From an uncultured Phycisphaerales bacterium (GTDB lineage Bacteria > Planctomycetota > Phycisphaerae > Phycisphaerales > UBA1924): DNA of 64,000 bases. The position numbers were made by a program, and so were the translations under genes. Below, piece by piece: positions 1 through 64,000 of the stretch. Position 1 is the first letter of the stretch. Every line of letters begins with the position of its first letter. The notes beneath the pieces were generated by a model, which saw nothing but the letters and a program-made list of their open reading frames with translations, was not told the origin of the DNA and searched no databases. The stretch lies in assembly GCA_937995595.1 (NCBI GenBank), contig CALKJW010000009.1:62001-126000 (forward strand). Direction: 5' to 3'.

Positions 1-2
1 TC

Positions 3-2021
3 CGCGACCGCGTGGTGCGGGCCGATGGGTCGGTCGTCGATGTCGCGCTGGTGCACCGACGGCTGAGCATCATCGACCACGCCGGCGGCGCGCAGCCGAT
101 GGTGTCTGTCTTGGGCACATCGCCGCCCCGTGGCGCACCTGTCCGCTCGCCCGCGCGCGGCGCCATGCCCCCACTGCTCTTCCATGGCAAGCCCAACGCG
201 CCGGTGGTGTATCACGAACTGCGCGGCACGGGCATCTTGCCCGTGGGTTCTGCAAGTGGCACGGGCGTCCCGCCCGTGGGTTCATCGGGTAGCACGGGCA
301 TCTTGCCCGTGCATTCACCCGGGCATGGGCAGGATGCCCATGCTGCAGATCTGCTCGCCGTGGTCTTCAACGGCTGCATCTACAACCACCGCGAGCTGCG
401 TCGGGAGTTGCTCGCGGCGGGGCACGAGTTCGCCACCGACCACAGCGACACGGAGGTGCTGCTGCACGGCTGGCGCGAGTGGGGCGAATCGCTGTTCGAG
501 AGACTCGATGGGATGTTCGCGTTGGCGATCTGGGATCGGGCGGCTGCGTCCCTCGCACTCGCCCGGGATTCGTTCGGGGAAAAGCCGCTGTACTTTGCGC
601 GCGGGCACGACCAGTCCGTTCGCGACCTGTCCCTGACTTTCTCGTCGTCGGCCACCGCGCTGGCGCGGATGGCGATGCACCCGGCGGTTCCCGCGCAGCA
701 TCAACGCGTGACCGACGGCCTTCACGAGTGGATCAGGTTCGGCTTTGCCGCGTCGCCGCCGAGCGGGTATTTCAGAGGCCTCATCGCAAGCGGCGTGTTG
801 ATCGAGGACAGCGAGGGCAGCCGGATCTCCAGGCACGGACCGGTGTTCCGCGGTGCCACGCCGCCCGCGCGGACGAACATCCTCGACGCCGCGACCGCAG
901 AAGAAGCGCTCGGAGACGCGGTACGGGCAAGGTGCGAGGCGGATGTCCCGCTGGGCTGCTTTCTCTCGGGAGGGATCGATTCGTCGCTGGTTGCGCTCCT
1001 TGCGCGCCGGGCGCTCGGCAACCTCAGGACGTTCTGCGTCCGCATGCCGCGTGGCGTCGACGACGAGTCGGCCATCGCCGCGGAGGTCGCGTCGATCATC
1101 GGGACCGACCATACGACGCTGGACTGCCGCGCCGACCCCGCGGCGGACCTGCAACGACTGATTGCACAACTGGGGCTGCCCTTCGGCGACAGTTCGCTCC
1201 TGCCGTCGCACTGGGTCAGCGCCGCCGCGCGGCAGCACGCCGCTGTCGCCCTCGCCGGAGACGGAGGAGACGAGATGTTCCTCGGCTACGAGCGCTACCG
1301 GGCGGCCGGCATGCTGGCCCGCCATCGTCGCCTGCTGGCGATGATGGAGCCCCTGCTCCGCTCCGCGCAGGGCGCACACCGTCGATCGACGATCGCACGC
1401 GCTGCGAGGATCAGCGCGGCGGCGCGAGGGCTCGGCTACACCGACCTGGTCTCCATCTTCCCATCGAGCGACCTGCGTCGGCTCGTTCCTGCTGCGATCA
1501 ACCTCGGCGTGCACGACGACCGCTGGGTGGGAGCTGATCGAGCGGTGCTCTGGGATCTGCAGTGCTACCTGCCCGACGACCTGATGCGCAAGGCCGATAC
1601 CGCATCGATGGCCGTCGCGCTCGAGGTGCGCTCGCCGTTCCTGAGCAACGATATCGCCGCGATGTGCCTTTCCGCCTCGCTCGACTCCCTCATGCCCCGC
1701 GGCCGGCGCAAGGGCCTGTTGCGGCAGGTCGCGCGCAAGCATTTCCCGGCCAGGATTGTCGATCGGCCCAAGCAGGGCTTTGCGATCCCCATCGGCGAGT
1801 GGTTCCGCAGCGACTACGGCGGCATGAGGCAGTTGCTCATGGATCACCTCGAAAGCGCGGAGCCGTGGGGCCCGCCGCGGCTGGGGATCGAGTTGAACAT
1901 GAAGTTCGTCCGTCAGATGGTGGACGAGCACATGAACCAGCGGCGCGACCACTCGCAGCGGCTGTACATGCTGCTGGTGCTGAGCATCTGGGCAAAGTGG
2001 ATGGGAACCTTGGGCGGCTGA
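3..2021 (+). CDS. asnB: Asparagine synthase (glutamine-hydrolysing), 5' end outside window
   Basis: Makes asparagine from aspartate, ATP and glutamine. The frame is open from base 3, so the start and the catalytic Cys2 of the glutaminase domain lie off the window. The N-terminal glutamine amidotransferase domain is recognised by RRLSIIDHAGGAQPM and, after a long insertion, VVFNGCIYNHREL. The synthetase domain has the PP-loop SGGIDSS (about codon 320 from base 12) and ALAGDGGDEMFLGYERY. The two glutaminase motifs are normally separated by about ten residues; here about 80 residues intervene, including four palindromic repeat units. The frame is never broken and the rest is intact, so I see an active gene, not a pseudogene. 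No terminator is obvious downstream. Confidence 0.93.
   Translation, partial: RDRVVRADGSVVDVALVHRRLSIIDHAGGAQPMVSVLGTSPPRGAPVRSPARGAMPPLLFHGKPNAPVVYHELRGTGILPVGSASGTGVPPVGSSGSTGILPVHSPGHGQDAHAADLLAVVFNGCIYNHRELRRELLAAGHEFATDHSDTEVLLHGWREWGESLFERLDGMFALAIWDRAAASLALARDSFGEKPLYFARGHDQSVRDLSLTFSSSATALARMAMHPAVPAQHQRVTDGLHEWIRFGFAASPPSGYFRGLIASGVLIEDSEGSRISRHGPVFRGATPPARTNILDAATAEEALGDAVRARCEADVPLGCFLSGGIDSSLVALLARRALGNLRTFCVRMPRGVDDESAIAAEVASIIGTDHTTLDCRADPAADLQRLIAQLGLPFGDSSLLPSHWVSAAARQHAAVALAGDGGDEMFLGYERYRAAGMLARHRRLLAMMEPLLRSAQGAHRRSTIARAARISAAARGLGYTDLVSIFPSSDLRRLVPAAINLGVHDDRWVGADRAVLWDLQCYLPDDLMRKADTASMAVALEVRSPFLSNDIAAMCLSASLDSLMPRGRRKGLLRQVARKHFPARIVDRPKQGFAIPIGEWFRSDYGGMRQLLMDHLESAEPWGPPRLGIELNMKFVRQMVDEHMNQRRDHSQRLYMLLVLSIWAKWMGTLGG
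227..342. repeat. Four 19-nt palindromes at about 33-nt spacing inside asnB
   Basis: Units at 227-245, 260-278, 293-311 and 324-342. Each has two perfect 8-nt complementary arms (CACGGGCA/TGCCCGTG, CACGGGCG/CGCCCGTG, CATGGGCA/TGCCCATG) around a 3-nt loop. Starts are 33, 33 and 31 nt apart. The first three encode GTGILPV/GTGVPPV/STGILPV and the last encodes HGQDAHA. All lie in frame in the glutaminase domain. The same 19-nt form occurs in mutS at 60052-60070. Confidence 0.9.
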
Positions 2022-2340
2022 TCAAGTTCGATTGAAACTCGAAGGGCGCGAAGAACACGAAGAAGGTCATCAGCGGGAGCGCTTCAGCGTTTGCTCGCCA
2101 AGCCCGCCCTTCAACTGCGACAGATGCTCGCTGGATCCGGGCGTCATGGGTCAGGGATGAGACTTACGGCAGTGCCGCGGGAAACGCTGAGGGTGCGGGA
2201 GTGACCGAGAACTCGTTCGGATCCTCGGAGCATGCGTCGTTTCTGATCGCTCCGCGTACGCTGCGCCTCTGCGGTGGATATCTCTGCTGCGTGTTCCTCG
2301 CTTGCTTCATGCTCTTCGCGACCTTCGCGTTCCAAGCGCT
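2022..2340. repeat. Non-coding spacer with dispersed-repeat fragments
   Basis: This spacer between asnB and the DUF481 gene holds no convincing gene. It contains a purine-rich piece at 2041-2066 (GAAGGGCGCGAAGAACACGA) and an oppositely oriented piece around 2258-2335 with CTGCGCCTCTGCGGTG and CTTCGCGACCTTCGCGTTCC. Similar low-complexity wording recurs at about 11640-11700 and 41954-42070, which suggests a decayed dispersed intergenic repeat. Its function is unknown. Confidence 0.45.
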
Positions 2341-2369
2341 GAAACAAAGAACCCGGGCTTGCGCCCGGG
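2341..2369 (-). terminator. Intrinsic terminator of the DUF481 gene
   Basis: On the minus strand, CCCGGGC-GCAA-GCCCGGG forms a 7-bp stem with a GCAA tetraloop, followed by TTCTTTGTTTC. It lies about 35 nt after the stop codon at 2403. Confidence 0.7.
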
Positions 2370-2402
2370 GCCCGTGGGATCGATCACGGCCTGCGCGACG
2401 AG

Positions 2403-3338
2403 TCAGAACTTCCAGCCGATGGTCGCGAAGTACGTCAGGTCGTTGCGGTTGCGGTCCGCGCCGGGCGTCGAGTCGTAGCGGTCCTCGGCGCCGATCTTGA
2501 AGATCATGCCCGTGCTCGCGTCGAGCACGAACTCCAGGCCCGTCGAGCCGACCAGCCGGTACTCGGGGAAGTCGAGCAGACTCCAGTACGAATCGAAGGT
2601 GAGGAAGAACTTCGCCGCGTCGTTGAACGTGTGCGTGAAATCGAAGCCGAGGTTCGCCTCGGGCACCCAGCGGTTGTCGGAGCCGCCGATCTCGCGCGTC
2701 ACGGCGATACCGAACCGCGGCAGGAAGAGCGTCTTCTCGGTCTTGTAGAGTTCGTAGCCCAGGCCGAGCACGCCGGTCAGCCGCCAGTCCCACTCCTGGA
2801 AGTAGTCGTACTCCAGCACGCCCCTGGAGTACACGCGCCACCTGCTGTCGGTGATCTTCCAATCGTTGCGGATGTTGAACTCGAAGCGGTCCTGCGACTT
2901 CTTGCCGTCGTCGACGCCGTAGAGATACGAGGCGCCGATGGTCGTGGCCATGGTCGACGTGTCCCGCGCGCCCCCGAGCGCGACGCGCCCGCCGAAGCGC
3001 TCGGTGTTGCCCGTCGCGCCTGTCGCACCGGCCTCGAACGTCCACGACCAGCCCTTGAAGAACGAGTCGGGGTCCGGCGGCGGCGGCGGGTTGGCGTCGG
3101 CCACCTCCTTCACCTGTGTCCGCTGGAAGGTCATGCGGCCCAGCACCGGGTGGTCGATCACCACCGTGCTCGGGTCCATCGAGACGAGTTTGCCCTTGAG
3201 CGTCTCGCCGCTGGTGAGGGTGACGTTGGCGTCGCCGCCGACGGGCGGCGGCTCGACGAACTCGAACCCGGCGTCGGCACGGGCCGCGCCGCTCGCCGCG
3301 GCGGCGACCAGCGCCGCGCACAGTGTCGCTCTGAACAT
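2403..3338 (-). CDS. DUF481-family outer-membrane beta-barrel protein
   Basis: A 311-residue exported protein. Residues 1-21 are a signal peptide ending in Ala-Arg-Ala. Next comes a small beta domain of the type LTSGETLKGKLVSMD, seen in planctomycete YdiY-like proteins. From about residue 85 there is a barrel region rich in alternating aromatic residues (GWSWTFEAGATGATGNTERF), and the chain ends in GWKF, a C-terminal Phe typical of outer-membrane barrels. The ATG at 3338 is chosen because AAGGAG lies 9 nt upstream and the signal peptide starts there; an in-frame ATG at 3371 is the alternative. Substrate and role are unknown. A terminator follows. Confidence 0.85.
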   Translation of the reverse strand: MFRATLCAALVAAAASGAARADAGFEFVEPPPVGGDANVTLTSGETLKGKLVSMDPSTVVIDHPVLGRMTFQRTQVKEVADANPPPPPDPDSFFKGWSWTFEAGATGATGNTERFGGRVALGGARDTSTMATTIGASYLYGVDDGKKSQDRFEFNIRNDWKITDSRWRVYSRGVLEYDYFQEWDWRLTGVLGLGYELYKTEKTLFLPRFGIAVTREIGGSDNRWVPEANLGFDFTHTFNDAAKFFLTFDSYWSLLDFPEYRLVGSTGLEFVLDASTGMIFKIGAEDRYDSTPGADRNRNDLTYFATIGWKF

Positions 3339-3497
3339 GTCCGGGATCTCCTTGGCGTTTGTGGTTCCCATGGCGGCGCCAAGGATACACGCCGCGCGCG
3401 GCGCGTGCGCACCCGGCGCCACGACGGCCAAGGCGACCGGAATCGCGCCGCGCAACGGGCCGGTGCGCGGGTGCCCCTTCCTACCATGGCGGCCCCG

Positions 3498-5534
<2,037 letters not shown>

Positions 5535-5676
5535 ACAGAAGGCGGACCGGATAACCGCGGTGGACGTTGGGCTGGGTAGCCGTTGCGGGTCTGCCATGTA
5601 CAATCGGGCCGCGCGCGCACCGGAGCGAGCGGACCGGTGCAGGCGGCGCGGCGTGCTGGCCGATTGAAGGGCGACC

Positions 5677-6426
5677 ATGGATCAGGCAGAGCGTGGAACG
5701 ACAGGGCCCCGGCTCGGCCGGCGTGAGTTGATCGGGCAGGGCCTGTTGCTTGGCTCGCTGCTGCTGGTCGGCTGCGGCAGCCGTCGCAACACGGTCGCGG
5801 CGCGTCCGCCGCTGCCCGCCGCGCCTGCGCCGGCGGTCTTCCCCGCCGCGCCGCAGCCCGCGCCGATGCCCGTCGAAACGCCGGGCCTGGTGGTGATGAA
5901 GCGCGCCCAGTGGACGCGGTCGGGCATCGCCCCGGGCGTCCCCATCTACGACATGAACGGCGTGTCGCGCATCACGGTGCACCACGACGGCATGCCGCCG
6001 GTCGCGCTGCGCGGCGAGCAGGAGACCGCGCGGCGCATCGAGTCGATCCGCGCCTCGCATGTCAACGCTCGCGGCTGGGCCGACATCGGTTATCACTACG
6101 TGATCGACCCCGCCGGGCGGGTGTGGGAGGGCCGCCCGTCGTGGAAGCAGGGCGCGCACGTGAAGGACCAGAACGAGCACAACATCGGCGTGCTGGTGCT
6201 GGGCAACTTCGACGTGCAGCGGCCGACGCCGCAGGCGCTGGCCTCGCTGGACCAGTTCCTCGGCGCGCTCATGCAGCGCCACCGCGTGCCGCTCGGGCGC
6301 GTGTACACGCACCGCGAGATCGGCCAGTCGGCCTGTCCGGGCGCCAACCTCCAGCAGTACATGAACCAGACGCGCGCCGGCGGCGGGCGCCTGGCGATGG
6401 CCGCGTCGCGCGGCTTCCGCGCCTGA
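5677..6426 (+). CDS. N-acetylmuramoyl-L-alanine amidase (PGRP/AmpD fold) lipoprotein
   Basis: 249 residues. The N-terminus GRRELIGQGLLLGSLLLVGC combines twin arginines with a lipobox (LVGC), so it is probably a Tat-type or ordinary lipoprotein anchored in the envelope. After a Pro/Ala-rich linker comes an Amidase_2 domain: ITVHHDG (first zinc His), WADIGYHYVID, and YTHREIGQSACPG with the second His and the Cys that complete the usual zinc site. The family cuts the MurNAc-L-Ala bond of peptidoglycan. TACAAT at 5599-5604 could be the -10 element. It stands alone, convergent with the ymdB-like gene. Confidence 0.9.
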   Translation: MDQAERGTTGPRLGRRELIGQGLLLGSLLLVGCGSRRNTVAARPPLPAAPAPAVFPAAPQPAPMPVETPGLVVMKRAQWTRSGIAPGVPIYDMNGVSRITVHHDGMPPVALRGEQETARRIESIRASHVNARGWADIGYHYVIDPAGRVWEGRPSWKQGAHVKDQNEHNIGVLVLGNFDVQRPTPQALASLDQFLGALMQRHRVPLGRVYTHREIGQSACPGANLQQYMNQTRAGGGRLAMAASRGFRA

Positions 6427-6439
6427 GCGCGGGCCCGCC

Positions 6440-7252
6440 TCACACACCCAGGTCGAAGGGCTCGATCACCGCGGCGCGGCGCACGAGCGTGTCGATCCGC
6501 ACGATCGCGCCCTGGGCGCGCGGGTCCTCGGCGGCGACCTCGAGCGGCGCGGGCAACTGCCGCACCATCGCGTCCAGCGTCGCCGACACGTCGCGACCGA
6601 TCACGCTCCGCTGCGGGCCGCACATGCCGATGTCCGTCTGCGCGGCCAACACGTGGTCGAGCAGCCGCGCGTCGGCCGTTGGCACGTGCGTGTGCGTGCC
6701 GAGGACCGCGACCACGCGCGGGGCGTCGTCGCGGCACCACGTGCGCAGGCAGTGCCACGCCACCGCCTGCTTCTCGCTGGTCGCCTCGGCGTGGATCTCG
6801 ACGATCACCATCGCGTCGCGCTCGGGGATGGCCGAGACCTCGCGGTCGATCGCCGCAAAGGGGCTGTCGGCGGGCAGCGGCATGAACAGCCGGCCGAGCA
6901 CGGTGAGGACGTAGAGCGGGGGAGCGCTGTCGATCGCGATGCGCACGGTGCGCTTGCCCGGCGCCTGCGCCGAGAGGTTCGCCGGGCGCAGCACCGGCTG
7001 CTCCGGGTCCTCGACAAGGGGCACGATCTGCCGGTCCTTGGCCCAGTGGTCGCCGAGGGTGACGGCGTCGATCCCGCCGCGGAGCAGTTCGCGCAGGTTG
7101 TCGGGCGAGAGGCCCGAGCCGTTGCGCGCGTTCTCGCCGTTGGCGATGACGGTGCGCACGCCATGCTCGCGCAGGCGCTTCGCGGCGGCGGTCGCCGCCG
7201 AACGGCCGACCGAGCCCACCGTGTCTCCCAGGAATGCGACGGAGTGGTGCAT
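6440..7252 (-). CDS. YmdB-family metallophosphoesterase (TIGR00282)
   Basis: 270 residues, the full family length. The family are dinuclear-metal phosphodiesterases reported to act on 2',3'-cyclic nucleotides, with regulatory roles in Bacillus. Metal-binding motifs are visible: FLGDTVG near residue 10, IANGENARNG near 38, TLGDHWAKD near 90 (usually GNHxWD), and VLGTHTHVPTAD near 175-190. It is the last gene of a minus-strand group and starts 6 nt after the asparaginase stop codon, so co-translation is likely. The substrate in this organism is inferred. Confidence 0.88.
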   Translation of the reverse strand: MHHSVAFLGDTVGSVGRSAATAAAKRLREHGVRTVIANGENARNGSGLSPDNLRELLRGGIDAVTLGDHWAKDRQIVPLVEDPEQPVLRPANLSAQAPGKRTVRIAIDSAPPLYVLTVLGRLFMPLPADSPFAAIDREVSAIPERDAMVIVEIHAEATSEKQAVAWHCLRTWCRDDAPRVVAVLGTHTHVPTADARLLDHVLAAQTDIGMCGPQRSVIGRDVSATLDAMVRQLPAPLEVAAEDPRAQGAIVRIDTLVRRAAVIEPFDLGV

Positions 7253-7258
7253 GGCGTC

Positions 7259-7816
7259 TCAGCCCCCCGCCCGGGCGAAGGTGCCGCGGTCGCGGTCCTT
7301 GACCACGCCGGGGAAGGCAAGGGCGCGCCCGTGCGCGACGCAGTAGACGCCCGGCGGCAGGACACCTGTGGCGAAGATGGACTCGGTCAGGTTCTGCAGC
7401 GCGTCGGAGCGCGTCATCTCGAAGGGCCGCATCGCGCCCGTGAGCACGACCGGCACCCGCAGGCGCGGGCCCAGTTCGGCGAGGATGCGTTCGCCCGTGA
7501 CGGTCAGCGTGTCGGTGCCGTGCAGGATCACGATGCCGTCGCCCGCGCGCCCGCCGCCCGGCGCGGTCGCGTCGTCGCCGGCGCGCCCGACCGCGCCCGC
7601 GGCACGCAACGCCTCGATGATGCGCTCGCGGTCGGCGTCGGTCAGGTGCAGACTGTCCTTGCTCATCAGTTCGAGCGTCGAGACCCGCGTGTCCTCCAGC
7701 CGCAGGCGGCGCAGCATGCGGCCGACGATGGTGCGGCGGTTGGAGAGTTCCCCCGAGCGTTCGTCGTAGGTTTTTTCGATCGTGCCGCCGGTGGTGATGA
7801 GCGTGACGTGCCGCAT
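7259..7816 (-). CDS. Short asparaginase-domain protein
   Basis: 185 residues, just over half the usual 320-340 of an L-asparaginase. It keeps the N-terminal catalytic half: TTGGTIEKTYDE with the first nucleophilic Thr near residue 8-12, and VILHGTDTLTVTG carrying the TDT motif near 105. The C-terminal domain is missing and nothing resembling it follows. Single-domain asparaginases of this size occur in other bacteria; whether this one hydrolyses asparagine or another amide is unknown. TACCCT (7829-7824) lies 7 nt before the ATG with no Shine-Dalgarno sequence, which suggests a leaderless promoter inside the gene cluster. Confidence 0.85.
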   Translation of the reverse strand: MRHVTLITTGGTIEKTYDERSGELSNRRTIVGRMLRRLRLEDTRVSTLELMSKDSLHLTDADRERIIEALRAAGAVGRAGDDATAPGGGRAGDGIVILHGTDTLTVTGERILAELGPRLRVPVVLTGAMRPFEMTRSDALQNLTESIFATGVLPPGVYCVAHGRALAFPGVVKDRDRGTFARAGG

Positions 7817-7857
7817 GGGCCAAAGGGTACGCGCCGGCGTCAGCGGCCGCGCGAACT

Positions 7858-8127
7858 TCAGCGGCCGCGCCGGCCGCGGAGGCGCTGAAAGAGCGAGAGT
7901 TTCAGCAGCACCGACCCGACCAGCAGCAAGGGCACGCCGACCGCGCCGACGACGGCCCAGCGGAACATCGCCGCGCCGACGGCCCTGCCCTCGGGCGCAT
8001 CGGCCGCGAGCGGGTCGTTCATCGCCGAGGAGTAGAGCCCGATGAGTTCGCTCAGCGCACCGAACAGGCCGACGAGCACGACGGCGCCGCCGACGAGCGT
8101 GAGGAGGATGCCGAGCGTGAGGCGCAC
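7858..8127 (-). CDS. Small two-helix membrane protein, unknown function
   Basis: 89 residues with two hydrophobic stretches (about 5-28 and 57-76) separated by an acidic loop with ALSELIGLYSSAMND. It ends in a basic tail FQRLRGRRGR. I do not recognise a family. It starts 6 nt after the CoA-transferase stop codon and is followed 41 nt later by the asparaginase gene. The spacing supports a real translated gene cotranscribed with the CoA transferase. The basic tail would be cytoplasmic by the positive-inside rule, putting both termini inside. Confidence 0.6.
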   Translation of the reverse strand: MRLTLGILLTLVGGAVVLVGLFGALSELIGLYSSAMNDPLAADAPEGRAVGAAMFRWAVVGAVGVPLLLVGSVLLKLSLFQRLRGRRGR

Positions 8128-8133
8128 GGCGAC

Positions 8134-8940
8134 CTACTTCCTCACCGTCCTCTGCTCGATCCGCTTCTGGCTGACCGTCCTGACAATCCGGTCGACGTAG
8201 TTGCCCGGCGTGTGCACCGCGTCCGCGTCGATATCTCCGAGGCCGACGACCTCCTCGACTTCGGCGATGACGAACGCCGCGGCGGTCGCCATCATGGGGT
8301 TGAAGTTCCGCGCGGTCTTGCGGTAGACGAGGTTGCCGAACGGGTCGGCCCTGTGCGCCTTGACCAGGGCGAGGTCGGCGTAGAGGCCGGTCTCGAGGAC
8401 GTACTCGCGCGGCTCGCCGCTCTGCACGGCCGCGCCGCCGGCCTTGCCCTCGCGCCCGGCGAAGCCGCGCCCCGGGATGGTCGCGCCGCCGACGCCCTGA
8501 CTGGGACGCAGCAGCGGGCGCGTTTCCTTGCCCTCGGCGACGACGGTGCCCGCGCCGGTCGCGGTGTAGAACGCCGGGATGCCCGCGCCGCCGGCGCGGA
8601 TGCGCTCGGCCAGCGTGCCCTGCGGGTTGAACTCGACCTCCAGTTCGCCCTGCAGGAACTGCTTCTCGAAGGTGGCGTTCTCGCCGACGTAGGAACTGAT
8701 CATCTTGCGGATCTGGCGCGTCTGGAGCAGGAGGCCCAGGCCCCAGTCGTCGACGCCGGCGTTGTTGGAGATGCAGGTCAGCCCCTTCACGCCGGTGTCG
8801 CGGAGCGCGATGATCAACTGCTCGGGGATGCCGCACAGGCCGAACCCCCCCACCATCACGGTCATGCCGTCGCGGATGACGCCCTTGGACTTCAGGTCGG
8901 CGAACGCCTCGGAAGGCGAGTTGAAGAGTTTGGTGGCCAT
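8134..8940 (-). CDS. CoA-transferase subunit A (succinyl-CoA:3-oxoacid type), with insertion
   Basis: 268 residues. It matches the alpha subunit of 3-oxoacid CoA transferases: GGFGLCGIPEQLI, ISNNAGVDDWGLGLLL, SSYVGEN, LAERIRAGGAGIPAFYT and KTARNFNPMMATAA. These move CoA between succinate and acetoacetate-like acids and normally need a beta subunit with the catalytic Glu. No beta-subunit gene adjoins it, which is unusual. About 32 extra Gly/Arg-rich residues replace the short EFDGREY-type loop after GKETR. The ATG at 8940 is preferred because the family N-terminus begins there; TACCCT lies only 5 nt upstream. Confidence 0.88.
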   Translation of the reverse strand: MATKLFNSPSEAFADLKSKGVIRDGMTVMVGGFGLCGIPEQLIIALRDTGVKGLTCISNNAGVDDWGLGLLLQTRQIRKMISSYVGENATFEKQFLQGELEVEFNPQGTLAERIRAGGAGIPAFYTATGAGTVVAEGKETRPLLRPSQGVGGATIPGRGFAGREGKAGGAAVQSGEPREYVLETGLYADLALVKAHRADPFGNLVYRKTARNFNPMMATAAAFVIAEVEEVVGLGDIDADAVHTPGNYVDRIVRTVSQKRIEQRTVRK

Positions 8941-9072
8941 GGGTGAGGGTATTGCGGGCAATGGAACCGAGAGCAACGTGTCCTGAGTCCTGCCGTGCTG
9001 CGTCCTGCCGAACCTCGTGATGTTCGAGATCACCCAGGACCCTGAACTGCAGGGCCCGGGGCCTGCTATTGC

Positions 9073-9561
9073 TCAGAACAGCCTGGCCTGGTCCTTCACG
9101 TCCTTGGGCCGGCGGTCCAGTTCGCGCAGTTCCTCGACAAACTGCCCGACGTTCTCGAACTTGTAGTACTCGCTGGCGAAGCGCACGTACGCCACGCTGT
9201 CGATGTCGCGCAGTTTGGCCATCGCCTTCTCGCCGATGACGCGGCTGGGCACCTCGCGCTCGAACTCCCGGTGCACCTCTTCCTCGATCTCGTCGACCAG
9301 CCGCAACTTGGCCTCCTCCGAGACCGGCCGCTTGCCGATCGCCGCGGCGATGCCGCGCAGGATGTTCTCGCGGTTGAAGGGCACGTGCGTGCCGTCGCGC
9401 TTGATGACCATCAGCCGCGCCGTCTCCTCGACGCGTTCGTAGGTGGTGAAGCGCTTGTGGCACTTGAGGCACTCGCGCCGGCGGCGCACGACGCGCCCCG
9501 CGTCGCTGGCGCGGCTGTCGATCACCTTGTCGTCGTTGGCCTCGCAGAACGGACAGATCAC
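9073..9561 (-). CDS. nrdR: Transcriptional repressor NrdR
   Basis: Represses ribonucleotide reductase genes according to ATP/dATP level. An N-terminal zinc ribbon (CPFC at the start, CLKCHKRF later) is followed by an ATP-cone (MVIKRDGTHVPFNRENI onward) and a typical C-terminus. I start at GTG 9561 because VICPFCE aligns with the usual NrdR N-terminus and AAGGG lies about 10 nt upstream, giving 162 residues, the family size. An in-frame GTG at 9636 would add 25 unconserved residues. No nrd gene is in the window. It lies between the unknown 268-residue gene and the CoA transferase. Confidence 0.93.
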   Translation of the reverse strand: MICPFCEANDDKVIDSRASDAGRVVRRRRECLKCHKRFTTYERVEETARLMVIKRDGTHVPFNRENILRGIAAAIGKRPVSEEAKLRLVDEIEEEVHREFEREVPSRVIGEKAMAKLRDIDSVAYVRFASEYYKFENVGQFVEELRELDRRPKDVKDQARLF

Positions 9562-9664
9562 GCGGTACGACCCTTCCAACGCGCCGCCGCTCCCCGCCGG
9601 GTCTTCCGGCCGCGTATCTTGCGGATGTTCGCCCACCGCGTCAACCTCGCGCCCGCCGCGGCCG

Positions 9665-10471
9665 TCAGCCGCCGAAGAACGCCTCGTAGGTCAGGCGGTC
9701 CTGCTCGCGGCAGACTTCGGGGCGTTTGGCGTCCGCATCGGCGCGGAAGATGATGAACCGACGGCACCCCGCCTCCATCCACAGGCGCACGTTGGCGCGG
9801 AAATCGCGGTGGTACCTGGGCTCGGTGATCACGCAGACCGACCACTCGTTGGCCCGGATCACCTCGGCGATCTTCTCGGGGTCGAAGGGAACGTGATCGA
9901 CCCAGTAGGTGTTGATGCAGGCCGTGCGGCCGTCGAGCCCCCCGGGAATCTCCTGCACGAAGTTGGCCCCCGCGCCCCGCGGGACCGTGCCGAAGTTGGC
10001 CACGAACCTGTACCGGCACGCCGGGGGCGTCGGCAGAAAGCCCGACTCCCGCAGCGCGTCGCGCATCGGACCGACGGCGTGATCGCCCGCCTCCATGTCG
10101 ATGTAGAGGTCGAGCGCGCGGGGGTCGATGCCGTCGGCGCGCAGGCCGCGCGCCAGCGTCCGCAGGCTCTCGGTGTACGCCTCGACGTACGGGCGCGAGA
10201 GGAACTCGGGCACGCCGTCGACGCCCATCCAGTCGTCGGGCGTCTTCTTGGGCTGCATGCCGAACATGCTCGACAGGAACAGGCACGGCCGCTCCGATCG
10301 GTGCAGCCGACGCACCACGGCGCGCAACTGCCGCGGGATCGACGGGCGCATCTCGCTCCAGTGCCAGCGCTGCTTTGCCGCGTCCGACGCGGCGAACTCG
10401 ATCAGCACGATCGGCACGACCCGCGGCGTGGTGGGCTCGAACTCCAGCGCGTAGACAACCAGATCGTGCAT
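9665..10471 (-). CDS. Conserved-looking hypothetical protein, soluble
   Basis: 268 residues with no signal peptide or membrane segment. I do not recognise the family. Alternating hydrophobic strands with conserved-looking acids (LDLYIDMEAGD, CINTYWVDHVPFD, VCVITEPRYHRDF) suggest an alpha/beta barrel-like or hydrolase-like fold, but no catalytic motif is certain. The start at ATG 10471 is supported by a TATGCT hexamer at 10483-10478, 6 nt before the ATG, with no Shine-Dalgarno sequence. It is codirectional with nrdR. Composition matches its neighbours. Confidence 0.65.
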   Translation of the reverse strand: MHDLVVYALEFEPTTPRVVPIVLIEFAASDAAKQRWHWSEMRPSIPRQLRAVVRRLHRSERPCLFLSSMFGMQPKKTPDDWMGVDGVPEFLSRPYVEAYTESLRTLARGLRADGIDPRALDLYIDMEAGDHAVGPMRDALRESGFLPTPPACRYRFVANFGTVPRGAGANFVQEIPGGLDGRTACINTYWVDHVPFDPEKIAEVIRANEWSVCVITEPRYHRDFRANVRLWMEAGCRRFIIFRADADAKRPEVCREQDRLTYEAFFGG

Positions 10472-10526
10472 GACCTGAGCATACCGCGGCTCGCTTGGCG
10501 CGTGCGCGGCGGGTTGGTGGCGCGCT

Positions 10527-10949
10527 TCATCGGCCGGGCTCCTGCGTTCGAGTTCGCGAGGGCAGGAAGCGCTCGATGAGCGCGACGTGCGCACGGTGCG
10601 CCGCGATGCGGGATTCGAGGTGCGCCTCACCGCGCGGCGTGAGGCGGTACCACTTCCGCCTCCGACCGCGAGCGGGCTCCGCTCCGCCCTCGGCGCCGGC
10701 GGCATCGGACCCGCCGCGGTCGGCGCGGATGACCTCCCAGAGCGAGGTGATCAGGCCGCGCTTCTCGAGGCTCGCCAGCAGCGGGTAGAGCACGCCGGGC
10801 GAGAGGCGGAGTTGGTTTTCTGAAGCCGCGGCGGCACGCTTGGAGATGGCGTAGCCGTAGAGCGGTCCGTTGGCGAGAAGAGAGAGGATGAGGACCTCGC
10901 TGTCGGCGGGGAGCGGCGCACTGAGGCGGTCGTGTTGATTCGAAGACAT
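10527..10949 (-). CDS. PadR-family transcriptional regulator
   Basis: 140 residues. The winged-helix domain has the PadR pattern: VLILSLLANGPLYGYAISKR, then LSPGVLYPLLASLEKRGLI, and after a charged insertion with Arg/Gly, RKWYRLTPRGEAHL. A C-terminal helix (about 112-132) is the usual dimerisation helix. PadR proteins repress their own or nearby genes in response to ligands. The promoter region upstream carries AT-rich repeats that look like its operator. No transporter or efflux gene, a common PadR target, lies next to it. The ligand is unknown. Confidence 0.9.
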   Translation of the reverse strand: MSSNQHDRLSAPLPADSEVLILSLLANGPLYGYAISKRAAAASENQLRLSPGVLYPLLASLEKRGLITSLWEVIRADRGGSDAAGAEGGAEPARGRRRKWYRLTPRGEAHLESRIAAHRAHVALIERFLPSRTRTQEPGR

Positions 10950-10965
10950 GGGTATTCCAACCAGT

Positions 10966-10993
10966 TTTCGATATATCCATTATCGATATATCT
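10966..10993. promoter_or_regulatory. Candidate PadR operator (two TCGATATATC-like boxes)
   Basis: Two copies of CGATATATC (10969-10977 and 10984-10992) lie 15 nt apart, and TATCGATA is itself palindromic. The boxes sit just downstream of a TATACT hexamer reading toward the PadR gene, so bound protein would cover the transcription start. AT-rich dyads of this kind are usual for PadR sites. Assignment to this PadR is inference from position. Confidence 0.55.
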
Positions 10994-10998
10994 GTTAA

Positions 10999-11004
10999 AG
11001 TATA
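10999..11004 (-). promoter_or_regulatory. -10 element of the PadR gene
   Basis: TATACT on the minus strand, about 50 nt before the ATG. The sequence AGTATACT is palindromic, so it could also serve a plus-strand promoter. No clear -35 is visible. Confidence 0.45.
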
Positions 11005-11237
11005 CTGAGCCTGCCGCACTCTGGATGCACTCTTCAGGAGATTCCCGGAGAAACTGCGCGAAACAGGTGCCGGCATCGAGTTGTCATCCCATTTTTATGG
11101 GACTGTAATCAAAACGCCCTTGGCTCTCATCCGGAGCGCGAGTGGGTGTACCTCTGCCGGTCCGGCTTTCGGACACAAGCCCGAGTGGGGGCCGCACGGC
11201 CGATTGGCAGCCTCTGGCGACGCACGACCGACAGGCG

Positions 11238-11243
11238 TACGCT
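11238..11243 (+). promoter_or_regulatory. -10 element of the thr leader transcript
   Basis: TACGCT followed by six bases and an ATG, which places the expected transcription start at the ATG itself (leaderless mRNA). The 16-mer GTACGCTTGGGCAATG is repeated exactly before the glycosyltransferase gene at 40398-40413. No -35 consensus is evident. Confidence 0.5.
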
Positions 11244-11249
11244 TGGGCA

Positions 11250-11303
11250 ATGCAACTCGGCCAGATCACGACGACGACGGCTGCGACGTGCCGCGGCGGG
11301 TAA
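11250..11303 (+). CDS. Threonine-rich leader peptide of a putative thrS attenuator
   Basis: A 17-codon frame reading MQLGQITTTTAATCRGG. Four consecutive ACG codons (11268-11279) and a fifth at 11286-11288 make 5 of 17 codons Thr, against about 1 in 17 in ordinary proteins. The stop TAA (11301-11303) is 30 nt before an intrinsic terminator, and thrS lies downstream. This matches the layout of amino-acid leader peptides such as thrL of enterobacteria. There is no Shine-Dalgarno sequence; the TACGCT element 6 nt upstream suggests leaderless translation. Too short for usual gene finders. Confidence 0.72.
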   Translation: MQLGQITTTTAATCRGG

Positions 11304-11333
11304 GGCCGAGCCCGCAGTGCGTGTATTCTGTCC

Positions 11334-11362
11334 AAGCCCGGCCCGAAAGCCGGGCTTTTTCG
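11334..11362 (+). terminator. Intrinsic terminator/attenuator upstream of DUF6487-thrS
   Basis: A 9-bp stem (11334-11342 with 11349-11357) and a 6-nt loop CCGAAA are followed by a T-rich tract ending TTTTTCGTTTG. Segments upstream could compete with it. AGCCCG at 11309-11314 is complementary to the 3' arm, and GGCGGGT at 11295-11301 to the 5' arm with one bulge. The nearest upstream plus-strand gene is the leader peptide. Confidence 0.75.
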
Positions 11363-11402
11363 TTTGTCGATCTCCCCCCGCCCCTCCGAATCTGAGGCTC
11401 CC

Positions 11403-11636
11403 ATGGCTTCCAAACCCACGTGCCTGGTCTGCCAGAAGGAAATGGTCCGCGGGTTCGTGACGGACCTCGGACATGCCATCTCGATCCAGATCCCCCGGTG
11501 GTGCGAGGGCGATCCGCAGTCGAGTTTCTGGACTGGCGCGGCGACACGCTCGCAGTTCAAGGATGGACTGAAGGTCGTCGCGTATCGGTGCCCTGAGTGC
11601 GAGGCGCTCCGCCTGTATGCTCCTTCGGCCGAGTGA
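11403..11636 (+). CDS. Small zinc-ribbon-like protein (DUF6487-like)
   Basis: 77 residues with two Cys pairs, CLVC near residue 6 and CPEC near 65, flanking a Trp/Phe-rich core. This is the arrangement of the small DUF6487-type proteins (CPxC ... W ... CxxC ... LYA). It probably binds one zinc; its function is unknown. The start at ATG 11403 leaves the first CxxC at the N-terminus. It lies between the attenuator-like terminator and thrS, about 70 nt ahead of thrS, so the two probably share a transcript. Confidence 0.75.
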   Translation: MASKPTCLVCQKEMVRGFVTDLGHAISIQIPRWCEGDPQSSFWTGAATRSQFKDGLKVVAYRCPECEALRLYAPSAE

Positions 11637-11708
11637 CTCGTCGCCTTCGTGCTTCTGCCTTCATTTGCTGCTCTGCTTCTCTGCCCCTCTGCTGCTTTGG
11701 ATCCCCCC
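11637..11708. other. Pyrimidine-rich spacer before thrS
   Basis: T/C-rich low-complexity sequence (CTGCTCTGCTTCTCTGCCCC) resembling the dispersed-repeat fragments at 2258-2335. It leaves thrS without a recognisable Shine-Dalgarno sequence. Confidence 0.35.
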
Positions 11709-13877
11709 ATGCCCCGCATCACGCTGCCCGATGGTTCGGTCAAAGAGTTTCCCCAGCCTGTCACCGCGCGGCAGGTCGCCGAGGCGATCGGCCCGCGACT
11801 GGCGCAGGCCGCGCTGGGCTGCAAGGTCGACGGCGAACTGCGCGATCTCTCGACGCTGATCGACCGTGACGCGAAACTCGCCATCGTGACCGCGCAGACC
11901 CGCGACAAGCAGCCCGACCCCGATGCGCTCCTGCTCATCCGCCACTCCGCCGCGCACGTGATGGCCGAGGCGATCCAGCGGATCGTCCCCGAGGCGCAAC
12001 TGGTCTACGGCCCGCCGCTGGCCACCGGCTTCTACTACGACATCAGGTTCCCCGACAACCGCCCGCTCAAGGAGGGCGACTTCGCGGCGATCGAAGCCGA
12101 GATGAAGAAGATCATCGCGGAGGACCGGCCGTTCACACGCTACGAACTCCTGCCGGCTGAAGGCATGTCCAAACTCCAGCGTGAGGGCAGCAAGTACAAG
12201 ATCGACAACGCCGAGCGCGCCCTGAAAGCGGCCGAGTCGGGACCGCGTGCTCAGCAACCAACACTTTCCTTCTACGCCACCGGCACTCCCGGCAGGGACT
12301 GGGAGGACCTCTGCCGCGGGCCGCACGTGCCCAGCACCGGACGCATCGGCGCGGTGAAGGTGATGTCGCTGGCGTCGAGTTACTGGCACGGCGACGAGAA
12401 CTCCGACCGCCTGACCCGTGTCTACGGCACCGCCTTTGCCACGCAGGCCGAACTCGATGCGTACCTCAACCAACTGGAGGAGGCCAGGAAGCGCGACCAC
12501 CGCGTGATCGGCAGGCACCTGCGCCTGTTCCACATCGACGAGATGGTCGGGCAGGGGCTGATCCTCTGGACCCCCAACGGCTCGATCGTCCGCAAGGAAC
12601 TGCAGGCGTTCATCGGCAGCGAACTGCGCAAGCAGGGCTACACCGAGGTCTTCACGCCGCACATCGGCGGGCTGGACCTCTACAAGACCAGCGGCCACTT
12701 CCCCTACTACAAAGAGTCGCAGTTCCCGCCGATCGTCGAGCGCGACGCGCTGGACCGCCTGGCCGACGAGGGCTGCTCGTGCGCCGAGGTGATGCGGCGG
12801 GTCGAGGGCGTCTCGGCGCACCTCGCCGCGGGCATCAACGAGCGCACCGGGACGCGGACCATTCCGCCCGAGCGCGTCATCCCCGACGAGCAACTGGTCT
12901 CGGGGTTCATGCTCAAACCGATGAACTGCCCGCACCACGCGCGGATCTTCGCCAGCGCGCCGCACTCGTATCGTGACATGCCCGTGCGGCTGGCCGAGTT
13001 CGGCACCGTGTACCGCTGGGAGCAGTCGGGCGAACTCAACGGCATGACCCGCGTGCGCGGCTTCACGCAGGACGATGCGCACCTGTTCTGCACCGAGGAG
13101 CAGGTGCCGGCCGAGATCCAGGGCTGCCTGTCGCTGGTCAAGACGATCTTCAGCGTGCTGGGGATGAAGGACTACCGCGTCCGCGTGGGCCTGCGCGACC
13201 CGGACTCGGGCAAGTACACCGGCACGAAGGAGAGCTGGGACAAGGCCGAGGCCGCCTGCGTCGCCGCGGCCGAGTCGCTGGGCGTCCCGTTCAGCAGAGA
13301 GCCGGGCGAGGCCGCGTTCTACGGGCCCAAGATCGACTTTGTCGTCAAGGACGTGATCGGCCGCGAGTGGCAACTGGGGACCGTGCAGGTCGATTACAAC
13401 ATGGCGGTTCGGTTCGATCTGAGTTACATCGGACCGGACAACAAGCCGCACCGGCCGGTGGTCATCCACCGCGCGCCGTTCGGCAGCATGGAGCGCTTCT
13501 GCGGCGTGCTGATCGAGCACTTCGCGGGGGCGTTCCCCACATGGCTGGCCCCCGAGCAGGTCCGCGTGCTGCCCATCTCGGAGAAGACCGCCGACTACGC
13601 GCGCAGGGTCGCGCAGGCGCTGCGTGACGGCGGCGTTCGAGCGACCCTCGACGAATCCAACGAGCGCATCCAGGCCAAGATCAAGGACGCCGCGGACTGG
13701 AAGGTGCCGTACATGGCCGTCGTCGGCCCGCGCGACGCCGAGGCCGAGCAGGTCTCGCTCCGCGCCCGCGGCCACATGAAGGACCTGGGCACCATGTCCC
13801 TCACCGGCTTCGTCGACGCCATCCGGGACGAGATCGCGACGCGCGGGGCCAGCACCGTGGTGAGCAGGTTCGTGTGA
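11709..13877 (+). CDS. thrS: Threonine--tRNA ligase
   Basis: 722 residues. An N-terminal TGS domain (1-65) is followed by the editing domain with HSAAH (about 80) and CRGPH, then the class II catalytic core. The core shows MNCPHH (zinc Cys), RWEQSGELNGMTRVRGFTQD (motif 2) and HRAPFGSMERF (motif 3), with the anticodon-binding domain at the C-terminus. It is about 80 residues longer than the usual 640: one insertion (KAAESGPRAQQP) precedes CRGPH, and a larger Cys/Glu/Arg-rich one sits between FPYYKESQFPPI and FMLKPMNCPHH. Expression is probably controlled by the threonine leader upstream. Confidence 0.97.
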   Translation: MPRITLPDGSVKEFPQPVTARQVAEAIGPRLAQAALGCKVDGELRDLSTLIDRDAKLAIVTAQTRDKQPDPDALLLIRHSAAHVMAEAIQRIVPEAQLVYGPPLATGFYYDIRFPDNRPLKEGDFAAIEAEMKKIIAEDRPFTRYELLPAEGMSKLQREGSKYKIDNAERALKAAESGPRAQQPTLSFYATGTPGRDWEDLCRGPHVPSTGRIGAVKVMSLASSYWHGDENSDRLTRVYGTAFATQAELDAYLNQLEEARKRDHRVIGRHLRLFHIDEMVGQGLILWTPNGSIVRKELQAFIGSELRKQGYTEVFTPHIGGLDLYKTSGHFPYYKESQFPPIVERDALDRLADEGCSCAEVMRRVEGVSAHLAAGINERTGTRTIPPERVIPDEQLVSGFMLKPMNCPHHARIFASAPHSYRDMPVRLAEFGTVYRWEQSGELNGMTRVRGFTQDDAHLFCTEEQVPAEIQGCLSLVKTIFSVLGMKDYRVRVGLRDPDSGKYTGTKESWDKAEAACVAAAESLGVPFSREPGEAAFYGPKIDFVVKDVIGREWQLGTVQVDYNMAVRFDLSYIGPDNKPHRPVVIHRAPFGSMERFCGVLIEHFAGAFPTWLAPEQVRVLPISEKTADYARRVAQALRDGGVRATLDESNERIQAKIKDAADWKVPYMAVVGPRDAEAEQVSLRARGHMKDLGTMSLTGFVDAIRDEIATRGASTVVSRFV

Positions 13878-13998
13878 ATCTGGGCAGTTGTGCGCGGCTT
13901 GCTTTCGGTCCCGTTTGTGTTAGGCTGTAGCCGAGAGACCGCCGACCGCTCGCGGCGTGGAAACCGCGCGCCAACCCCGTCGGCGAGGAGAGAGACCG

Positions 13999-15180
13999 AT
14001 GCCGCAACACTTCCGGTGCGCGTGGTTTGGCTCAGTCCCTCTTGCGGTCGCTGTCGCCGCGCTCTGCGGCATCGGGGTGGGCGCTCGCGCCGACGTCCAA
14101 CACAACCCGTACTTTGTCTCGAACGCCGACCAGGGCGAGATGACCGTCTCCGTCGCGCACTCCGACGGCGACCTGCTCACCTTCCGCGCGGCGGCGCCGA
14201 GCGGTATCGGCATGTTCGGCCTGCGGCCCTCGGCCCCGCCGACAAGCGGGGGCGTTCTGATCACGATCTGGGGCCAGGACTTCGCCTCTCCGCAACTCTC
14301 GCCCCCGAGCACCAGCAGAGCCGGGGCCGTGTGCTTCACGGACCTCGACGTCGACGGCCGCAGCGCGATCTTCGCGCGGGCGCCGGGCGGGACCCTGCTG
14401 ACCCTCCGCGGCGACAACTTCGGCGAGTTCGCCGGGGCGTGGATGGGCGGCGGGTTGACGGGCACGATCTATGGCGACCACCGCTCCGCCGCGGGCGCTG
14501 CGCTGCTGGCCATTGGGCCCGGCGGCACGACCATCACGATCATGGGGGAGAACTTCGGGGCGCGCGGTTTCGGCCGGGCGCGCTCCGGAGGGGGCGGGAG
14601 GACGTACGTGCTGATGGACGCCTTCCCGGTCAACGGCGTGGCCGATTCGGGCATTCTATCCGTGGGTGACGACGGCACGATCATCACCATCGTCGGGCGC
14701 GACTCGTTCAGCAACATCCGCGGCCCGGCGGTATCGGGGGAGACCGCTGTGTTCTCCGGGCACGAACTTTCTTCGGGTCTGGTCGGCGTCTTTGCCCGCA
14801 GCCCGGGCGGAGTCCTGCTCACCATCCGAGGCGAGAGCTTCGTGACCCCGCCCGACTTCAGCGAGCCCGCGGCAAACGACGCCGGGGCCGTCGTGTTCGC
14901 ACGGTTCGACTCCGCGGGTGAGATCGAGCGCATCCACTACACGGACATGTTCGGCGGGCCGCTGCAGACGCTCGTCGCCGTCGGCGATCCGCTGCTGGAT
15001 TCCACGGTCGTCGAGTTGTTCTTCAACCCCGACGGGCTGAACCAGGCCGGCGAGTTCGCGTACGGCGCGCGGTTGAGCGACGGCCGGACGGCGATCATGG
15101 TCGCCAGCGGCATCCCCGCGCCCGGCGCGGCCGCGCTGCTGGGCCTTGCGGCGATCGGCGCCTCGCGCAGACGAAGGTGA
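13999..15180 (+). CDS. Secreted repeat protein with PEP-CTERM-like tail
   Basis: 393 residues with a signal peptide (about 1-32). The body consists of repeats of about 60-80 residues, each with a Gly-rich element such as GGVLITIWGQDFASP, GGTLLTLRGDNFGEF, GTTITIMGENFGARG or GVLLTIRGESFVTPP, and often an AVCFTDLD/AVVFARFD strand. This pattern fits a beta-propeller or choice-of-anchor type protein. The C-terminus PAPGAAALLGLAAIGASRR is a PEP-CTERM-like sorting signal for exosortase processing. GAGGAG precedes ATG 13999. No exosortase is in the window. It converges with the TPR gene. The ligand is unknown. Confidence 0.8.
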   Translation: MPQHFRCAWFGSVPLAVAVAALCGIGVGARADVQHNPYFVSNADQGEMTVSVAHSDGDLLTFRAAAPSGIGMFGLRPSAPPTSGGVLITIWGQDFASPQLSPPSTSRAGAVCFTDLDVDGRSAIFARAPGGTLLTLRGDNFGEFAGAWMGGGLTGTIYGDHRSAAGAALLAIGPGGTTITIMGENFGARGFGRARSGGGGRTYVLMDAFPVNGVADSGILSVGDDGTIITIVGRDSFSNIRGPAVSGETAVFSGHELSSGLVGVFARSPGGVLLTIRGESFVTPPDFSEPAANDAGAVVFARFDSAGEIERIHYTDMFGGPLQTLVAVGDPLLDSTVVELFFNPDGLNQAGEFAYGARLSDGRTAIMVASGIPAPGAAALLGLAAIGASRRRR

Positions 15181-15213
15181 GTGATCGCGGTCCGCGCCCC
15201 TTGCGCGGAGTGT

Positions 15214-17280
15214 TCACTGCCCGGTCAATCTCCGCGCGTTGCGCAGGTTCTCCTGCACCTCGGGCGCATCGGGCGCGAGGTGCGCCGCCCGCTCGAAGGC
15301 GTGCAACGCCTCGAGGTAGCGCCCTTGGCGTATGAACAGGAGTCCGAGGTTGTTGTGCGGCTCGTAGGCGTTCGGATCGGCGTCGGACGCGCGGCCGTAG
15401 CACTCCTCCGCGCTGTGCAGGTCGCCGGCCCGCGCGCACGCGTCGGCCGCCTGCATGAACACGGCTGCGCTGCCGAGGCCCGCGGCCGCGGCCTGCCGCC
15501 ACCGCGTGCCCGCCTGCAGCCACTGACCGGCCCGCGCGTGCAGGAGCGCCCGGTTGGCGAGCGCCTCGGCGTGGTCTGGGCTTCGGCGGAGAGCGCGGTC
15601 GAGCAGCGCGGCCGCGCCGGCGGAATCCCCGCGGTTGAGCAGGATGACCGCGAGGTTGTTGAGCGCCTCGGGGTGGTCCGGGTCCAGCGCGAGCGCGGCC
15701 TCGAACTGCGCGCGGGCTGCATCGACGCGGCCGGTCTGCGCCAGCAGCACGCCCAGACCGACGGCGGCACGCACCGAGCCCGGCGCCGCGTCCAGCGCGC
15801 GGCGGTAGAAGTCTTCGGCCTCAGCGGCGCGCCCCTGCGCCAGCCGCAACTCCGCAAGGTTCACCAGCACCGTGGCGGAGCGCGGGTCGGCCTCCAGCGC
15901 GCGGAGGAGCAGCGGCTCGGCCTCGCCCAACCGGCCGCGGGCCTGCAACGCGCGGCCGAGGTTGTTGAGCGCAACGGGGCACCGGTCGACAACCGCGACG
16001 TTGTGGGTCCAGAGCGTTCGGTCATCGGCCCAGTGGGCCGACTGCGCGAACGAGAGCCAGCCCAGCGCGGGAAGCGCCGCGCACGCGGCCATCCACAGAA
16101 ATCGCGACCGCGCCGACGCCAGCGCCCACGCCGCGAGCAGCGCGACGCCCGCGAGCGAGAGGTACATGTACCGGTCGGCGACGGTCGAGATGGCCTGATG
16201 GTGAAAGGTCACAAGGCCGAGCACGGGCGCGAGCGAACCGACGATGATGACCACGGCCGCGGCGGCGGTGCGCGACGCGCACGCGGCGAGCAGCGCGATC
16301 ACGCCCGCGCCCGTGGTCAGGGCGAGCGCGGCCCACGGCCACCACCCGTCCAGCACGTACGCCGGGGTCCGGCCGTAGTCGGGCGCAAGGCCGGTCGGCC
16401 AGAGGAGTTTCGCGGTGTAGAAACAGAGCGCATCGGCCGCGACCAGCGGGCGCTGCCAGAGCGCGGGCGCACCGCCGAGCACCGCGGCGTCCTGCACGCG
16501 CTGGGTGATGATGACCGCCGCGACGCTCATCGCCAGCCCGGGCGCGACGGCGAGGATCGCGGTCCGCGCCCGCGTGCCGCCGGCCCACAGCGCCGCTGCG
16601 GCGACGACGGGCACCGTGACGGCGGACGGCTTGCTGAGCAGCGCGAGGGCGAAGAGGACGAGTGCCAGCGCGGAGCACGCCGCGAGTCGGATGGGGCGAC
16701 GCGTGCCCGCACCGACCGCGCCGAACAGGGCGAACACCGCGGCGAGTCCGAAAATCGCCGCGAGCAGGCCGCGGGTCTCGGAGATCCACGCGACCGATTC
16801 GACCTGCAGCGGGTGCAGCGCGAAGAGGAGCGCGCCGGCGAGGGCGGGGCCCGTCGCGCGGACGATGCGGCGCAGCAGGAGAAACACCATCGACGCGTTC
16901 ACCGCGTGCAGCGCGACCTTCACCGCGTGCAGGAGCATCGGATCGATGCGGGGCGTGCGCCGCTCGCCGGTGAGCGCCTTGGTCGCGGCGACTTCGAGGG
17001 CGAAGACGTTGTATGCGACGGGGATGCAGAGGTTCCCGTAGGGCGCACGCCAGAAGTGCGTGAAACTGTTCGCATCGATCTGCGCAAAGTGCGGGTTGTC
17101 CGCGACGTGGTAGCGGTCGTCGTACTCGAGCATCGCGCCGCCGACCACGCGGCCGAACACCGCGGCGCACGCCAGCGCGATGAAGATGATGCACGCCGCG
17201 GCCAAGGCGCGAGACGGCGCGCGCGGGCTCGCGCCTTCGTGAGCGATGGGTGATGGCCGATGTTCGGGCGTTGAGGTCAT
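15214..17280 (-). CDS. TMTC-like membrane protein with C-terminal TPR repeats
   Basis: 688 residues. About ten hydrophobic helices between residues 20 and 420 are followed by some seven TPR units from about 430 (ALNNLGRALQARGRLGEAEP, VLVNLAELRLAQGRAAEAED, ALNNLAVILLNRGDSAGAAA and others). The motif DRYMYLS before the last helices is typical of the transmembrane/TPR proteins related to protein O-mannosyltransferases. Its ATG overlaps the stop of the upstream glycosyltransferase (ATGA), so the two are translationally coupled and probably act together, for example in polyprenol-linked sugar transfer to exported proteins. That role is inferred. Confidence 0.85.
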   Translation of the reverse strand: MTSTPEHRPSPIAHEGASPRAPSRALAAACIIFIALACAAVFGRVVGGAMLEYDDRYHVADNPHFAQIDANSFTHFWRAPYGNLCIPVAYNVFALEVAATKALTGERRTPRIDPMLLHAVKVALHAVNASMVFLLLRRIVRATGPALAGALLFALHPLQVESVAWISETRGLLAAIFGLAAVFALFGAVGAGTRRPIRLAACSALALVLFALALLSKPSAVTVPVVAAAALWAGGTRARTAILAVAPGLAMSVAAVIITQRVQDAAVLGGAPALWQRPLVAADALCFYTAKLLWPTGLAPDYGRTPAYVLDGWWPWAALALTTGAGVIALLAACASRTAAAAVVIIVGSLAPVLGLVTFHHQAISTVADRYMYLSLAGVALLAAWALASARSRFLWMAACAALPALGWLSFAQSAHWADDRTLWTHNVAVVDRCPVALNNLGRALQARGRLGEAEPLLLRALEADPRSATVLVNLAELRLAQGRAAEAEDFYRRALDAAPGSVRAAVGLGVLLAQTGRVDAARAQFEAALALDPDHPEALNNLAVILLNRGDSAGAAALLDRALRRSPDHAEALANRALLHARAGQWLQAGTRWRQAAAAGLGSAAVFMQAADACARAGDLHSAEECYGRASDADPNAYEPHNNLGLLFIRQGRYLEALHAFERAAHLAPDAPEVQENLRNARRLTGQ

Positions 17281-18050
17281 TCGCGCGGTGCTGCAACGGC
17301 GCGTGCGTGCCGCGGGGGCGCGAACACGCGCCGGGCGGCGACAGCATACAGGCGGATGACCTGCAGCAGGAAGCGCGCCGCCTCGCGGGCCGAGGCCTTG
17401 CTCGCGCCGCGCTCGCGGTCCACAAACTGGATGGGCACGTCGGCGATGCCGCGGACGCCGGCGCGCACGATGATTTCCAGACCGATCTTGAACCCGCGCT
17501 CGCGGATCGGGCCCGCGGCGTCGAGAACGTCGCGCCGGACGGCGAAGAACCCGGAGAGCGGGTCGGTCGTTCGGGCGATCGGGCGCACCAGCCCCGTGCC
17601 GAGGACGCTCGCGGCGCGGCGGTGCGCGGGCCAGTCCGGATCGGTCGAGCCGCCCGCGGCGTAGCGCGAGCCGATGGCCATGGGCGCGCCGGCATGGACG
17701 GCGGCGATCAACTCGGGCACGGCGGACGGCGGGTGCGTCAGGTCCGCGTCCATCACGACGAGCACGTCCGATGCCGCCCGCGCAAAGCCGTCGAGCACCG
17801 CGCCGGCGAGGCTGCGCGGCCCGCGACGCTCCACCACGTGCACCCAAGGAGCCTCCAGCGCGTGGGCCGCGCGGGCGGTGCCGTCGGGGCTGTCATCGTC
17901 AACGACAATCAGTTCGAAGCCCACCCCCGATCGCTCGCGCACACCGTCCAGACGCCGGATGAGCATCCCGATCCCGTCGGCCTCGTTGTACGTGGGGAGA
18001 ACGATCGAGGCCGGGGGTCTTGGTGCGGGGCTGGCGGGCGGGTCCTCCAC
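17277..18050 (-). CDS. Polyprenol monophosphomannose synthase-like glycosyltransferase (GT2)
   Basis: 257 residues from a GTG start. It shows the GT2 fold of dolichyl-phosphate mannosyltransferases: IVLPTYNEADGIG, VVDDDSPDGTA (nucleotide), VVMDADLTHPPSAV (DxD-type metal site), GSRYAAGG and TTDPLSGFFAVRR. No strong membrane anchor is seen at the C-terminus. Such enzymes load mannose or glucose from a nucleotide sugar onto a polyprenyl phosphate. The 4-nt overlap with the TMTC/TPR gene suggests that protein uses its product. No ATG lies near the conserved N-terminus, so GTG 18050 is my choice, with some uncertainty. Confidence 0.88.
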   Translation of the reverse strand: MEDPPASPAPRPPASIVLPTYNEADGIGMLIRRLDGVRERSGVGFELIVVDDDSPDGTARAAHALEAPWVHVVERRGPRSLAGAVLDGFARAASDVLVVMDADLTHPPSAVPELIAAVHAGAPMAIGSRYAAGGSTDPDWPAHRRAASVLGTGLVRPIARTTDPLSGFFAVRRDVLDAAGPIRERGFKIGLEIIVRAGVRGIADVPIQFVDRERGASKASAREAARFLLQVIRLYAVAARRVFAPPRHARAVAAPRE

Positions 18051-18128
18051 GGGCGGATTGTGCCGCGGCGGCGGCGCAAACGCAAGGGCGCGGGAGCGCG
18101 GTATACTTGTCGTCTCACGGGGAGCCCA

Positions 18129-18734
18129 ATGGCCTTGCCCAAGCCCACAACACGAACCGCTCAACGACTTCGCGGCGGCAGCAACACGCGGCTGGTGGTG
18201 CTTCTGGCGGTGCTGGTGGTGCTCGGCGGGATCGGCACGTATCTCTACCTGACACGCGAGGGGCCCAAGACCGTGCCCCCGTCGCAGGTCTACCAGAAAC
18301 TGGTCGATCACGGCTTCGTGCCCGAGTTTGTGTGCACCACGCAGCCAGAGTTCATCAAGACCGTGCGGGAGCGCTTCGGGACGGGCCTGGGCCTGCGCGA
18401 TGAACCGGCGGGGCTGGAGATTCTCGGCTGGGCCTACGGCGACGCGTACGAGGGCCGCGTTGTCGGCGACAGCACGCTGGTCCTCATGGCCCGCATCCAC
18501 ACCCGTCCGGCGCTGGTGCTGATCGACCATCTGCGCGACGACCGGACGATCGTGGACCCTGCCGCGCTCATGGGCAACTGGACGGGTGGTGACATCCAGG
18601 CCATGTCGCTGCCCGACACGCCGCGAACCGACGGCAGACTCACGATCTTCCGCAGGCAGGCGGGCGCGCTGGTGCTCTACGAAGTGACGCCGTTCGACCG
18701 TCCGGGCCTTCTGGGGCTGCTGGAGGTGAATTGA
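18129..18734 (+). CDS. Hypothetical membrane-anchored protein
   Basis: 201 residues. A basic N-terminus (about 1-18) precedes one transmembrane helix (LVVLLAVLVVLGGIGTYLYL, about 21-40). The rest is a single domain, probably outside the membrane, with the feature LVDHGFVPEFVCTTQPEFIKTVRERFG. I do not recognise the family. Upstream are TATACT at 18102-18107 and GGGGAG just before the ATG, consistent with its own promoter and a normal ribosome site. It is divergent from the glycosyltransferase, with only about 80 nt between starts. Confidence 0.7.
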   Translation: MALPKPTTRTAQRLRGGSNTRLVVLLAVLVVLGGIGTYLYLTREGPKTVPPSQVYQKLVDHGFVPEFVCTTQPEFIKTVRERFGTGLGLRDEPAGLEILGWAYGDAYEGRVVGDSTLVLMARIHTRPALVLIDHLRDDRTIVDPAALMGNWTGGDIQAMSLPDTPRTDGRLTIFRRQAGALVLYEVTPFDRPGLLGLLEVN

Positions 18735-18766
18735 AACGGCCCCGCACCTTGTGGGGTACGGGGCCG
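18735..18766 (-). terminator. Terminator of the DUF4114-like gene
   Basis: Arms CGGCCCCG (18737-18744) and CGGGGCCG (18759-18766) pair over 8 bp. On the minus strand the stem is followed by TTTCAATT. It lies between convergent genes and may serve both. Confidence 0.6.
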
Positions 18767-18822
18767 CGCACGGAGGGAACACGAAGAGGTTCTTGGACAG
18801 GGGTCTGGGCCGGCGGCACAGA

Positions 18823-19557
18823 TCACGCGCGGCGGCGGGTGCCGACGAGGCCGATCACGCCGAGCGCCGCGAGCGCGCCGGCGCCGGGGGCGGGAACGGC
18901 GGTGATGGTGACGACCGCGTCGTTGTAGTCGTAGTCGGCGCTCTGGCCGGCGATTCGGTCCTCCCAGAACAGCGCGATCTCGCTCAGGCCCGAGGGGCCG
19001 GTCACGTGGTACGTCACCAACTGGTCGAACGTCTCGCCCGAGCGCGAGCCGACGCCGGGGTTGCTCCAGGGCGCGCTGGTGAACAGCAGGCCGGTGCTCG
19101 TGTTCTGCAGCGCCCAGCGGAAGTTGGAGCTCAGCGTGAGCGTCACGGGGGTGTCGAGGCTGCCGGTCGAGATGATCGGCGCGAACGCGGGCACCGCGGC
19201 GGTGTCGTCGATCCAGCCGAAGACGTGGCTGTCGCCGGCGTAGCGGGCACGCACCGCGACCGACACCACGCCGCCGGACCAGACGTCGTCCTGCGCCAGT
19301 TCGGGCGCCGCGGCGGGGATGGTCATGCCCCAGATCGAGCCCGCGTCCATGACGCGCATCGCGCCGTGGGTCCCGTTGGTGACGTTGACGCCCGATGCGC
19401 TCCACGAACCGCCGTAGATGTTCGAGAGGATCGCCGCGTGGCCCAGTTCGGAGCCCGGGGGCGGGTTGATGGTGGTGTACTGCGGGTCGGCCTGCGCGAC
19501 GGCGGCGATGCCCGAGACGGCGGCGAAGGCGACGACGGAGAACGTGCGGGTCTTCAT
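18823..19557 (-). CDS. Secreted DUF4114-like protein with PEP-CTERM-like tail
   Basis: 244 residues. The signal peptide (about 1-23) is followed by a beta-rich domain ending in LFWEDRIAGQSADYDYNDAV, the acidic signature (ED ... DYDYND) of DUF4114-type domains, which probably binds calcium. The C-terminus PAPGAGALAALGVIGLVGTR followed by Arg-Arg-Ala is a PEP-CTERM-like sorting signal. GGGAAG stands 4-9 nt before ATG 19557. It differs in body from the protein at 13999-15180 but shares the sorting tail, so both probably pass through the same exosortase-type pathway encoded elsewhere. Role on the cell surface is unknown. Confidence 0.8.
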   Translation of the reverse strand: MKTRTFSVVAFAAVSGIAAVAQADPQYTTINPPPGSELGHAAILSNIYGGSWSASGVNVTNGTHGAMRVMDAGSIWGMTIPAAAPELAQDDVWSGGVVSVAVRARYAGDSHVFGWIDDTAAVPAFAPIISTGSLDTPVTLTLSSNFRWALQNTSTGLLFTSAPWSNPGVGSRSGETFDQLVTYHVTGPSGLSEIALFWEDRIAGQSADYDYNDAVVTITAVPAPGAGALAALGVIGLVGTRRRA

Positions 19558-19774
19558 GATCTTCCCTTTCGATGGAGCCGCGGGAGCGGGCGGGCGACGC
19601 CGGCCCTGCACACGCGACAGTGAGAAGATCCGATTCATCGCGCGTCGCGGCCACGATCGCGGGCCGCGCGGGGCGCGGGCGCGATGCGAGAACCGCCAGC
19701 GGTTCCCCACCTTGGCGCGTTACGCAGACGGTGCCGATAAGAACGTGCCGGGGGCAACCGCCGCCGCGGCGCGG

Positions 19775-20743
19775 TCACTCCAGAAGCCGCGCGGCGACGG
19801 CCAGGGCGGACTGTTCGCCGCGGTGCGGCAGAGCCGAGGGCACGACGCGGACGTGTCGGGCCGACGCCGCGACGCCCTCTTCGAGCAGCACGCGGCTCGC
19901 ACCGGGGATGAACAGGTCCGGGTGGGCCGTGCCGATGGTGCCCAGCACGATCACGTCGGGGTTCAGCACGTCGCTCAGGATCGCGCACAGGCGGCCGAGT
20001 TCGAGGGCGACACGGTCGGTCACGCGGCGCGCCGCGGCGTCGCCCGCGGCGGAGGCGGCGCACAGGTCCTCGGCGTTGATCGCTCCGCGCGCGGCGAGCA
20101 CGTCGCGCAGGCGGCTCTGCTCGCCGCGCTGCGTGCAGATCAGCGCTTCCTGCTGGGCCAGTTGGCTCATGCCGGGGCCGGAGAGGAACCCCTCCGCGCT
20201 GCCGCGCTTGGCAAAGCCCACGGGACCGTCGTCGCGCAGGCGGATGCGGCCGATCTCGCCCGCCAGGCCGAGCGGCCCCTCGAAGAGCCGCCCGTCGATG
20301 ATCAGGCCCGCGCCCATGCCGGTGCTCATGGTGAGGTAGACGGCGGTGCTCGCGCCGCGCGCCGCCCCCCACTTCCACTCGGCCAGCGCGGTCGCGTTCG
20401 CGTCGTTCATGAACGCACCGGGGCACGCGAAGTTGGCGCGCAGCCACTCGCGGATGGCAAACCCGTGCCAACGCGGCATGTTGGGGGTGTCGAGGAACTT
20501 CCCCGCGGCGTAGTCGAGCGGGCCGGGGCACGATGCGCCCACCGCCGCGGGCGCGACGCCCGGCCCGCTCAGCATCGCGTCCAGCCGCGCGCGGCACTCG
20601 GCCAGCAGGTCCTCGGGGCTGCGCGCGTGGTCCGTCGCGATCGACTCGCGCGCCAGCACCCGGCCGTCGGATGCGCCGATGCACAACGCGACCTTGGTCC
20701 CACCGATGTCCAGGCCGACGAGGTTGTTCGACGCGGCGCTCAC
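19775..20743 (-). CDS. ROK-family sugar kinase (glucokinase-like)
   Basis: 322 residues from GTG 20743. The N-terminal ATP-binding DIGGTKVALC, the catalytic-Asp motif FMNDANATALAEW and the phosphate loop STGMGAGLIIDG identify the ROK family, which phosphorylates glucose or related sugars. The usual zinc site (GH followed by CxCGxxGC) is absent: the segment reads GEIGRIRLRDDGPVGFAKRG, with His replaced by Arg and no cysteines. Substrate choice is therefore uncertain. GTGA overlaps the stop codon of the upstream membrane-protein gene by 4 nt, so translation is coupled and the start is well supported. Confidence 0.88.
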   Translation of the reverse strand: MSAASNNLVGLDIGGTKVALCIGASDGRVLARESIATDHARSPEDLLAECRARLDAMLSGPGVAPAAVGASCPGPLDYAAGKFLDTPNMPRWHGFAIREWLRANFACPGAFMNDANATALAEWKWGAARGASTAVYLTMSTGMGAGLIIDGRLFEGPLGLAGEIGRIRLRDDGPVGFAKRGSAEGFLSGPGMSQLAQQEALICTQRGEQSRLRDVLAARGAINAEDLCAASAAGDAAARRVTDRVALELGRLCAILSDVLNPDVIVLGTIGTAHPDLFIPGASRVLLEEGVAASARHVRVVPSALPHRGEQSALAVAARLLE

Positions 20744-21381
20744 ACGTACGAATCCGGCGCGGCGGCGCCCATGTCCTCCGGGCGTTTCTTCACGAGGCCG
20801 AACCAGATGATCACGAACACCGGGAACAGCACGCTGACGACGGAGAACGCGATCGTCTGCATGACCATCACCGACAGGTTGCTGAACGTGTTGAAGTAGT
20901 GCACCCACTCGTGGTCGGGGTTGGCCGCTTCAAACCTGCGGAACGAACCGACCCACATCATCACGCCGACCACGCCGACGACCGTGCCCAACAGGCTCAC
21001 GACGGCGTACAACAGGTGCGTGGCCCGCGCGACCGGCCGTCGCATGCACAGCAGGATGCCCGCGACCAAGAGCACGACGCCGCCCAGCGGGTGGATCAGC
21101 CCCGTCACGATCTGCGCCGCGTTGGGCTGCATCTCCGCCGGGATCGGGCCCGACGGTATGGCCGGCGCGCCGGGCGTCTGCGGGCCCTGGGCCTGCATCT
21201 TCGCGGCCCACTCCAGCATCGGCCCCTGCGCAAAGGTGGAGACCGAGGCGCACGCGCCGCACAGCACCGCCAGCGAGCCCCACACGATGCTGAAGATGCC
21301 CAGAGCCGTCGGCCAGCCCGGCCGAGCCTGCTCGGTGTCGGGCTCGACGAAGGTCGGAGGGTTCGGGTCGAACTGGCTCAT
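20740..21381 (-). CDS. Hypothetical multi-pass membrane protein
   Basis: 213 residues with four hydrophobic helices (about 27-50, 93-112, 121-144 and 172-198) and a Pro-rich N-terminus. The loop between helices 1 and 2 is Gln/Pro-rich. I know no family for it; similar uncharacterised membrane proteins are frequent in Phycisphaerae. It is encoded between pheS (10 nt upstream) and the ROK kinase (4-nt overlap), which gives a probable pheS-membrane protein-kinase transcript. GGGGAAG precedes ATG 21381. Nothing links it functionally to its neighbours. Confidence 0.7.
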   Translation of the reverse strand: MSQFDPNPPTFVEPDTEQARPGWPTALGIFSIVWGSLAVLCGACASVSTFAQGPMLEWAAKMQAQGPQTPGAPAIPSGPIPAEMQPNAAQIVTGLIHPLGGVVLLVAGILLCMRRPVARATHLLYAVVSLLGTVVGVVGVMMWVGSFRRFEAANPDHEWVHYFNTFSNLSVMVMQTIAFSVVSVLFPVFVIIWFGLVKKRPEDMGAAAPDSYV

Positions 21382-21391
21382 GGTCTTCCCC

Positions 21392-22411
<1,020 letters not shown>

Positions 22412-22465
22412 CGGGCGGGAGTGTAGAGCGCGGGGCGTCGCGCCGCGCGCGTCGGCGCGCGCCGC

Positions 22466-22503
22466 AAAAAGCACGGGGCCCGCCGGCAACCGCCGACGGG
22501 CCC
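22466..22503 (-). terminator. Intrinsic terminator of the Cys-rich lipoprotein gene
   Basis: A 12-bp stem with one G-U pair (22476-22487 with 22492-22503) and a 4-nt loop. On the minus strand it is followed by CGTGC and five T. Confidence 0.75.
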
Positions 22504-22533
22504 TGGCGTTCGTTCATGTCCCGAGCGGGGGAC

Positions 22534-22791
22534 TCAGTTCTGCTGCTTGCTCATCGGGCACTGGCTGGCGCAGTCGGCCTTCTTGTCGGCGCACGAGGAA
22601 GCGCAGGACTTCTTCTCGGCGCAGGACGAGGAGCAGGTCTTCGCGCTGGCGGGGGTCACCTCGCCGTCACGCGCGACCGCCGCGGACTCCTTGCACTTGC
22701 CGCAGCAGCCGTCGTTCTTCTGGCAGCCGCCGAGCAGCGCCATCGCGGACACACAGCAGACGACGCCGAAACCGAACAGAGACTTCTTCAT
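22534..22791 (-). CDS. Small cysteine-rich lipoprotein
   Basis: 85 residues. The signal sequence ends in the lipobox LLGGC (about 18-22), so Cys22 is probably lipidated. The mature part carries many cysteines in repeated settings: CCGKC, then CSSSCAEKKSCASSC and CADKKADCASQC at 7- to 9-residue spacing, alternating with Lys. This resembles a metal-binding or disulfide-rich envelope peptide. I know no family. GGGAGAAG stands before the ATG and an intrinsic terminator follows, so it is a monocistronic gene with good expression signals. Function unknown; metal binding is a guess from composition. Confidence 0.75.
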   Translation of the reverse strand: MKKSLFGFGVVCCVSAMALLGGCQKNDGCCGKCKESAAVARDGEVTPASAKTCSSSCAEKKSCASSCADKKADCASQCPMSKQQN

Positions 22792-22947
22792 GGTTCTTCT
22801 CCCAAAGCACGCCCGGCCGCGATGCGGCACGGAACCAGAGTTCGATCCCGCCCGACGCGACCACCGCGCGGGCCCGGGTGACTGCTATACCGTAGCATGC
22901 AAACGCGGTTGCGGCCAAACCAAGTCCGAAAACACCGCAAAGATCGA

Positions 22948-22981
22948 CAAAAAACGACCCGGCAGCGGGGCCGGGTCGTTG
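22948..22981 (-). terminator. Intrinsic terminator of the ribosomal-protein cluster (after rplQ)
   Basis: On the minus strand, an 11-bp perfect stem AACGACCCGGC/GCCGGGTCGTT with a 6-nt loop is followed by TTTTG. It lies about 40 nt after the rplQ stop codon. Confidence 0.88.
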
Positions 22982-23019
22982 GGGTGCGTCAGGATGGGCA
23001 GGCCCGGGACGACGCCGGA

Positions 23020-23640
23020 TCAGGCCGCGGCCTTGGCCTCCTTGCGGACCTTGGCCGCGTAGGCCTGGCGACGGTCCGCCGTGCGGCGGCGGGTGCTGGG
23101 CCGCCCGCCGATCTCGGGCCCCTCCTCGGCGCCGACGAACTGGATCAGGGCCAGTTCGGACCCGTCGCCGATGCGGTGCTTGCCGAGGCGGACGATCCGC
23201 GTGTAGCCGCCGGCGCGGTCCTTGAACCTGGGCGCGACGTTCGTGAAGATGTGCCTCACGAGTTTGGGCGCCTTGCGCAACTCGCCGTAGCGGTTGCGCT
23301 CGACCTGCGACGAATCGGGGATGTCGAAGAACTTCGTCGCCCGGTCGCGGAGTTTGTCCACCGCGGCCTTCTCCTCGTCGGTCGCCTTCTTGGCCAGCCA
23401 GAGCCAGTCGAAGGCGAGCCGGTCGCGGCCGAGCATCGCGATCACGCGACGACGTGACGCGAGGTCGCCCTTCTTGGCCAGCGTGACGATCTTCTCGACC
23501 ATCGGCCGCATGGCCTTGGCCTTGGTCACGGTGGTGACGACCTGGCCGTGCTCGAACATCGCCGCGGCGAGGTTGCGCAGCGTCGAGGTGCGGTGGGCCG
23601 TAGTCCGGCCGAGTTTGTAGCCGCCTCTTCGGTGGCGCAT
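23020..23640 (-). CDS. rplQ: Ribosomal protein L17 (bL17), long form
   Basis: 206 residues against about 120-130 in most bacteria. The N-terminus MRHRRGGYKLGRTTAHRTS is canonical. The extra length comes from an enlarged middle (FDWLWLAKKATDEEKAAVDK, a likely helix pair) and a basic C-terminal tail with RPSTRRRTADRRQAYAAKVR. L17 lies near the peptide exit tunnel of the 50S subunit. It is the last gene of the cluster: 121 nt separate it from rpoA, and a strong terminator follows. Long L17 forms are known in some phyla, so the extension is probably lineage-specific. Confidence 0.97.
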   Translation of the reverse strand: MRHRRGGYKLGRTTAHRTSTLRNLAAAMFEHGQVVTTVTKAKAMRPMVEKIVTLAKKGDLASRRRVIAMLGRDRLAFDWLWLAKKATDEEKAAVDKLRDRATKFFDIPDSSQVERNRYGELRKAPKLVRHIFTNVAPRFKDRAGGYTRIVRLGKHRIGDGSELALIQFVGAEEGPEIGGRPSTRRRTADRRQAYAAKVRKEAKAAA

Positions 23641-23761
23641 GGTGGGACTCCTGCAAGCGGCCGGGGCGGCCTGAGCCGGCCCCGGAGAAAGGCGTTCGGT
23701 GCGCCACAGGCCTTTGATCGAACCCGTCGGGCTGGCGCGACGCCCGGCGGATCGAAACGGA

Positions 23762-24787
23762 TCAGACGCCGGCGGTCGAGCCGGGGGTCATCGTGGTGTT
23801 CACGCCCTCGGGCAGTTTCATGCCCAGGTCGAGGTTCATGTCGGCGAGTTTCTTCTTCACTTCGCGGAGCGACGTGCGACCGAACGAACGGACCTTCAGC
23901 AGGTCGGCGTCGGTGTGCTGCACGAGGTCCGCGATCGTGACGATGCGGGCCGACTCCAGGCAGTTGCTGGCCCGGACCGACAGGTCCAGGTCGCCGATCG
24001 GACGGTTGAGTTTGCGGATCAGTTCCTCGTCCACGCCCGCCGCAGCCGAGGCGGCCTCGGTCACGGTCTCGGTCCCGACCTCGAAGTACTGCACGAAGGG
24101 GTTGAGGTGCTTGCGCAGGATCTTGCCGGCCTCGACCAGCGCCATCTCGGGCGTGACGGTGCCGTTGGTCCAGATGTCCATGACGAGTTTGTCGAAGTTG
24201 GTGCGCTGACCGACGCGCGTCTCCTCAACCTTGTACCGCACGCGCTGCACCGGCGAGTAGATCGCGTCGACCGGGATCAGGCCGATCTCCTGGTCCTCGT
24301 CGCGCCGGTACTGCTCGCTGGCGGGGACATAGCCGCGCCCCAGCCCAACCCGCAGTTCCATCTCGAACTCCACCTTGTCGGTCAGCGTCGCGATCACGTG
24401 GTCCTTGTTCAGGATCGTGACCGACGGGTCGCCCTCGATCAGTTCGGCGGTGACGTCGCCGGGGCCGCTCGCGGCCAGCGTGAGGGTCTTGGGACCCTCG
24501 CCGTCCATCTTCACGATCAGGCCCTTGACATTCAGGATGATGTCGGTGACGTCCTCCATCACCCCGGGCAGCGACGTGAACTCGTGCGCGGCGCCCTTGA
24601 TCTTGACGGCGGTGACCGCCGCGCCCTCAAGACTCGAGAGCAGGACGCGCCGCAGGCCGTTGCCGATCGTAGTGCCGAAACCGCGCTCGAACGGCTCGAC
24701 CGTGAAACGGCCGAAGGTGTCGCTGCGGAACTTGGGATCGGCGACGACGCGGGACGGGAGTTCGAAGCCTCGCCAACGGATGCGCAT
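23762..24787 (-). CDS. rpoA: RNA polymerase alpha subunit
   Basis: 341 residues. The N-terminal dimerisation domain (about 1-235) includes ERGFGTTIGNGLRRVLLSSL. A linker leads to the C-terminal DNA/activator-contacting domain (about 260-325; LDLSVRASNCLESARIVTIA, LLKVRSFGRTSLREVKKKL). ATG 24787 is used; a TTG at 24802 is a weaker option. It follows rpsK directly. In most bacteria rpsD (S4) separates rpsK and rpoA, and it is absent here. The gap of 131 nt before it shows no promoter I can identify. Confidence 0.98.
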   Translation of the reverse strand: MRIRWRGFELPSRVVADPKFRSDTFGRFTVEPFERGFGTTIGNGLRRVLLSSLEGAAVTAVKIKGAAHEFTSLPGVMEDVTDIILNVKGLIVKMDGEGPKTLTLAASGPGDVTAELIEGDPSVTILNKDHVIATLTDKVEFEMELRVGLGRGYVPASEQYRRDEDQEIGLIPVDAIYSPVQRVRYKVEETRVGQRTNFDKLVMDIWTNGTVTPEMALVEAGKILRKHLNPFVQYFEVGTETVTEAASAAAGVDEELIRKLNRPIGDLDLSVRASNCLESARIVTIADLVQHTDADLLKVRSFGRTSLREVKKKLADMNLDLGMKLPEGVNTTMTPGSTAGV

Positions 24788-24918
24788 GTGGATACCTCGC
24801 AAAGCGTGTCAGCGTGACCCTGGGATGGGAACCGTGCCGCCCGCCTGAATCGGGCCGTCGCCGGTCCGCTGACCGACCGGCGAGCCCTGCTGCGCGAGGG
24901 ACGGGAACGAGACGTTTG

Positions 24919-25296
24919 TCAGACGCGCCGGCGCTTGCGCGGGCGGCAGCCGTTGTGCGGGATCGGCGTGTGGTCCTCGATGGCAGACACGCGCAGGCCC
25001 GTCGAGACCAGGCCCTGCACGGCCGACTCGCGCCCCGCGCCAGTGCCGCGGATGTAGACCTCGATCTCCGACATGCCGACCTTGCGGGCCTTCTGGCCGC
25101 AACTCTCGCCGGCGCGGGTCGCGGCGAACGGCGTGCTCTTGCGCGCGCCCTTGAAGCCGATCGTGCCGGAGGAATCCCAGCAGATCGTCTCGCCGTTGGG
25201 GTCGGTGATCGTGACGATCGTGTTGTTGTGGGACGCGCGGACGTGCGCGATCCCGCGGGTGACGTTCTTGCGAACCTTCTTGGCCTTCTTCGCCAT
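24919..25296 (-). CDS. rpsK: Ribosomal protein S11 (uS11)
   Basis: 125 residues, normal length. Conserved [18 protein letters not shown] and [10 protein letters not shown] at the end identify it. S11 forms part of the 30S platform near the E site. The tail is basic as usual. It lies between rpsM and rpoA, with 111 nt and 131 nt gaps; neither gap contains an rpsD or other gene. GAGCAC rather than a strong Shine-Dalgarno sequence precedes the ATG. Confidence 0.98.
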
Positions 25297-25407
25297 CGTG
25301 TGCTCCTCGGATCAGCCGACCGCGTCGGGTCGTACCCGAAGTTGAGTGAACTTCCAACCGGCGGGGCGGCCGCGGGCGTGCCCGCGAGCCGTGCCGCGCG
25401 GGACTGC

Positions 25408-25788
25408 TTACTTGGCCTTGACGCCCTTCTTGCCGGCGACGGTCTTCTTCTTGCCCTTGCGCGTGCGGGCGTTGGAACGGGTCCGCTGGCCGCGGGTCGG
25501 CAGGCCGCGGCGGTGCCGCTCGCCGCGGTAACTGCGGATGTCCTTGAGCCGCTGCACGTTCTGCTGCACCTGCCGGCGCAGCGCACCCTCGACGATGTAG
25601 GAGTTGTCGATGATCGCGTTGATCGCGGCCAGTTGCTGCTCGTTGACCTCGGTGGCGCGCAGGTCCGGGTTCACGCCCGCCTCGGCGAGGATGTCCGCCG
25701 CGTACCTCGGGCCGATGCCGTAGATGTACTGCAGCGCGAAGAAGATCTTCTTCTTCTCGGGAACGTCGATGCCGGCGATGCGTGGCAC
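25408..25788 (-). CDS. rpsM: Ribosomal protein S13 (uS13)
   Basis: 126 residues. MPRIAGIDVPEKKKIFFALQ at the start, the helix-two-turn-helix region, and GLPTRGQRTRSNARTRKGKK near the C-terminus are canonical. S13 sits in the 30S head and contacts tRNA and the B1 bridges. GGAGGCC lies just before the ATG, a good ribosome-binding site. It follows rpmJ by 64 nt and starts the rpsM-rpsK-rpoA-rplQ part of the alpha operon, as in most bacteria. Confidence 0.98.
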   Translation of the reverse strand: MPRIAGIDVPEKKKIFFALQYIYGIGPRYAADILAEAGVNPDLRATEVNEQQLAAINAIIDNSYIVEGALRRQVQQNVQRLKDIRSYRGERHRRGLPTRGQRTRSNARTRKGKKKTVAGKKGVKAK

Positions 25789-25852
25789 GGAGGCCTCCTG
25801 TCGTTTGCTCGAAGAAGCGCGCCGTGCGGGGCCGCACGGGGCGCGGGGATCA

Positions 25853-25969
25853 TCAGCCCTGGACCTGCTTGTGCTTGGGGTTGGCCTTGCAGATGACCCG
25901 GACCTTGCCCTTGCGCCGGACCACCTGGCACTGATTGCACATGCGACGGATGCTTGCCTTGACCTTCAC
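25853..25969 (-). CDS. rpmJ: Ribosomal protein L36 (bL36)
   Basis: 38 residues from a GTG start: the sequence begins [20 protein letters not shown] and ends KHKQVQG. The zinc ribbon is CNQC plus a downstream Cys (VICKANPKH) and His, so this is the zinc-binding (C+) form. The GTG at 25969 is chosen because it yields the standard 38-residue protein; the open frame continues upstream without conservation. It lies between infA and rpsM, the usual place. Upstream is a 206-nt spacer with a possible promoter (TAACAT at 26054-26049). Confidence 0.95.
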
Positions 25970-26175
25970 GACTCCGCCCGTCCTTTCGATCCTGTTCAGG
26001 TTCTGTCCGTCGCCCGAAGCCTCGCGCAACCCGCGTTGGGCGAGCGGGATGTTAGGACCGCACCCGCTTTCCGGCCAGTTCGCCGCGCCGCGGTTGCGGC
26101 CCGAGTACGCGTTGCGCCCCCGTCCGTGAGAGCCCCCTCCCCCCCTCACCCCCTCCCCGTCCCACCCTCCCGCGC
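25970..26175 (-). other. infA-rpmJ spacer with G-rich transcript segment
   Basis: No gene is seen in this spacer. On the minus (transcribed) strand, 26171-26132 is almost pure purine with five or more runs of three to seven G (for example GGGAGGG and GGGGAGGGGG), a pattern able to form a G-quadruplex. A TAACAT hexamer at 26054-26049 may be the -10 of a separate alpha-operon promoter. Confidence 0.5.
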
Positions 26176-26394
26176 TCACTGCCGGTAGGTGATCCGCGCC
26201 TTGGTCAGGTCGTACGGGCTCAGTTCGACCGTCACCCGGTCGCCCGGCAGGATGCGGATGTAGTTCATCCGCATCTTCCCCGACACGTACGCGAGGATCT
26301 TGTGCCCGTTGGGCAGTTTGACGGTGAACATCGCGTTGGGCAGAGCCTCCTCCACCACGGCGTCGAGCGTCAGTTTATCGTCGGTCTTGCTCAT
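26176..26394 (-). CDS. infA: Translation initiation factor IF-1
   Basis: 72 residues, the standard size. It is an S1-like OB-fold: [40 protein letters not shown] and the end [14 protein letters not shown] are canonical. It starts 52 nt after the secY stop codon; the usual map (methionine aminopeptidase) and adk genes between secY and infA are absent. IF-1 blocks the ribosomal A site during initiation. A G-rich spacer separates it from rpmJ. The N-terminus [14 protein letters not shown] is slightly longer than in E. coli but aligned. Confidence 0.97.
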
Positions 26395-26446
26395 GGCCCT
26401 CTTCTTCGCGGCACCGGCTCCGCCGGTGCCGCAGGTTTCGATCCGT

Positions 26447-27859
26447 TCAGACGCCGCTCACCATCCTCGGCCCGCGGACGCGCGGCCCGCCGCCGCCCTC
26501 GCCGCCCGTGCTCAGGAAGCCCGCGTAGTTGCGCATCAGCAGGTTCGCCTCGACCCGCTGGATGAAGTCCAGCACGACCGACACCACGATCAGCAGACCC
26601 GTCCCCCCTAGGAACTGCGTGACCGCCATGCTCACGCCCAGACTCGAGTTCACGACCGTGGGGATCACCGCGATCACCGCCAGGAACGCCGCGCCGACGA
26701 ACGTCACACGCTCCATGACCATCTCGAGGTACTCGGCCGTGCGCGGGCCGGGGCGCAGGCCGGGGATGAACGACCCGTGGTCGCGCAGGTTCTTGGCCAT
26801 CTCCTCGGGGTTGAACTGGACGGTGATCCAGAAATAACTGAAGAAGTAGATGAGGATCACCTCGAAGAACACGTACGGGAAGTTGCCGATCCGGAAGGCG
26901 TCGGCCAGCCAGTCGAGGGTCGCCTGCGTGCCGTCGCCCCAGTTCGCGGCACGGGCCTGCGTCGCCGCCGCGCTGAAGATCACCGAGGGGAAGATCATCA
27001 GTGACGAGGCGAAGATGACGGGCATGACGCCGCCGTGGTTGACGCGCAGCGGCAGGTAACTGCGCTGGCCGCCGAAGACCTTCCGCCCGCGCGTGTGCTT
27101 GGCCTGCTGGATCGGGATCCGCCGCTGCGCCACGGTCATGATCACCGACCCGGCCACGACGAGCACGAAGCCCGCGGCGATGAAGAACAGCCCGCCCCAG
27201 CCCATCTTGCCGCCGCTGGCGCCGGGCTCGAAGTTGTTGTAGATCCACACGAACGCGGAGGGCATCTGCGTGAGAATGCCCGCCGTGATGATCAGCGAGA
27301 CACCGTTGCCGATGCCGTACTTGTCGATCTGCTCGCCCAGCCACATCAGAAAGACGGTGCCGGCGGTCAGCGCGGTCACGGCCATCACCCACCACATCGG
27401 GTTCGAGGCCCACTGCGTGTAGACGAGGTTGGAGCCGGTGATGAACTTCAGCCAGCCGATGCCCTGCACGATGCACAGGCCGATGGTCGCGAAGCGCGTC
27501 CACTCCATCACCTTCTGGCGGCCGGTCGGGCCCTCCTGCTGCAGTTGCTTGATGCGCGGCACCACCGAGCCCAGCAACTGGAAGATGATCGACGCCGAGA
27601 TGTAGGGCATGATGCCCAGACCGAAGATCGTCGAGTGGCCGAACGCGCCGCCCGAGAAGATCGTCACGAACTGCGCGGCGCGGCCCGCGGCGGTGCCCGC
27701 CTCCACCTGCTCCTGGAAGAAGCGGCGCAGTTCCTCCTGGTTCACGCCCGGGAGCGGGATCCAGTGCCCGATGCGGTACACCGCCAGCATCCCCAGCGTG
27801 AAGAGGATCTTGACGCGGAGGTCCGCGATCCGGAAGACATTGATCAGAGCCTGGAGCAT
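26447..27859 (-). CDS. secY: Protein translocase subunit SecY
   Basis: 470 residues with ten transmembrane helices. It shows [20 protein letters not shown] at the N-terminus, [35 protein letters not shown], and [20 protein letters not shown] near the C-terminus. It forms the channel of the general secretion machinery with SecE and SecG. It lies between rplO and infA as in the standard spc operon. The second periplasmic loop has an Ala/Gly/Thr-rich stretch. The C-terminal tail is Gly-rich ([16 protein letters not shown]), longer than usual. The gap of 44 nt to rplO fits one transcript. Confidence 0.98.
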
Positions 27860-27903
27860 CTTCGCCGTCCGTGTTTCCCCCCCACCCGGTCAGACGTCCC
27901 GCC

Positions 27904-28527
27904 TCACTTGTCCTTCTTGGCGGGCTTGGCCGCGGCGTCCGCGTCGCCCTCGGCCTCGGCGGCCACGGGCTTGACCGGGCCCTTGGAGCGCTTGAGTTTC
28001 TTGGTCAGGTTCCTGGGCGTCCTGTCCTCGCTGTTCCGGTCGACGCCGCGGACCTTGTCGCGCCGGGTGCCGAGTTCGTTGACCTTGCCGCCCGCGCCCT
28101 CGATGAGTTTGCGGGCCTTGCCCGAGACGCGGGCCGCGGTCACGTCGAGTTTGGCGTTCAGGGTCATGTCGCCCAGGTCGCCCAAGATCTTCAGATCGCG
28201 CGAGTCGTCGCGGATCAGGCCGGCCTTCACCAGCGTCTCGGTGTTGATCGTCCCGCCCTTGGCGAACGACGGGTGCGCGAGGATCGAGCGGATGTTGACG
28301 GTCCAGAACCGCGTGGCGAAGTTCGCGTTCGAGAAGCCGAACTTCCGCAGGCGGCGGAAGTAGGGCATCTGGCCGCCTTCGAAGCCGGTCTTGCGCGCGG
28401 TGCCCGAGCGGCTGCCCGCGCCCTTCTGGCCGCGACCCGAGCGCTTGCCGCCGCTGCCCGTGCCGCGGCCGACGCGCTTGCGGCGCTTGTTCCGCCCGGC
28501 GAGTTGCGTGATTTCGTGGATCATCAT
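27904..28527 (-). CDS. rplO: Ribosomal protein L15 (uL15) with C-terminal extension
   Basis: 207 residues against about 145 usually. The Gly/Arg-rich N-terminus KRRKRVGRGTGSGGKRSGRG and EGGQMPYFRRLRKFGFSN are canonical. After the conserved core (ending about 160, RKLIEGAGGKVNELGT) comes a charged tail of some 50 residues with alternating Lys, Asp and Ala. L15 is a late assembly protein at the base of the 50S central protuberance. rpmD (L30), which usually precedes rplO, is missing: only 94 nt separate rpsE and rplO. Confidence 0.97.
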   Translation of the reverse strand: MMIHEITQLAGRNKRRKRVGRGTGSGGKRSGRGQKGAGSRSGTARKTGFEGGQMPYFRRLRKFGFSNANFATRFWTVNIRSILAHPSFAKGGTINTETLVKAGLIRDDSRDLKILGDLGDMTLNAKLDVTAARVSGKARKLIEGAGGKVNELGTRRDKVRGVDRNSEDRTPRNLTKKLKRSKGPVKPVAAEAEGDADAAAKPAKKDK

Positions 28528-28621
28528 GGCTGGGTCACTCCAACGGGATCGGCGCTGGGCCGGTCATGCTTGGATCGTACAAGGCTCCGCGGGCCGGGCG
28601 CGAGGCCCGGCCGACGCACAC

Positions 28622-29317
28622 TCACTCCTGCGCGGGCGCCGCGCCGCCCTCGGCCGGCGCGCCGCCGCCGCCACCCTCGCCCTCGGGCCCGCGCCGACGG
28701 GGCCGCCCGCCGCCGCGACCCTTGCGCTCCGAGCCGACCGTGTTCACCGGGCCGCGGGCGCGCTGCTCCCGGCCGGTGGACTTGGGCATGAACGCCTTGC
28801 CCTTCTCGATGCGGTCCTCGATCTGCGTGCGCTCCAGCGTCTGGCCGCGCAGCCTGGCGACGACGTCGGGCGTCTGCAACTGCTCGAGACCGTCGAACAC
28901 GGCCTTCACGACGTTGCGCGCGTTGGTCGAGCCATAGCACTTGGTCAGCGCGTCGGTCACGCCGGCCAGTTCAAGGATCGAGCGGACGACCGTCCCGGCG
29001 ACGACGCCCGTTCCCGGCGAGGCGGGGACCAGCCGGACCTTGGAGGCCGAGAACGTGCCCTCGACCTCGTGGTTGATGGTGCCGCCGATGCGCGGGATCG
29101 AGAGCAGTTTCCGCTTGGCGTACTTCTCGGCCTTCTCGATGGCGTTGGGCACCTCGTTGGCCTTGGCGTAGCCGTAGCCCACCTGGCCGTTTCGGTTCCC
29201 GACGACCACCAGCGCGCCGAACGAGAACCGCCGGCCGCCCTTCACGGTCGCCGCGGTCCGGTACACGCCGATGGTCGTCGCTTCGAGACTGGATGTTTCT
29301 TCGAGGAGTTCCGGCAT
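28622..29317 (-). CDS. rpsE: Ribosomal protein S5 (uS5) with Gly-rich tail
   Basis: 231 residues against about 166 in E. coli. The double-stranded-RNA-binding part (VKGGRRFSFGALVVVGNRNG, VGYGYAKANEVPNAIEKA) and the C-terminal core (PASPGTGVVAGTVVRSILEL) are canonical. A tail of about 60 residues follows: first a charged segment, then Gly/Arg/Ala-rich low complexity (GREQRARGPVNTVGSERKG onward). S5 lines the mRNA entry site of the 30S subunit. ATG 29317 is preferred; AGGTAG precedes it. It lies between rplR and rplO. Confidence 0.97.
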   Translation of the reverse strand: MPELLEETSSLEATTIGVYRTAATVKGGRRFSFGALVVVGNRNGQVGYGYAKANEVPNAIEKAEKYAKRKLLSIPRIGGTINHEVEGTFSASKVRLVPASPGTGVVAGTVVRSILELAGVTDALTKCYGSTNARNVVKAVFDGLEQLQTPDVVARLRGQTLERTQIEDRIEKGKAFMPKSTGREQRARGPVNTVGSERKGRGGGRPRRRGPEGEGGGGGAPAEGGAAPAQE

Positions 29318-29377
29318 AACTCTACCTGGTGGCAAGTGGCTCTGGCCCGGTCGGGCCGTGTGTGTGCGATCCCGTCG

Positions 29378-29740
29378 TTAGAACTTCAGCCCGCCCTCGC
29401 GCGCCGCGTCGGCCAGCGCCTTGACGCGCCCGTGATACTTGAACCCGCCGCGGTCGAAGCAGACCGCGCCGATGCCCTTCTGCCGGGCGCGCTCGGCGAG
29501 CAGTCTGCCCACCGCCGCGGCGGACTTGCTGTTGCCCGGCTTGTCCGTCCCGGTCGCGCTCTCGACCGAAGACGCGGCCACGAGCGTGCGCCCGGCCAGA
29601 TCGTCGATGATCTGCGCGTGGATGTGCTTGACGGACTTGTACACCGCCAGGCGCGGGCGCTCGCCCGTGCCGGTGACGCTCTTGCGGACGCGCATGTGCC
29701 GGCGCTGCCGACGGACGCCCTTGTGCTGGTTCTTGTCCAT
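29378..29740 (-). CDS. rplR: Ribosomal protein L18 (uL18)
   Basis: 120 residues. The basic N-terminus ([20 protein letters not shown]) and [20 protein letters not shown], with [20 protein letters not shown] and a terminal GGLKF, are canonical. L18 binds 5S rRNA together with L5 and L25. It follows rplF by 45 nt. Its basic N-terminal part is the 5S rRNA-binding segment. Spacing and order are as in the standard spc operon. Confidence 0.98.
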
Positions 29741-29785
29741 GGTCGTTGACTCCGGGCCGCGTCGGCCCCGTGCTGCGGGGCGCGA

Positions 29786-30337
29786 TCAGGCGCCGAACTG
29801 CTTGCCCTGCTTGCGCTTGATGACCTCTTCCTTGTACTTGATGCCCTTGCCGTTGTAGGGCTCGGGCTTGCGGCGGGCTCGCATGTCCGCCGCGAACTGG
29901 CCCACCATCTTCTTGTCCGCGCCCTTGATGGTCACGAACTGCTTGTCCACCGTGACCTCCAGCCCCGGCGGGATGGGCATCACCAGCGAGTTGGCGAAGC
30001 CGACGGTGAGTTTCAGGTTCTTGCCCTGCACCGCGGCGGTCCAGCCGACGCCGATGACCTCCATCGTCTTCTCGTAGCCCTTGGTCACGCCCTCGATCAT
30101 GTTCTGGATCAGCGCGCGGGTCGTGCCCCAGTAGGCCCGCACCGCGCTGTTGTCCGCGTCGGCCGGGTCGATCGACACGTCGATGCGCTTGGCGGCCTCG
30201 TCGTAGGTCACCTTGACCTCCGGGCGCACGGGGATCGAGAGCGAGTGCTTGGCGCCCGAGATCGTCACCTTGTCGGCGGCGACCTGGGCCTTGACGCCCG
30301 CGGGGAGGGTGATGGGTTTCTTGCCGATTCGAGACAT
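29786..30337 (-). CDS. rplF: Ribosomal protein L6 (uL6)
   Basis: 183 residues. MSRIGKKPITLPAGVKAQVA at the start, GTTRALIQNMIEGVTKGYEK in the middle and the KPEPYNGKGIKYKEEVIKRK signature near the end are canonical. It has two duplicated alpha/beta domains and lies near the GTPase-associated centre and the sarcin-ricin loop. ATG 30337 is preceded by GGAGCAACAG. It follows rpsH by 53 nt. Length and motifs are ordinary. Confidence 0.98.
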   Translation of the reverse strand: MSRIGKKPITLPAGVKAQVAADKVTISGAKHSLSIPVRPEVKVTYDEAAKRIDVSIDPADADNSAVRAYWGTTRALIQNMIEGVTKGYEKTMEVIGVGWTAAVQGKNLKLTVGFANSLVMPIPPGLEVTVDKQFVTIKGADKKMVGQFAADMRARRKPEPYNGKGIKYKEEVIKRKQGKQFGA

Positions 30338-30390
30338 GGTCTGTTGCTCCTCATCCGGCCCGGGCCGGACGGCTTCGACTCGGGGGTGGA

Positions 30391-30789
30391 TCATCCGACG
30401 ATGCACAGCAGTTCGCCGCCGACGCGCTCGGTGCGGGCCCTGCGGTCGCTCATCACGCCGCGCGAGGTGGACACGATGGCGATGCCCAGACCCTGCAGCG
30501 GGCGGGGCAGGTCGTCGACGCGCTGGTAGACGCGCCGGCCGGGCTTGCTCTCGCGGCGGAGCGAGTGCAGCACGGTCTCGCCGCGGGGGCCGTACTTGAG
30601 CTTGACCTTGATCTTGCCCTGGCGGCCGTCCTCGACGACCTCGTAGCCGTCGATGTAACCCTCGTCGCGGAGGACGTCGGCGATGCCGCGGCAGACCTTC
30701 GAGTTCAGGCACTCGACGGTCTTGGCCTTGTTGCCGGCGGCATTGCGGATGCGCGTCAGCATGTCGGAGATGGGGTCGTTGATCGCCAT
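30391..30789 (-). CDS. rpsH: Ribosomal protein S8 (uS8)
   Basis: 132 residues. DPISDMLTRIRNAAGNKAKT at the N-terminus, LKYGPRGETVLHSLRRESKP, and GLGIAIVSTSRGVMSDRRAR leading to GGELLCIVG are canonical. S8 is a primary 16S rRNA binder and the translational repressor of the spc operon in E. coli; I cannot identify an S8-like regulatory hairpin in the rplX-rplE leader here. It lies between rpsN and rplF, the standard place. Confidence 0.98.
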   Translation of the reverse strand: MAINDPISDMLTRIRNAAGNKAKTVECLNSKVCRGIADVLRDEGYIDGYEVVEDGRQGKIKVKLKYGPRGETVLHSLRRESKPGRRVYQRVDDLPRPLQGLGIAIVSTSRGVMSDRRARTERVGGELLCIVG

Positions 30790-30878
30790 CGACTTGTCCC
30801 TCGGGCGCGGGTGCGCCCGCAATGTGGTGGTTCGTGTCTTGCCGCCGGACGTCGCCGGCGCCTGGTGCGGGTGCGTGC

Positions 30879-31064
30879 TTACCAACTCGCCTTGCGCATG
30901 CCCGGGATCTTGCCCTCCAGGGCGAGTTTGCGGAGCATGATGCGGCTGATGCGGAACTTGCGGTACACCCCGCGCGAACGCCCGGTGAGTTCGCACCGGC
31001 GCACGATGCGCGTGCTGAACTTGGGCTTGCGGCGGGCTCGGGCTTCCTGGGCCTTGGTGGCCAT
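30879..31064 (-). CDS. rpsN: Ribosomal protein S14 (uS14), short form without zinc cysteines
   Basis: 61 residues, the length of the short zinc-binding S14 form. It ends in the usual [11 protein letters not shown]. The zinc site is broken: where type Z has CxxC it reads CELT, and where it has a second CxxC it reads ISRIM. Only one Cys remains. So it has the short backbone but should not bind zinc. S14 sits in the 30S head near S3 and S10. ATG 31064 is well placed 41 nt after the rplE stop codon. The protein is otherwise well conserved ([16 protein letters not shown]). Confidence 0.96.
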
Positions 31065-31105
31065 GATTCGTTTCTCCGATCGGGCGGAAGGGGTCGTCGG
31101 GCGGG

Positions 31106-31762
31106 TCAGGCGGCCTTGCTCTCGCGCTTCTCCTCGCGGCGGAAGGGCATGCCCAGCTCCGCGAGGACGAACCGGCTCAGTTCCGGCGTCGAGTTGCTGA
31201 AGACCATGTTGATGTTCATGCCGTGCGTGAACGTCACCTCGGCCATGTTGATCTCGGGGAACACGCCCTGCTCCGACAGGCCCATGGCGTAGTTGCCCTG
31301 CCGGTCGAAACTCCGGTCGTTCAGGCCCCGGAAGTCCTTGATGCGCGGCGTGGCGAGGTTGATCAGCCGGTCGAGGAAGTGCCACATCCGCTCGCGACGC
31401 AGCGTGACCATCGCGGCGGTCTCGTAGCCCTCGCGGACCTTGAAGTTCGAGACGCTCTTCTTGGCCTTGAGCACCACCGGCTTCTGGCCGCTGATCTTCG
31501 TGATCGTGTCCAGCACCGTCGCCTTCACGTTGGGCGGGAGTTTCGTGCCCTCCAGGTGCCGGCCCATGTTGACGTTGATCACGATCGAACGCAGACGCGG
31601 CTGCTGCATCGGGTTGGTCAGGCCGAACTTCTCGGCCAGCGCCTTGCGCACCTTCTCCTCGTACACGCCCTTCAGGCGCGGCGGGGGCAGCGGCCCGACG
31701 GGCGCGTCGTCGTCGCCCTTGCTCTTCTTGCCCTGCGGCTTCTTGGTCATGTCCTTGGCCAT
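31106..31762 (-). CDS. rplE: Ribosomal protein L5 (uL5)
   Basis: 218 residues against about 180. The extra length is an N-terminal charged leader ([20 protein letters not shown]) before the conserved core. [60 protein letters not shown] and [20 protein letters not shown] are canonical or nearly so. L5 binds 5S rRNA and contacts P-site tRNA. It lies between rplX and rpsN, as usual. Confidence 0.97.
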
Positions 31763-31823
31763 GGGTCGGTTCCGGGGTCACGGACGCGGTCGTCCGCGGG
31801 GGTGAGGCGTGCGGTCGTTGGGT

Positions 31824-32192
31824 TCACTTCTTGCGGGAGGGCCCGGCTTGGTGCTTCTTCTTGGCGTCGGGCCCGCGGACGACGCCCAGTTCCTGCCCGC
31901 CGCGGACGGCGACGCGGACCTTCGCACCGTCCGGACGCGTGACGAACCGGACGCGCGAGGGCTTGCCGTCGACGACGGGGCTGACGTTGGAGATGTGGAT
32001 GGGGGCCTCGCGCGTGACGATGCCGCCCTGAGGGTTCAGGCGGCTGGGCTTGAGGTGCTTGGTGCGGAGGTTCACGCCCTTGACGATGACGCGGTCCTCC
32101 TTGGTCAGGACGCGCATGATCGTGCCCACCTTGCCCTTGTGGGAGCCGCTGTTGATGATGACGTTGTCGCCCTTGCGAACGTGACGTGCCAT
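31824..32192 (-). CDS. rplX: Ribosomal protein L24 (uL24)
   Basis: 122 residues. The KOW motif KGDNVIINSGSHKGKVGTIM and VKGVNLRTKHLKPSRLNPQG, followed by the HISNVSPV segment, are canonical. L24 initiates 50S assembly and lies near the tunnel exit. It starts 3 nt after the rplN stop codon, implying translational coupling. The C-terminal part is lengthened by a basic tail (DAKKKHQAGPSRKK). Placement between rplN and rplE is standard. Confidence 0.98.
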   Translation of the reverse strand: MARHVRKGDNVIINSGSHKGKVGTIMRVLTKEDRVIVKGVNLRTKHLKPSRLNPQGGIVTREAPIHISNVSPVVDGKPSRVRFVTRPDGAKVRVAVRGGQELGVVRGPDAKKKHQAGPSRKK

Positions 32193-32195
32193 GGT

Positions 32196-32582
32196 TCAGA
32201 CCACCTCCGGCGCGAGAGACACGATCTTCATGTAGTTCTTCTCGCGCAGTTCGCGGGCGACGGGCCCGAAGATGCGCGTGCCCTTGGGGTTGCCGTCGTC
32301 GGCGATGAGCACCACGGCGTTGGCGTCGAACTTGACGTACGAGCCGTCGGGCCGGCGGGTGGCCTTGGTGGTGCGCACGACGACCGCCTTGGACTTGTCG
32401 CCGGCCTTGACGTCCGCCCCGGGGAGGGCCTTCTTGATCGAGACGAGGACCCGGTCGCCCACGCCCGCGACGCGCCGCGTGAAGCGCCCGCTGCGGGTCG
32501 AGCCGCCGTAGACGCGGATCACGTACGCCTCCTTGGCGCCGCTGTTGTCCGCGACCTCGCACCGTGTTTCCTGCTGGAGCAT
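32196..32582 (-). CDS. rplN: Ribosomal protein L14 (uL14)
   Basis: 128 residues. [20 protein letters not shown] at the start, [20 protein letters not shown], and [20 protein letters not shown] near the end are canonical, with one short insertion ([11 protein letters not shown]). L14 forms an intersubunit bridge and is the docking site of RsfS. It lies between rpsQ and rplX and is coupled to rplX by a 3-nt gap. Confidence 0.98.
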
Positions 32583-32622
32583 GTTCGTTCCCCTCTGCGG
32601 GCGGCGGTCCGGCCCGCGTCGT

Positions 32623-32934
32623 TCAGTCCTTGATGAGTTCGACGCGCCGGCTGCGCTCCACCACGCGCACCAGTTTCCAACTCTTGGTCTTGCTGATCGG
32701 GCGGCACTGCGCCACCTCGACGGTGTCGCCGACGCGCGAGTCGTTCGCCTCGTCGTGCACGTGCAGCACCGTCCGCCGGGCGACGAACTTGCCGTACTTG
32801 GGGTGGCGGACCTTGTACTGCACGACGACCTTGCGGGTCTTGTTGCGCTTGTCGGACTCGACAACGCCCAGGCGCGTCCCGTGCAGGGGCGCTTCGGCGG
32901 TCGCGGCGGCTTTGTTCGTGGGTGCTTTGGCCAT
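32623..32934 (-). CDS. rpsQ: Ribosomal protein S17 (uS17)
   Basis: 103 residues, with an Ala-rich N-terminal extension of about 25 residues before the OB-fold. [40 protein letters not shown] and [20 protein letters not shown], then [13 protein letters not shown], are canonical. S17 is a primary 16S rRNA binder near the base of the 30S body. ATG 32934 starts the AKAPTNK segment; a further upstream frame lacks conservation. It lies between rpmC and rplN. Confidence 0.97.
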
Positions 32935-32966
32935 GAGGGGCTGTCCGTGTGTGCGTGCCGGTCGGT

Positions 32967-33167
32967 TCACCTGGCCGCGGCCGCGCGGCGCGCGGTGCGC
33001 TCGGTGAGAAGCCGGGCGATGTCCTTCTTGATCTTGCCGTACTTGGAGGAGTCCTCGACCTTCGCGGTCACGAACTGCGTGCGGACGGTGTGCAGGTCGG
33101 CGCGGAGACGCTTGATCTCCACCCCGATCTCCTCGTCCGTCAGTTTGCGTACTTCCTTGCCGGTCAT
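32967..33167 (-). CDS. rpmC: Ribosomal protein L29 (uL29)
   Basis: 66 residues forming the expected two-helix hairpin: [20 protein letters not shown] and the second helix with [20 protein letters not shown]. The middle ([16 protein letters not shown]) aligns with the usual LRFQxATGQLEN segment but is divergent, lacking the Leu-Arg-Phe core. L29 lies at the tunnel exit beside L23 and contacts the signal recognition particle. It lies between rplP and rpsQ in the standard order. The divergence lowers my certainty slightly. Confidence 0.93.
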
Positions 33168-33220
33168 GGGTCGATTCCTGTCAACGCTGCGGGTGCAGCG
33201 GGTGGGGTTCCTCGGGCCGG

Positions 33221-33640
33221 TCAGACGCTCAGGCGGCGGCCGACGAAGCGGCACTTGACGGGCATCTTCATCGCGACGCGGACCAGCGCCTTCTTGGCCA
33301 GCGCCTCGGGTACGCCGGCGATCTCGAAGAGCATGGTGCCCGGCTTGACGCGGGCCGCCCAGTAGTCGACGTCCGCCTTGCCGGTGCCCATTCGCGTCTC
33401 CAGCGGCTTCTTGCTGATGGGCTTGTCGGGGAAGACGCGGATGAACAACTTGCCCTCGCGCTTGAGGAAGTGCTGGGCCGCGACGCGGCCGGCCTCGAGC
33501 GTGCGCCCGGGTACCCACGCGCCCTCCATCGACTGCAGGCCGTACTCGCCGAAGGCGACGTAGTTGCCCTTGGTCGCCTTGCGCGCGCGCACCCGCCGCT
33601 GCTCCTTGCGGTACTTCACTCGTTTGGGCATCAACGCCAT
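33221..33640 (-). CDS. rplP: Ribosomal protein L16 (uL16)
   Basis: 139 residues, the normal length. MPKRVKYRKEQRRVRARKAT near the start, GLQSMEGAWVPGRTLEAGRV, IRVFPDKPISKKPLETRMGT and GKADVDYWAARVKPGTMLFE are canonical. L16 lies near the A site and supports tRNA accommodation. The ORF begins MALMPKR; the third Met may be the actual start. It lies between rpsC and rpmC with 41 nt and 53 nt gaps. Confidence 0.98.
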   Translation of the reverse strand: MALMPKRVKYRKEQRRVRARKATKGNYVAFGEYGLQSMEGAWVPGRTLEAGRVAAQHFLKREGKLFIRVFPDKPISKKPLETRMGTGKADVDYWAARVKPGTMLFEIAGVPEALAKKALVRVAMKMPVKCRFVGRRLSV

Positions 33641-33681
33641 GCGTCACACTCCCGTCAACTGCTGCAAGAACGCGGGACGGC

Positions 33682-34386
33682 TCACCGGCGCCCGCGGGCG
33701 CGGGCGCGGCCGCCGGCCGCCCTGGATTCGGTCTCGTCCACCATGCCCTGGACGTACAGGCCCTTGTAGATCCACACCTTCACGCCGATCACTCCGTAGG
33801 GCGTCATCGCCTCCGACAGCGCAAAGTCGATGTTCGCCTGCAGCGTGCTCAGCGGGAGCGAGCCCATCTTCACCGCCAGCACGCGGCTCATCTCGGCCCC
33901 GCCCAGGCGCCCGGAGATCTGGATCTTCACGCCCAGCGCGCCGGCCTGCATCGCCGCCTCGGCGCGCATCTTCACGACGCGCCGGAAACTCGCCCGCTTG
34001 CGCAACTGCTCGGCGACGTTTTCGCCCACCAGTTTCGCGTCCAGGTCCGGGTTCTTGACCTCGATGATCGAGATCGAGACCTTGCGACCGGTCATCAACT
34101 GCAGTTCCTCCTGCAGCCGGTCGACCTCCGCGCCCTTGGGGCCGATGACCAGGCCCGGGCGCGCGGTCTTGACGATGACCTTGAGTTCCTCGCGCGTGCG
34201 CTCGATGTGGATGTCGCTCACCGCCGCGTGCGGGGGCTGGCGGTTGAAACGCTGGTCCAGCACCTTGCGGATGCGCGCGTCCTCGATGAGCAGTTCGCCG
34301 TAGAGCGCCTTGGGGGCGTACCACCGGCTCTTGTGCGCCTCGGTGATCCCGACCCGCAGACCGAATGGATGAGTCTTCTGGCCCAT
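33682..34386 (-). CDS. rpsC: Ribosomal protein S3 (uS3)
   Basis: 234 residues. MGQKTHPFGLRVGITEAHKS at the start, the KH domain with KTARPGLVIGPKGAEVDRLQ, and GVKVWIYKGLYVQGMVDETE in the C-terminal domain are canonical. S3 forms part of the mRNA entry helicase. A short basic tail rich in Arg and Gly ends the protein. It starts 5 nt after the rplV stop codon, suggesting coupled translation with the HTH-L22 fusion upstream. Confidence 0.98.
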   Translation of the reverse strand: MGQKTHPFGLRVGITEAHKSRWYAPKALYGELLIEDARIRKVLDQRFNRQPPHAAVSDIHIERTREELKVIVKTARPGLVIGPKGAEVDRLQEELQLMTGRKVSISIIEVKNPDLDAKLVGENVAEQLRKRASFRRVVKMRAEAAMQAGALGVKIQISGRLGGAEMSRVLAVKMGSLPLSTLQANIDFALSEAMTPYGVIGVKVWIYKGLYVQGMVDETESRAAGGRARARGRR

Positions 34387-34391
34387 GACGT

Positions 34392-34934
34392 TCAGCGCTC
34401 CTCGACGCCCACGGTGATGTGGGTCATCCGCTTGAGAATCGGGTGTGCACGGCCGCGGTCCTTCGGCTGGAACCGCTTCATGACCGGCCCGTTGGCGACC
34501 ATGCTCTCGGCCACGACCAGCGTCGTCACGTCGGCCTCGGCCTGCTCGGCGTCGGCGATGGCCGACATCAGCGCCTGCTTGACGTCGACCGCGGCCCGCT
34601 TGGTCGTGAAGGTCAGCAGGTTCATGGCCTCGTCCACGCGCTTGCCGCGGATCAGGTCCACCAGCAGTTTGGCCTTGCGCGGGCTCCCGCGGTGGTAGCG
34701 GAAGACGGTGGTGAACCGCGCGATGTCCTTGGGCTGGCAGCCCAGCGCCTGCGCCAGGGCGCGGACGTCCTCGGCCTTGCAGCGCGGGTGGTCGCTGCCG
34801 CGCATCCAGTTGTTGACGGCCGACACGGCCTTGGCGCCGGTCAGGCCGGTGCGCTCGACCGCGCGCGCGAGCGCCTCGACGCTCACGCCGGCCTCGGCGG
34901 CACGGGTCTTCAGTTTCTGGGCGTTGATCCTCAC
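34392..34934 (-). CDS. rplV: Ribosomal protein L22 (uL22) fused to N-terminal helix-turn-helix
   Basis: 180 residues against about 110. Residues from about 75 on are a normal L22: RYHRGSPRKAKLLVDLIRGK, VDEAMNLLTFTTKRAAVDVK, the tunnel-loop region with GPVMKRFQPKDRGRAHPILK, and THITVGVEER at the end. Residues 1-72 form a compact helical domain with the XRE/Cro pattern: VSVEALARAVERTGL, then AVNNWMRGSDHPRCKAEDVR and ALAQALGCQP, that is the W..G..P....LA.ALG wording of phage-repressor-like helix-turn-helix domains. The frame is continuous, and no internal ATG near residue 73 would give a normal L22. Confidence 0.95.
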   Translation of the reverse strand: MRINAQKLKTRAAEAGVSVEALARAVERTGLTGAKAVSAVNNWMRGSDHPRCKAEDVRALAQALGCQPKDIARFTTVFRYHRGSPRKAKLLVDLIRGKRVDEAMNLLTFTTKRAAVDVKQALMSAIADAEQAEADVTTLVVAESMVANGPVMKRFQPKDRGRAHPILKRMTHITVGVEER

Positions 34935-34989
34935 GGCCTGTCCCTTCGATCGGTCCTCTCGTGCGTGCGTTGAACCTGCCCGACGCGCA

Positions 34990-35289
34990 TCAGCCCTTCG
35001 CGGCCGTCGCGCCCGCCTCCATGCCTTCCTTCTTGTTCGTGTGCCCGCGGAAGGTGCGGGTGATGCTGAACTCGCCGAGTTTGTGGCCGACCATGTCCTC
35101 GGTCACGAACACGTCGTGGAACTGCCGCCCGTTGTGCACCTTGAAGGTGTGCCCGATGAACTCGGGCACGATGGTGCAGTCGCGGGCCCAGGTCTTCATG
35201 GGCTCGCGCTTGTTCTGCTGGTTGAGCTTCTCCACCCGGCGGTAGAGTCGCTCGTCGACGTGCGGTCCCTTCTTGAGGCTGCGTCCCAT
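34990..35289 (-). CDS. rpsS: Ribosomal protein S19 (uS19)
   Basis: 99 residues. [40 protein letters not shown] and the [20 protein letters not shown] segment are canonical. S19 is in the 30S head and forms bridge B1a with S13. The C-terminal tail ([12 protein letters not shown]) is a little longer than usual. It lies between rplB and rplV; the gap to rplV is 55 nt and contains no promoter I can recognise. Confidence 0.98.
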
Positions 35290-35310
35290 GGGTGTGTCCC
35301 GTTGCTCGGT

Positions 35311-36168
35311 TTACTTCTTCTGGCCGAAGCGCTTGCTCACGCGACGGCGGATGATCAGTTTGGTCGAGGCCTTCTTGCGGTCGCGCGTCCCGCCGCCCTT
35401 GGCCAGCGTGCCCGTCGGGCCCACCGGCGGACGGTTGCCCTTGGACCGGCCCGACCCGCCACCAAGCGGGTGGGCGTTGTGGCTCTTGGCCACGCCGCGG
35501 GTCTTGGGCCGGATGCCCAGGTGACGCGACAGGCCCGCCTTGCCCAGGCGGCGGTTCTGGTGGTCGGGGTTGCCGACCACGCCGATGGTCGCGCGGCAGT
35601 CGATGGGCACCTTGCGCATCTCGCCCGAGGGGAGCATGAGCGTGGCGTGCGCGCCCTCCTTGTTCATCAGCCGGACGCCGCGCCCGGCCGATCGGCACAG
35701 CTGCGCCCCGCCGCCGGGCTTGAGTTCGACGCAGTGCACGTCGAGGCCCGCGGGGATGTCGCGCAGCCGCATGTTGTTGCCGACCTTGGGCTCGACCGGC
35801 CCGTCGCCGCTGGAGAGCACGGTGTCGCCGTCGCTCAGGCCCTGGGGCGCGATGATGTAGCGCTTCACGCCGTCGGCGTACTGCACCAGCGCGATGTGGG
35901 CCGAGCGGTTGGGGTCGTACTCGATGCCGACGACCCTGCCCTCGATGCCGTCGCGGTCGGCGCGGCGGAAGTCGATGACGCGGTACATGCGCTTGGCGCC
36001 GCCGCCGCGCCCGCGGACGGTGATCTTCCCGTGGTGGTTGCGTCCGCTGGTCCGCGTGATGGGCCGCAGGAGCGACCGCTCGGGCGACTTCTTGGTCACC
36101 TCGGCGTGAGCGTTGACGGACGCGTTGCGTCGCCCGGCGCTGGTCGGCTTGTAGATCTTGATGGGCAT
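35311..36168 (-). CDS. rplB: Ribosomal protein L2 (uL2)
   Basis: 285 residues. MPIKIYKPTSAGRRNASVNA at the start, GRNHHGKITVRGRGGGAKRM, and near the end AKSHNAHPLGGGSGRSKGNR with its conserved His close to the peptidyl-transferase centre are canonical. L2 is required for subunit joining. The C-terminus KLIIRRRVSKRFGQKK is typical. It lies between rplW and rpsS. Length and motifs are normal. Confidence 0.98.
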   Translation of the reverse strand: MPIKIYKPTSAGRRNASVNAHAEVTKKSPERSLLRPITRTSGRNHHGKITVRGRGGGAKRMYRVIDFRRADRDGIEGRVVGIEYDPNRSAHIALVQYADGVKRYIIAPQGLSDGDTVLSSGDGPVEPKVGNNMRLRDIPAGLDVHCVELKPGGGAQLCRSAGRGVRLMNKEGAHATLMLPSGEMRKVPIDCRATIGVVGNPDHQNRRLGKAGLSRHLGIRPKTRGVAKSHNAHPLGGGSGRSKGNRPPVGPTGTLAKGGGTRDRKKASTKLIIRRRVSKRFGQKK

Positions 36169-36212
36169 CGGCGTACCTCGTCGTCACGCGGGGCTCGCCC
36201 CGCGCGCGTGCG

Positions 36213-36491
36213 TCAGAACAGTTCGATCGTGTTTCCCTCGGCCAGCCGCACGGTGGCGAGTTTCACGTCCGCCTCGCGGCGGGTGCCGTAGCGGAAGCGC
36301 CTGTGCTCGCCCTTGCGGTTCTGGGTGTTGATCTTCTCGACCTTGACGTTGTAGATCTGCTCGACGGCGCGCTTGATGTCCGTCTTGGTCGCGCGCCGGT
36401 CGACCACGAACGCGTAGCGGTTCTGCTCGTTCATCCCCCACGTGCCCTTCTCGGTGATGAGCGGGCGCTTGATCACGTCGATGGCAAGCAT
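36213..36491 (-). CDS. rplW: Ribosomal protein L23 (uL23)
   Basis: 92 residues. [40 protein letters not shown] and [20 protein letters not shown] are canonical. L23 is the docking protein for trigger factor and the signal recognition particle at the tunnel exit. Its ATG overlaps the rplD stop codon (TGATG), so the two are translationally coupled. It is on the short side for the family but complete. Confidence 0.97.
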
Positions 36492-37177
36492 CAGGCGGCC
36501 TCCTTCCGGCTGCGGCCCAGCGGGCTGATCTTCGCCGACTTGCCGGTCTGGGCCTGCGGGCCTTCGAGGAAGGCCTGCAGGTCGCCCTTGGCGATGACCA
36601 GGTAGCGGTGGTTGAGCATCTCGAAGCAGTTGAGCTGCGACGGCTGGCAGAGCGTCACGCTCTCGACGTTGCGGCCCGAGCGACGAACGTTGTCGTTGTC
36701 GGCAGGCACCGCCACCAGCGCGGACTTGTCGACCTTGATCGCCTCGAGGAACGAGACGAAGTCGCGCGTCCTGGGCGCGGCAATCGACATCGCGTCGACC
36801 ACCCGCACCTCGTTGTCCAGCAGTTTGGACAGCAGCGCGTTCAGGTTCGCCTTGCGACGCATCTTCTTGGGCATGTCCTTGGCGTAGTCCTCGGCGTCGC
36901 GCTGCTTGTGGTGCGCGTGGCCGCCGCCGCGGAACTGCGGCACCTTCTTGTCGCCGTGACGTGCGCGGCCGGTGCCCTTCTGCTTGTAGATCTTCTTGGT
37001 CGATCCCTCGACCGCGTGGCGGTTCTTGGTGCGCGACGTCCCCACGCGGCGGTTCGCGTGGTACATCACGTACGCCTGCTTGATCAGCGCGGGGTTGATC
37101 TCGCCGCCGAGCCTGCTCGCGTCGATGGACAGTCTGCCCACCTCGACGCCCTTCATGTTGATGACGGGGACATCCAT
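36491..37177 (-). CDS. rplD: Ribosomal protein L4 (uL4)
   Basis: 228 residues. [40 protein letters not shown] (the tunnel-loop signature) and the C-terminal alpha/beta core are canonical. L4 lines the exit tunnel and in E. coli represses its own operon by attenuating transcription in the S10 leader. Here it follows an unusually long, structured 278-nt spacer after rplC, while an intrinsic terminator lies after rpsJ; L4 control of either is possible but not shown. ATG 37177 is preceded by GGCGACACGA rather than a clear Shine-Dalgarno sequence. Confidence 0.97.
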
Positions 37178-37455
37178 TCGTGTCGCCTCGCGTCTGACGC
37201 CTCGTGCGGACGCGGGACCTTCCCGCGTCCTTGTGTTACCCTCGCCTATCCGGCTCGCGCCCGTCACGAATGGGGCGGCACGGAATCGACTCGGCCGTCT
37301 GCCCGGCACGGGCGACACTCGCCCGATGAACCGGATCAACCTCTTGTTCCCGCCCGGCGGTTTCCCTTCGGACCCTCCGGGCCCGCCGGTCGCGATCCCT
37401 CGCGGCCGGCGGATGTTCCACGATCAGCGGCGGGCGCGGCCCGCCGCGAGATCAC
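37178..37455 (-). promoter_or_regulatory. Long structured spacer between rplC and rplD
   Basis: 278 nt without a gene, far longer than other gaps in the cluster. Close to rplD, GGACGCGGG-AAGGT-CCCGCGTCC (about 37234-37212) forms a 9-bp hairpin. At 37308-37328 lies CACGGGCG-ACACT-CGCCCGATG, an imperfect relative of the palindromes in asnB. It could hold a second promoter or a translational control element for rplD. No T-run follows either hairpin. Confidence 0.45.
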
Positions 37456-38142
37456 TCACTTCTTGGCCGCGTCGGCGACCTTCTTGGCCTTGGACCGGTT
37501 CAGCCGGACCGCCGGCCGGACCATGACCATCCCATTATTGGCGCCCGGCACGGGCCCCTTCACGATCACCAGGTTCTGCGCCGGGTCGAGTTTCACGACG
37601 TCCAGCGAGCGGAGCGTGACGCGCTCGGCACCCATGTGGCCGGACATCTTCTTGCCCTTCTTGAGTTTGCCCGAGTGACCGCGGTTGGTCGCGTGGCTGG
37701 CGATCGAGCCCGGCGAGCGGTGCTTGCGCTCGGTGCCGTGGCTGGCGAACATACCCTTGAAGTTGTGCCGCTTCATCGTGCCCTGGAAGCCCTTGCCCTT
37801 GCTCGTGGCGGTGACGTCCACGTAGGCGGAGCCCTCCAGCGCGGCGACGGTCAGTTCCTGCCCGAGTGAGAACTCGCCGACCTTGTCGGCCGGCACGCGG
37901 AACTCGCGGTGGAAGCGCTTCGGGCCGGCGCCCGCCTTGGCGTCGTGCGCGATCGTCGCCATCGTCGAGCGGCGCGGCTTGGCGTCGCCCCAGCCGACCT
38001 GCACCGCGGCGTAGCCGTCGTTGTCGGGGGTGCGCACCTGCGTCACCACGCACGGGCCGACCTGCAGCACCGTGACGGGGACGCTCGCGCCCTCCTCGTT
38101 GAAGACGCGCGTCATGCCGATCTTTTTGCCGAGCAGAAGCAT
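37456..38142 (-). CDS. rplC: Ribosomal protein L3 (uL3)
   Basis: 228 residues. [20 protein letters not shown] at the start, the central [20 protein letters not shown] with the glutamine target of PrmB-type methylation, [20 protein letters not shown] (canonical SPGRV-type loop near the peptidyl-transferase centre) and [20 protein letters not shown] identify it. ATG 38142 gives the normal N-terminus; the open frame upstream is unconserved. It is the second gene of the S10 operon but is separated from rpsJ by an intrinsic terminator. Confidence 0.98.
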
Positions 38143-38214
38143 CGCAAACCTCGGGTGCTCTCTTGAGCGGCTTCGTGCCTCGACGGGCAGAGGAAGCGGG
38201 AACGTTCGGGACAA

Positions 38215-38242
38215 CAAAAAACCCACGCGCCGTCGCGTGGGT
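38215..38242 (-). terminator. Intrinsic terminator between rpsJ and rplC
   Basis: On the minus strand, ACCCACGCG-ACGG-CGCGTGGGT (9 bp, 4-nt loop) runs directly into TTTTTG. It begins 7 nt after the rpsJ stop codon and ends about 70 nt before the rplC ATG. Readthrough or antitermination would be needed to express the rest of the cluster from the rpsJ promoter. Confidence 0.85.
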
Positions 38243-38248
38243 GGATCG

Positions 38249-38557
38249 TCAGGCCTTGATCTTCACGAAGACGCCCGCGGGAACGATCAGACGGTTGAGC
38301 GCGTCGACCGTGCGCGGGTTGGGCTCGAGGATATCGATGATGCGCTTGTGCGTGCGGATCTCGAACTGCTCGCGCGATTTCTTGTCGATGAACGGGCTGC
38401 GCAGCACCGTGTAGCGCTCGACGCGCGTCGGCAGCGGGATCGGACCGGCCACCTTCGCGCTGGTGCGCTTGGCGTGCTCGACGATCTCCTTGGCCGAGGC
38501 GTCCAGCGCCAGGTGGTCGTACGCTTCCATCCGGATTCGAATGCGGCCGCCGCTCAT
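38249..38557 (-). CDS. rpsJ: Ribosomal protein S10 (uS10)
   Basis: 102 residues, the normal length. [40 protein letters not shown] and [20 protein letters not shown] are canonical. S10 is in the 30S head and, as NusE, is a transcription antitermination factor with NusB. It is the first gene of the cluster and has a strong promoter upstream and a terminator directly after it. GGAAGGACACG provides a Shine-Dalgarno sequence. The genes that often precede it (rpsL, rpsG, fusA, tuf) are not here. Confidence 0.98.
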
Positions 38558-38627
38558 CGTGTCCTTCCGACTGTCCTCGTGGTCCAGATCCGATGCACAA
38601 CGCCCGCGCAACGCGGGGCGAGCGGGA

Positions 38628-38655
38628 AAGATACGGGGCTCAACGCGAATGTCAA
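38628..38655 (-). promoter_or_regulatory. Promoter of rpsJ and the ribosomal cluster
   Basis: TTGACA (38655-38650), a 16-bp spacer, and TATCTT (38633-38628) on the minus strand, about 70 nt before the rpsJ ATG. It is the best sigma-70-like promoter in the window. The spacing of 16 bp is the same as in the promoter at 62862-62889. Confidence 0.8.
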
Positions 38656-38838
38656 ACCTCAGGCCGCGGCGGAGTTGAAGAATCTGCCTGTTTCCCCCCG
38701 TTCGCCCACCGTCTGAACGTCGCCGCCGCCCGGAACCTCTCCCGCCATGTCACCACCCAAACAGGCGGTCATATTCGACGCCCATGCCTTCCTTCACCCC
38801 GGGGGCGTCCCGACCACACAAGGACCGGTAAACAGCCG

Positions 38839-40359
38839 ATGAGGATGCGTCCGACCCTGATTCGTCCCAACTTCCGCACAAAAACCGAACGGATACCACC
38901 GATGTTCCTTTGCCCAGCCAACGTGCTCGCGCTCGCCGCCTGCGCGACGATCTGTGCTGCCGCTCCGGCTCAATCTCAGCCGCGCACTCCGTCCGCGCCG
39001 CCGCGAACCGCCGGCGTGGCCGTTGAACTGGCCGATGCGCCGTTCAACTTCGACGAGGTCGGCCTGACCATGTATCTGCCGCGGAACGCGACGGCACAAT
39101 CGACCATGATCGGCGAGCGCAAGGCGGTGCAGATCGTGCCCGACGATCAGAAGTGGGTGATCAACATCCAGACGCCCGCTTCGCCGCGTCTGGACACGAC
39201 GATCAAGGAAGCCGCGGACAACACGTGGGCGCTGATCCAGGGCGCGTACGGCACGCTGGACAAGGACCAGAAGGTCATCCTCGAAACCAAGGCCACGCTG
39301 ATCGACCGCGTGTCGAACCTGCGGCTGAGCAGCGGCGCGGTGTGCGAGCGGCTGTACACCAGCGTGCCGCGCCCCGACGGGTCGCGGCTCGTGAAGGGGT
39401 ACACGATCTTCAAGCCCGCGGCGGACACGTTCGCGGTCTTCGAGTTGATCACCGATGAAACGCAGTTCGCGCTGGCTCGCCCGCTGTACGAGGCGAGCGT
39501 CGCAACGGCGTCGTTCCTCGACCCCGAGACGCTCAACGCTGCGCGGGGCGCGCTGGTCAAGGCGGGCGTGGCGTTCTTCGCGGGGTTGACCGACGCGGAC
39601 TACGCCGCGGCGTTCGCCGGCGGACGGGAGTTCGTGCACCGCCTGAGCATGCCCTCGCGCACCGGCAACCCGAACGACGCGCGGGAACTGGGCTTCCGCC
39701 GGATGAAGTTCTGGAAGGGCAAGCGTTCGGACGTGGGCGGCGTGACCAGCGCGCGGAGCGGCTCGCAGGACGGGTACCTTGCGCGGATCCAGGCGCGGAT
39801 GCTCTTCGACGAGCGCGTCATTGATTCGGAGGCGACGTACTTCATGTCGCCGGACCGGAGCGAGGAGACGTGGACGCTGCGCACGGTCGTGTGGGGGCCC
39901 AAGGGCGAACGGCTCGGCTCGGCGACGGAGACCGGCGGACGCGTCGGGCGCGACCTGAACGTGGTCATCCACGACAGCGGCAAGCCGCCGGAGGAACTTC
40001 GGCCGTTCGTGCCCGCCGAGGGGTACGTCAGCCAGTTCGAACTCTTCCTGCTCCACCGCCTGCTGGTCACGAAGCGCATCCAGACCGAACTGGCGTTCTA
40101 CACCTACCAGAGCCAGTCGAGGTCGGTCTCGCTGCGGCGCGACTTTCCGCAGCCGATCGGGACGAGCGGCAACTGGGACGTGGTGACGACGTTCCGCGAC
40201 GAGTCCACGCCGCAGCGGTACTCCTACGACGCGCAGGGCAATCTCCTCCGCTCGGTCCTCGACGACGGGAGCGTGTGGGAGACGATCGACTCCGACGAAC
40301 TGCAGCGCCTCTGGCAGCGCAAGGGCCTGCCGACGGGCACGATCGGCCGTTCGCGCTGA
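38839..40359 (+). CDS. Exported hypothetical protein
   Basis: 506 residues from ATG 38839, or 485 from ATG 38902, which would begin right at the signal-peptide core (VLALAACATICAAAPAQSQ). The mature part is long, mixed alpha/beta, with no membrane segments and no motif I recognise. Regions such as VGLTMYLPRNATAQSTMIGE and DFPQPIGTSGNWDVVTTFRD suggest beta sandwiches. Near its end YSYDAQGNLLRSVLDDGSVW resembles a single YD/RHS-like turn. It is divergent from rpsJ; the promoter is not clear. Similar long secreted proteins of unknown function are common in Phycisphaerae. Confidence 0.72.
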   Translation: MRMRPTLIRPNFRTKTERIPPMFLCPANVLALAACATICAAAPAQSQPRTPSAPPRTAGVAVELADAPFNFDEVGLTMYLPRNATAQSTMIGERKAVQIVPDDQKWVINIQTPASPRLDTTIKEAADNTWALIQGAYGTLDKDQKVILETKATLIDRVSNLRLSSGAVCERLYTSVPRPDGSRLVKGYTIFKPAADTFAVFELITDETQFALARPLYEASVATASFLDPETLNAARGALVKAGVAFFAGLTDADYAAAFAGGREFVHRLSMPSRTGNPNDARELGFRRMKFWKGKRSDVGGVTSARSGSQDGYLARIQARMLFDERVIDSEATYFMSPDRSEETWTLRTVVWGPKGERLGSATETGGRVGRDLNVVIHDSGKPPEELRPFVPAEGYVSQFELFLLHRLLVTKRIQTELAFYTYQSQSRSVSLRRDFPQPIGTSGNWDVVTTFRDESTPQRYSYDAQGNLLRSVLDDGSVWETIDSDELQRLWQRKGLPTGTIGRSR

Positions 40360-40397
40360 CACCGGGGGCGCGGTCGCCCGCTCGCGCCGCGCTGTCG

Positions 40398-40404
40398 GTA
40401 CGCT
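40398..40404 (+). promoter_or_regulatory. -10 element of the GT39-type gene
   Basis: TACGCT (40399-40404) followed by TGGGCA and the ATG at 40411, identical over 16 nt to the element before the thr leader peptide. It predicts a leaderless mRNA. Confidence 0.5.
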
Positions 40405-40410
40405 TGGGCA

Positions 40411-41907
40411 ATGGCCCGGCGCGGCATCTCAACCTTCTGGGCACGATCGCGGCACGCGCTGATTCCCGCGGCGGTGGCGCTGCTGCTGTGCGTGCCTGGG
40501 CTCGGGCAGGGCGCGCTCGCGACCGACACCGCGTGGTACACGGCCATCGCGTGGCGGGCGTGGAGCGACACGCTGGGGGGTGACCTCGGCGCGCTCTGGA
40601 CGCTCCGCGGCGTTGCGGATCAGCACTACTTCAACAAGCCGCCGCTGGCATTCTGGCTGGGCGGCGCGCCGCTGGCTGTGCTGGGGCCGTCGGTGGTCGG
40701 CGCGCGGCTGGGCAGCGTGGTCGCGTGCGTGCTGTGCGTCCTGGCGACGGCGCGGCTGGGGCGGCTGCTCGCCGGGCGCGCGGTCGCGCTCGGCGCGGGG
40801 CTGGTGCTGGCGACGACGTGGGAGTTTGTCCGGCACTCGCACGCGTTCTCGCTCGACCTGTGGATGACGCTGTTCGTGCTGCTGGCGTGCTGCGCCGCGG
40901 CGGCGGCGCACGCGACGGACCGGCCGCGCGGGTTGAGCATCGCGGGCGCGTGGGTCGGCGCCGCGCTGATGGTCAAGCCGATCGTGCCGCTGCTCGCGCT
41001 GCCGATGCTCGCGGCGTGGTTGTGCATCGTCGGGCGATCGCGGTGGCTCGGCTGGGTCGCGCTCGCGGCGGTGGTCGCGGCGGCGGTCGCCGCGCCGTGG
41101 CACGTGTCGATGTTGGCGATGCACGGCGAGGCGTTCACGGCCCAGTACTTCGGGCGCGAGATCATCGACCGCGCGGCGGGGCCGGCCGCCGGCACGGCGG
41201 GCGGAGCGGCGGTCTTCAACACCGGCAGCGACAGCGCGCTGTTCTACGTGCGCGAGGTCGCACGCTCGTACTGGCCCTGGTTGGCGACGGTCGCGCTCGC
41301 GTTCGTCGCGCTGGCGCGCGGCGAGGGCACGCGCCCGCTCCGCGCAGCGCTGTGGCTCGCGCTGGTCTGGTGCGCGGCGTGGTTCGTGCTGCTGTCGGCG
41401 TTCCCGGACAAGCGGCCGCGGTACCTGCTGGTGATCTACCCGCTGGGCGCGGTGGCCAGCGGCGTGCTGCTGGCGCGGCTGGCTCCGCGGGCCGTGCGCG
41501 CGGCGTGGCGCGCCGTCGAACGCTGGGCTGTGCCGGTTGGCGCGGCGGCGTGCGTGGGGCTTGTCGCCTCGGGCGTTCGGCTGCACCGGCCGCCGCACCC
41601 GCAGTGGACCGCGCTCGCGGCGTGGCTGGCCGAAGACCCGTCACGAGAACTGCACGTCGGCGCGCTCGCGCCGCAGCGAAGCGCGCAGGTGTTTCTCGAC
41701 ACCGGGCGGTGGCCGACGCCGACGCGCGACGCCGCGGGCCGGGTCATCGCCGCGCCCGGCGCGGGGGCGTTGCTCGTCTATCACCGTCGCGACGGATGGG
41801 CGCCGGGCGAGCACGAGACGGTCGCGTTCGAACTCGACGACCTGGTGGTGACGCGGCTGGAGCGCGAGCCGTGGACGCCGCGCGCGGTCGCCGACCCCGG
41901 CGAGTAA
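40411..41907 (+). CDS. GT39/ArnT-like membrane glycosyltransferase
   Basis: 498 residues with about ten transmembrane helices. The first extracytoplasmic loop carries ATDTAWYTAIAWRAW and ADQHYFNKPPLAFWLGGAPL, the Asp and NKPPL signature of the PMT_2 family, which transfer sugars or aminoarabinose from polyprenyl phosphate to lipid A or proteins outside the membrane. PDKRPRYLLVIYPL near residue 330 is the second family motif. The C-terminal domain (about 385-498) is periplasmic. The acceptor is unknown. No Shine-Dalgarno sequence precedes the ATG. Confidence 0.87.
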   Translation: MARRGISTFWARSRHALIPAAVALLLCVPGLGQGALATDTAWYTAIAWRAWSDTLGGDLGALWTLRGVADQHYFNKPPLAFWLGGAPLAVLGPSVVGARLGSVVACVLCVLATARLGRLLAGRAVALGAGLVLATTWEFVRHSHAFSLDLWMTLFVLLACCAAAAAHATDRPRGLSIAGAWVGAALMVKPIVPLLALPMLAAWLCIVGRSRWLGWVALAAVVAAAVAAPWHVSMLAMHGEAFTAQYFGREIIDRAAGPAAGTAGGAAVFNTGSDSALFYVREVARSYWPWLATVALAFVALARGEGTRPLRAALWLALVWCAAWFVLLSAFPDKRPRYLLVIYPLGAVASGVLLARLAPRAVRAAWRAVERWAVPVGAAACVGLVASGVRLHRPPHPQWTALAAWLAEDPSRELHVGALAPQRSAQVFLDTGRWPTPTRDAAGRVIAAPGAGALLVYHRRDGWAPGEHETVAFELDDLVVTRLEREPWTPRAVADPGE

Positions 41908-42165
41908 CGCGCATCCTCGATGCGTCTCTTGCCGCGTAGAGTGGTCGGCGGAGATGTACCGCAGAGGCGCAGCGGGCGCAGAGAGACCAGGAACGACGGG
42001 TGCTCCGGGAATCGGAGTTGACCGTGCGTTCCTCCCGCGTCATCAGCGCACTTTGTGGCTCTGCGGTGAGTCCTGCGTTCGACCGAATATGCCCGAGATC
42101 AAGCGAGAAGTCGTCAATCGCATAGCGCCTCGCCGCGGAGCGGCGACGCACCCGCAAACGGCACG
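41908..42165. repeat. Non-coding spacer with dispersed-repeat fragments
   Basis: No gene is supported. The piece CCGCAGAGGCGCAGCGGGCG (about 41958-41977) and CTTTGTGGCTCTGCGGTGAG (about 42051-42070) form a rough long-range inverted repeat and resemble the fragments at 2258-2335. GTCGCCGC and GCGGCGAC arms at about 42128-42147 form a hairpin near the end of ruvB without a T-run. Confidence 0.4.
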
Positions 42166-43206
42166 TCAGAACAACTCGGCCTCGGGCGCGTGGCCCGCGC
42201 CGGGCAGGCCCACGTGGGCCGCGCCCGCGGGCGTGAGCATCCTGCCGCGCCGCGTCCGCGCGAGGAAGCCGATCTGCAGCAGGTAGGGCTCGACGACGTC
42301 CTCGAGCGTGCCCGAGTCCTGGTTGAGCGTCGCGGCGACGGCCTCGAGCCCGACCGGCCCGCCCGCGTAGACCTTGGCGATCACGCGGAGGTAGGAGCGG
42401 TCGAGTTCGTCAAGCCCGAGTTGGTCCACGCCTTCGAGCGCGAGCGAGTCGGTGACCATCGGCGCGGTGAGCACGCCGTCGCCGCGGACCTGCGCAAAGT
42501 CGCGCACCCGCCGCAGGAGCCGGTTGGCGATGCGGGGCGTGCCGCGCGACCTCGCGGCGATCATCGCCAGCGCGTCGCCGCCGCGCTGCGCGCCGGCGGC
42601 CCGGACGCCGAGCAGTTCGCACGATCGCGTGAGGATCGTGAGCAGTTCGTCGGTCGTGTAGTAGCGGAGGTTGTGCGCGATGCCGAAGCGGCTGCGCAGC
42701 GGCGCCGAGACCAGCCCCGCGCGGGTCGTCGCGCCGATGAGCGTGAACGGCTTGACGTTGATCTGCACCGTCTGGGCGTGCAGGCCCGACTCCATCCGCA
42801 CGTCGATGCGGAAGTCCTCCATCGCGGGGTAGATGAACTCCTCGACGGCGATGGGCAGGCGGTGGATCTCGTCGATGAACAGCACGTCGCCGTGCTCCAG
42901 GCGCGTGAGCGCGCCGACGAGGTCGGTCGGCCGCGTGAGCGCCGGGCCGCTGGTGACGTGCACCTTGGTCCCCATCTCCTCGGCGATGACGTGGGCGAGC
43001 GTGGTCTTGCCCAGGCCGGGCGGGCCGTGCAGGAGCACGTGCTCCATCGGCTCGCCGCGGGCCTTGACCGCGCGGATGGCGATGTCGAGCCGCTCGATCA
43101 GATCCTGCTGGCCGATGTACTCGGCCATGCGCCGAGGGCGCAGCGACCAGTTGCGCTCTTCGGCGAGCGGCTCGGCCACGGGCGAGACCAGGCGTTCGAC
43201 GGCCAT
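42166..43206 (-). CDS. ruvB: Holliday junction branch migration helicase RuvB
   Basis: 346 residues, the family length. It is an AAA+ ATPase with Walker A GPPGLGKTTLAHVIA, Walker B DVLFIDEIHRLP, sensor 1 and arginine-finger region GATTRAGLVSAPLRSRFG, and the winged-helix domain at the C-terminus (EDVVEPYLLQIGFLARTRRG). It drives branch migration with RuvA during recombination; ruvA and ruvC are not adjacent. TAGACT (43218-43213) stands 6 nt before the ATG with no Shine-Dalgarno sequence, predicting a leaderless mRNA. Confidence 0.98.
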   Translation of the reverse strand: MAVERLVSPVAEPLAEERNWSLRPRRMAEYIGQQDLIERLDIAIRAVKARGEPMEHVLLHGPPGLGKTTLAHVIAEEMGTKVHVTSGPALTRPTDLVGALTRLEHGDVLFIDEIHRLPIAVEEFIYPAMEDFRIDVRMESGLHAQTVQINVKPFTLIGATTRAGLVSAPLRSRFGIAHNLRYYTTDELLTILTRSCELLGVRAAGAQRGGDALAMIAARSRGTPRIANRLLRRVRDFAQVRGDGVLTAPMVTDSLALEGVDQLGLDELDRSYLRVIAKVYAGGPVGLEAVAATLNQDSGTLEDVVEPYLLQIGFLARTRRGRMLTPAGAAHVGLPGAGHAPEAELF

Positions 43207-43394
43207 TGGGCGAGTCTATCAGGGTCGGGAACGAGATGAGTGAAACGAGTGGGCCTGATAAACGGGACCGGAATGGGTGACGGCGCAGTCCCCCCGCACT
43301 TGACAGAAGGGGGCGGGGGGCGGGGGGGGGTACTTTACTTCCTCGTTGGGATCGAGCAACAGGGAAGTGTAGGGCTCTGCGCAGAGGAGATCCG
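43207..43394. promoter_or_regulatory. Divergent spacer with G-run tract
   Basis: Upstream of ruvB on one side and of the orphan gene at 43395 on the other. On the plus strand TTGACA (43300-43305) is followed by GAAGGGGGCGGGGGGC and nine consecutive G (43322-43330), then TACTTT. The distance between the two boxes is 25 bp, too long for a standard promoter. AGAGGAG before ATG 43395 is a good Shine-Dalgarno sequence. Confidence 0.45.
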
Positions 43395-44432
43395 ATGAAA
43401 ACGCGCTCTGGAGCGGCATGGTGCATGCTTGGTGCACTCATCTGGTGCATTGACGTCAGCGGCGACACGATTCCTTTCGGAGGGGGTATCGAGATCGAAG
43501 GGTGGCGCTATACCCCGGTCGTTTCCGGCCAGGCAGGTCAGAAGGCGGTCCACAGCTTCGTAGGGCTGCTCAATCCATCGATCGCGGCAGGTTCGAACGT
43601 TACCGCGATCTGGTATGTTCGCCAAGGCGGCCAGTGGTTGCCAAAGGCATGGGCGAGCGAGCCAGAGTGGAAGGTTGTCGAATCGGTCAAAGCCGAACTC
43701 GAAATCGGTCCAGAGTTCGATGATGCGTGGTTCATCTGGGGCACTCCCGAAGGCGGGGAGGCGGCGCCCGTCCCGGAGCCGTATAGATCCGGCTTCTTCT
43801 TTACTGACCCCATCGCCGAACTCGCTCAAGAATCGCCCTTTCGCGATGTCCTCGTGGAGGCGCTCATGGCGCTTGGGTATCCCGTTGCGGATGTCAAGTT
43901 TGAAAGAACGTCGGCCATCGCCGATTGTCCTTCCGATGTCGTGCTTGCTTCCATCGCTGTAGGAGTTGAATCCCAACTGAACATCAGCGCAGATGGAGAG
44001 GCAGTCGCGCGTACGGCCCTGGCCCAGAACTGCGCCGCATTGTGCATTCCATGGACATGGGTATCCACCCCTCCGGGCCCTTGGACATGCGGCCCGTGGG
44101 GAGCCTACGGCGCCCCGGTTCAATTTCTTCGCACGACCATTGGCGGCGTTCAGGTCGACTGCTGCTATTCGTCAGTGAGGGTCTGCTCGCAATCCCAGAC
44201 CCCGACGCACCGGTGTGTCGATTGCTCTCGGGCAACACGTGTTGTGACCCGCACCCGCACCGACACGCACACCGTATGCTGCGATGACACCGGAACGCTG
44301 ACCGGGTCTCCACCACAGCCATGCACGGCGACTGCCACGTGCTTCAACAGCGCAACTCCGCCGGGCCCGGCCACAGTGCCGACCACGCCGGGCACGCCGG
44401 GTGCATGGCCCCCGCCGACACCGCCGTGGTGA
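43395..44432 (+). CDS. Orphan secreted protein, Cys/Thr/Pro-rich C-terminus
   Basis: 345 residues. A signal peptide (about 1-23) leads to a domain with several Trp and acidic residues (EPEWKVVESVKAELEIGPEF). From about residue 215 it becomes Cys-rich (CAALCIPWTW, CSQSQTPTHRCVDC, TVCCDD), then ends in a Thr/Pro/Gly-rich tail. I recognise no family. Codon use is noticeably less GC-biased than in neighbouring genes, suggesting recent acquisition or a young gene. It has a strong Shine-Dalgarno sequence and lies 19 nt before a second orphan gene. Disulfide-linked surface protein is the likeliest description. Confidence 0.68.
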   Translation: MKTRSGAAWCMLGALIWCIDVSGDTIPFGGGIEIEGWRYTPVVSGQAGQKAVHSFVGLLNPSIAAGSNVTAIWYVRQGGQWLPKAWASEPEWKVVESVKAELEIGPEFDDAWFIWGTPEGGEAAPVPEPYRSGFFFTDPIAELAQESPFRDVLVEALMALGYPVADVKFERTSAIADCPSDVVLASIAVGVESQLNISADGEAVARTALAQNCAALCIPWTWVSTPPGPWTCGPWGAYGAPVQFLRTTIGGVQVDCCYSSVRVCSQSQTPTHRCVDCSRATRVVTRTRTDTHTVCCDDTGTLTGSPPQPCTATATCFNSATPPGPATVPTTPGTPGAWPPPTPPW

Positions 44433-44451
44433 GCCGTAGATTGGACTCGAT

Positions 44452-45120
44452 ATGTTGCGTGTGATCGCATCGCTTCTCCTTGGCTCCCTTGTCACGGTCG
44501 TCGTCGCATGGGCCTGCCTGTGCCTGCCGACCAACCTTGTTCGAGGTGATTCTGCGTTGACAAACGCCCAACCGGCTGCGTGGTTTGTCTGGACCATGCA
44601 CGCGCCGGGCGTGCAGGTCGTCATCAGCGAGTTATACGACGACGCGGACCGATTGCGCAACCAGCGCAACGCCGGCGTGCCGGTTCGCTCGGGGCCGCCA
44701 GTTGCAAACTGGTCGCGTGCGGCCCGCGTCAATGCCACCGCGGTTGCGGGGGGCCACGCGGGGCGAGCCGACTCCTGGCCTCTGGTGACCGAAACCGCAA
44801 GCGGGTGGCCTTTCCCGGCGCTCCGCTCGGCCCTTGGCAGTTCAACGGCGCCCGGTTCCTCGCCGGCAATCGAGCGCGGATACCTCGTCAGGGTTCTCTG
44901 CACGCGATTCGGGAGAGAAGTCGAGCGCGCTGTTCTTCCAACGACCCCAATCTGGCCGGGGTTTCTTGGCAACTCCGCGCTGTATGCCGCGCACCTTTTC
45001 CCGCTTGTTTCGGCGCGGCACTGGCGAAGGCGACGGCGCGCAAAGCGCGGCTTGTGCCCGCAGTGCGCTTATCCGGTCAATTGCGTTGATCGCTGTCCTG
45101 AGTGCGGAACGTCTCGGTAG
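44452..45120 (+). CDS. Membrane protein with C-terminal zinc ribbon, unknown
   Basis: 222 residues. One N-terminal helix (about 4-26), a probably external domain, a second hydrophobic stretch (about 168-190), then a basic patch RHWRRRRRAKRG and a zinc ribbon LCPQCAYPVNCVDRCPECG at the C-terminus. Membrane proteins ending in this CPxC ... CPECG ribbon are typical of planctomycetes. It follows the orphan secreted protein by 19 nt and has similarly mixed codon use, so the two probably form one transcription unit. Function unknown. Confidence 0.68.
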   Translation: MLRVIASLLLGSLVTVVVAWACLCLPTNLVRGDSALTNAQPAAWFVWTMHAPGVQVVISELYDDADRLRNQRNAGVPVRSGPPVANWSRAARVNATAVAGGHAGRADSWPLVTETASGWPFPALRSALGSSTAPGSSPAIERGYLVRVLCTRFGREVERAVLPTTPIWPGFLGNSALYAAHLFPLVSARHWRRRRRAKRGLCPQCAYPVNCVDRCPECGTSR

Positions 45121-45204
45121 CAACGTCAGCCGTGATCGCAGAACATGCCAGCGCTGCGTTGGACGGCCCGACTAGGCTCCTGACTTCCTACAACCAGATT
45201 CGGA

Positions 45205-47049
45205 TCAGTTGCTCGCCGCCTCGGCCGCGCGGTTGCGGCGGGGGCGCGGGCGATCGCCATCCTCGCCCTCGGCGGGAGCGTCGGTCCGCCAGCGCGGCAG
45301 CAGGTCCGGGGCGCAGGCCAGGTTGTACGCCGTCACCGCCGAGCAGGTCGCCGACTGCTTGAGGTACTCGGGGATCGCCAGGTCGAGTTTGTCGAACTGC
45401 GTGTGCCAGCCGCGGCCGTACTCGGCCCGGCCCACCTCGTCCCAGAAGAACCCCGGCACGCCGCGCGCGACGAAACTGGCGTGGTCCGACCCGCCGCTCT
45501 GCTGCATGCGGCTGCCGGAGGAGCGGATGTTCACCCGCAGCGGCTTACCGTCGGCCGAGTCGAAGAACTTGTCGTTCACGGGCGCGGTCGCCGCGGCGAG
45601 CATGTCCACCATCGCGTCGGTGCACGACAGGCCGCCCTGCGAGTTGGTCCCGCCGTCGTCGACGAAGACCGCCGAGATCTTGTCGAGCGTCGAGGCGTAG
45701 CGCTCGACGTAGGACCGCGAGCCGAGCAGGCCCTGCTCCTCGCCGGTCCACAGGATGAAGCGGATGGTGCGTTTGGGCCTGGCGCCCGCGGCCATGAGGA
45801 TGCGGGCGGTCTCGAGCGTCACGCTCGAGCCGGTGCCGTTGTCGGTGCAGCCCTGCGAGCCGGGGCCGTCCCAGGAGTCGAGGTGGCCCGAGACGATCAC
45901 GTACTCGTCGGGCCTCTCGGTGCCGGGGATGTCGGCGACGGTGTTGTAGACCGCGAACGGGCCGGTCACGAACTCGTGCCGGAGGTTGAACTCCAGGTGC
46001 ACTTCCTCCCCGTCGGCGATGCGCGAGTTGATGTAGTCGTAGTCGGGCAGGGTGATGCTGACCTCGATGTCGCGCGGGGCGTCCTCGGCGCTGGTCTCGC
46101 GCCAGCGGCGGACGCTGGTCGTCCACACGCGGTCGTCGCGCGAGGACGACACGAACCCCGCGACGCCCGCGTCGAGGTAGGGCCTGAGTTCGGCGCGCAG
46201 CGCGTCGAACGCGTCCGTGTCGGACTCGCGCACACCCATGTCGGCCGTTGCCGCGCCGGTGCGCTCGGCGTGCTTGGCCAGCACGCGGTCGCTCATCGAC
46301 GATCCGACGCCGCGCATGTCGGTCCGGCCCGGCGTGATGACCGCCTTGCGCAGCACCCACGCGCCCTTGAGTTGGTCCCTGACGGCTTCGAACTCCTCGG
46401 CCGATTCGGGCATCCGCACCACGCGCCCGCGCACCGGGCCGTCGGTCCCGTGCGTCCACGCGAGCGTCGAGAACTGCAGGTCACGGACCTTGCGGAACTC
46501 GCCCTCGCGGTCGGTCGCGGCCTGATCGCCCTCGCTGGCCCGTCGGGCGCGCTTGAGGTACACCACGCCGGTCGACGGGCCGCGGTCGAAGCGCGCGGCG
46601 ACCTCGCCCCACTTGTCTTGGTGCACGTTGCTCAGCCCCCACTCGCGGAACTTCGCCGCGGCCCACTCGTTGGCGCGCTCCAGCCGGGTCGAACCGGTCA
46701 GGCGGGGGCCGATCTCCTGCGTGAGGTACGTCAGGTGCGCCATGACCTGGTTGCGGTGCATCCCCTCGTCGAGAATGCGCTTGATCGTCTTCGGGTCGCC
46801 CATCTCGATCTGCGGGGCCGGCACCGGCTCGCCGCGGATGTACGCCGTCCACGCCGTTGCGGCGAGCTTGCTCGGCGCGACGGGCGCGGGCGCGCTCGCC
46901 GTCGCCGCGGGCTCGGAGCGGCCGCGAACCGCGGACTCGGACGACTGCGTGCCCGCGCAGGCCGTGAGCAAGACCGCCGCGGCGAGCGCCGCCAGCGGCA
47001 GGTGCAGGGTGCGAAGACGAACGAGCAACGACTGGGCGGCAAGGATCAT
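45205..47049 (-). CDS. M28-family metallopeptidase lipoprotein (carboxypeptidase Q-like)
   Basis: 614 residues. The signal sequence ends in the lipobox LTAC (about 31). After a Pro/Ala-rich linker and a protease-associated-like domain comes the M28 catalytic domain: VSGHLDSWDGPGSQGCTDNG (first zinc ligands His and Asp), TGEEQGLLGSRSYVERYAST (catalytic Glu), VDDGGTNSQGGLSC and GGSDHASFVARGVPGFFW (last His). These are co-catalytic zinc aminopeptidases or carboxypeptidases. GGAGG precedes the ATG. It is monocistronic. The Arg-rich C-terminal tail follows the catalytic domain. Confidence 0.9.
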   Translation of the reverse strand: MILAAQSLLVRLRTLHLPLAALAAAVLLTACAGTQSSESAVRGRSEPAATASAPAPVAPSKLAATAWTAYIRGEPVPAPQIEMGDPKTIKRILDEGMHRNQVMAHLTYLTQEIGPRLTGSTRLERANEWAAAKFREWGLSNVHQDKWGEVAARFDRGPSTGVVYLKRARRASEGDQAATDREGEFRKVRDLQFSTLAWTHGTDGPVRGRVVRMPESAEEFEAVRDQLKGAWVLRKAVITPGRTDMRGVGSSMSDRVLAKHAERTGAATADMGVRESDTDAFDALRAELRPYLDAGVAGFVSSSRDDRVWTTSVRRWRETSAEDAPRDIEVSITLPDYDYINSRIADGEEVHLEFNLRHEFVTGPFAVYNTVADIPGTERPDEYVIVSGHLDSWDGPGSQGCTDNGTGSSVTLETARILMAAGARPKRTIRFILWTGEEQGLLGSRSYVERYASTLDKISAVFVDDGGTNSQGGLSCTDAMVDMLAAATAPVNDKFFDSADGKPLRVNIRSSGSRMQQSGGSDHASFVARGVPGFFWDEVGRAEYGRGWHTQFDKLDLAIPEYLKQSATCSAVTAYNLACAPDLLPRWRTDAPAEGEDGDRPRPRRNRAAEAASN

Positions 47050-47202
47050 GGCCGGGGCCTCCGAAGTTCCCTCCCCCGGGCCTGCGATGCGCGGCGAACG
47101 CCGGGCTGATCGCCGACGGGCAGAATACCGGCGGAACGGCCCGCGGTTCCACCCGGTCCGGAAACGCCCGCCGATGTCTGGATCGGTGCCGCAGAGGCCC
47201 GG

Positions 47203-48000
47203 TCACTGGGCCTTGGCCGCCTCTTCCTTCTTGGCCTTGGTCTTGCGCTTGCGCGGGGCCTCGTCGCCGGCGGCCATGATGCTCTCCTCGATGTAGAGGA
47301 AGCACCGGCACGAGGGGCAGCGCGTGAGTTTGCCGGTCATCAGCGCGCTGAGCGCCTCGACGGGGATGGCCATCATGCACGCCGAGCAGGAGCCCTCGTG
47401 GGCGCGGCGGTCGATCATCTCGATGTGCGCCATGGCCTCGTCGCCGCGGGTGCGGACAAGGTGCTCAAACTCGGCGAGGTTGGCCGCGGGGATGGCCTTG
47501 GTCAGTTCGGCGCGCTGGGCGGTGAGTTCGGCGACGCGGTCCCTGATCTCGGCCTCGCGCTCGTCACGGTCGGCCCTGGCCTTGGCGACGATCCTGGTGC
47601 GCTCGCCGTGCTGCTCGTCGATTTCCTTGAGCCGCGCCTCGGCGGCGTTGATGCGTTCCATGCTCTCGATGGCCCGCTCCTCGAACTCGCCCTTCTGGGT
47701 CTTGAAGGTGTTGAGTTCGGTGACCAGCGCCTGGTACTCCTTGGCGGTCTTGGTCTGGTTCATCTGCTCGCGGACCTGCGCCATCTTCGCGTCCAGGCGC
47801 TGGGCCTCGCCCTCGTCGTTGGCCGCGGCGGCGCGGAGTTGCCGCACCTGCCCGGTCAGGTCGGCCCTGAGGCGTTCGAGTTCGGCGAGTTGCGCGGACT
47901 GCTGGGAAAGAAAACGCTCCGCCGCCTCGAGGCGCTGCCTCAGGCCGCGGAGCTGTTTATCGACGCGAAAAAGGTCGAGCAGGTGCTTGGTGACGCTCAT
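47203..48000 (-). CDS. Coiled-coil zinc-ribbon protein (COG1579)
   Basis: 265 residues. Residues 1 to about 175 form a long coiled coil (QLRGLRQRLEAAERFLSQQS through AELTAQRAELTKAI). The C-terminus holds a C4 zinc ribbon, CSACMMAIP and RCPSCRCFLYIEE, followed by a Lys-rich tail. This is the zf-RING_7/COG1579 architecture, widespread and without a firmly established role; links to nucleic-acid binding have been proposed from structure. TATAGT occurs about 50 nt upstream. Another alternating Glu/Lys helix lies between the coiled coil and the ribbon. Confidence 0.85.
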   Translation of the reverse strand: MSVTKHLLDLFRVDKQLRGLRQRLEAAERFLSQQSAQLAELERLRADLTGQVRQLRAAAANDEGEAQRLDAKMAQVREQMNQTKTAKEYQALVTELNTFKTQKGEFEERAIESMERINAAEARLKEIDEQHGERTRIVAKARADRDEREAEIRDRVAELTAQRAELTKAIPAANLAEFEHLVRTRGDEAMAHIEMIDRRAHEGSCSACMMAIPVEALSALMTGKLTRCPSCRCFLYIEESIMAAGDEAPRKRKTKAKKEEAAKAQ

Positions 48001-48146
48001 TCAGATCGCCCCGGGTGAAACACGGCATGTCAGGCTGCGGCGCTCGCTTAAACTATACACCGCGCCGGAGGCGTCGGCACGGCGGAACGGAATTTCCGCG
48101 CGCCGGGCGCGCCGGTGTTCGCAAACCGGTCGTACGCGCCGGCCCT

Positions 48147-49055
48147 TCAGAGTTTGCCCAGCGTCCAGTACGCCACCGGCGCGACCAGCAGCACCGAGTC
48201 GATCATGTCCAGCACGCCGCCAAAGCCCGGGATGCGCCCGGAATCCTTGAGGCCCGCGTCCCGCTTGAGCACCGACGCCAGCAGGTCCCCCGCCTGACCG
48301 GCCAGCGCGAACGTCACGCCCGCGCCCAGCGCGGCCCACCACGGCACCTTGGCGAACGTCTCGTCCGGCCCGCCGAGAACGCGCGAGAGGTAGACGCACA
48401 GCAGCGAGACCGCCGCGGCGGTCGCCATGCCCCCCAGCAGCCCCTCCCACGTCTTGCCGGGGCTGATCCACTTGATGAGTTTGGTGCGGCCGAAGGCCCT
48501 GCCGGCGAAGTACGCCCCGGTGTCGCACGACTTGGTGATCGCTACCACGCACAGGATGAACCACGCCGAGTGCTCGCGCCGCAGGGCGAGCAGGAAACCG
48601 AACAGCAGCCCGAGGTAGACGAACGCGAACATCGACGCGCCCGCCGCGGAGGTCGCGCCCCGCAGGTTGCGGTCGCGGATGTGCCAGAGCATCGAGCCGA
48701 TCAGGACGACGCACCCGGCCGTCGAGACGATGGCAACCGAGTGCATCGACGACAGCCGCGAGGGCGTCGCCGCGGCGACCATCAGGCCGGCGATGGCCGC
48801 GATGAACATCCACCTTCGCGAGGCCGGCACGCCGCTGGCGTGGAAGACCGCCCCCAGTTCGCGCGAGGCGATGGAGACGATCAGGAGTCCCAGGGCCAGC
48901 AGCGCCACGGTCGGGGGAAGCGTCGTCGGGGCCGTCGGGAAGAACCGGAAGACCCACTCCGGCATCGGCTGCCGGTCGATCCACTCATCGAGCCACAGCA
49001 CGCCGATCAGCGCGGCGATGACGATCGGCCCGAGCAGCAGCCGGTGGCGGAGCAT
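48147..49055 (-). CDS. cdsA: Phosphatidate cytidylyltransferase
   Basis: 302 residues with about eight membrane helices. It makes CDP-diacylglycerol from CTP and phosphatidate. The C-terminal CDS signature reads SVLKRDAGLKDSGRIPGFGG followed by VLDMIDS, with the usual Lys-Asp pair; the canonical HGG is FGG here. TATCCT (49068-49063) stands 7 nt before the ATG, again a possible leaderless start. It is divergent from uppS, with 118 nt between the start codons. In many bacteria uppS and cdsA are adjacent in one operon; here they are back to back. Confidence 0.93.
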   Translation of the reverse strand: MLRHRLLLGPIVIAALIGVLWLDEWIDRQPMPEWVFRFFPTAPTTLPPTVALLALGLLIVSIASRELGAVFHASGVPASRRWMFIAAIAGLMVAAATPSRLSSMHSVAIVSTAGCVVLIGSMLWHIRDRNLRGATSAAGASMFAFVYLGLLFGFLLALRREHSAWFILCVVAITKSCDTGAYFAGRAFGRTKLIKWISPGKTWEGLLGGMATAAAVSLLCVYLSRVLGGPDETFAKVPWWAALGAGVTFALAGQAGDLLASVLKRDAGLKDSGRIPGFGGVLDMIDSVLLVAPVAYWTLGKL

Positions 49056-49173
49056 GGGGCAGAGGATACCGCCGGGCGTTGGCGGGCGATGGAAGACTCA
49101 AACGGCGTCGCCCAAGAACTTCCCGCGGGGCCGGGCGTAGGTTCGGTGCCCGCTACCATCCGTCGAAGGTCCG

Positions 49174-50052
49174 ATGCCCCCCACCACCGCCGCTCCAACG
49201 CCGCCCCGTGCCGAGCCGTGCCCGTCCGCCGCGGGCGTCGACGACGCGCTGGCGCGCGAGACGGTCGCGCGGATGCGGGCCCGCTCGCCCAAGGCCGACC
49301 CGCTTGCGCGTCTGCCCGACGTGCACCCGGCGCGGATCCCGCGGCACATCGCCATCATCATGGACGGCAACGGGCGGTGGGCGGCCCAGCGCGGCTTCCC
49401 GCGGGTGTTCGGCCACCGCAACGGCGCGGCGACCGTGCGCGCGGTGCTCGAGGAGTGTGGCAAACTCGGCGTCGAGGTGCTCACACTCTACTCGTTCTCG
49501 ATCGAGAACTGGAAGCGCCCGGCCGAAGAAGTGCAGGGGCTGATGGACCTGTACACGACCTACCTCGACGGGGAACTCGACCGGCTGATGCGGGAGAACA
49601 TCCGCTTTGTGCAACTCGGCCGGCGCGAGGGGCTGCCGCCCGAGGTGCTCGCGACGGTGGACCGCATCACCCGCGCGACCGCGGCCAACACCGGCGCGAC
49701 GCTCTGCCTGGCGGTGAACTACGGCTCGCGCGCCGAGATCACCGACGCCTGCCGCGCGGTGGCGCGCGAGGTCGCCGCGGGCACGCTCCGGCCCGAGGAC
49801 ATCACGCCCGAGGCGATCAGCGCGCGCCTGTACACCGCGGGCCTGCCCGACCCGGACCTGCTGATCCGCACCGCCGGCGAGATGCGCGTGAGCAACTACC
49901 TGCTCTGGCAGATCTCCTACGCCGAACTGCACGTCACGCCGGTGCTCTGGCCCGACTTCACGGTCGCGGACCTGCACGCGGCGGTGCGGGACTACGCCTC
50001 GCGCTCGCGCCGGTTCGGCGGGCTGAGCGAGGGCACGCCCGGGGGCGCGTGA
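49174..50052 (+). CDS. uppS: Isoprenyl transferase (undecaprenyl diphosphate synthase family)
   Basis: 292 residues. HIAIIMDGNGRWAAQRGFPR (catalytic Asp), GHRNGAATVRAVLEECGKLG, LTLYSFSIENWKRPAEEVQG, DLLIRTAGEMRVSNYLLWQI and the final Tyr-Ala-Glu segment are canonical for cis-prenyl transferases making the polyprenyl carrier for cell-wall sugars. An unconserved Pro/Ala-rich N-terminal extension of about 50 residues precedes the catalytic core. TACCAT (49159-49164 region) and GAAGG before the ATG could serve as promoter and ribosome site. It converges with purA. Confidence 0.97.
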   Translation: MPPTTAAPTPPRAEPCPSAAGVDDALARETVARMRARSPKADPLARLPDVHPARIPRHIAIIMDGNGRWAAQRGFPRVFGHRNGAATVRAVLEECGKLGVEVLTLYSFSIENWKRPAEEVQGLMDLYTTYLDGELDRLMRENIRFVQLGRREGLPPEVLATVDRITRATAANTGATLCLAVNYGSRAEITDACRAVAREVAAGTLRPEDITPEAISARLYTAGLPDPDLLIRTAGEMRVSNYLLWQISYAELHVTPVLWPDFTVADLHAAVRDYASRSRRFGGLSEGTPGGA

Positions 50053-50068
50053 CCGCGCGGATCGCGAT

Positions 50069-51397
<1,329 letters not shown>

Positions 51398-51499
51398 GTC
51401 GCTCCTGCTCGCTGCCCGCGCGGCGCACGCCGCCCGCCCCGGATCGTTCTTCGGAACTGTACTGCGCGCACCCCCGCCGGGCGCGGCGGCCAGGCACGC

Positions 51500-52933
51500 T
51501 CAGCCGCGCTCCAGCAGCACCGAGTAGCCGCCGTCGCGGTAGTGCGACGCCGGACCGCCGGGCAGGCCCCGCGGCAACTCCAGCCGCTCCCGCCGCGGCA
51601 CGAAGCCGTGCCACTTCGCGGCCCACTCCGCCATGCCGTGGTTCTCCTCCGGCTCGATCGAGCACGTCGAGTAGAGGATTCGGCCGCCCTCGGCCAGGAG
51701 CGGGATGCTGTCGGCGACGATCTGGCGCTGCACGTCCACGAGCGAGCGCAGGTGCGCCGCGTCGGCGCGGTAGCGGGCCTCGGGCCGGCGGGCCAGCACG
51801 CCGCTGTTCGAGCAGGGCACGTCGAGCAGCACGAGGTCGGCCTTGCCGATGTTGGCGCGGATCGTCGCGCGGACGCCCGCGACCGACACGCGCCCGTGCC
51901 CCTCGAAGGCCGAACGCAGGGCGTTCAGCCGGCGCTCGTCGGCATCGGTCGCGCAGACCCGTGCGTCGGGGAACGCCGCGGCCAGTTGCCGCGTCTTGGT
52001 GCCGCGACCGGCGCACAGGTCGATGACCAGCGCGGGGCGCAGGTCGGCGATGCTCTCGACCGCGCCGGCGGAGGCCGCGTCCTGCACCCAGACGTCGGCG
52101 CGGGAGCGGAGCAGCGCGACCAGTTCGTGCCGCGCACCTTCGAACACCGCGCGGCCGTGCTCTTCGTGCGGCGATGCGCCGCGCACCGGCGCACCCGCGT
52201 GCGCGGTATTCAGCACGACCGGCGGATCGGCCAGCGCGTGCAGCGCCAGCGCGCGGGCGGCGGGCGCGCCGAGGCGCGCGGTCCAGCGGTCGACCAGCCA
52301 CCGAGGAAGACTCGTGGACACCGCCAGCCGTTCCGCCGCGTCCTCGGGCAGCAGCGGCGCGGCGAGCGCGCGCCACAGGCCGTCGCCCAGCGGCAGGCGG
52401 TCGCGCGGCAGGTCGGCGCGGCCGTCGGCCACGGCCCCGAGCTGCGGCTCGGCGGCGCGGGGCGCACCCTCGGGCGCGAGTTGCGCGACCTTGCGCAGCA
52501 CGGCGTTCACCAGCGCGCCCGCGCCGGGGCGCACGACCACCTTGGCCCACTCGACGGCGTGGTTGATCGCCGCGTGCGCGGGCACGCGGTCGAGCAAAGC
52601 GAGTTGCGCTGCGCCGGCCAGCAGCACGCCGCGGACGCGGGCTTCGAGGTCGTCAAACGGCTGGGTCAGGCAGGCCTGCAGAAGAAACCGCAGGGTGAGA
52701 AACCGGCGCACCGCGGCGTCGTGGATGGCGTGCGCGAGCGCGAGGTCGACGGGCGACAGGTCGGCCCGGGCGTCGACCACTTCCATCGCGTGGGGGTCGA
52801 GTTCGGGATAGAGCCGCGCCTGTCGCGCGAGCGTCCGCACCGCCGCGTCGCGTGCGGAGTCGCCGAGCGGTGCGGGCCGATGGGGCTCGCCTGCGTCGGC
52901 AGTCTGTCGCTGTGTTCGTCGCGCTCGCGGCAC
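51500..52933 (-). CDS. rsmB: 16S rRNA (cytosine-967-C5)-methyltransferase RsmB
   Basis: 477 residues from GTG 52933. The N-terminal half is a NusB-like RNA-binding domain (HAMEVVDARADLSPVDLALA, AHAAINHAVEWAKVVVRPGA, ALVNAVLRKVA). The C-terminal half is the SAM domain: LVIDLCAGRGTKTRQLAAAF, LVLLDVPCSNSGVLARRPEA with the first catalytic Cys and YSTCSIEPEENHG with the second. The start is uncertain since the protein is Arg-rich there and has no ATG; a GTG at 52975 is also in frame. Arg/Ala-rich insertions lengthen it compared with the usual 430. Confidence 0.93.
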   Translation of the reverse strand: MPRARRTQRQTADAGEPHRPAPLGDSARDAAVRTLARQARLYPELDPHAMEVVDARADLSPVDLALAHAIHDAAVRRFLTLRFLLQACLTQPFDDLEARVRGVLLAGAAQLALLDRVPAHAAINHAVEWAKVVVRPGAGALVNAVLRKVAQLAPEGAPRAAEPQLGAVADGRADLPRDRLPLGDGLWRALAAPLLPEDAAERLAVSTSLPRWLVDRWTARLGAPAARALALHALADPPVVLNTAHAGAPVRGASPHEEHGRAVFEGARHELVALLRSRADVWVQDAASAGAVESIADLRPALVIDLCAGRGTKTRQLAAAFPDARVCATDADERRLNALRSAFEGHGRVSVAGVRATIRANIGKADLVLLDVPCSNSGVLARRPEARYRADAAHLRSLVDVQRQIVADSIPLLAEGGRILYSTCSIEPEENHGMAEWAAKWHGFVPRRERLELPRGLPGGPASHYRDGGYSVLLERG

Positions 52934-52979
52934 GCCCGAGCGTAGGTGCGACGTGCGTCGCACACAGCGCGGCACAAAG

Positions 52980-53012
52980 AACAGGGGCCCGGAACAAGCC
53001 CGGGCCCCTGCG
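52980..53012 (-). terminator. Intrinsic terminator of the prepilin-like gene
   Basis: On the minus strand, an 11-bp perfect stem CAGGGGCCCGG/CCGGGCCCCTG with a 7-nt loop is followed by TTCTTTG. It lies about 37 nt after the stop codon at 53049. Confidence 0.82.
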
Positions 53013-53048
53013 AATCACGTTGGATTCACGATCGCAAACCGACGAGGA

Positions 53049-53993
53049 TCAGTCGATCCAAGTCTGGATCGTGATCGACGTGCCGCTGACCGTCGCCTGG
53101 CCGATCGGACGCAGATAGGCATTGGTCGTCGTGCCGAGCGCCTGGCCCGAGGTCGCGCCGACCTCGTCGGTCTCGATGACGAACAGGTTGTCCGTCACAG
53201 CGCGGGGCGTGCCCGTGGCGCGGGTGTAGGTGAGGCCGTCCGGGTTCGGCTTGGTCTCGAAGGAGACGTGGCCGTCGTTGTAGGCGATGTTGCCCTCCCA
53301 CGTGCTGCGGCCGCCGTGGATGAGGAGGGTGTTGGAACCAGTGCCCGTGGCGCCGTTCAGCAGGGCCCAGCGGCCGTTGGCCGGGTAGGTGCCCTGGTCG
53401 TTGGCGGTGTAGGCCGGGCCGCGGTTGCCGAAGACGGCTTCCGTGGTCGAGAAGGTGTCGGCCCACTGCGCGCGGCGCTTGCCGAACAGGACGGTGTGGG
53501 CGTAGGAGTTGTTGGAGACGTTCGCCGCGTCCGTGCCCTGCTGGTTGTCAACAGCCAGCGCGGTGCCCTTGAAGCGCGGGTCCCAGAGGGCCTGGGCGGG
53601 GTTCGCGGCGTTCTGCGGGTTGTTGTACTCGTAGTTCTCGTCCTTCTGCACCTGGCCGGTGTTGGCCTCGGCGGGGCTGATGCAGATCTCGGGCGAGATG
53701 TTGCCGTTGAAGATGAGGACCGAGAGGATGTTGGAGGTGATGTTCTTGGCCTCGCCGACAGCGGTCACGGTCGTGTTGCCGGTGTCGATGCGGCTGGGGA
53801 TGGGGTACTCGCCGCTGTTGTTGTTGGCCCACACCACCATGGACTGCTGGATGCCGCGGACCTGCGTGGAGTCCTTCAGCTGGCGGGCCGACTGGCGCGC
53901 CTTGCCGAGGGCCGGCAGCAGGATGCCGACGAGCAGAGCGATGATCGCGATGACGACCAGCAGCTCGATGAGGGTAAATGCACGATTCTTCAT
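53049..53993 (-). CDS. Prepilin-type secreted protein
   Basis: 314 residues. The N-terminus AFTLIELLVVIAIIALLVGI is a type IV prepilin/pseudopilin signal, cleaved before Phe and methylated by PilD; the hydrophobic stretch forms the pilin helix. LLPALGKARQSARQLKDSTQ continues it. The C-terminal part is a beta-rich domain with many Asn, Thr and Gly, ending around the NDGHVSFE motif typical of the planctomycete H-X9-DG prepilin family (HGGRSTWEGNIAYNDG fits HX9-DG). It probably forms or decorates a type II secretion-type or pilus-like fibre. GGAGAAG precedes ATG 53993. Confidence 0.9.
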   Translation of the reverse strand: MKNRAFTLIELLVVIAIIALLVGILLPALGKARQSARQLKDSTQVRGIQQSMVVWANNNSGEYPIPSRIDTGNTTVTAVGEAKNITSNILSVLIFNGNISPEICISPAEANTGQVQKDENYEYNNPQNAANPAQALWDPRFKGTALAVDNQQGTDAANVSNNSYAHTVLFGKRRAQWADTFSTTEAVFGNRGPAYTANDQGTYPANGRWALLNGATGTGSNTLLIHGGRSTWEGNIAYNDGHVSFETKPNPDGLTYTRATGTPRAVTDNLFVIETDEVGATSGQALGTTTNAYLRPIGQATVSGTSITIQTWID

Positions 53994-54550
53994 GGCAGAC
54001 TTCTCCAGAAACAAGGTGTACGAAGCACGGTCGTTTCGCCCGAACGGCACCGGATCACGCTGATGTCGATGTCGGAACGGGCACACACCAGACACGGGTC
54101 ACCGCGACCGGACCGACGTGGCCCAGCGCAGCCGCGCCTCAAGCCCGACTCTGCCGCACTATGCGGCACCGTCGGCCGATGCGCGAAACCAACCCGACGC
54201 CTTGCCGCGCCGCGAGAGCGAATGCCCCCGCGGCCTGCGGTGCGTCCACCAGAATGTCGGCGTGCGGTTGACCTCTTCGCGGATGATGCGGCGACCGGAC
54301 GGTCGCTATGAGGCCATGTTGTCGACTGTCGCTTGCCAGTCAACGGGTGATATTCGTTCGGTCACCCGCGCGCCATTCCCACCTGCCCCACGAAACCCAG
54401 ATTTCTGCACGTGCACGTGCACACGATACACCGTACTCTTCGCACGTCAACGCCGGATGTTCCGGGCAACCGGGCAATCTTGAAATTTCTTGACCGACTT
54501 CTCCAGCCGCGCAGTCAACACCAAACACAAACCATACCGGATGGCCCGAC
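53994..54550. other. Long intergenic spacer, no gene recognised
   Basis: 557 nt between divergent genes. GC content drops in the last 150 nt (CTTGAAATTTCTTGACC around 54479-54495). There are small inverted repeats such as TGCCGCACTATGCGGCA (about 54151-54167) and GTGCACGTGCAC (about 54412-54423). It probably holds the two promoters; none is compelling. No coding frame here has conserved-looking features. Confidence 0.4.
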
Positions 54551-55057
54551 ATGTCGAACTCTCCGCACGCCTCGAACAGCGCCTCTCCCGAATCCCGCCT
54601 GGCCGCGCTGGGGCTCGTCCTTCCCACGCCGCCCAAGCCGGTCGCCGCGTACATCCCCTTCCGGCTCTCCGGGCGGCACGTCTACGTTGCCGGGCAGATC
54701 CCCTTTCGCGATGGGACGCTGATCGCCACCGGCGCGGTGCCCTCGGTCGTGCCCGTGCCGCTGGCCGTTGAGTGTGCCCGGCAGTGCACGCTCAACGGGC
54801 TGGCCATCATCCGCGACGCCGTCGCCGCGGCGGGACTGGAAGGCGGGCTTGCGCGCGTCGTGCAGTTTGTGCGGCTCGGCGTGTTCGTCGCGTGCGGGCC
54901 GGAGTTCGCCGACCACCCCAAGGTCGCCAACGGCGCGAGCGAACTGCTGGTCGAGGTCTTCGGCGACCGCGGCAGGCACGCCCGCGCGGCGGTCGGCGCG
55001 CCGAGCCTGCCCCTGGGCGCGCCGGTGGAAGTGGAGTTTGTCGTCGAGATCGGGTGA
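54551..55057 (+). CDS. RidA/YjgF-family protein
   Basis: 168 residues. The core matches the YjgF/YER057c/UK114 fold: GRHVYVAGQIPFRDGTLIAT, ARQCTLNGLAIIRDAVAAAG, VVQFVRLGVFVACGPEFADH, and the end RAAVGAPSLPLGAPVEVEFV, where the Arg corresponds to the imine-binding residue of RidA. It has an N-terminal extension of about 30 residues. RidA enzymes deaminate reactive enamine/imine intermediates of amino-acid metabolism; the subfamily here cannot be fixed and some members are inactive. It converges with the nagB fusion gene. Confidence 0.9.
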   Translation: MSNSPHASNSASPESRLAALGLVLPTPPKPVAAYIPFRLSGRHVYVAGQIPFRDGTLIATGAVPSVVPVPLAVECARQCTLNGLAIIRDAVAAAGLEGGLARVVQFVRLGVFVACGPEFADHPKVANGASELLVEVFGDRGRHARAAVGAPSLPLGAPVEVEFVVEIG

Positions 55058-55117
55058 AAGTGGCGCGCGTCCCGCGCGCGACTTCCTGCGTGCGGCCTGG
55101 GCGGCCGCGCCGCACGT

Positions 55118-57220
55118 TCACGCCATGCCCGCCCTCCACCGCACGAAGCCCTCGATCGCCTCATACTCGGCCAGGCCGAGTTGGTCGAAGAGCGCCGCGG
55201 TCGCGCGGTTGCGGTCCTCGGCGCGCTGCCAGAACTCGCGCGGGTCGTTGGGGCCGGGGAACAGGGCGTAGTCCTTCTGGCTTTCGTGCTTGAAGATCGC
55301 GATGCGCTTGCGGCGCACCTCGTCGGGCGAGAGCGGGACGGCCATCTCGATGTCCTCGGGCCCCCACTCCTGCCACGCCCCGCGGTAGAGCCACAGCACG
55401 CAGTCGCGCATCCAGTCGCGGGTCGAGAGGCGGTGCACCGCCTCGATGATCGCCGCGAGGCAGACGCGGTGCGTGCCGTGCGGGTCGCTCAGGTCGCCCG
55501 CGGCGTAGACCTGGTGCGGGCGGACGCGCTCGAGCAACGCCATCGTGATCCGCACGTCCTCCTCGCCGATGGGCTTCTTCTTCACTCGGCCCGTCTCGTA
55601 GAAGGGCAGGTCGAGGAAGTGGATGCGCTCGGGACGCACGCCCGAGTACCTCGCCGCGGCGCGGGCCTCGGTACGCCGGATCAGACCCTTGACGCGCTGC
55701 AGTTCGGGCGTGTCGGGCTCGCCGGGGCTCTTGCGGGCCAGGAAGGCCTCGATGCCGGATTCGAGTTTCTCGGCGAACTCGCGGCCCAGTTGCGGGAACG
55801 CCGCGGCGAACTCGCGGACAAAGTCGACGTGCCGCACCGCGGCCTCGTCCCACACGGCGATGTTGCCCGAGGTCTGGTAGGCCACGTGCACCTCGTGCCC
55901 CTGGTCGCACAGGCGGATGAGCGTGCCGCCCATGCTGATCACGTCGTCATCGGGGTGCGGGCTGAAGACCACGACGCGCTTGGGAAAGGCGGACGTGGCA
56001 AGGCCGTCCCGTCCGTGGGCCTGGTTCGTGGCACGGCCCTCCCGGCCGTAGGGCTCCGCGACCTCGGGCGGGACGCCCGCGCCGCCTGCGCTCTCCGGCT
56101 TCCCACCCGGCCATCCGGTGATCGTGCGCGACAGGGCGCGGAAGACCTCGCGGTTGATGTCGTACGCCCCGCCGCGGGCGGCGAGCAGTTCCTGCAGGCC
56201 GTGCTCGTTGTAGTCCTCGTCGACGAGTTTGAGGATGGGCTTGCCGAGTTCGCGCGAGAGCCAGATGACGGCGCGGCGCGTCAGCCGCTCGTCCCACTTG
56301 AGGCCGAACTGCTCGACCGACCCGAGCAGCCACGGCGTCTTGAAGCGCGTGAGTTCGGCCGCGGCGGCGGGGTCGAGCACGAACCGCACCGCCCCCCCAC
56401 GCCCGCCTTGCCCAGTGTGCTGCTGCAGGTAACTGGCCGCGATCGACGGCGTGACCTCGCCCTGCACGGCGCGCCGGACGATCTGGGCCTTGTGCTCGCC
56501 GAAGGCCATGATGATGATGCGTTTGGCATCGAGGATGGTGCCCACGCCCATGGTGATCGCGCGGCGCGGCACGTGCCGCTCGCCGAAGAAGTCGCTCGAC
56601 GCGTCCATGCGCGTCACCTTGTCGAGCGTGATCAGTCGCGTGCGCGAGTCGCGCGGCGAACCGGGCTCGTTGAAGCCCACGTGCCCGGTGCGGCCGATCC
56701 CCAGCAGTTGCAGGTCGATGCCGCCGTGGCGCGCGATGGCGCGCTCGTAGTCCTCGCAGTACTGCGCGACACGGTCCTGCGGCACGGTTCCGTCGGGCAC
56801 GTGCGTGTTGGCGGGGTCGATGTCGACGTGGTCGAACAGGTGCTCCTGCATGAAGCGGCGGTAACTCTGCAGCGCGCCCGGCGGCATCGGCCAGTACTCG
56901 TCGAGGTTGAAGGTCACGACGTTGCGGAACGAGAGGCCGTCGCGCCTGTGCATGCGCACCAGTTCGTCGTAGACGCCCTGCGGGGTCGAGCCGGTCGCCA
57001 GGCCGATGACCGCCTGCCGGCCCTGGGCCGCGCGCTCGCGGATGAGCGCGGCGATCTCGGCCGCGACCGCCGCGCTGGCCATCGCGCTGGTGGCGAAGAC
57101 CGACACGGGGATCTTCTCGGCGGGGCAGGCCGGCGCCGCGGCAAAGAGGCCGGGGGCGGCGGAAGCGGCCTGCGATGGCGGCGGGGCGGGCGATGGGCCG
57201 GTGGTTGAACGGGCGGTCAT
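55118..57220 (-). CDS. nagB: NagB/PIG-L fusion: glucosamine-6-phosphate deaminase with LmbE-like deacetylase
   Basis: 700 residues. The N-terminal domain (about 40-335) is a glucosamine-6-phosphate deaminase: VIGLATGSTPQGVYDELVRM, VTFNLDEYWPM, and GIGRTGHVGFNEPGSPRDSR with the active-site loop. The C-terminal domain (about 415-690) is PIG-L/LmbE: VVVFSPHPDDDVISMGGTL and AAGDLSDPHGTHRVCLAAII hold the zinc site. Such fusions are known and would link deacetylation with deamination of amino sugars. The linker (about 385-415) contains two in-frame 33-nt repeat units. It sits next to tRNA-Pro. The start of MTARSTTG is chosen by position; a Ser/Ala/Pro-rich leader follows. Confidence 0.93.
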   Translation of the reverse strand: MTARSTTGPSPAPPPSQAASAAPGLFAAAPACPAEKIPVSVFATSAMASAAVAAEIAALIRERAAQGRQAVIGLATGSTPQGVYDELVRMHRRDGLSFRNVVTFNLDEYWPMPPGALQSYRRFMQEHLFDHVDIDPANTHVPDGTVPQDRVAQYCEDYERAIARHGGIDLQLLGIGRTGHVGFNEPGSPRDSRTRLITLDKVTRMDASSDFFGERHVPRRAITMGVGTILDAKRIIIMAFGEHKAQIVRRAVQGEVTPSIAASYLQQHTGQGGRGGAVRFVLDPAAAAELTRFKTPWLLGSVEQFGLKWDERLTRRAVIWLSRELGKPILKLVDEDYNEHGLQELLAARGGAYDINREVFRALSRTITGWPGGKPESAGGAGVPPEVAEPYGREGRATNQAHGRDGLATSAFPKRVVVFSPHPDDDVISMGGTLIRLCDQGHEVHVAYQTSGNIAVWDEAAVRHVDFVREFAAAFPQLGREFAEKLESGIEAFLARKSPGEPDTPELQRVKGLIRRTEARAAARYSGVRPERIHFLDLPFYETGRVKKKPIGEEDVRITMALLERVRPHQVYAAGDLSDPHGTHRVCLAAIIEAVHRLSTRDWMRDCVLWLYRGAWQEWGPEDIEMAVPLSPDEVRRKRIAIFKHESQKDYALFPGPNDPREFWQRAEDRNRATAALFDQLGLAEYEAIEGFVRWRAGMA
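55995..56060. repeat. Two 33-nt repeat units in the NagB/PIG-L linker
   Basis: Units beginning GTGGCAAGGCCGTCCC (55995) and GTGGCACGGCCCTCCC (56028) are 33 nt apart and similar over about 23 nt. The second forms ACGGCC-CTCCC-GGCCGT. On the coding strand they give GREGRATN and GRDGLATS. The 33-nt period equals that of the asnB palindromes. Confidence 0.7.
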
Positions 57221-57314
57221 GCCGCGTGCTCCGAGGGGTGTTGTCCGGATGGTATCGGGACGTTGAACCGCGCGCGGAAAGCGGCCGATAGGCGTCCTAG
57301 CATCGCTTTCCCCA

Positions 57315-57388
57315 CGGGGTGTAGCGCAGCTTGGTAGCGCGTTTGACTGGGGGTCAAAAGGTCGTGGGTTCAAATCCCGCCACCCCGA
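57315..57388 (+). tRNA. tRNA-Pro (anticodon GGG)
   Basis: 74 nt. The acceptor stem CGGGGTG pairs with CACCCCG, with discriminator A; C1-G72 is typical of bacterial tRNA-Pro. The D arm contains GCGCAGCTTGGTAGCGC. The anticodon stem TTTGA/TCAAA encloses CTGGGGG, so the anticodon is GGG (reads CCC and CCU). The T arm GTGGG-TTCAAAT-CCCGC is canonical. CCA is not encoded. TAGCAT at 57298-57303 may be part of its promoter. A long perfect hairpin begins 2 nt after the 3' end. Confidence 0.95.
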
Positions 57389-57389
57389 T

Positions 57390-57432
57390 TCAACGAGCAC
57401 GGGCGGCCCAACGGGTCGCCCGTGCTCGTTGA
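57390..57432. repeat. Long perfect hairpin directly downstream of tRNA-Pro
   Basis: Arms of 16 nt (57390-57405 and 57417-57432) are perfectly complementary; the 11-nt centre can add three or four more pairs. The inner arms CACGGGCG/CGCCCGTG are the same octamers as in the second asnB palindrome. No T-run follows, so it is not a simple intrinsic terminator. Confidence 0.85.
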
Positions 57433-57693
57433 GACCGAGTGAAGAAACGAACCCGCGACCGCGGGCGAGGCCGAAGGCCCGGAACGCCTCGGGGGTTCAC
57501 GCCAAGCGCCAGGGAGGCGCCGCGGAGCGAAGCGACGCGAGATGCCGCAATCGCGTGCAGACCATTGGAGACACCAGAGCCGCTCCGGCCATCTGTCACC
57601 GCGACGACCGGACGGTCGGGACAACGGTACCGTGTGCCGACGGTGTCGTACGGCCCGCCAACTGAACCGCCCTCTTACCCCGAGAGGATCTCC
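57433..57693. other. Spacer upstream of the serpin gene
   Basis: Together with the hairpin, 305 nt lie between tRNA-Pro and the serpin. The part 57450-57560 is rich in short GC-palindromes (GACCGCGGGCGAGGCCGAAG, GGCGCCGCGGAGCGAAGCGA) that look like repeat remnants. A plausible ribosome site GAGAGGA precedes ATG 57694. I see no gene here. Confidence 0.4.
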
Positions 57694-59277
57694 ATGCACC
57701 GACTCTCCGCCACCGCCGCGGCGTTGCTTCTCGCTTCCGCCGGTCTGGCCGCGAGCGCGACGCCGGACGCTTTCGCATCGGGCAAGCCGACCGCCGCCGC
57801 GCCCGTCGATCTCGCCGTGGCCGCGCCCGCCGTGGCCGCGAACAACGCCTTCGGCCTCGACCTGTTCCGCCTGCTCGCTTCGCAAGCCGCCGGCGACAAC
57901 CTGTTCATCTCGCCGTACTCGGTTTCGATCGCGCTCACGATGACGGCCGAGGGCGCACGCGGCGAGACCGAGGCCGAAATGTCGCGCGTGCTGCGGTTCC
58001 CCTTCGACCCGCGCGCGACGGGCAGGCCGGTCGAGACGGTGCACGCGGGGTACGACGCGCTCTCGCGACACTTCTCCGCCGCGGCGGGGAGCGCCGCTCC
58101 CACGACGCGCGAGCGGATCGCCGCGCTGCGAAAGAAACTCGACGCGGCAAACAAGCAGGTCGAGAAGCTGCAGAACGAAGGGAAGTGGGACCAAGTCTCG
58201 GATGCGCATGAAGCGGCCGGGCGGCTCGCCTCGGAACTCAACGCGCTGCTGAGCGCGGTCGACCGCTTTGACCTTCGAAGCGCGAACGCGCTGTGGGTGG
58301 ACAAGGCCTACCAACTCGCGCCGGCGTACGTGCGGACGATCGACCGCTTCTACGGCACGGGCCGCGTGACCGCGCTGGACTTCGGCGGACACCCTGAGAA
58401 GTCGCGCGCGACGATCAACACGTGGGTTGCGGACAACACCGAGCAGCGCATCAAGGACCTGATCCCGCCGGGAGTCCTGGGCCGCGGCACGTGCCTGGTG
58501 CTGACCAACGCCGTGTACTTCCTCGGGCAGTGGAGCGAGCCTTTTAAGAAGGAATGGACCCGCGACGGCGAGTTCACGCTCGCCGACGGGCGCACGGTGA
58601 AAACCCAACTGATGAGCGACCCGTGGCGGCGCGCGGTGCCCTACGCCGCGTTCTCGGGAACCGGCGAGTACTTCGACACGCCGCGCGAGGTGCCGGTCGA
58701 TCAGAAGCAATGGCCGCAGGTCTATCCGGATGATGATGGGTTCTCGATGATCCAGTTGCCCTACAAGGGCGGGGACCTGGCGATGGTGCTGATCGCGCCG
58801 CGCACGCCGGGCGGCCTGCCCGCGCTGGAACGCCGGCTGACGGCCCAGTCGCTGAGCGCGTGGCTTGCGAAACTCGACGCCCGCACCGTGGACACGGCGG
58901 TGCCGCGGTTCCGGCTCGAATCGTCGCACAACCTGAACGAACCGCTGAAGGCGCTGGGCATGAAGCGCGCGTTCACCAGCCCTCTCGAACCCGGCGGCGC
59001 GGAGTTCCCCGGCATCTGCGCCAGCCAGGACCCGGCCGAGCAGCCGTTCATCGGCGCGGTGCTGCACAAGGCTTGGGTCGAGGTCAACGAGGTCGGCACC
59101 GAGGCCGCCGCGGCGACCGCGGTCGTCATGGCCACGTCGAGCGCGGTTGCGCCCCCGGTCGAGACAATGCCGTTCATCCCGAGGTTCCACGCCGACCGGC
59201 CGTTCGTGTTCCTCATCCGCGACACGAAGACGGGCGTGGTGCTGTTCGTGGGTCGGGTCGCGCGGCCGGAGGCGTGA
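57694..59277 (+). CDS. Secreted serpin with inhibitory reactive loop and coiled-coil insert
   Basis: 527 residues with a signal peptide (about 1-28). The serpin fold is clear: FGLDLFRLLASQAAGDNLFI, SPYSVSIALTMTAEGARGET, LVLTNAVYFLGQWSEPFKKE, and RFHADRPFVFLIRDTKTGVV at the end. The hinge GTEAAAATA (468-476) is the small-residue pattern of inhibitory serpins; counting from the hinge puts P1-P1' at Ser482-Ser483. About 60 extra residues, probably a coiled coil (RIAALRKKLDAANKQVEKLQ), sit between helix D and the LRSANALWVDKAY strand. Likely target is an external serine protease, perhaps elastase- or subtilisin-like; this is inferred from P1. Confidence 0.93.
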   Translation: MHRLSATAAALLLASAGLAASATPDAFASGKPTAAAPVDLAVAAPAVAANNAFGLDLFRLLASQAAGDNLFISPYSVSIALTMTAEGARGETEAEMSRVLRFPFDPRATGRPVETVHAGYDALSRHFSAAAGSAAPTTRERIAALRKKLDAANKQVEKLQNEGKWDQVSDAHEAAGRLASELNALLSAVDRFDLRSANALWVDKAYQLAPAYVRTIDRFYGTGRVTALDFGGHPEKSRATINTWVADNTEQRIKDLIPPGVLGRGTCLVLTNAVYFLGQWSEPFKKEWTRDGEFTLADGRTVKTQLMSDPWRRAVPYAAFSGTGEYFDTPREVPVDQKQWPQVYPDDDGFSMIQLPYKGGDLAMVLIAPRTPGGLPALERRLTAQSLSAWLAKLDARTVDTAVPRFRLESSHNLNEPLKALGMKRAFTSPLEPGGAEFPGICASQDPAEQPFIGAVLHKAWVEVNEVGTEAAAATAVVMATSSAVAPPVETMPFIPRFHADRPFVFLIRDTKTGVVLFVGRVARPEA

Positions 59278-59283
59278 ACGGGC

Positions 59284-59805
59284 CTACGCCACTTCTCGCC
59301 GCGTGTACATCATCGCGTTGTAGTCGATGTCGTCGAGTTGCACGCCGAGTTGCCGCAGGATGTTCATCGCCTGCGCACGGTGGTGCACCTCGTGCAGCAC
59401 CGGTTGCGTGAAGATGTCGCCCTTGGTGGCGCTGATCTCGACGCGCTTGCCGTCGTCGCACTGGGCCATGCACGTGACCGCCCTGCCCCACTCGCCTGCG
59501 CGCTCCACGGCCTCGATCGCCGCGCGCGTGCGCTGCTCCTGCGCGTGCCACTCGCGCTCGATGACTTCGAACAGCGGCGGCGTTTCGTCCTGCATCGGCC
59601 ACTCCCTGTACGGCGGCACGTCCAGCCCCTGCATCCGCCGGATGTAGAACCATTCGCAGACCATGATGTGCGTGAGCGTGCGCGCCAGCGAGCCAAGACC
59701 GATGGGGAACTGCCGCGCGTGCTGCTCGGCCGGAAGCGGCCGCGCCCAGTCGAGGATCTTCTCACGGGCGAGGACGAGGTAGGTGTAGGTTCTCACAGGG
59801 TTCAT
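59284..59805 (-). CDS. DinB-family putative metalloenzyme
   Basis: 173 residues. It is a four-helix bundle with the three spaced His of the DinB/YfiT superfamily: TLTHIMVCEWFYIRRMQ near residue 45, and VLHEVHHRAQAMNILRQLGV near 140-150. These normally bind a metal, often Zn or Ni. Family members act as thiol transferases or remain uncharacterised, so the substrate is unknown. The end DDIDYNAMMYTRREV is usual. It lies 12 nt after the mutS-direction start region and converges with the serpin gene (7 nt gap between stops). Confidence 0.85.
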   Translation of the reverse strand: MNPVRTYTYLVLAREKILDWARPLPAEQHARQFPIGLGSLARTLTHIMVCEWFYIRRMQGLDVPPYREWPMQDETPPLFEVIEREWHAQEQRTRAAIEAVERAGEWGRAVTCMAQCDDGKRVEISATKGDIFTQPVLHEVHHRAQAMNILRQLGVQLDDIDYNAMMYTRREVA

Positions 59806-59817
59806 GCGACACCGCGC

Positions 59818-62685
59818 TCACTCCTCCGCCAGGCCCTTCAATCGCCGCAGGGTGTCGAACGCCTCCAGCGGCGTCAGCGCCTCGATCTTCACCTCGCGGA
59901 GTTGGTCAACCGCCGGGTGGCTCACAAACTGCGTGAACAGCGCCAGTTGATCGCTCTCCCGCCGCGGCGGGACGCGTGATGCATCGGCCCGCCTGCCGCG
60001 GCGTGGTTTGTCGGGCGAATCGCCGTTGCTGTCGGCGACCTCCCCACCCGGCACGGGCAGTATGCCCGTGCTGCTCACCCCTTCGGCCTGGTGCACGGCG
60101 AGCGACTCGAGCACCTCGCGCGCCCGCGACACGGTGCCCGCCGGCATGCCCGCGAGTTTCGCGACGTGGATGCCGTACGAACGGTCGGTCTTGCCCAGCA
60201 GGATGCGGTGCAGGAAGACGATCTCGTCGCCCCACTCGCGCACGCTCACGTGCAGGTTGCGCACGCGGCCGGGCATCATCTCCTCCAGCCGCGTGAGTTC
60301 GTGGTAGTGCGTGGCGAACAGCGTGCGCGGGCCGGACCCATCCTTCACGGGCCGGACGCCCGAGCCGCTCCCCGCCGCCAGCGTTTCCGCGATCGCCCAC
60401 GCCAGGCTCAGCCCGTCGAGCGTCGACGTGCCGCGGCCGATCTCGTCGAGCACAACCAGCGAACGCGCTGTCGCGTGGTGCAGGATGCGCGCGGTCTCGG
60501 TCATCTCCACCATGAACGTGCTCTGCCCGGCGTGCAGCGCGTCGTCGGCCCCGACCCGCGTGAAGATCCGGTCGGTCAGGCCGATGGTCGCGCCCGCGGC
60601 GGGCACGTAACTGCCGCAATGCGCCAGCAGGACCAGCAGCGCGGTCTGGCGGATGAACGTGCTCTTGCCGGCCATGTTGGGCCCGGTAATGAGCGCGAGC
60701 GTGCCGCATGCTTCGCCCTGCGCGTCGACCCCGCCGAGTTCGACGTCGTTGGGCACGAACCCGCCGCCGCTGCCTTCGAGCAACTCGTCGAGCACCGGGT
60801 GCCGCCCTTGGACGATCCGCAGGACCGGCTCCTCGACGATCTCGGGGCGCGCCCAGCCTCGGCGCGCGGCCTTGTCGGCAAAGCACTGCAGCACGTCCAG
60901 TTCCGCCGCGGTGTCGGCGAACACGCCCATCGGGCCGAGCATCCCGGCCGCGGCGGCGCAGAGCGACTCGAAGATCGCCAGTTCGCGCGCGACGGCGCGG
61001 GACTCGGCCGTCGTCACCTTGCGCTCGAACTCGCGCAGTTCGGGGGTGATGAACCGCTCGGCGTTCTTGAGCGTCTGCTTGCGTGTGAACTCGGCCGGGG
61101 CGCGGCGCGACTGGGCAGACGGAAGTTCGATGTAGTACCCGAAGACCTTGTTGTACCCGACCTTCAGACTCGGCAGATCGTGCTTCTCGATCAGGTCCTT
61201 CTGATACTGCGCCATCCACTGCGCGCTGTCGCGCTGCAGCAGCCGCGCCTCGTCGAGTTCGGCGTCGACGCCGTCGCGCACCAGCCCGCCCTCGCGGAGG
61301 TGCGCCGGCGGGGCCTCGACGCACGCCGCGGCGATGTTCTCCGCCAGCGCGCCCAGTTCCGCTTCGACCCTGCGCAGCGCGGCCAGATGACCCGCGAACG
61401 CCGGCGCGTTCTCGAGCGCATCGGCGACCACGCGCACCTGACCGACCGACCGGCCGAGACCGACCAGGTCGCGCGGCGTCGCCCGCGCCATGGCGATCCG
61501 CGCCGCCATGCGCGGCACGTCCTGCACAGCCGCGAGCGCCTCGCCCAGTTCGGCCGCGGCACGCCGGTCGCTGATCAGCGCCGCCACGCACGACTGCCGC
61601 GCCTCGATCGACGCGCGGTCGCACAGCGGCCGGCAGAGCCACTCGCGCAGCAGGCGTTTGCCCATCGCCGTGCGGCAGCCACCCCCACCCGCACCTGCAC
61701 CGCTGGCGGCGAAGATCCCCACGAGCGAGCCATCGCCCGGCGCGCCCTCGCCGCCGCCGATGCGTCCCACGTCGCCGCGCATCGTCCCCAGCACTTCCAG
61801 CGCGCGGAGCGCGATCGCGTCGAGGTGCAGGTGGCCGCGGTTCTCTTCCTTCCGCGGCGGGTGCAGGTGGGCCAGCGTGCCGCGTTTCCTGCCGTTCCCG
61901 CCGCCGGGCTCGCCTTCCTCGCCCGCGCCCTGCGTCTGCCGCAGGTAGCGGATCGCCGCGCCCGCGGCGCGGATCACCGGGTCGTCGCGCTGGATGCCGA
62001 ACCCCTCCAGCGTTGCCACGCCGAACTGACCCAGCAGCGCCTCCAGCGCCTCGTCGTGACGGAAGTGCCACGACGGCTGCGGCGTGCCGGCAAGGCCGAG
62101 CGCGTCGAGCACGGTCTTCATGCGCGGCGGCGTCGCGCCGTCGGCCGTCTGTGCAAACAGCACCTCCGTCACCTGCCGCCGCGCCAGATCATCGGCCAGC
62201 GCCCCCGCCGTGGTCTCGAACACCGCGAAGCGGCCCGTGCTCACCTCGACGACCGCCGCGGCGACGCGACCGGAGGGCGCATCGCCGGGATCGAGGAAAC
62301 AGACCGCCGCGAGCGCGCACGCGGCGTCGGCCGAGAGCAGGGTTTCATCGACGAGCGTGCCGGGCGTCAGGACGCGCGTGACGGCGCGCTCGATCAGGCC
62401 CTTGGCCTCCGCCGCGTCCTGCATCTGGTCGGCGACGGCGACGCGGTAGCCCTTGTCGATCAACCTGCGGAGGTAGGTCTCGAGTTGGTGAAAGGGCATG
62501 CCCGCCATGGGCACGCCCTCGGTGCGCCGCGTGAGCGTCAGGCCCAGCGCCTTGGAGAGCGTGACCGCGTCGTCGTCGAAGCACTCGTAGAAGTCGCCGA
62601 TGCGGATGAGCAGAAGGCACTCCGGGTGCTGCCGCTTGAAGCGGTAGTACTGACGCATCGCCGGTGTGTCGCGGGGGTCGGGCAT
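59818..62685 (-). CDS. mutS: DNA mismatch repair protein MutS
   Basis: 955 residues. Domain I has IRIGDFYECFDDDAVTLSKA with the mismatch-binding Phe-x-Glu. The connector, lever and clamp domains follow. The ATPase shows ITGPNMAGKSTFIRQTALLV (about 665-685), the Walker B VVLDEIGRGTSTLDGLSLAW (about 740-760) and FATHYHELTRLEE. It recognises mismatches and recruits MutL. The Gly/Glu-rich stretch about 295-330 is unusual. One 19-nt palindrome (60052-60070) is translated as STGILPVPG in the C-terminal linker, about residue 870. No mutL neighbour is present. ATG 62685 gives MPDPRDTPAMRQYYRFKRQH. Confidence 0.98.
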   Translation of the reverse strand: MPDPRDTPAMRQYYRFKRQHPECLLLIRIGDFYECFDDDAVTLSKALGLTLTRRTEGVPMAGMPFHQLETYLRRLIDKGYRVAVADQMQDAAEAKGLIERAVTRVLTPGTLVDETLLSADAACALAAVCFLDPGDAPSGRVAAAVVEVSTGRFAVFETTAGALADDLARRQVTEVLFAQTADGATPPRMKTVLDALGLAGTPQPSWHFRHDEALEALLGQFGVATLEGFGIQRDDPVIRAAGAAIRYLRQTQGAGEEGEPGGGNGRKRGTLAHLHPPRKEENRGHLHLDAIALRALEVLGTMRGDVGRIGGGEGAPGDGSLVGIFAASGAGAGGGGCRTAMGKRLLREWLCRPLCDRASIEARQSCVAALISDRRAAAELGEALAAVQDVPRMAARIAMARATPRDLVGLGRSVGQVRVVADALENAPAFAGHLAALRRVEAELGALAENIAAACVEAPPAHLREGGLVRDGVDAELDEARLLQRDSAQWMAQYQKDLIEKHDLPSLKVGYNKVFGYYIELPSAQSRRAPAEFTRKQTLKNAERFITPELREFERKVTTAESRAVARELAIFESLCAAAAGMLGPMGVFADTAAELDVLQCFADKAARRGWARPEIVEEPVLRIVQGRHPVLDELLEGSGGGFVPNDVELGGVDAQGEACGTLALITGPNMAGKSTFIRQTALLVLLAHCGSYVPAAGATIGLTDRIFTRVGADDALHAGQSTFMVEMTETARILHHATARSLVVLDEIGRGTSTLDGLSLAWAIAETLAAGSGSGVRPVKDGSGPRTLFATHYHELTRLEEMMPGRVRNLHVSVREWGDEIVFLHRILLGKTDRSYGIHVAKLAGMPAGTVSRAREVLESLAVHQAEGVSSTGILPVPGGEVADSNGDSPDKPRRGRRADASRVPPRRESDQLALFTQFVSHPAVDQLREVKIEALTPLEAFDTLRRLKGLAEE
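60052..60070. repeat. 19-nt palindrome inside mutS
   Basis: CACGGGCA-GTA-TGCCCGTG: arms identical to units 1 and 3 in asnB, with a different 3-nt loop. It is read in frame in mutS as TGILPV, the same peptide as in asnB, in a variable linker of the protein. Confidence 0.9.
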
Positions 62686-62861
62686 GTCGTTGGGTGCCCC
62701 GCCACTCCGTGGCGGGACGGCTCGGGTGGACGTCTCATCCTGCACAGCGCCCGGCACTCGCTGACGGGCACCGCCGGACAGGCGATGCACAGCGTACGCG
62801 GCAGGAATCGAATCCGGTAGAACCGGGTCCGCTTGCCCGCCGCCCCGCTGCTGCGATCCCT

Positions 62862-62889
62862 TTGACGCGCTGCCGCGTTCCCGTACCAT
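62862..62889 (+). promoter_or_regulatory. Promoter of the sugar permease gene
   Basis: TTGACG (62862-62867), 16-bp spacer, TACCAT (62884-62889), then 7 nt to the ATG at 62897. The predicted transcription start falls on or next to the ATG, so the mRNA should be leaderless. Same spacer length as the rpsJ promoter. Confidence 0.7.
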
Positions 62890-62896
62890 CCGCCTC

Positions 62897-63931
62897 ATGG
62901 CCCTTTCCCCCCGCCTCACGCGCGCGCTCGAACGCTTCGGCCCGCTGGCCGCGCTCCTGCTGCTCATCGCCGGGACGGCCGCCATCGAGGCGATGACCGT
63001 TCCCGCCGAGGACCGGCGCTTCCTCACGCTCGCCAACTTCAACAACATCCTCGGGCAGAACAGTTTCGTCGGCGTCGTCGCCATCGGCATGACGTTCGTC
63101 ATCCTGCTCGGCGGAATCGACCTGTCGGTGGGCGCGATGGTCGCGCTGGTCGGCGGCGCGGCGATCCTGACGATGAACCGCGTCGCAGGCTCGCCCGGCG
63201 ACGGGCAGGCCGCGGGCCCGGGCATCGCCGCGGCGGTGGCGGTGTGCCTGCTGGGCGGCGCGCTCGCGGGCGCGCTCAACGGCCTGCTGATCGCCAAGGG
63301 GCGCATCGCGGCGTTTGTCGCGACGCTCGGCACCATGGCGATCTACCGATCGCTCATCGTCGCGCAGGTGCAGGGCGCGGAGATCCGCTCGGCCGTGCCG
63401 GCCTATCGCGGCATCGGCTCGGCCACGATCAACGTGCCGGGCCTGGGTCTCGAAGGCGGCGACCTGCCCCTGCGCGTGAGCATCCTCGTGTTCCTCGGCC
63501 TTGCGCTGGTCGCGCACGTCGTGCTGACGCGCACGGTGTTCGGCCGGCGCGTCTACGCCGTGGGCGACAACGCGCTGGCGGCCCGCTACGCGGGCGTGCC
63601 GATCGCGCGCACGACGATCAACGTCTACGCCATCGCGGGCCTGTGCTGCGGCGTCGCCGCGCTGCTGGTCTCCAGCCGCGCCAACTCGGTCGCGAGTTCC
63701 TCGACCGGCATGCTGTACGAACTGGACGCGATCGCGGCGGTGGTCATCGGCGGGACGCGCCTGCAGGGCGGCGCCGGGCGCGTGTGGTGTACGGTCGTCG
63801 GCGTGCTTATCCTCGGCGTCATCAACAACATGCTCAACATGCTCGACGTGAACGTGTACTATCAGGGCCTGCTCAAGGGGCTGATCATCCTCGCGGCGGT
63901 CTTGGCCCAGCCGAAGAAGGCCGCGCTGTAA
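62897..63931 (+). CDS. Sugar ABC transporter permease (RbsC-like)
   Basis: 344 residues with eight to ten membrane helices. GMTFVILLGGIDLSVGAMVA, LNGLLIAKGRIAAFVATLGT, VFGRRVYAVGDNALAARYAG and YELDAIAAVVIGGTRLQGGA are the signatures of the BPD_transp_2 ribose/xylose/galactose permeases. It forms the membrane channel with an ABC ATPase and a periplasmic sugar-binding protein, which should be nearby off the window. The ABC ATPase is not upstream, so it may follow. The substrate is not determined by the sequence. It is divergent from mutS. Confidence 0.93.
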   Translation: MALSPRLTRALERFGPLAALLLLIAGTAAIEAMTVPAEDRRFLTLANFNNILGQNSFVGVVAIGMTFVILLGGIDLSVGAMVALVGGAAILTMNRVAGSPGDGQAAGPGIAAAVAVCLLGGALAGALNGLLIAKGRIAAFVATLGTMAIYRSLIVAQVQGAEIRSAVPAYRGIGSATINVPGLGLEGGDLPLRVSILVFLGLALVAHVVLTRTVFGRRVYAVGDNALAARYAGVPIARTTINVYAIAGLCCGVAALLVSSRANSVASSSTGMLYELDAIAAVVIGGTRLQGGAGRVWCTVVGVLILGVINNMLNMLDVNVYYQGLLKGLIILAAVLAQPKKAAL

Positions 63932-63973
63932 CGTGCCACGGGCTGGCGGGCCGTGTGAGTCGAAGGAGCGCCC

Positions 63974-64000
63974 ATGAACCGCGAACCCGGCCAACACGAA
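63974..64000 (+). CDS. Start of next gene, truncated by window edge
   Basis: ATG at 63974 after a good Shine-Dalgarno sequence (AAGGAG, about 5 nt spacing) begins MNREPGQHE before the window ends. It is 42 nt after the permease stop codon and codirectional, so it is probably the next gene of the sugar-transport operon. Nine residues are too few to identify it. Confidence 0.5.

Follow-up and report, generated by a model that had tools for sequence, protein, structure and literature searches.

A Thr-rich leader ORF and terminator upstream of thrS suggest ribosome-mediated attenuation in Phycisphaerales

In Proteobacteria and Actinobacteria, attenuation by leader peptides is well documented and extends to aminoacyl-tRNA synthetase genes such as pheST and the trpS and leuS genes of Streptomyces (PMC1262725). 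In Streptomyces lividans TK24, a leaderless thrL with two Thr codons (MKRVRPFLETTPGFVPAR) precedes thrS; its transcription start has been mapped and it has no clear terminator (PMC8079986). The initial annotation of the locus described here had taken a Thr leader for thrS in a planctomycete, starting 6 nt after a −10 element, to be new; the S. lividans report provides a precedent for a leaderless Thr leader at this gene. A transcript beginning at the leader ATG has also been described for trpL of Sinorhizobium meliloti, where both the leader RNA and the peptide act in trans (PMC7298713).

For Planctomycetota, no report of a leader-peptide attenuator was found in the literature searched, which did not extend to the survey of attenuation at synthetase operons by Lopatovskaya et al. 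(2010), where thrS may already be mentioned. Here we describe a planctomycete locus at which, with a probability of about 0.9 judged from sequence and its conservation, thrS is under ribosome-mediated transcription attenuation via a Thr-rich leader peptide.

Leader ORF, promoter and terminator at the thrS locus

The window, i.e., the whole 64-kb stretch of DNA analysed (contig C9 of a 3.1-Mb assembly), contains a 17-codon leader ORF that reads ATG CAA CTC GGC CAG ATC ACG ACG ACG ACG GCT GCG ACG TGC CGC GGC GGG TAA, with the stop codon at 11301–11303 (Table 1). Its five Thr codons, all of them ACG and four in a row, are as the initial annotation had described them. The ORF begins 6 nt downstream of the hexamer TACGCT. 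The leader transcript is probably leaderless, to judge from this spacing, since with a start 6–9 nt after the −10 element a ribosome binding site would not fit before the ATG. The window's −35 element is weak, as it is in the family to which the window belongs; a clear TTGACC is found in family f4. On both strands of the window, only four ATG or GTG ORFs of 8–30 codons start 4–9 nt after a TANNNT sequence, and only the leader ORF among them has a residue cluster (at least five of one residue in eight codons).

The stop codon is followed by a terminator, AAGCCCGGC-CCGAAA-GCCGGGCTT-TTT, with a 9-bp stem, and then by a DUF6487 gene (PF20097, E 2e-7) and thrS, an order of elements that was seen correctly in the initial annotation. 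The thrS product carries TGS, tRNA_SAD, tRNA-synt_2b and HGTP_anticodon domains. In the window, and likewise in some relatives, the DUF6487 gene separates the leader from thrS and would be co-regulated with the latter.

Table 1. Features of the thrS leader region, in positions of the window.
Feature	Position	Strand	Evidence or remark
−10 promoter element TACGCT	11238..11243	+	GCGTACGCTTG kept in same-genus genome; TANNNT 5–11 nt before the start codon in 30/30 curated leaders
Leader peptide ORF, MQLGQITTTTAATCRGG*	11250..11303	+	Same-genus counterpart; ≥5 Thr per 8 codons in 26/57 relatives
Putative sensing Thr codons, residues 7–10 (11268–11279) and 13 (11286–11288)	11268..11288	+	
Predicted 1:2 hairpin around the stop codon, 11296–11301 with 11310–11315	11296..11315	+	Fold without ribosome
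Region 2 (GGCCGAGC), predicted antiterminator strand, pairs with 11336–11343	11304..11311	+	Fold to 11348 with ribosome at Thr13; complementarity and coevolution tests
Intrinsic terminator, arms 11334–11342 and 11349–11357, loop CCGAAA, T run to 11360	11334..11360	+	−17.2 kcal/mol; stem covariation in 29 relatives
DUF6487 (PF20097) small protein gene	11403..11636	+	Likely co-transcribed; absent from same-genus genome
thrS, threonyl-tRNA synthetase, proposed regulated gene	11709..13877	+	Domain matches

Conservation of the Thr leader in related genomes

One genome of the same genus carries a leader, MPFGQTITTTTEMSRRG*, directly 5′ of thrS. Both leaders have 17 codons, with shifted Thr positions and TGA versus TAA as stop codon, and the promoter core, the position of the stop and the terminator are the same. 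By hand count on the alignment, identity between the two genomes is ~74% in the ORF and ~92% in the stretch from stop codon to terminator.

At the level of the order, 57 thrS upstream regions were searched for ORFs of 8–30 codons that start 4–9 nt after TANNNT and have at least five of one residue in eight codons. Thr ORFs of this kind were found in 26 regions, and clusters of any other residue in none of the 57. The same rule applied to the antisense strand of these regions gave no Thr clusters and one Arg case. Looser spacing and curation led to a set of 30 Thr leaders, e.g., MRANTTTTTTTTPDRHRG, MAPNPTTTTTTASG, MFRTTTTTPG, and MLDRRTTATTATTTATPSRR, which includes one weak case (G031) with three Thr codons. 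The curated leaders have a mean length of 18 codons (range 10–23) and contain 3–11 Thr codons (ACG 92, ACC 81, ACT 20, and ACA 9), and their peptides show no conservation other than that of Thr. A strong intrinsic terminator follows the stop codon in 29 of the 30, at a distance of 30.6 nt (SD 4.7, range 22–46), and core pairs of its stem switch among GC, CG, AT, and TA (n = 29 for both). Conservation of a Thr-rich frame and hairpin in relatives, which the initial annotation had named as a check of its proposal, is borne out for both elements, with compensatory changes in the hairpin.

These leaders bear on the alternative that the window merely combines an ACG repeat with an ordinary terminator and that the ORF is not translated. 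Runs of ACG arise easily in G+C-rich DNA, and the window uses no other Thr codon; however, the relatives also use ACC, ACT, and ACA, and such mixed codons are therefore no simple DNA repeat. Moreover, the relatives keep Thr in one frame, which starts after TANNNT and stops ~31 nt before the terminator, and the antisense control lacks Thr clusters. In the window, the nearest gene-like ORF upstream of the leader (10527–10949) is on the opposite strand, so that the terminator has no upstream gene to end. On this comparison of sequences the repeat explanation is already refuted, and we give it next to no probability.

In Firmicutes, many thrS genes are under T-box control, and a structured RNA of this or another riboswitch-like type, or binding of ThrS to the leader RNA, might control the terminator at our locus as well, with the ORF being secondary. 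In line with the latter, ThrS of Escherichia coli regulates its own expression (PMC2965389). No match to Rfam was obtained at the gathering threshold in the window or in ten related loci, the distance from a start near 11250 to the terminator is too short for a T-box, and what is conserved is the coding of Thr and not an upstream fold. Control by a structured or ThrS-binding RNA is very improbable, and we retain attenuation by the translated leader as the preferred reading.

A recognisable Thr leader is missing from about half of the 57 order-level regions, including some genomes of the window's own family. In a scan of 60 more thrS upstream regions at class level, clear Thr leaders outside the order were found in the class family f11 (MQHGTAATTTTTTATPAAGH, MNAKRFTTTTTTTTHCVGR, and VRNSRFTTTTTTRSGFAGR). 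The distant order member f6 has a clear Thr leader, too, and f15 and f8 carry plausible but weaker ones. The genomes sampled from f9, f10, f13, f14, and f19–f24 yielded no such leader. Most of the named records that encode close ThrS relatives are Phycisphaerales MAGs, and we accordingly place the host within the Phycisphaerae. Among the 80 named records, no convincing Thr leader turned up in Verrucomicrobia or Pirellulaceae. By this sampling, the leader system appears frequent within the family and order of the window, with a patchy distribution outside them. Because the same gene carries such a leader in dozens of related genomes, the recurring arrangement at thrS is almost certainly real.

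Alternative pairing and a model for attenuation

In the initial annotation, AGCCCG (11309–11314) was proposed to pair with the 3′ arm of the terminator. The motif does occur and could form these base pairs, but they are not conserved: across relatives, complementarity of the 3′ arm to the 16 nt past the stop codon is not beyond that of shuffled sequences (mean z −0.18, SE 0.18). The energetically possible pairing with the 3′ arm was rejected, as it is neither above chance across relatives nor accompanied by coevolution. Instead, the 5′ arm is the partner with which the RNA surrounding and following the stop codon pairs and coevolves. Across relatives, the same 16 nt are complementary to the 5′ arm beyond shuffles (mean z −1.16, SE 0.26), but in the window's own genus the complementarity between region 2 and the 5′ arm is no better than in its own shuffles (z −0.2 and −0.1).

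Coevolution was assessed by comparing the pairing of the stretch from −9 to +16 around the stop codon with the terminator arm of its own genome versus arms swapped between genomes. Own 5′-arm pairing was better than swapped pairing in 29 genomes (p = 0.0001), a signal which leans on one group of related genomes (p = 0.011 when one of five similar f4 genomes is kept, and p = 0.042 without the f4 group). The 3′ arm showed no signal in this swap test.

Partition-function folds were calculated for the transcript up to the terminator loop, with a ribosome either on the Thr codons or at the stop codon. The mean probability of upstream pairing of the 5′ arm is 0.73 with a stalled ribosome; placing the ribosome at the stop lowers it to 0.44, in part trivially, as less RNA is exposed, and a shuffled spacer gives 0.65. 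In the window, a ribosome at Thr13 allows pairing of 11304–11308 with 11339–11343 and of 11310–11311 with 11336–11337. A ribosome at the stop leaves the terminator unopposed, and it forms; without a ribosome the 1:2 hairpin and the terminator both form in the predicted fold. The 1:2 hairpin is seen in many folds across the family, but it does not surpass shuffled controls and was rejected as a conserved element.

As expected of an attenuator, the family comparison supports an alternative pairing that would preclude the terminator and that a ribosome on the stop codon would cover; this support is weaker in the window's genus. Also as in an attenuator, the short ORF is enriched in codons for the amino acid that belongs to thrS, and an intrinsic terminator lies between the ORF and the structural gene. 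Comparison of the sequences supports the ORF, its Thr enrichment, the spacing between −10 element and ATG, the spacing between stop codon and terminator, the covariation of the terminator, and the 2:3 complementarity of region 2 and the 5′ arm.

From these features we infer that the RNA begins on the leader ATG or no more than a few bases away from it; a ribosome would then load at its 5′ terminus and translate the 17-codon peptide. If charged tRNA-Thr is scarce, the ribosome would wait on the Thr codons, leaving region 2 free to pair with the 5′ arm at 11336–11343; this antiterminator would preclude the terminator and allow transcription of DUF6487-thrS. If charged tRNA-Thr is present, the ribosome would reach the stop codon and cover region 2, so that the 3:4 hairpin could form and transcription would end near 11360. 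Without translation, the 1:2 hairpin would form around the stop codon, and the terminator would likewise be free to form. The initial annotation had also linked stalling to antitermination and arrival at the stop codon to termination, and the family comparison supports this reading.

The leader could also act at another level than the intrinsic terminator, i.e., via translation, Rho-dependent termination, or a small RNA or peptide in trans, the last being known for Sinorhizobium trpL (PMC7298713). In contrast, strong intrinsic terminators are kept in 29 of the 30 loci at a near-constant distance from the stop codon, and both this and the lack of peptide conservation beyond Thr speak against such modes of action. 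We consider such a mode of action improbable as a replacement for attenuation at the terminator, if slightly less so than control by a structured RNA; an additional role of the leader RNA or peptide in trans might exist.

Other synthetase genes and comparison with known attenuators

In about a dozen genomes of the family, a short ORF just after TANNNT precedes ileS and ends with CGA-ATT-N3-N3-CCC-CGC-stop (L282, L283, L284, L287, L290, L293, L295, L298, and L303). The encoded peptides end in ...R-I-x-x-P-R and usually contain more Ile codons, e.g., MTRVRPIPAIRITRPR. In the window's genome (L282, G000:C35), this ORF lies ~367 nt before the match start, and the ATT of the motif reads ATG. A GCGGGG stretch downstream of the ileS ORF often could pair with CCCCGC. 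The ORF looks like an Ile-sensing leader of a different design. Candidates at leuS were found sporadically, in a few genomes, where Leu codons occur in short ORFs that begin right behind a TANNNT, e.g., MILLGGSISRLRRGLGPR, at −263 (L382 in G018), −257 (L376 in G021), and −240 (L383 in G007), each followed by a terminator-like hairpin.

In six genomes, neither PF00587 class II synthetase genes (Pro, Ser, and probably His type) nor pheS showed a convincing leader. The homoserine dehydrogenase domain (PF00742) is present in four of six genomes, in none of which a Thr leader was found before this gene, and was not found in the window's genome or in the leader-bearing G011. For the acetohydroxyacid synthase (ilvB) domain PF02776, there was no clear match above the cut-off in six genomes. 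Judging from these searches, each for one domain in draft genomes, an amino-acid auxotrophy with reliance on imports is conceivable for some of these bacteria.

We see a slightly better than even chance that leaderless leader-peptide attenuators serve several aminoacyl-tRNA synthetase genes in Phycisphaerae (thrS widely, the motif at ileS, and leuS in a few genomes) and that these bacteria hence couple transcription to translation. For planctomycetes, spatial separation of transcription and translation has been argued, and coupling is debated. If attenuation operates at thrS, the ribosome must follow RNA polymerase closely, and the two processes would be coupled in this planctomycete lineage. 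Since attenuation needs a ribosome on nascent RNA, its conservation would constitute comparative evidence for coupling in Phycisphaerae. Furthermore, the locus would illustrate one way for a G+C-rich genome to make a sensor, by joining promoter and start codon and dispensing with a ribosome binding site; annotation pipelines miss such sensors.

Like proteobacterial attenuators (the thr, his, and trp operons and pheST), the locus combines a run of codons for the residue presumably sensed, an antiterminator and a terminator predicted to be mutually exclusive, and a ribosome as the proposed sensor. Those attenuators precede biosynthetic operons or pheST, usually with a 5′ UTR and a ribosome binding site, whereas here the gene is thrS, the leader is apparently leaderless, and the host is a planctomycete. 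As described for S. meliloti trpL, a leader start at the ATG and ribosome-dependent attenuation are predicted for our locus; trpL senses Trp and belongs to the trpE(G) operon of an alphaproteobacterium. The attenuators of Streptomyces trpS and leuS also act on synthetase genes through leaderless leader peptides, for other amino acids and in another phylum (PMC1262725, PMC8079986). As in S. lividans, where attenuation was proposed for thrL, an apparently leaderless Thr leader lies directly upstream of thrS (PMC8079986). In contrast to that thrL, the leaders described here contain 3–11 Thr codons and are followed by a strong terminator; they are widely supported by comparison, and their start is deduced from sequence rather than mapped. 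The principle of attenuation is thus already known from other bacteria; what is new is the phylum, for which we found no report, and this case of a Thr leader on thrS is clear and unusually well conserved.
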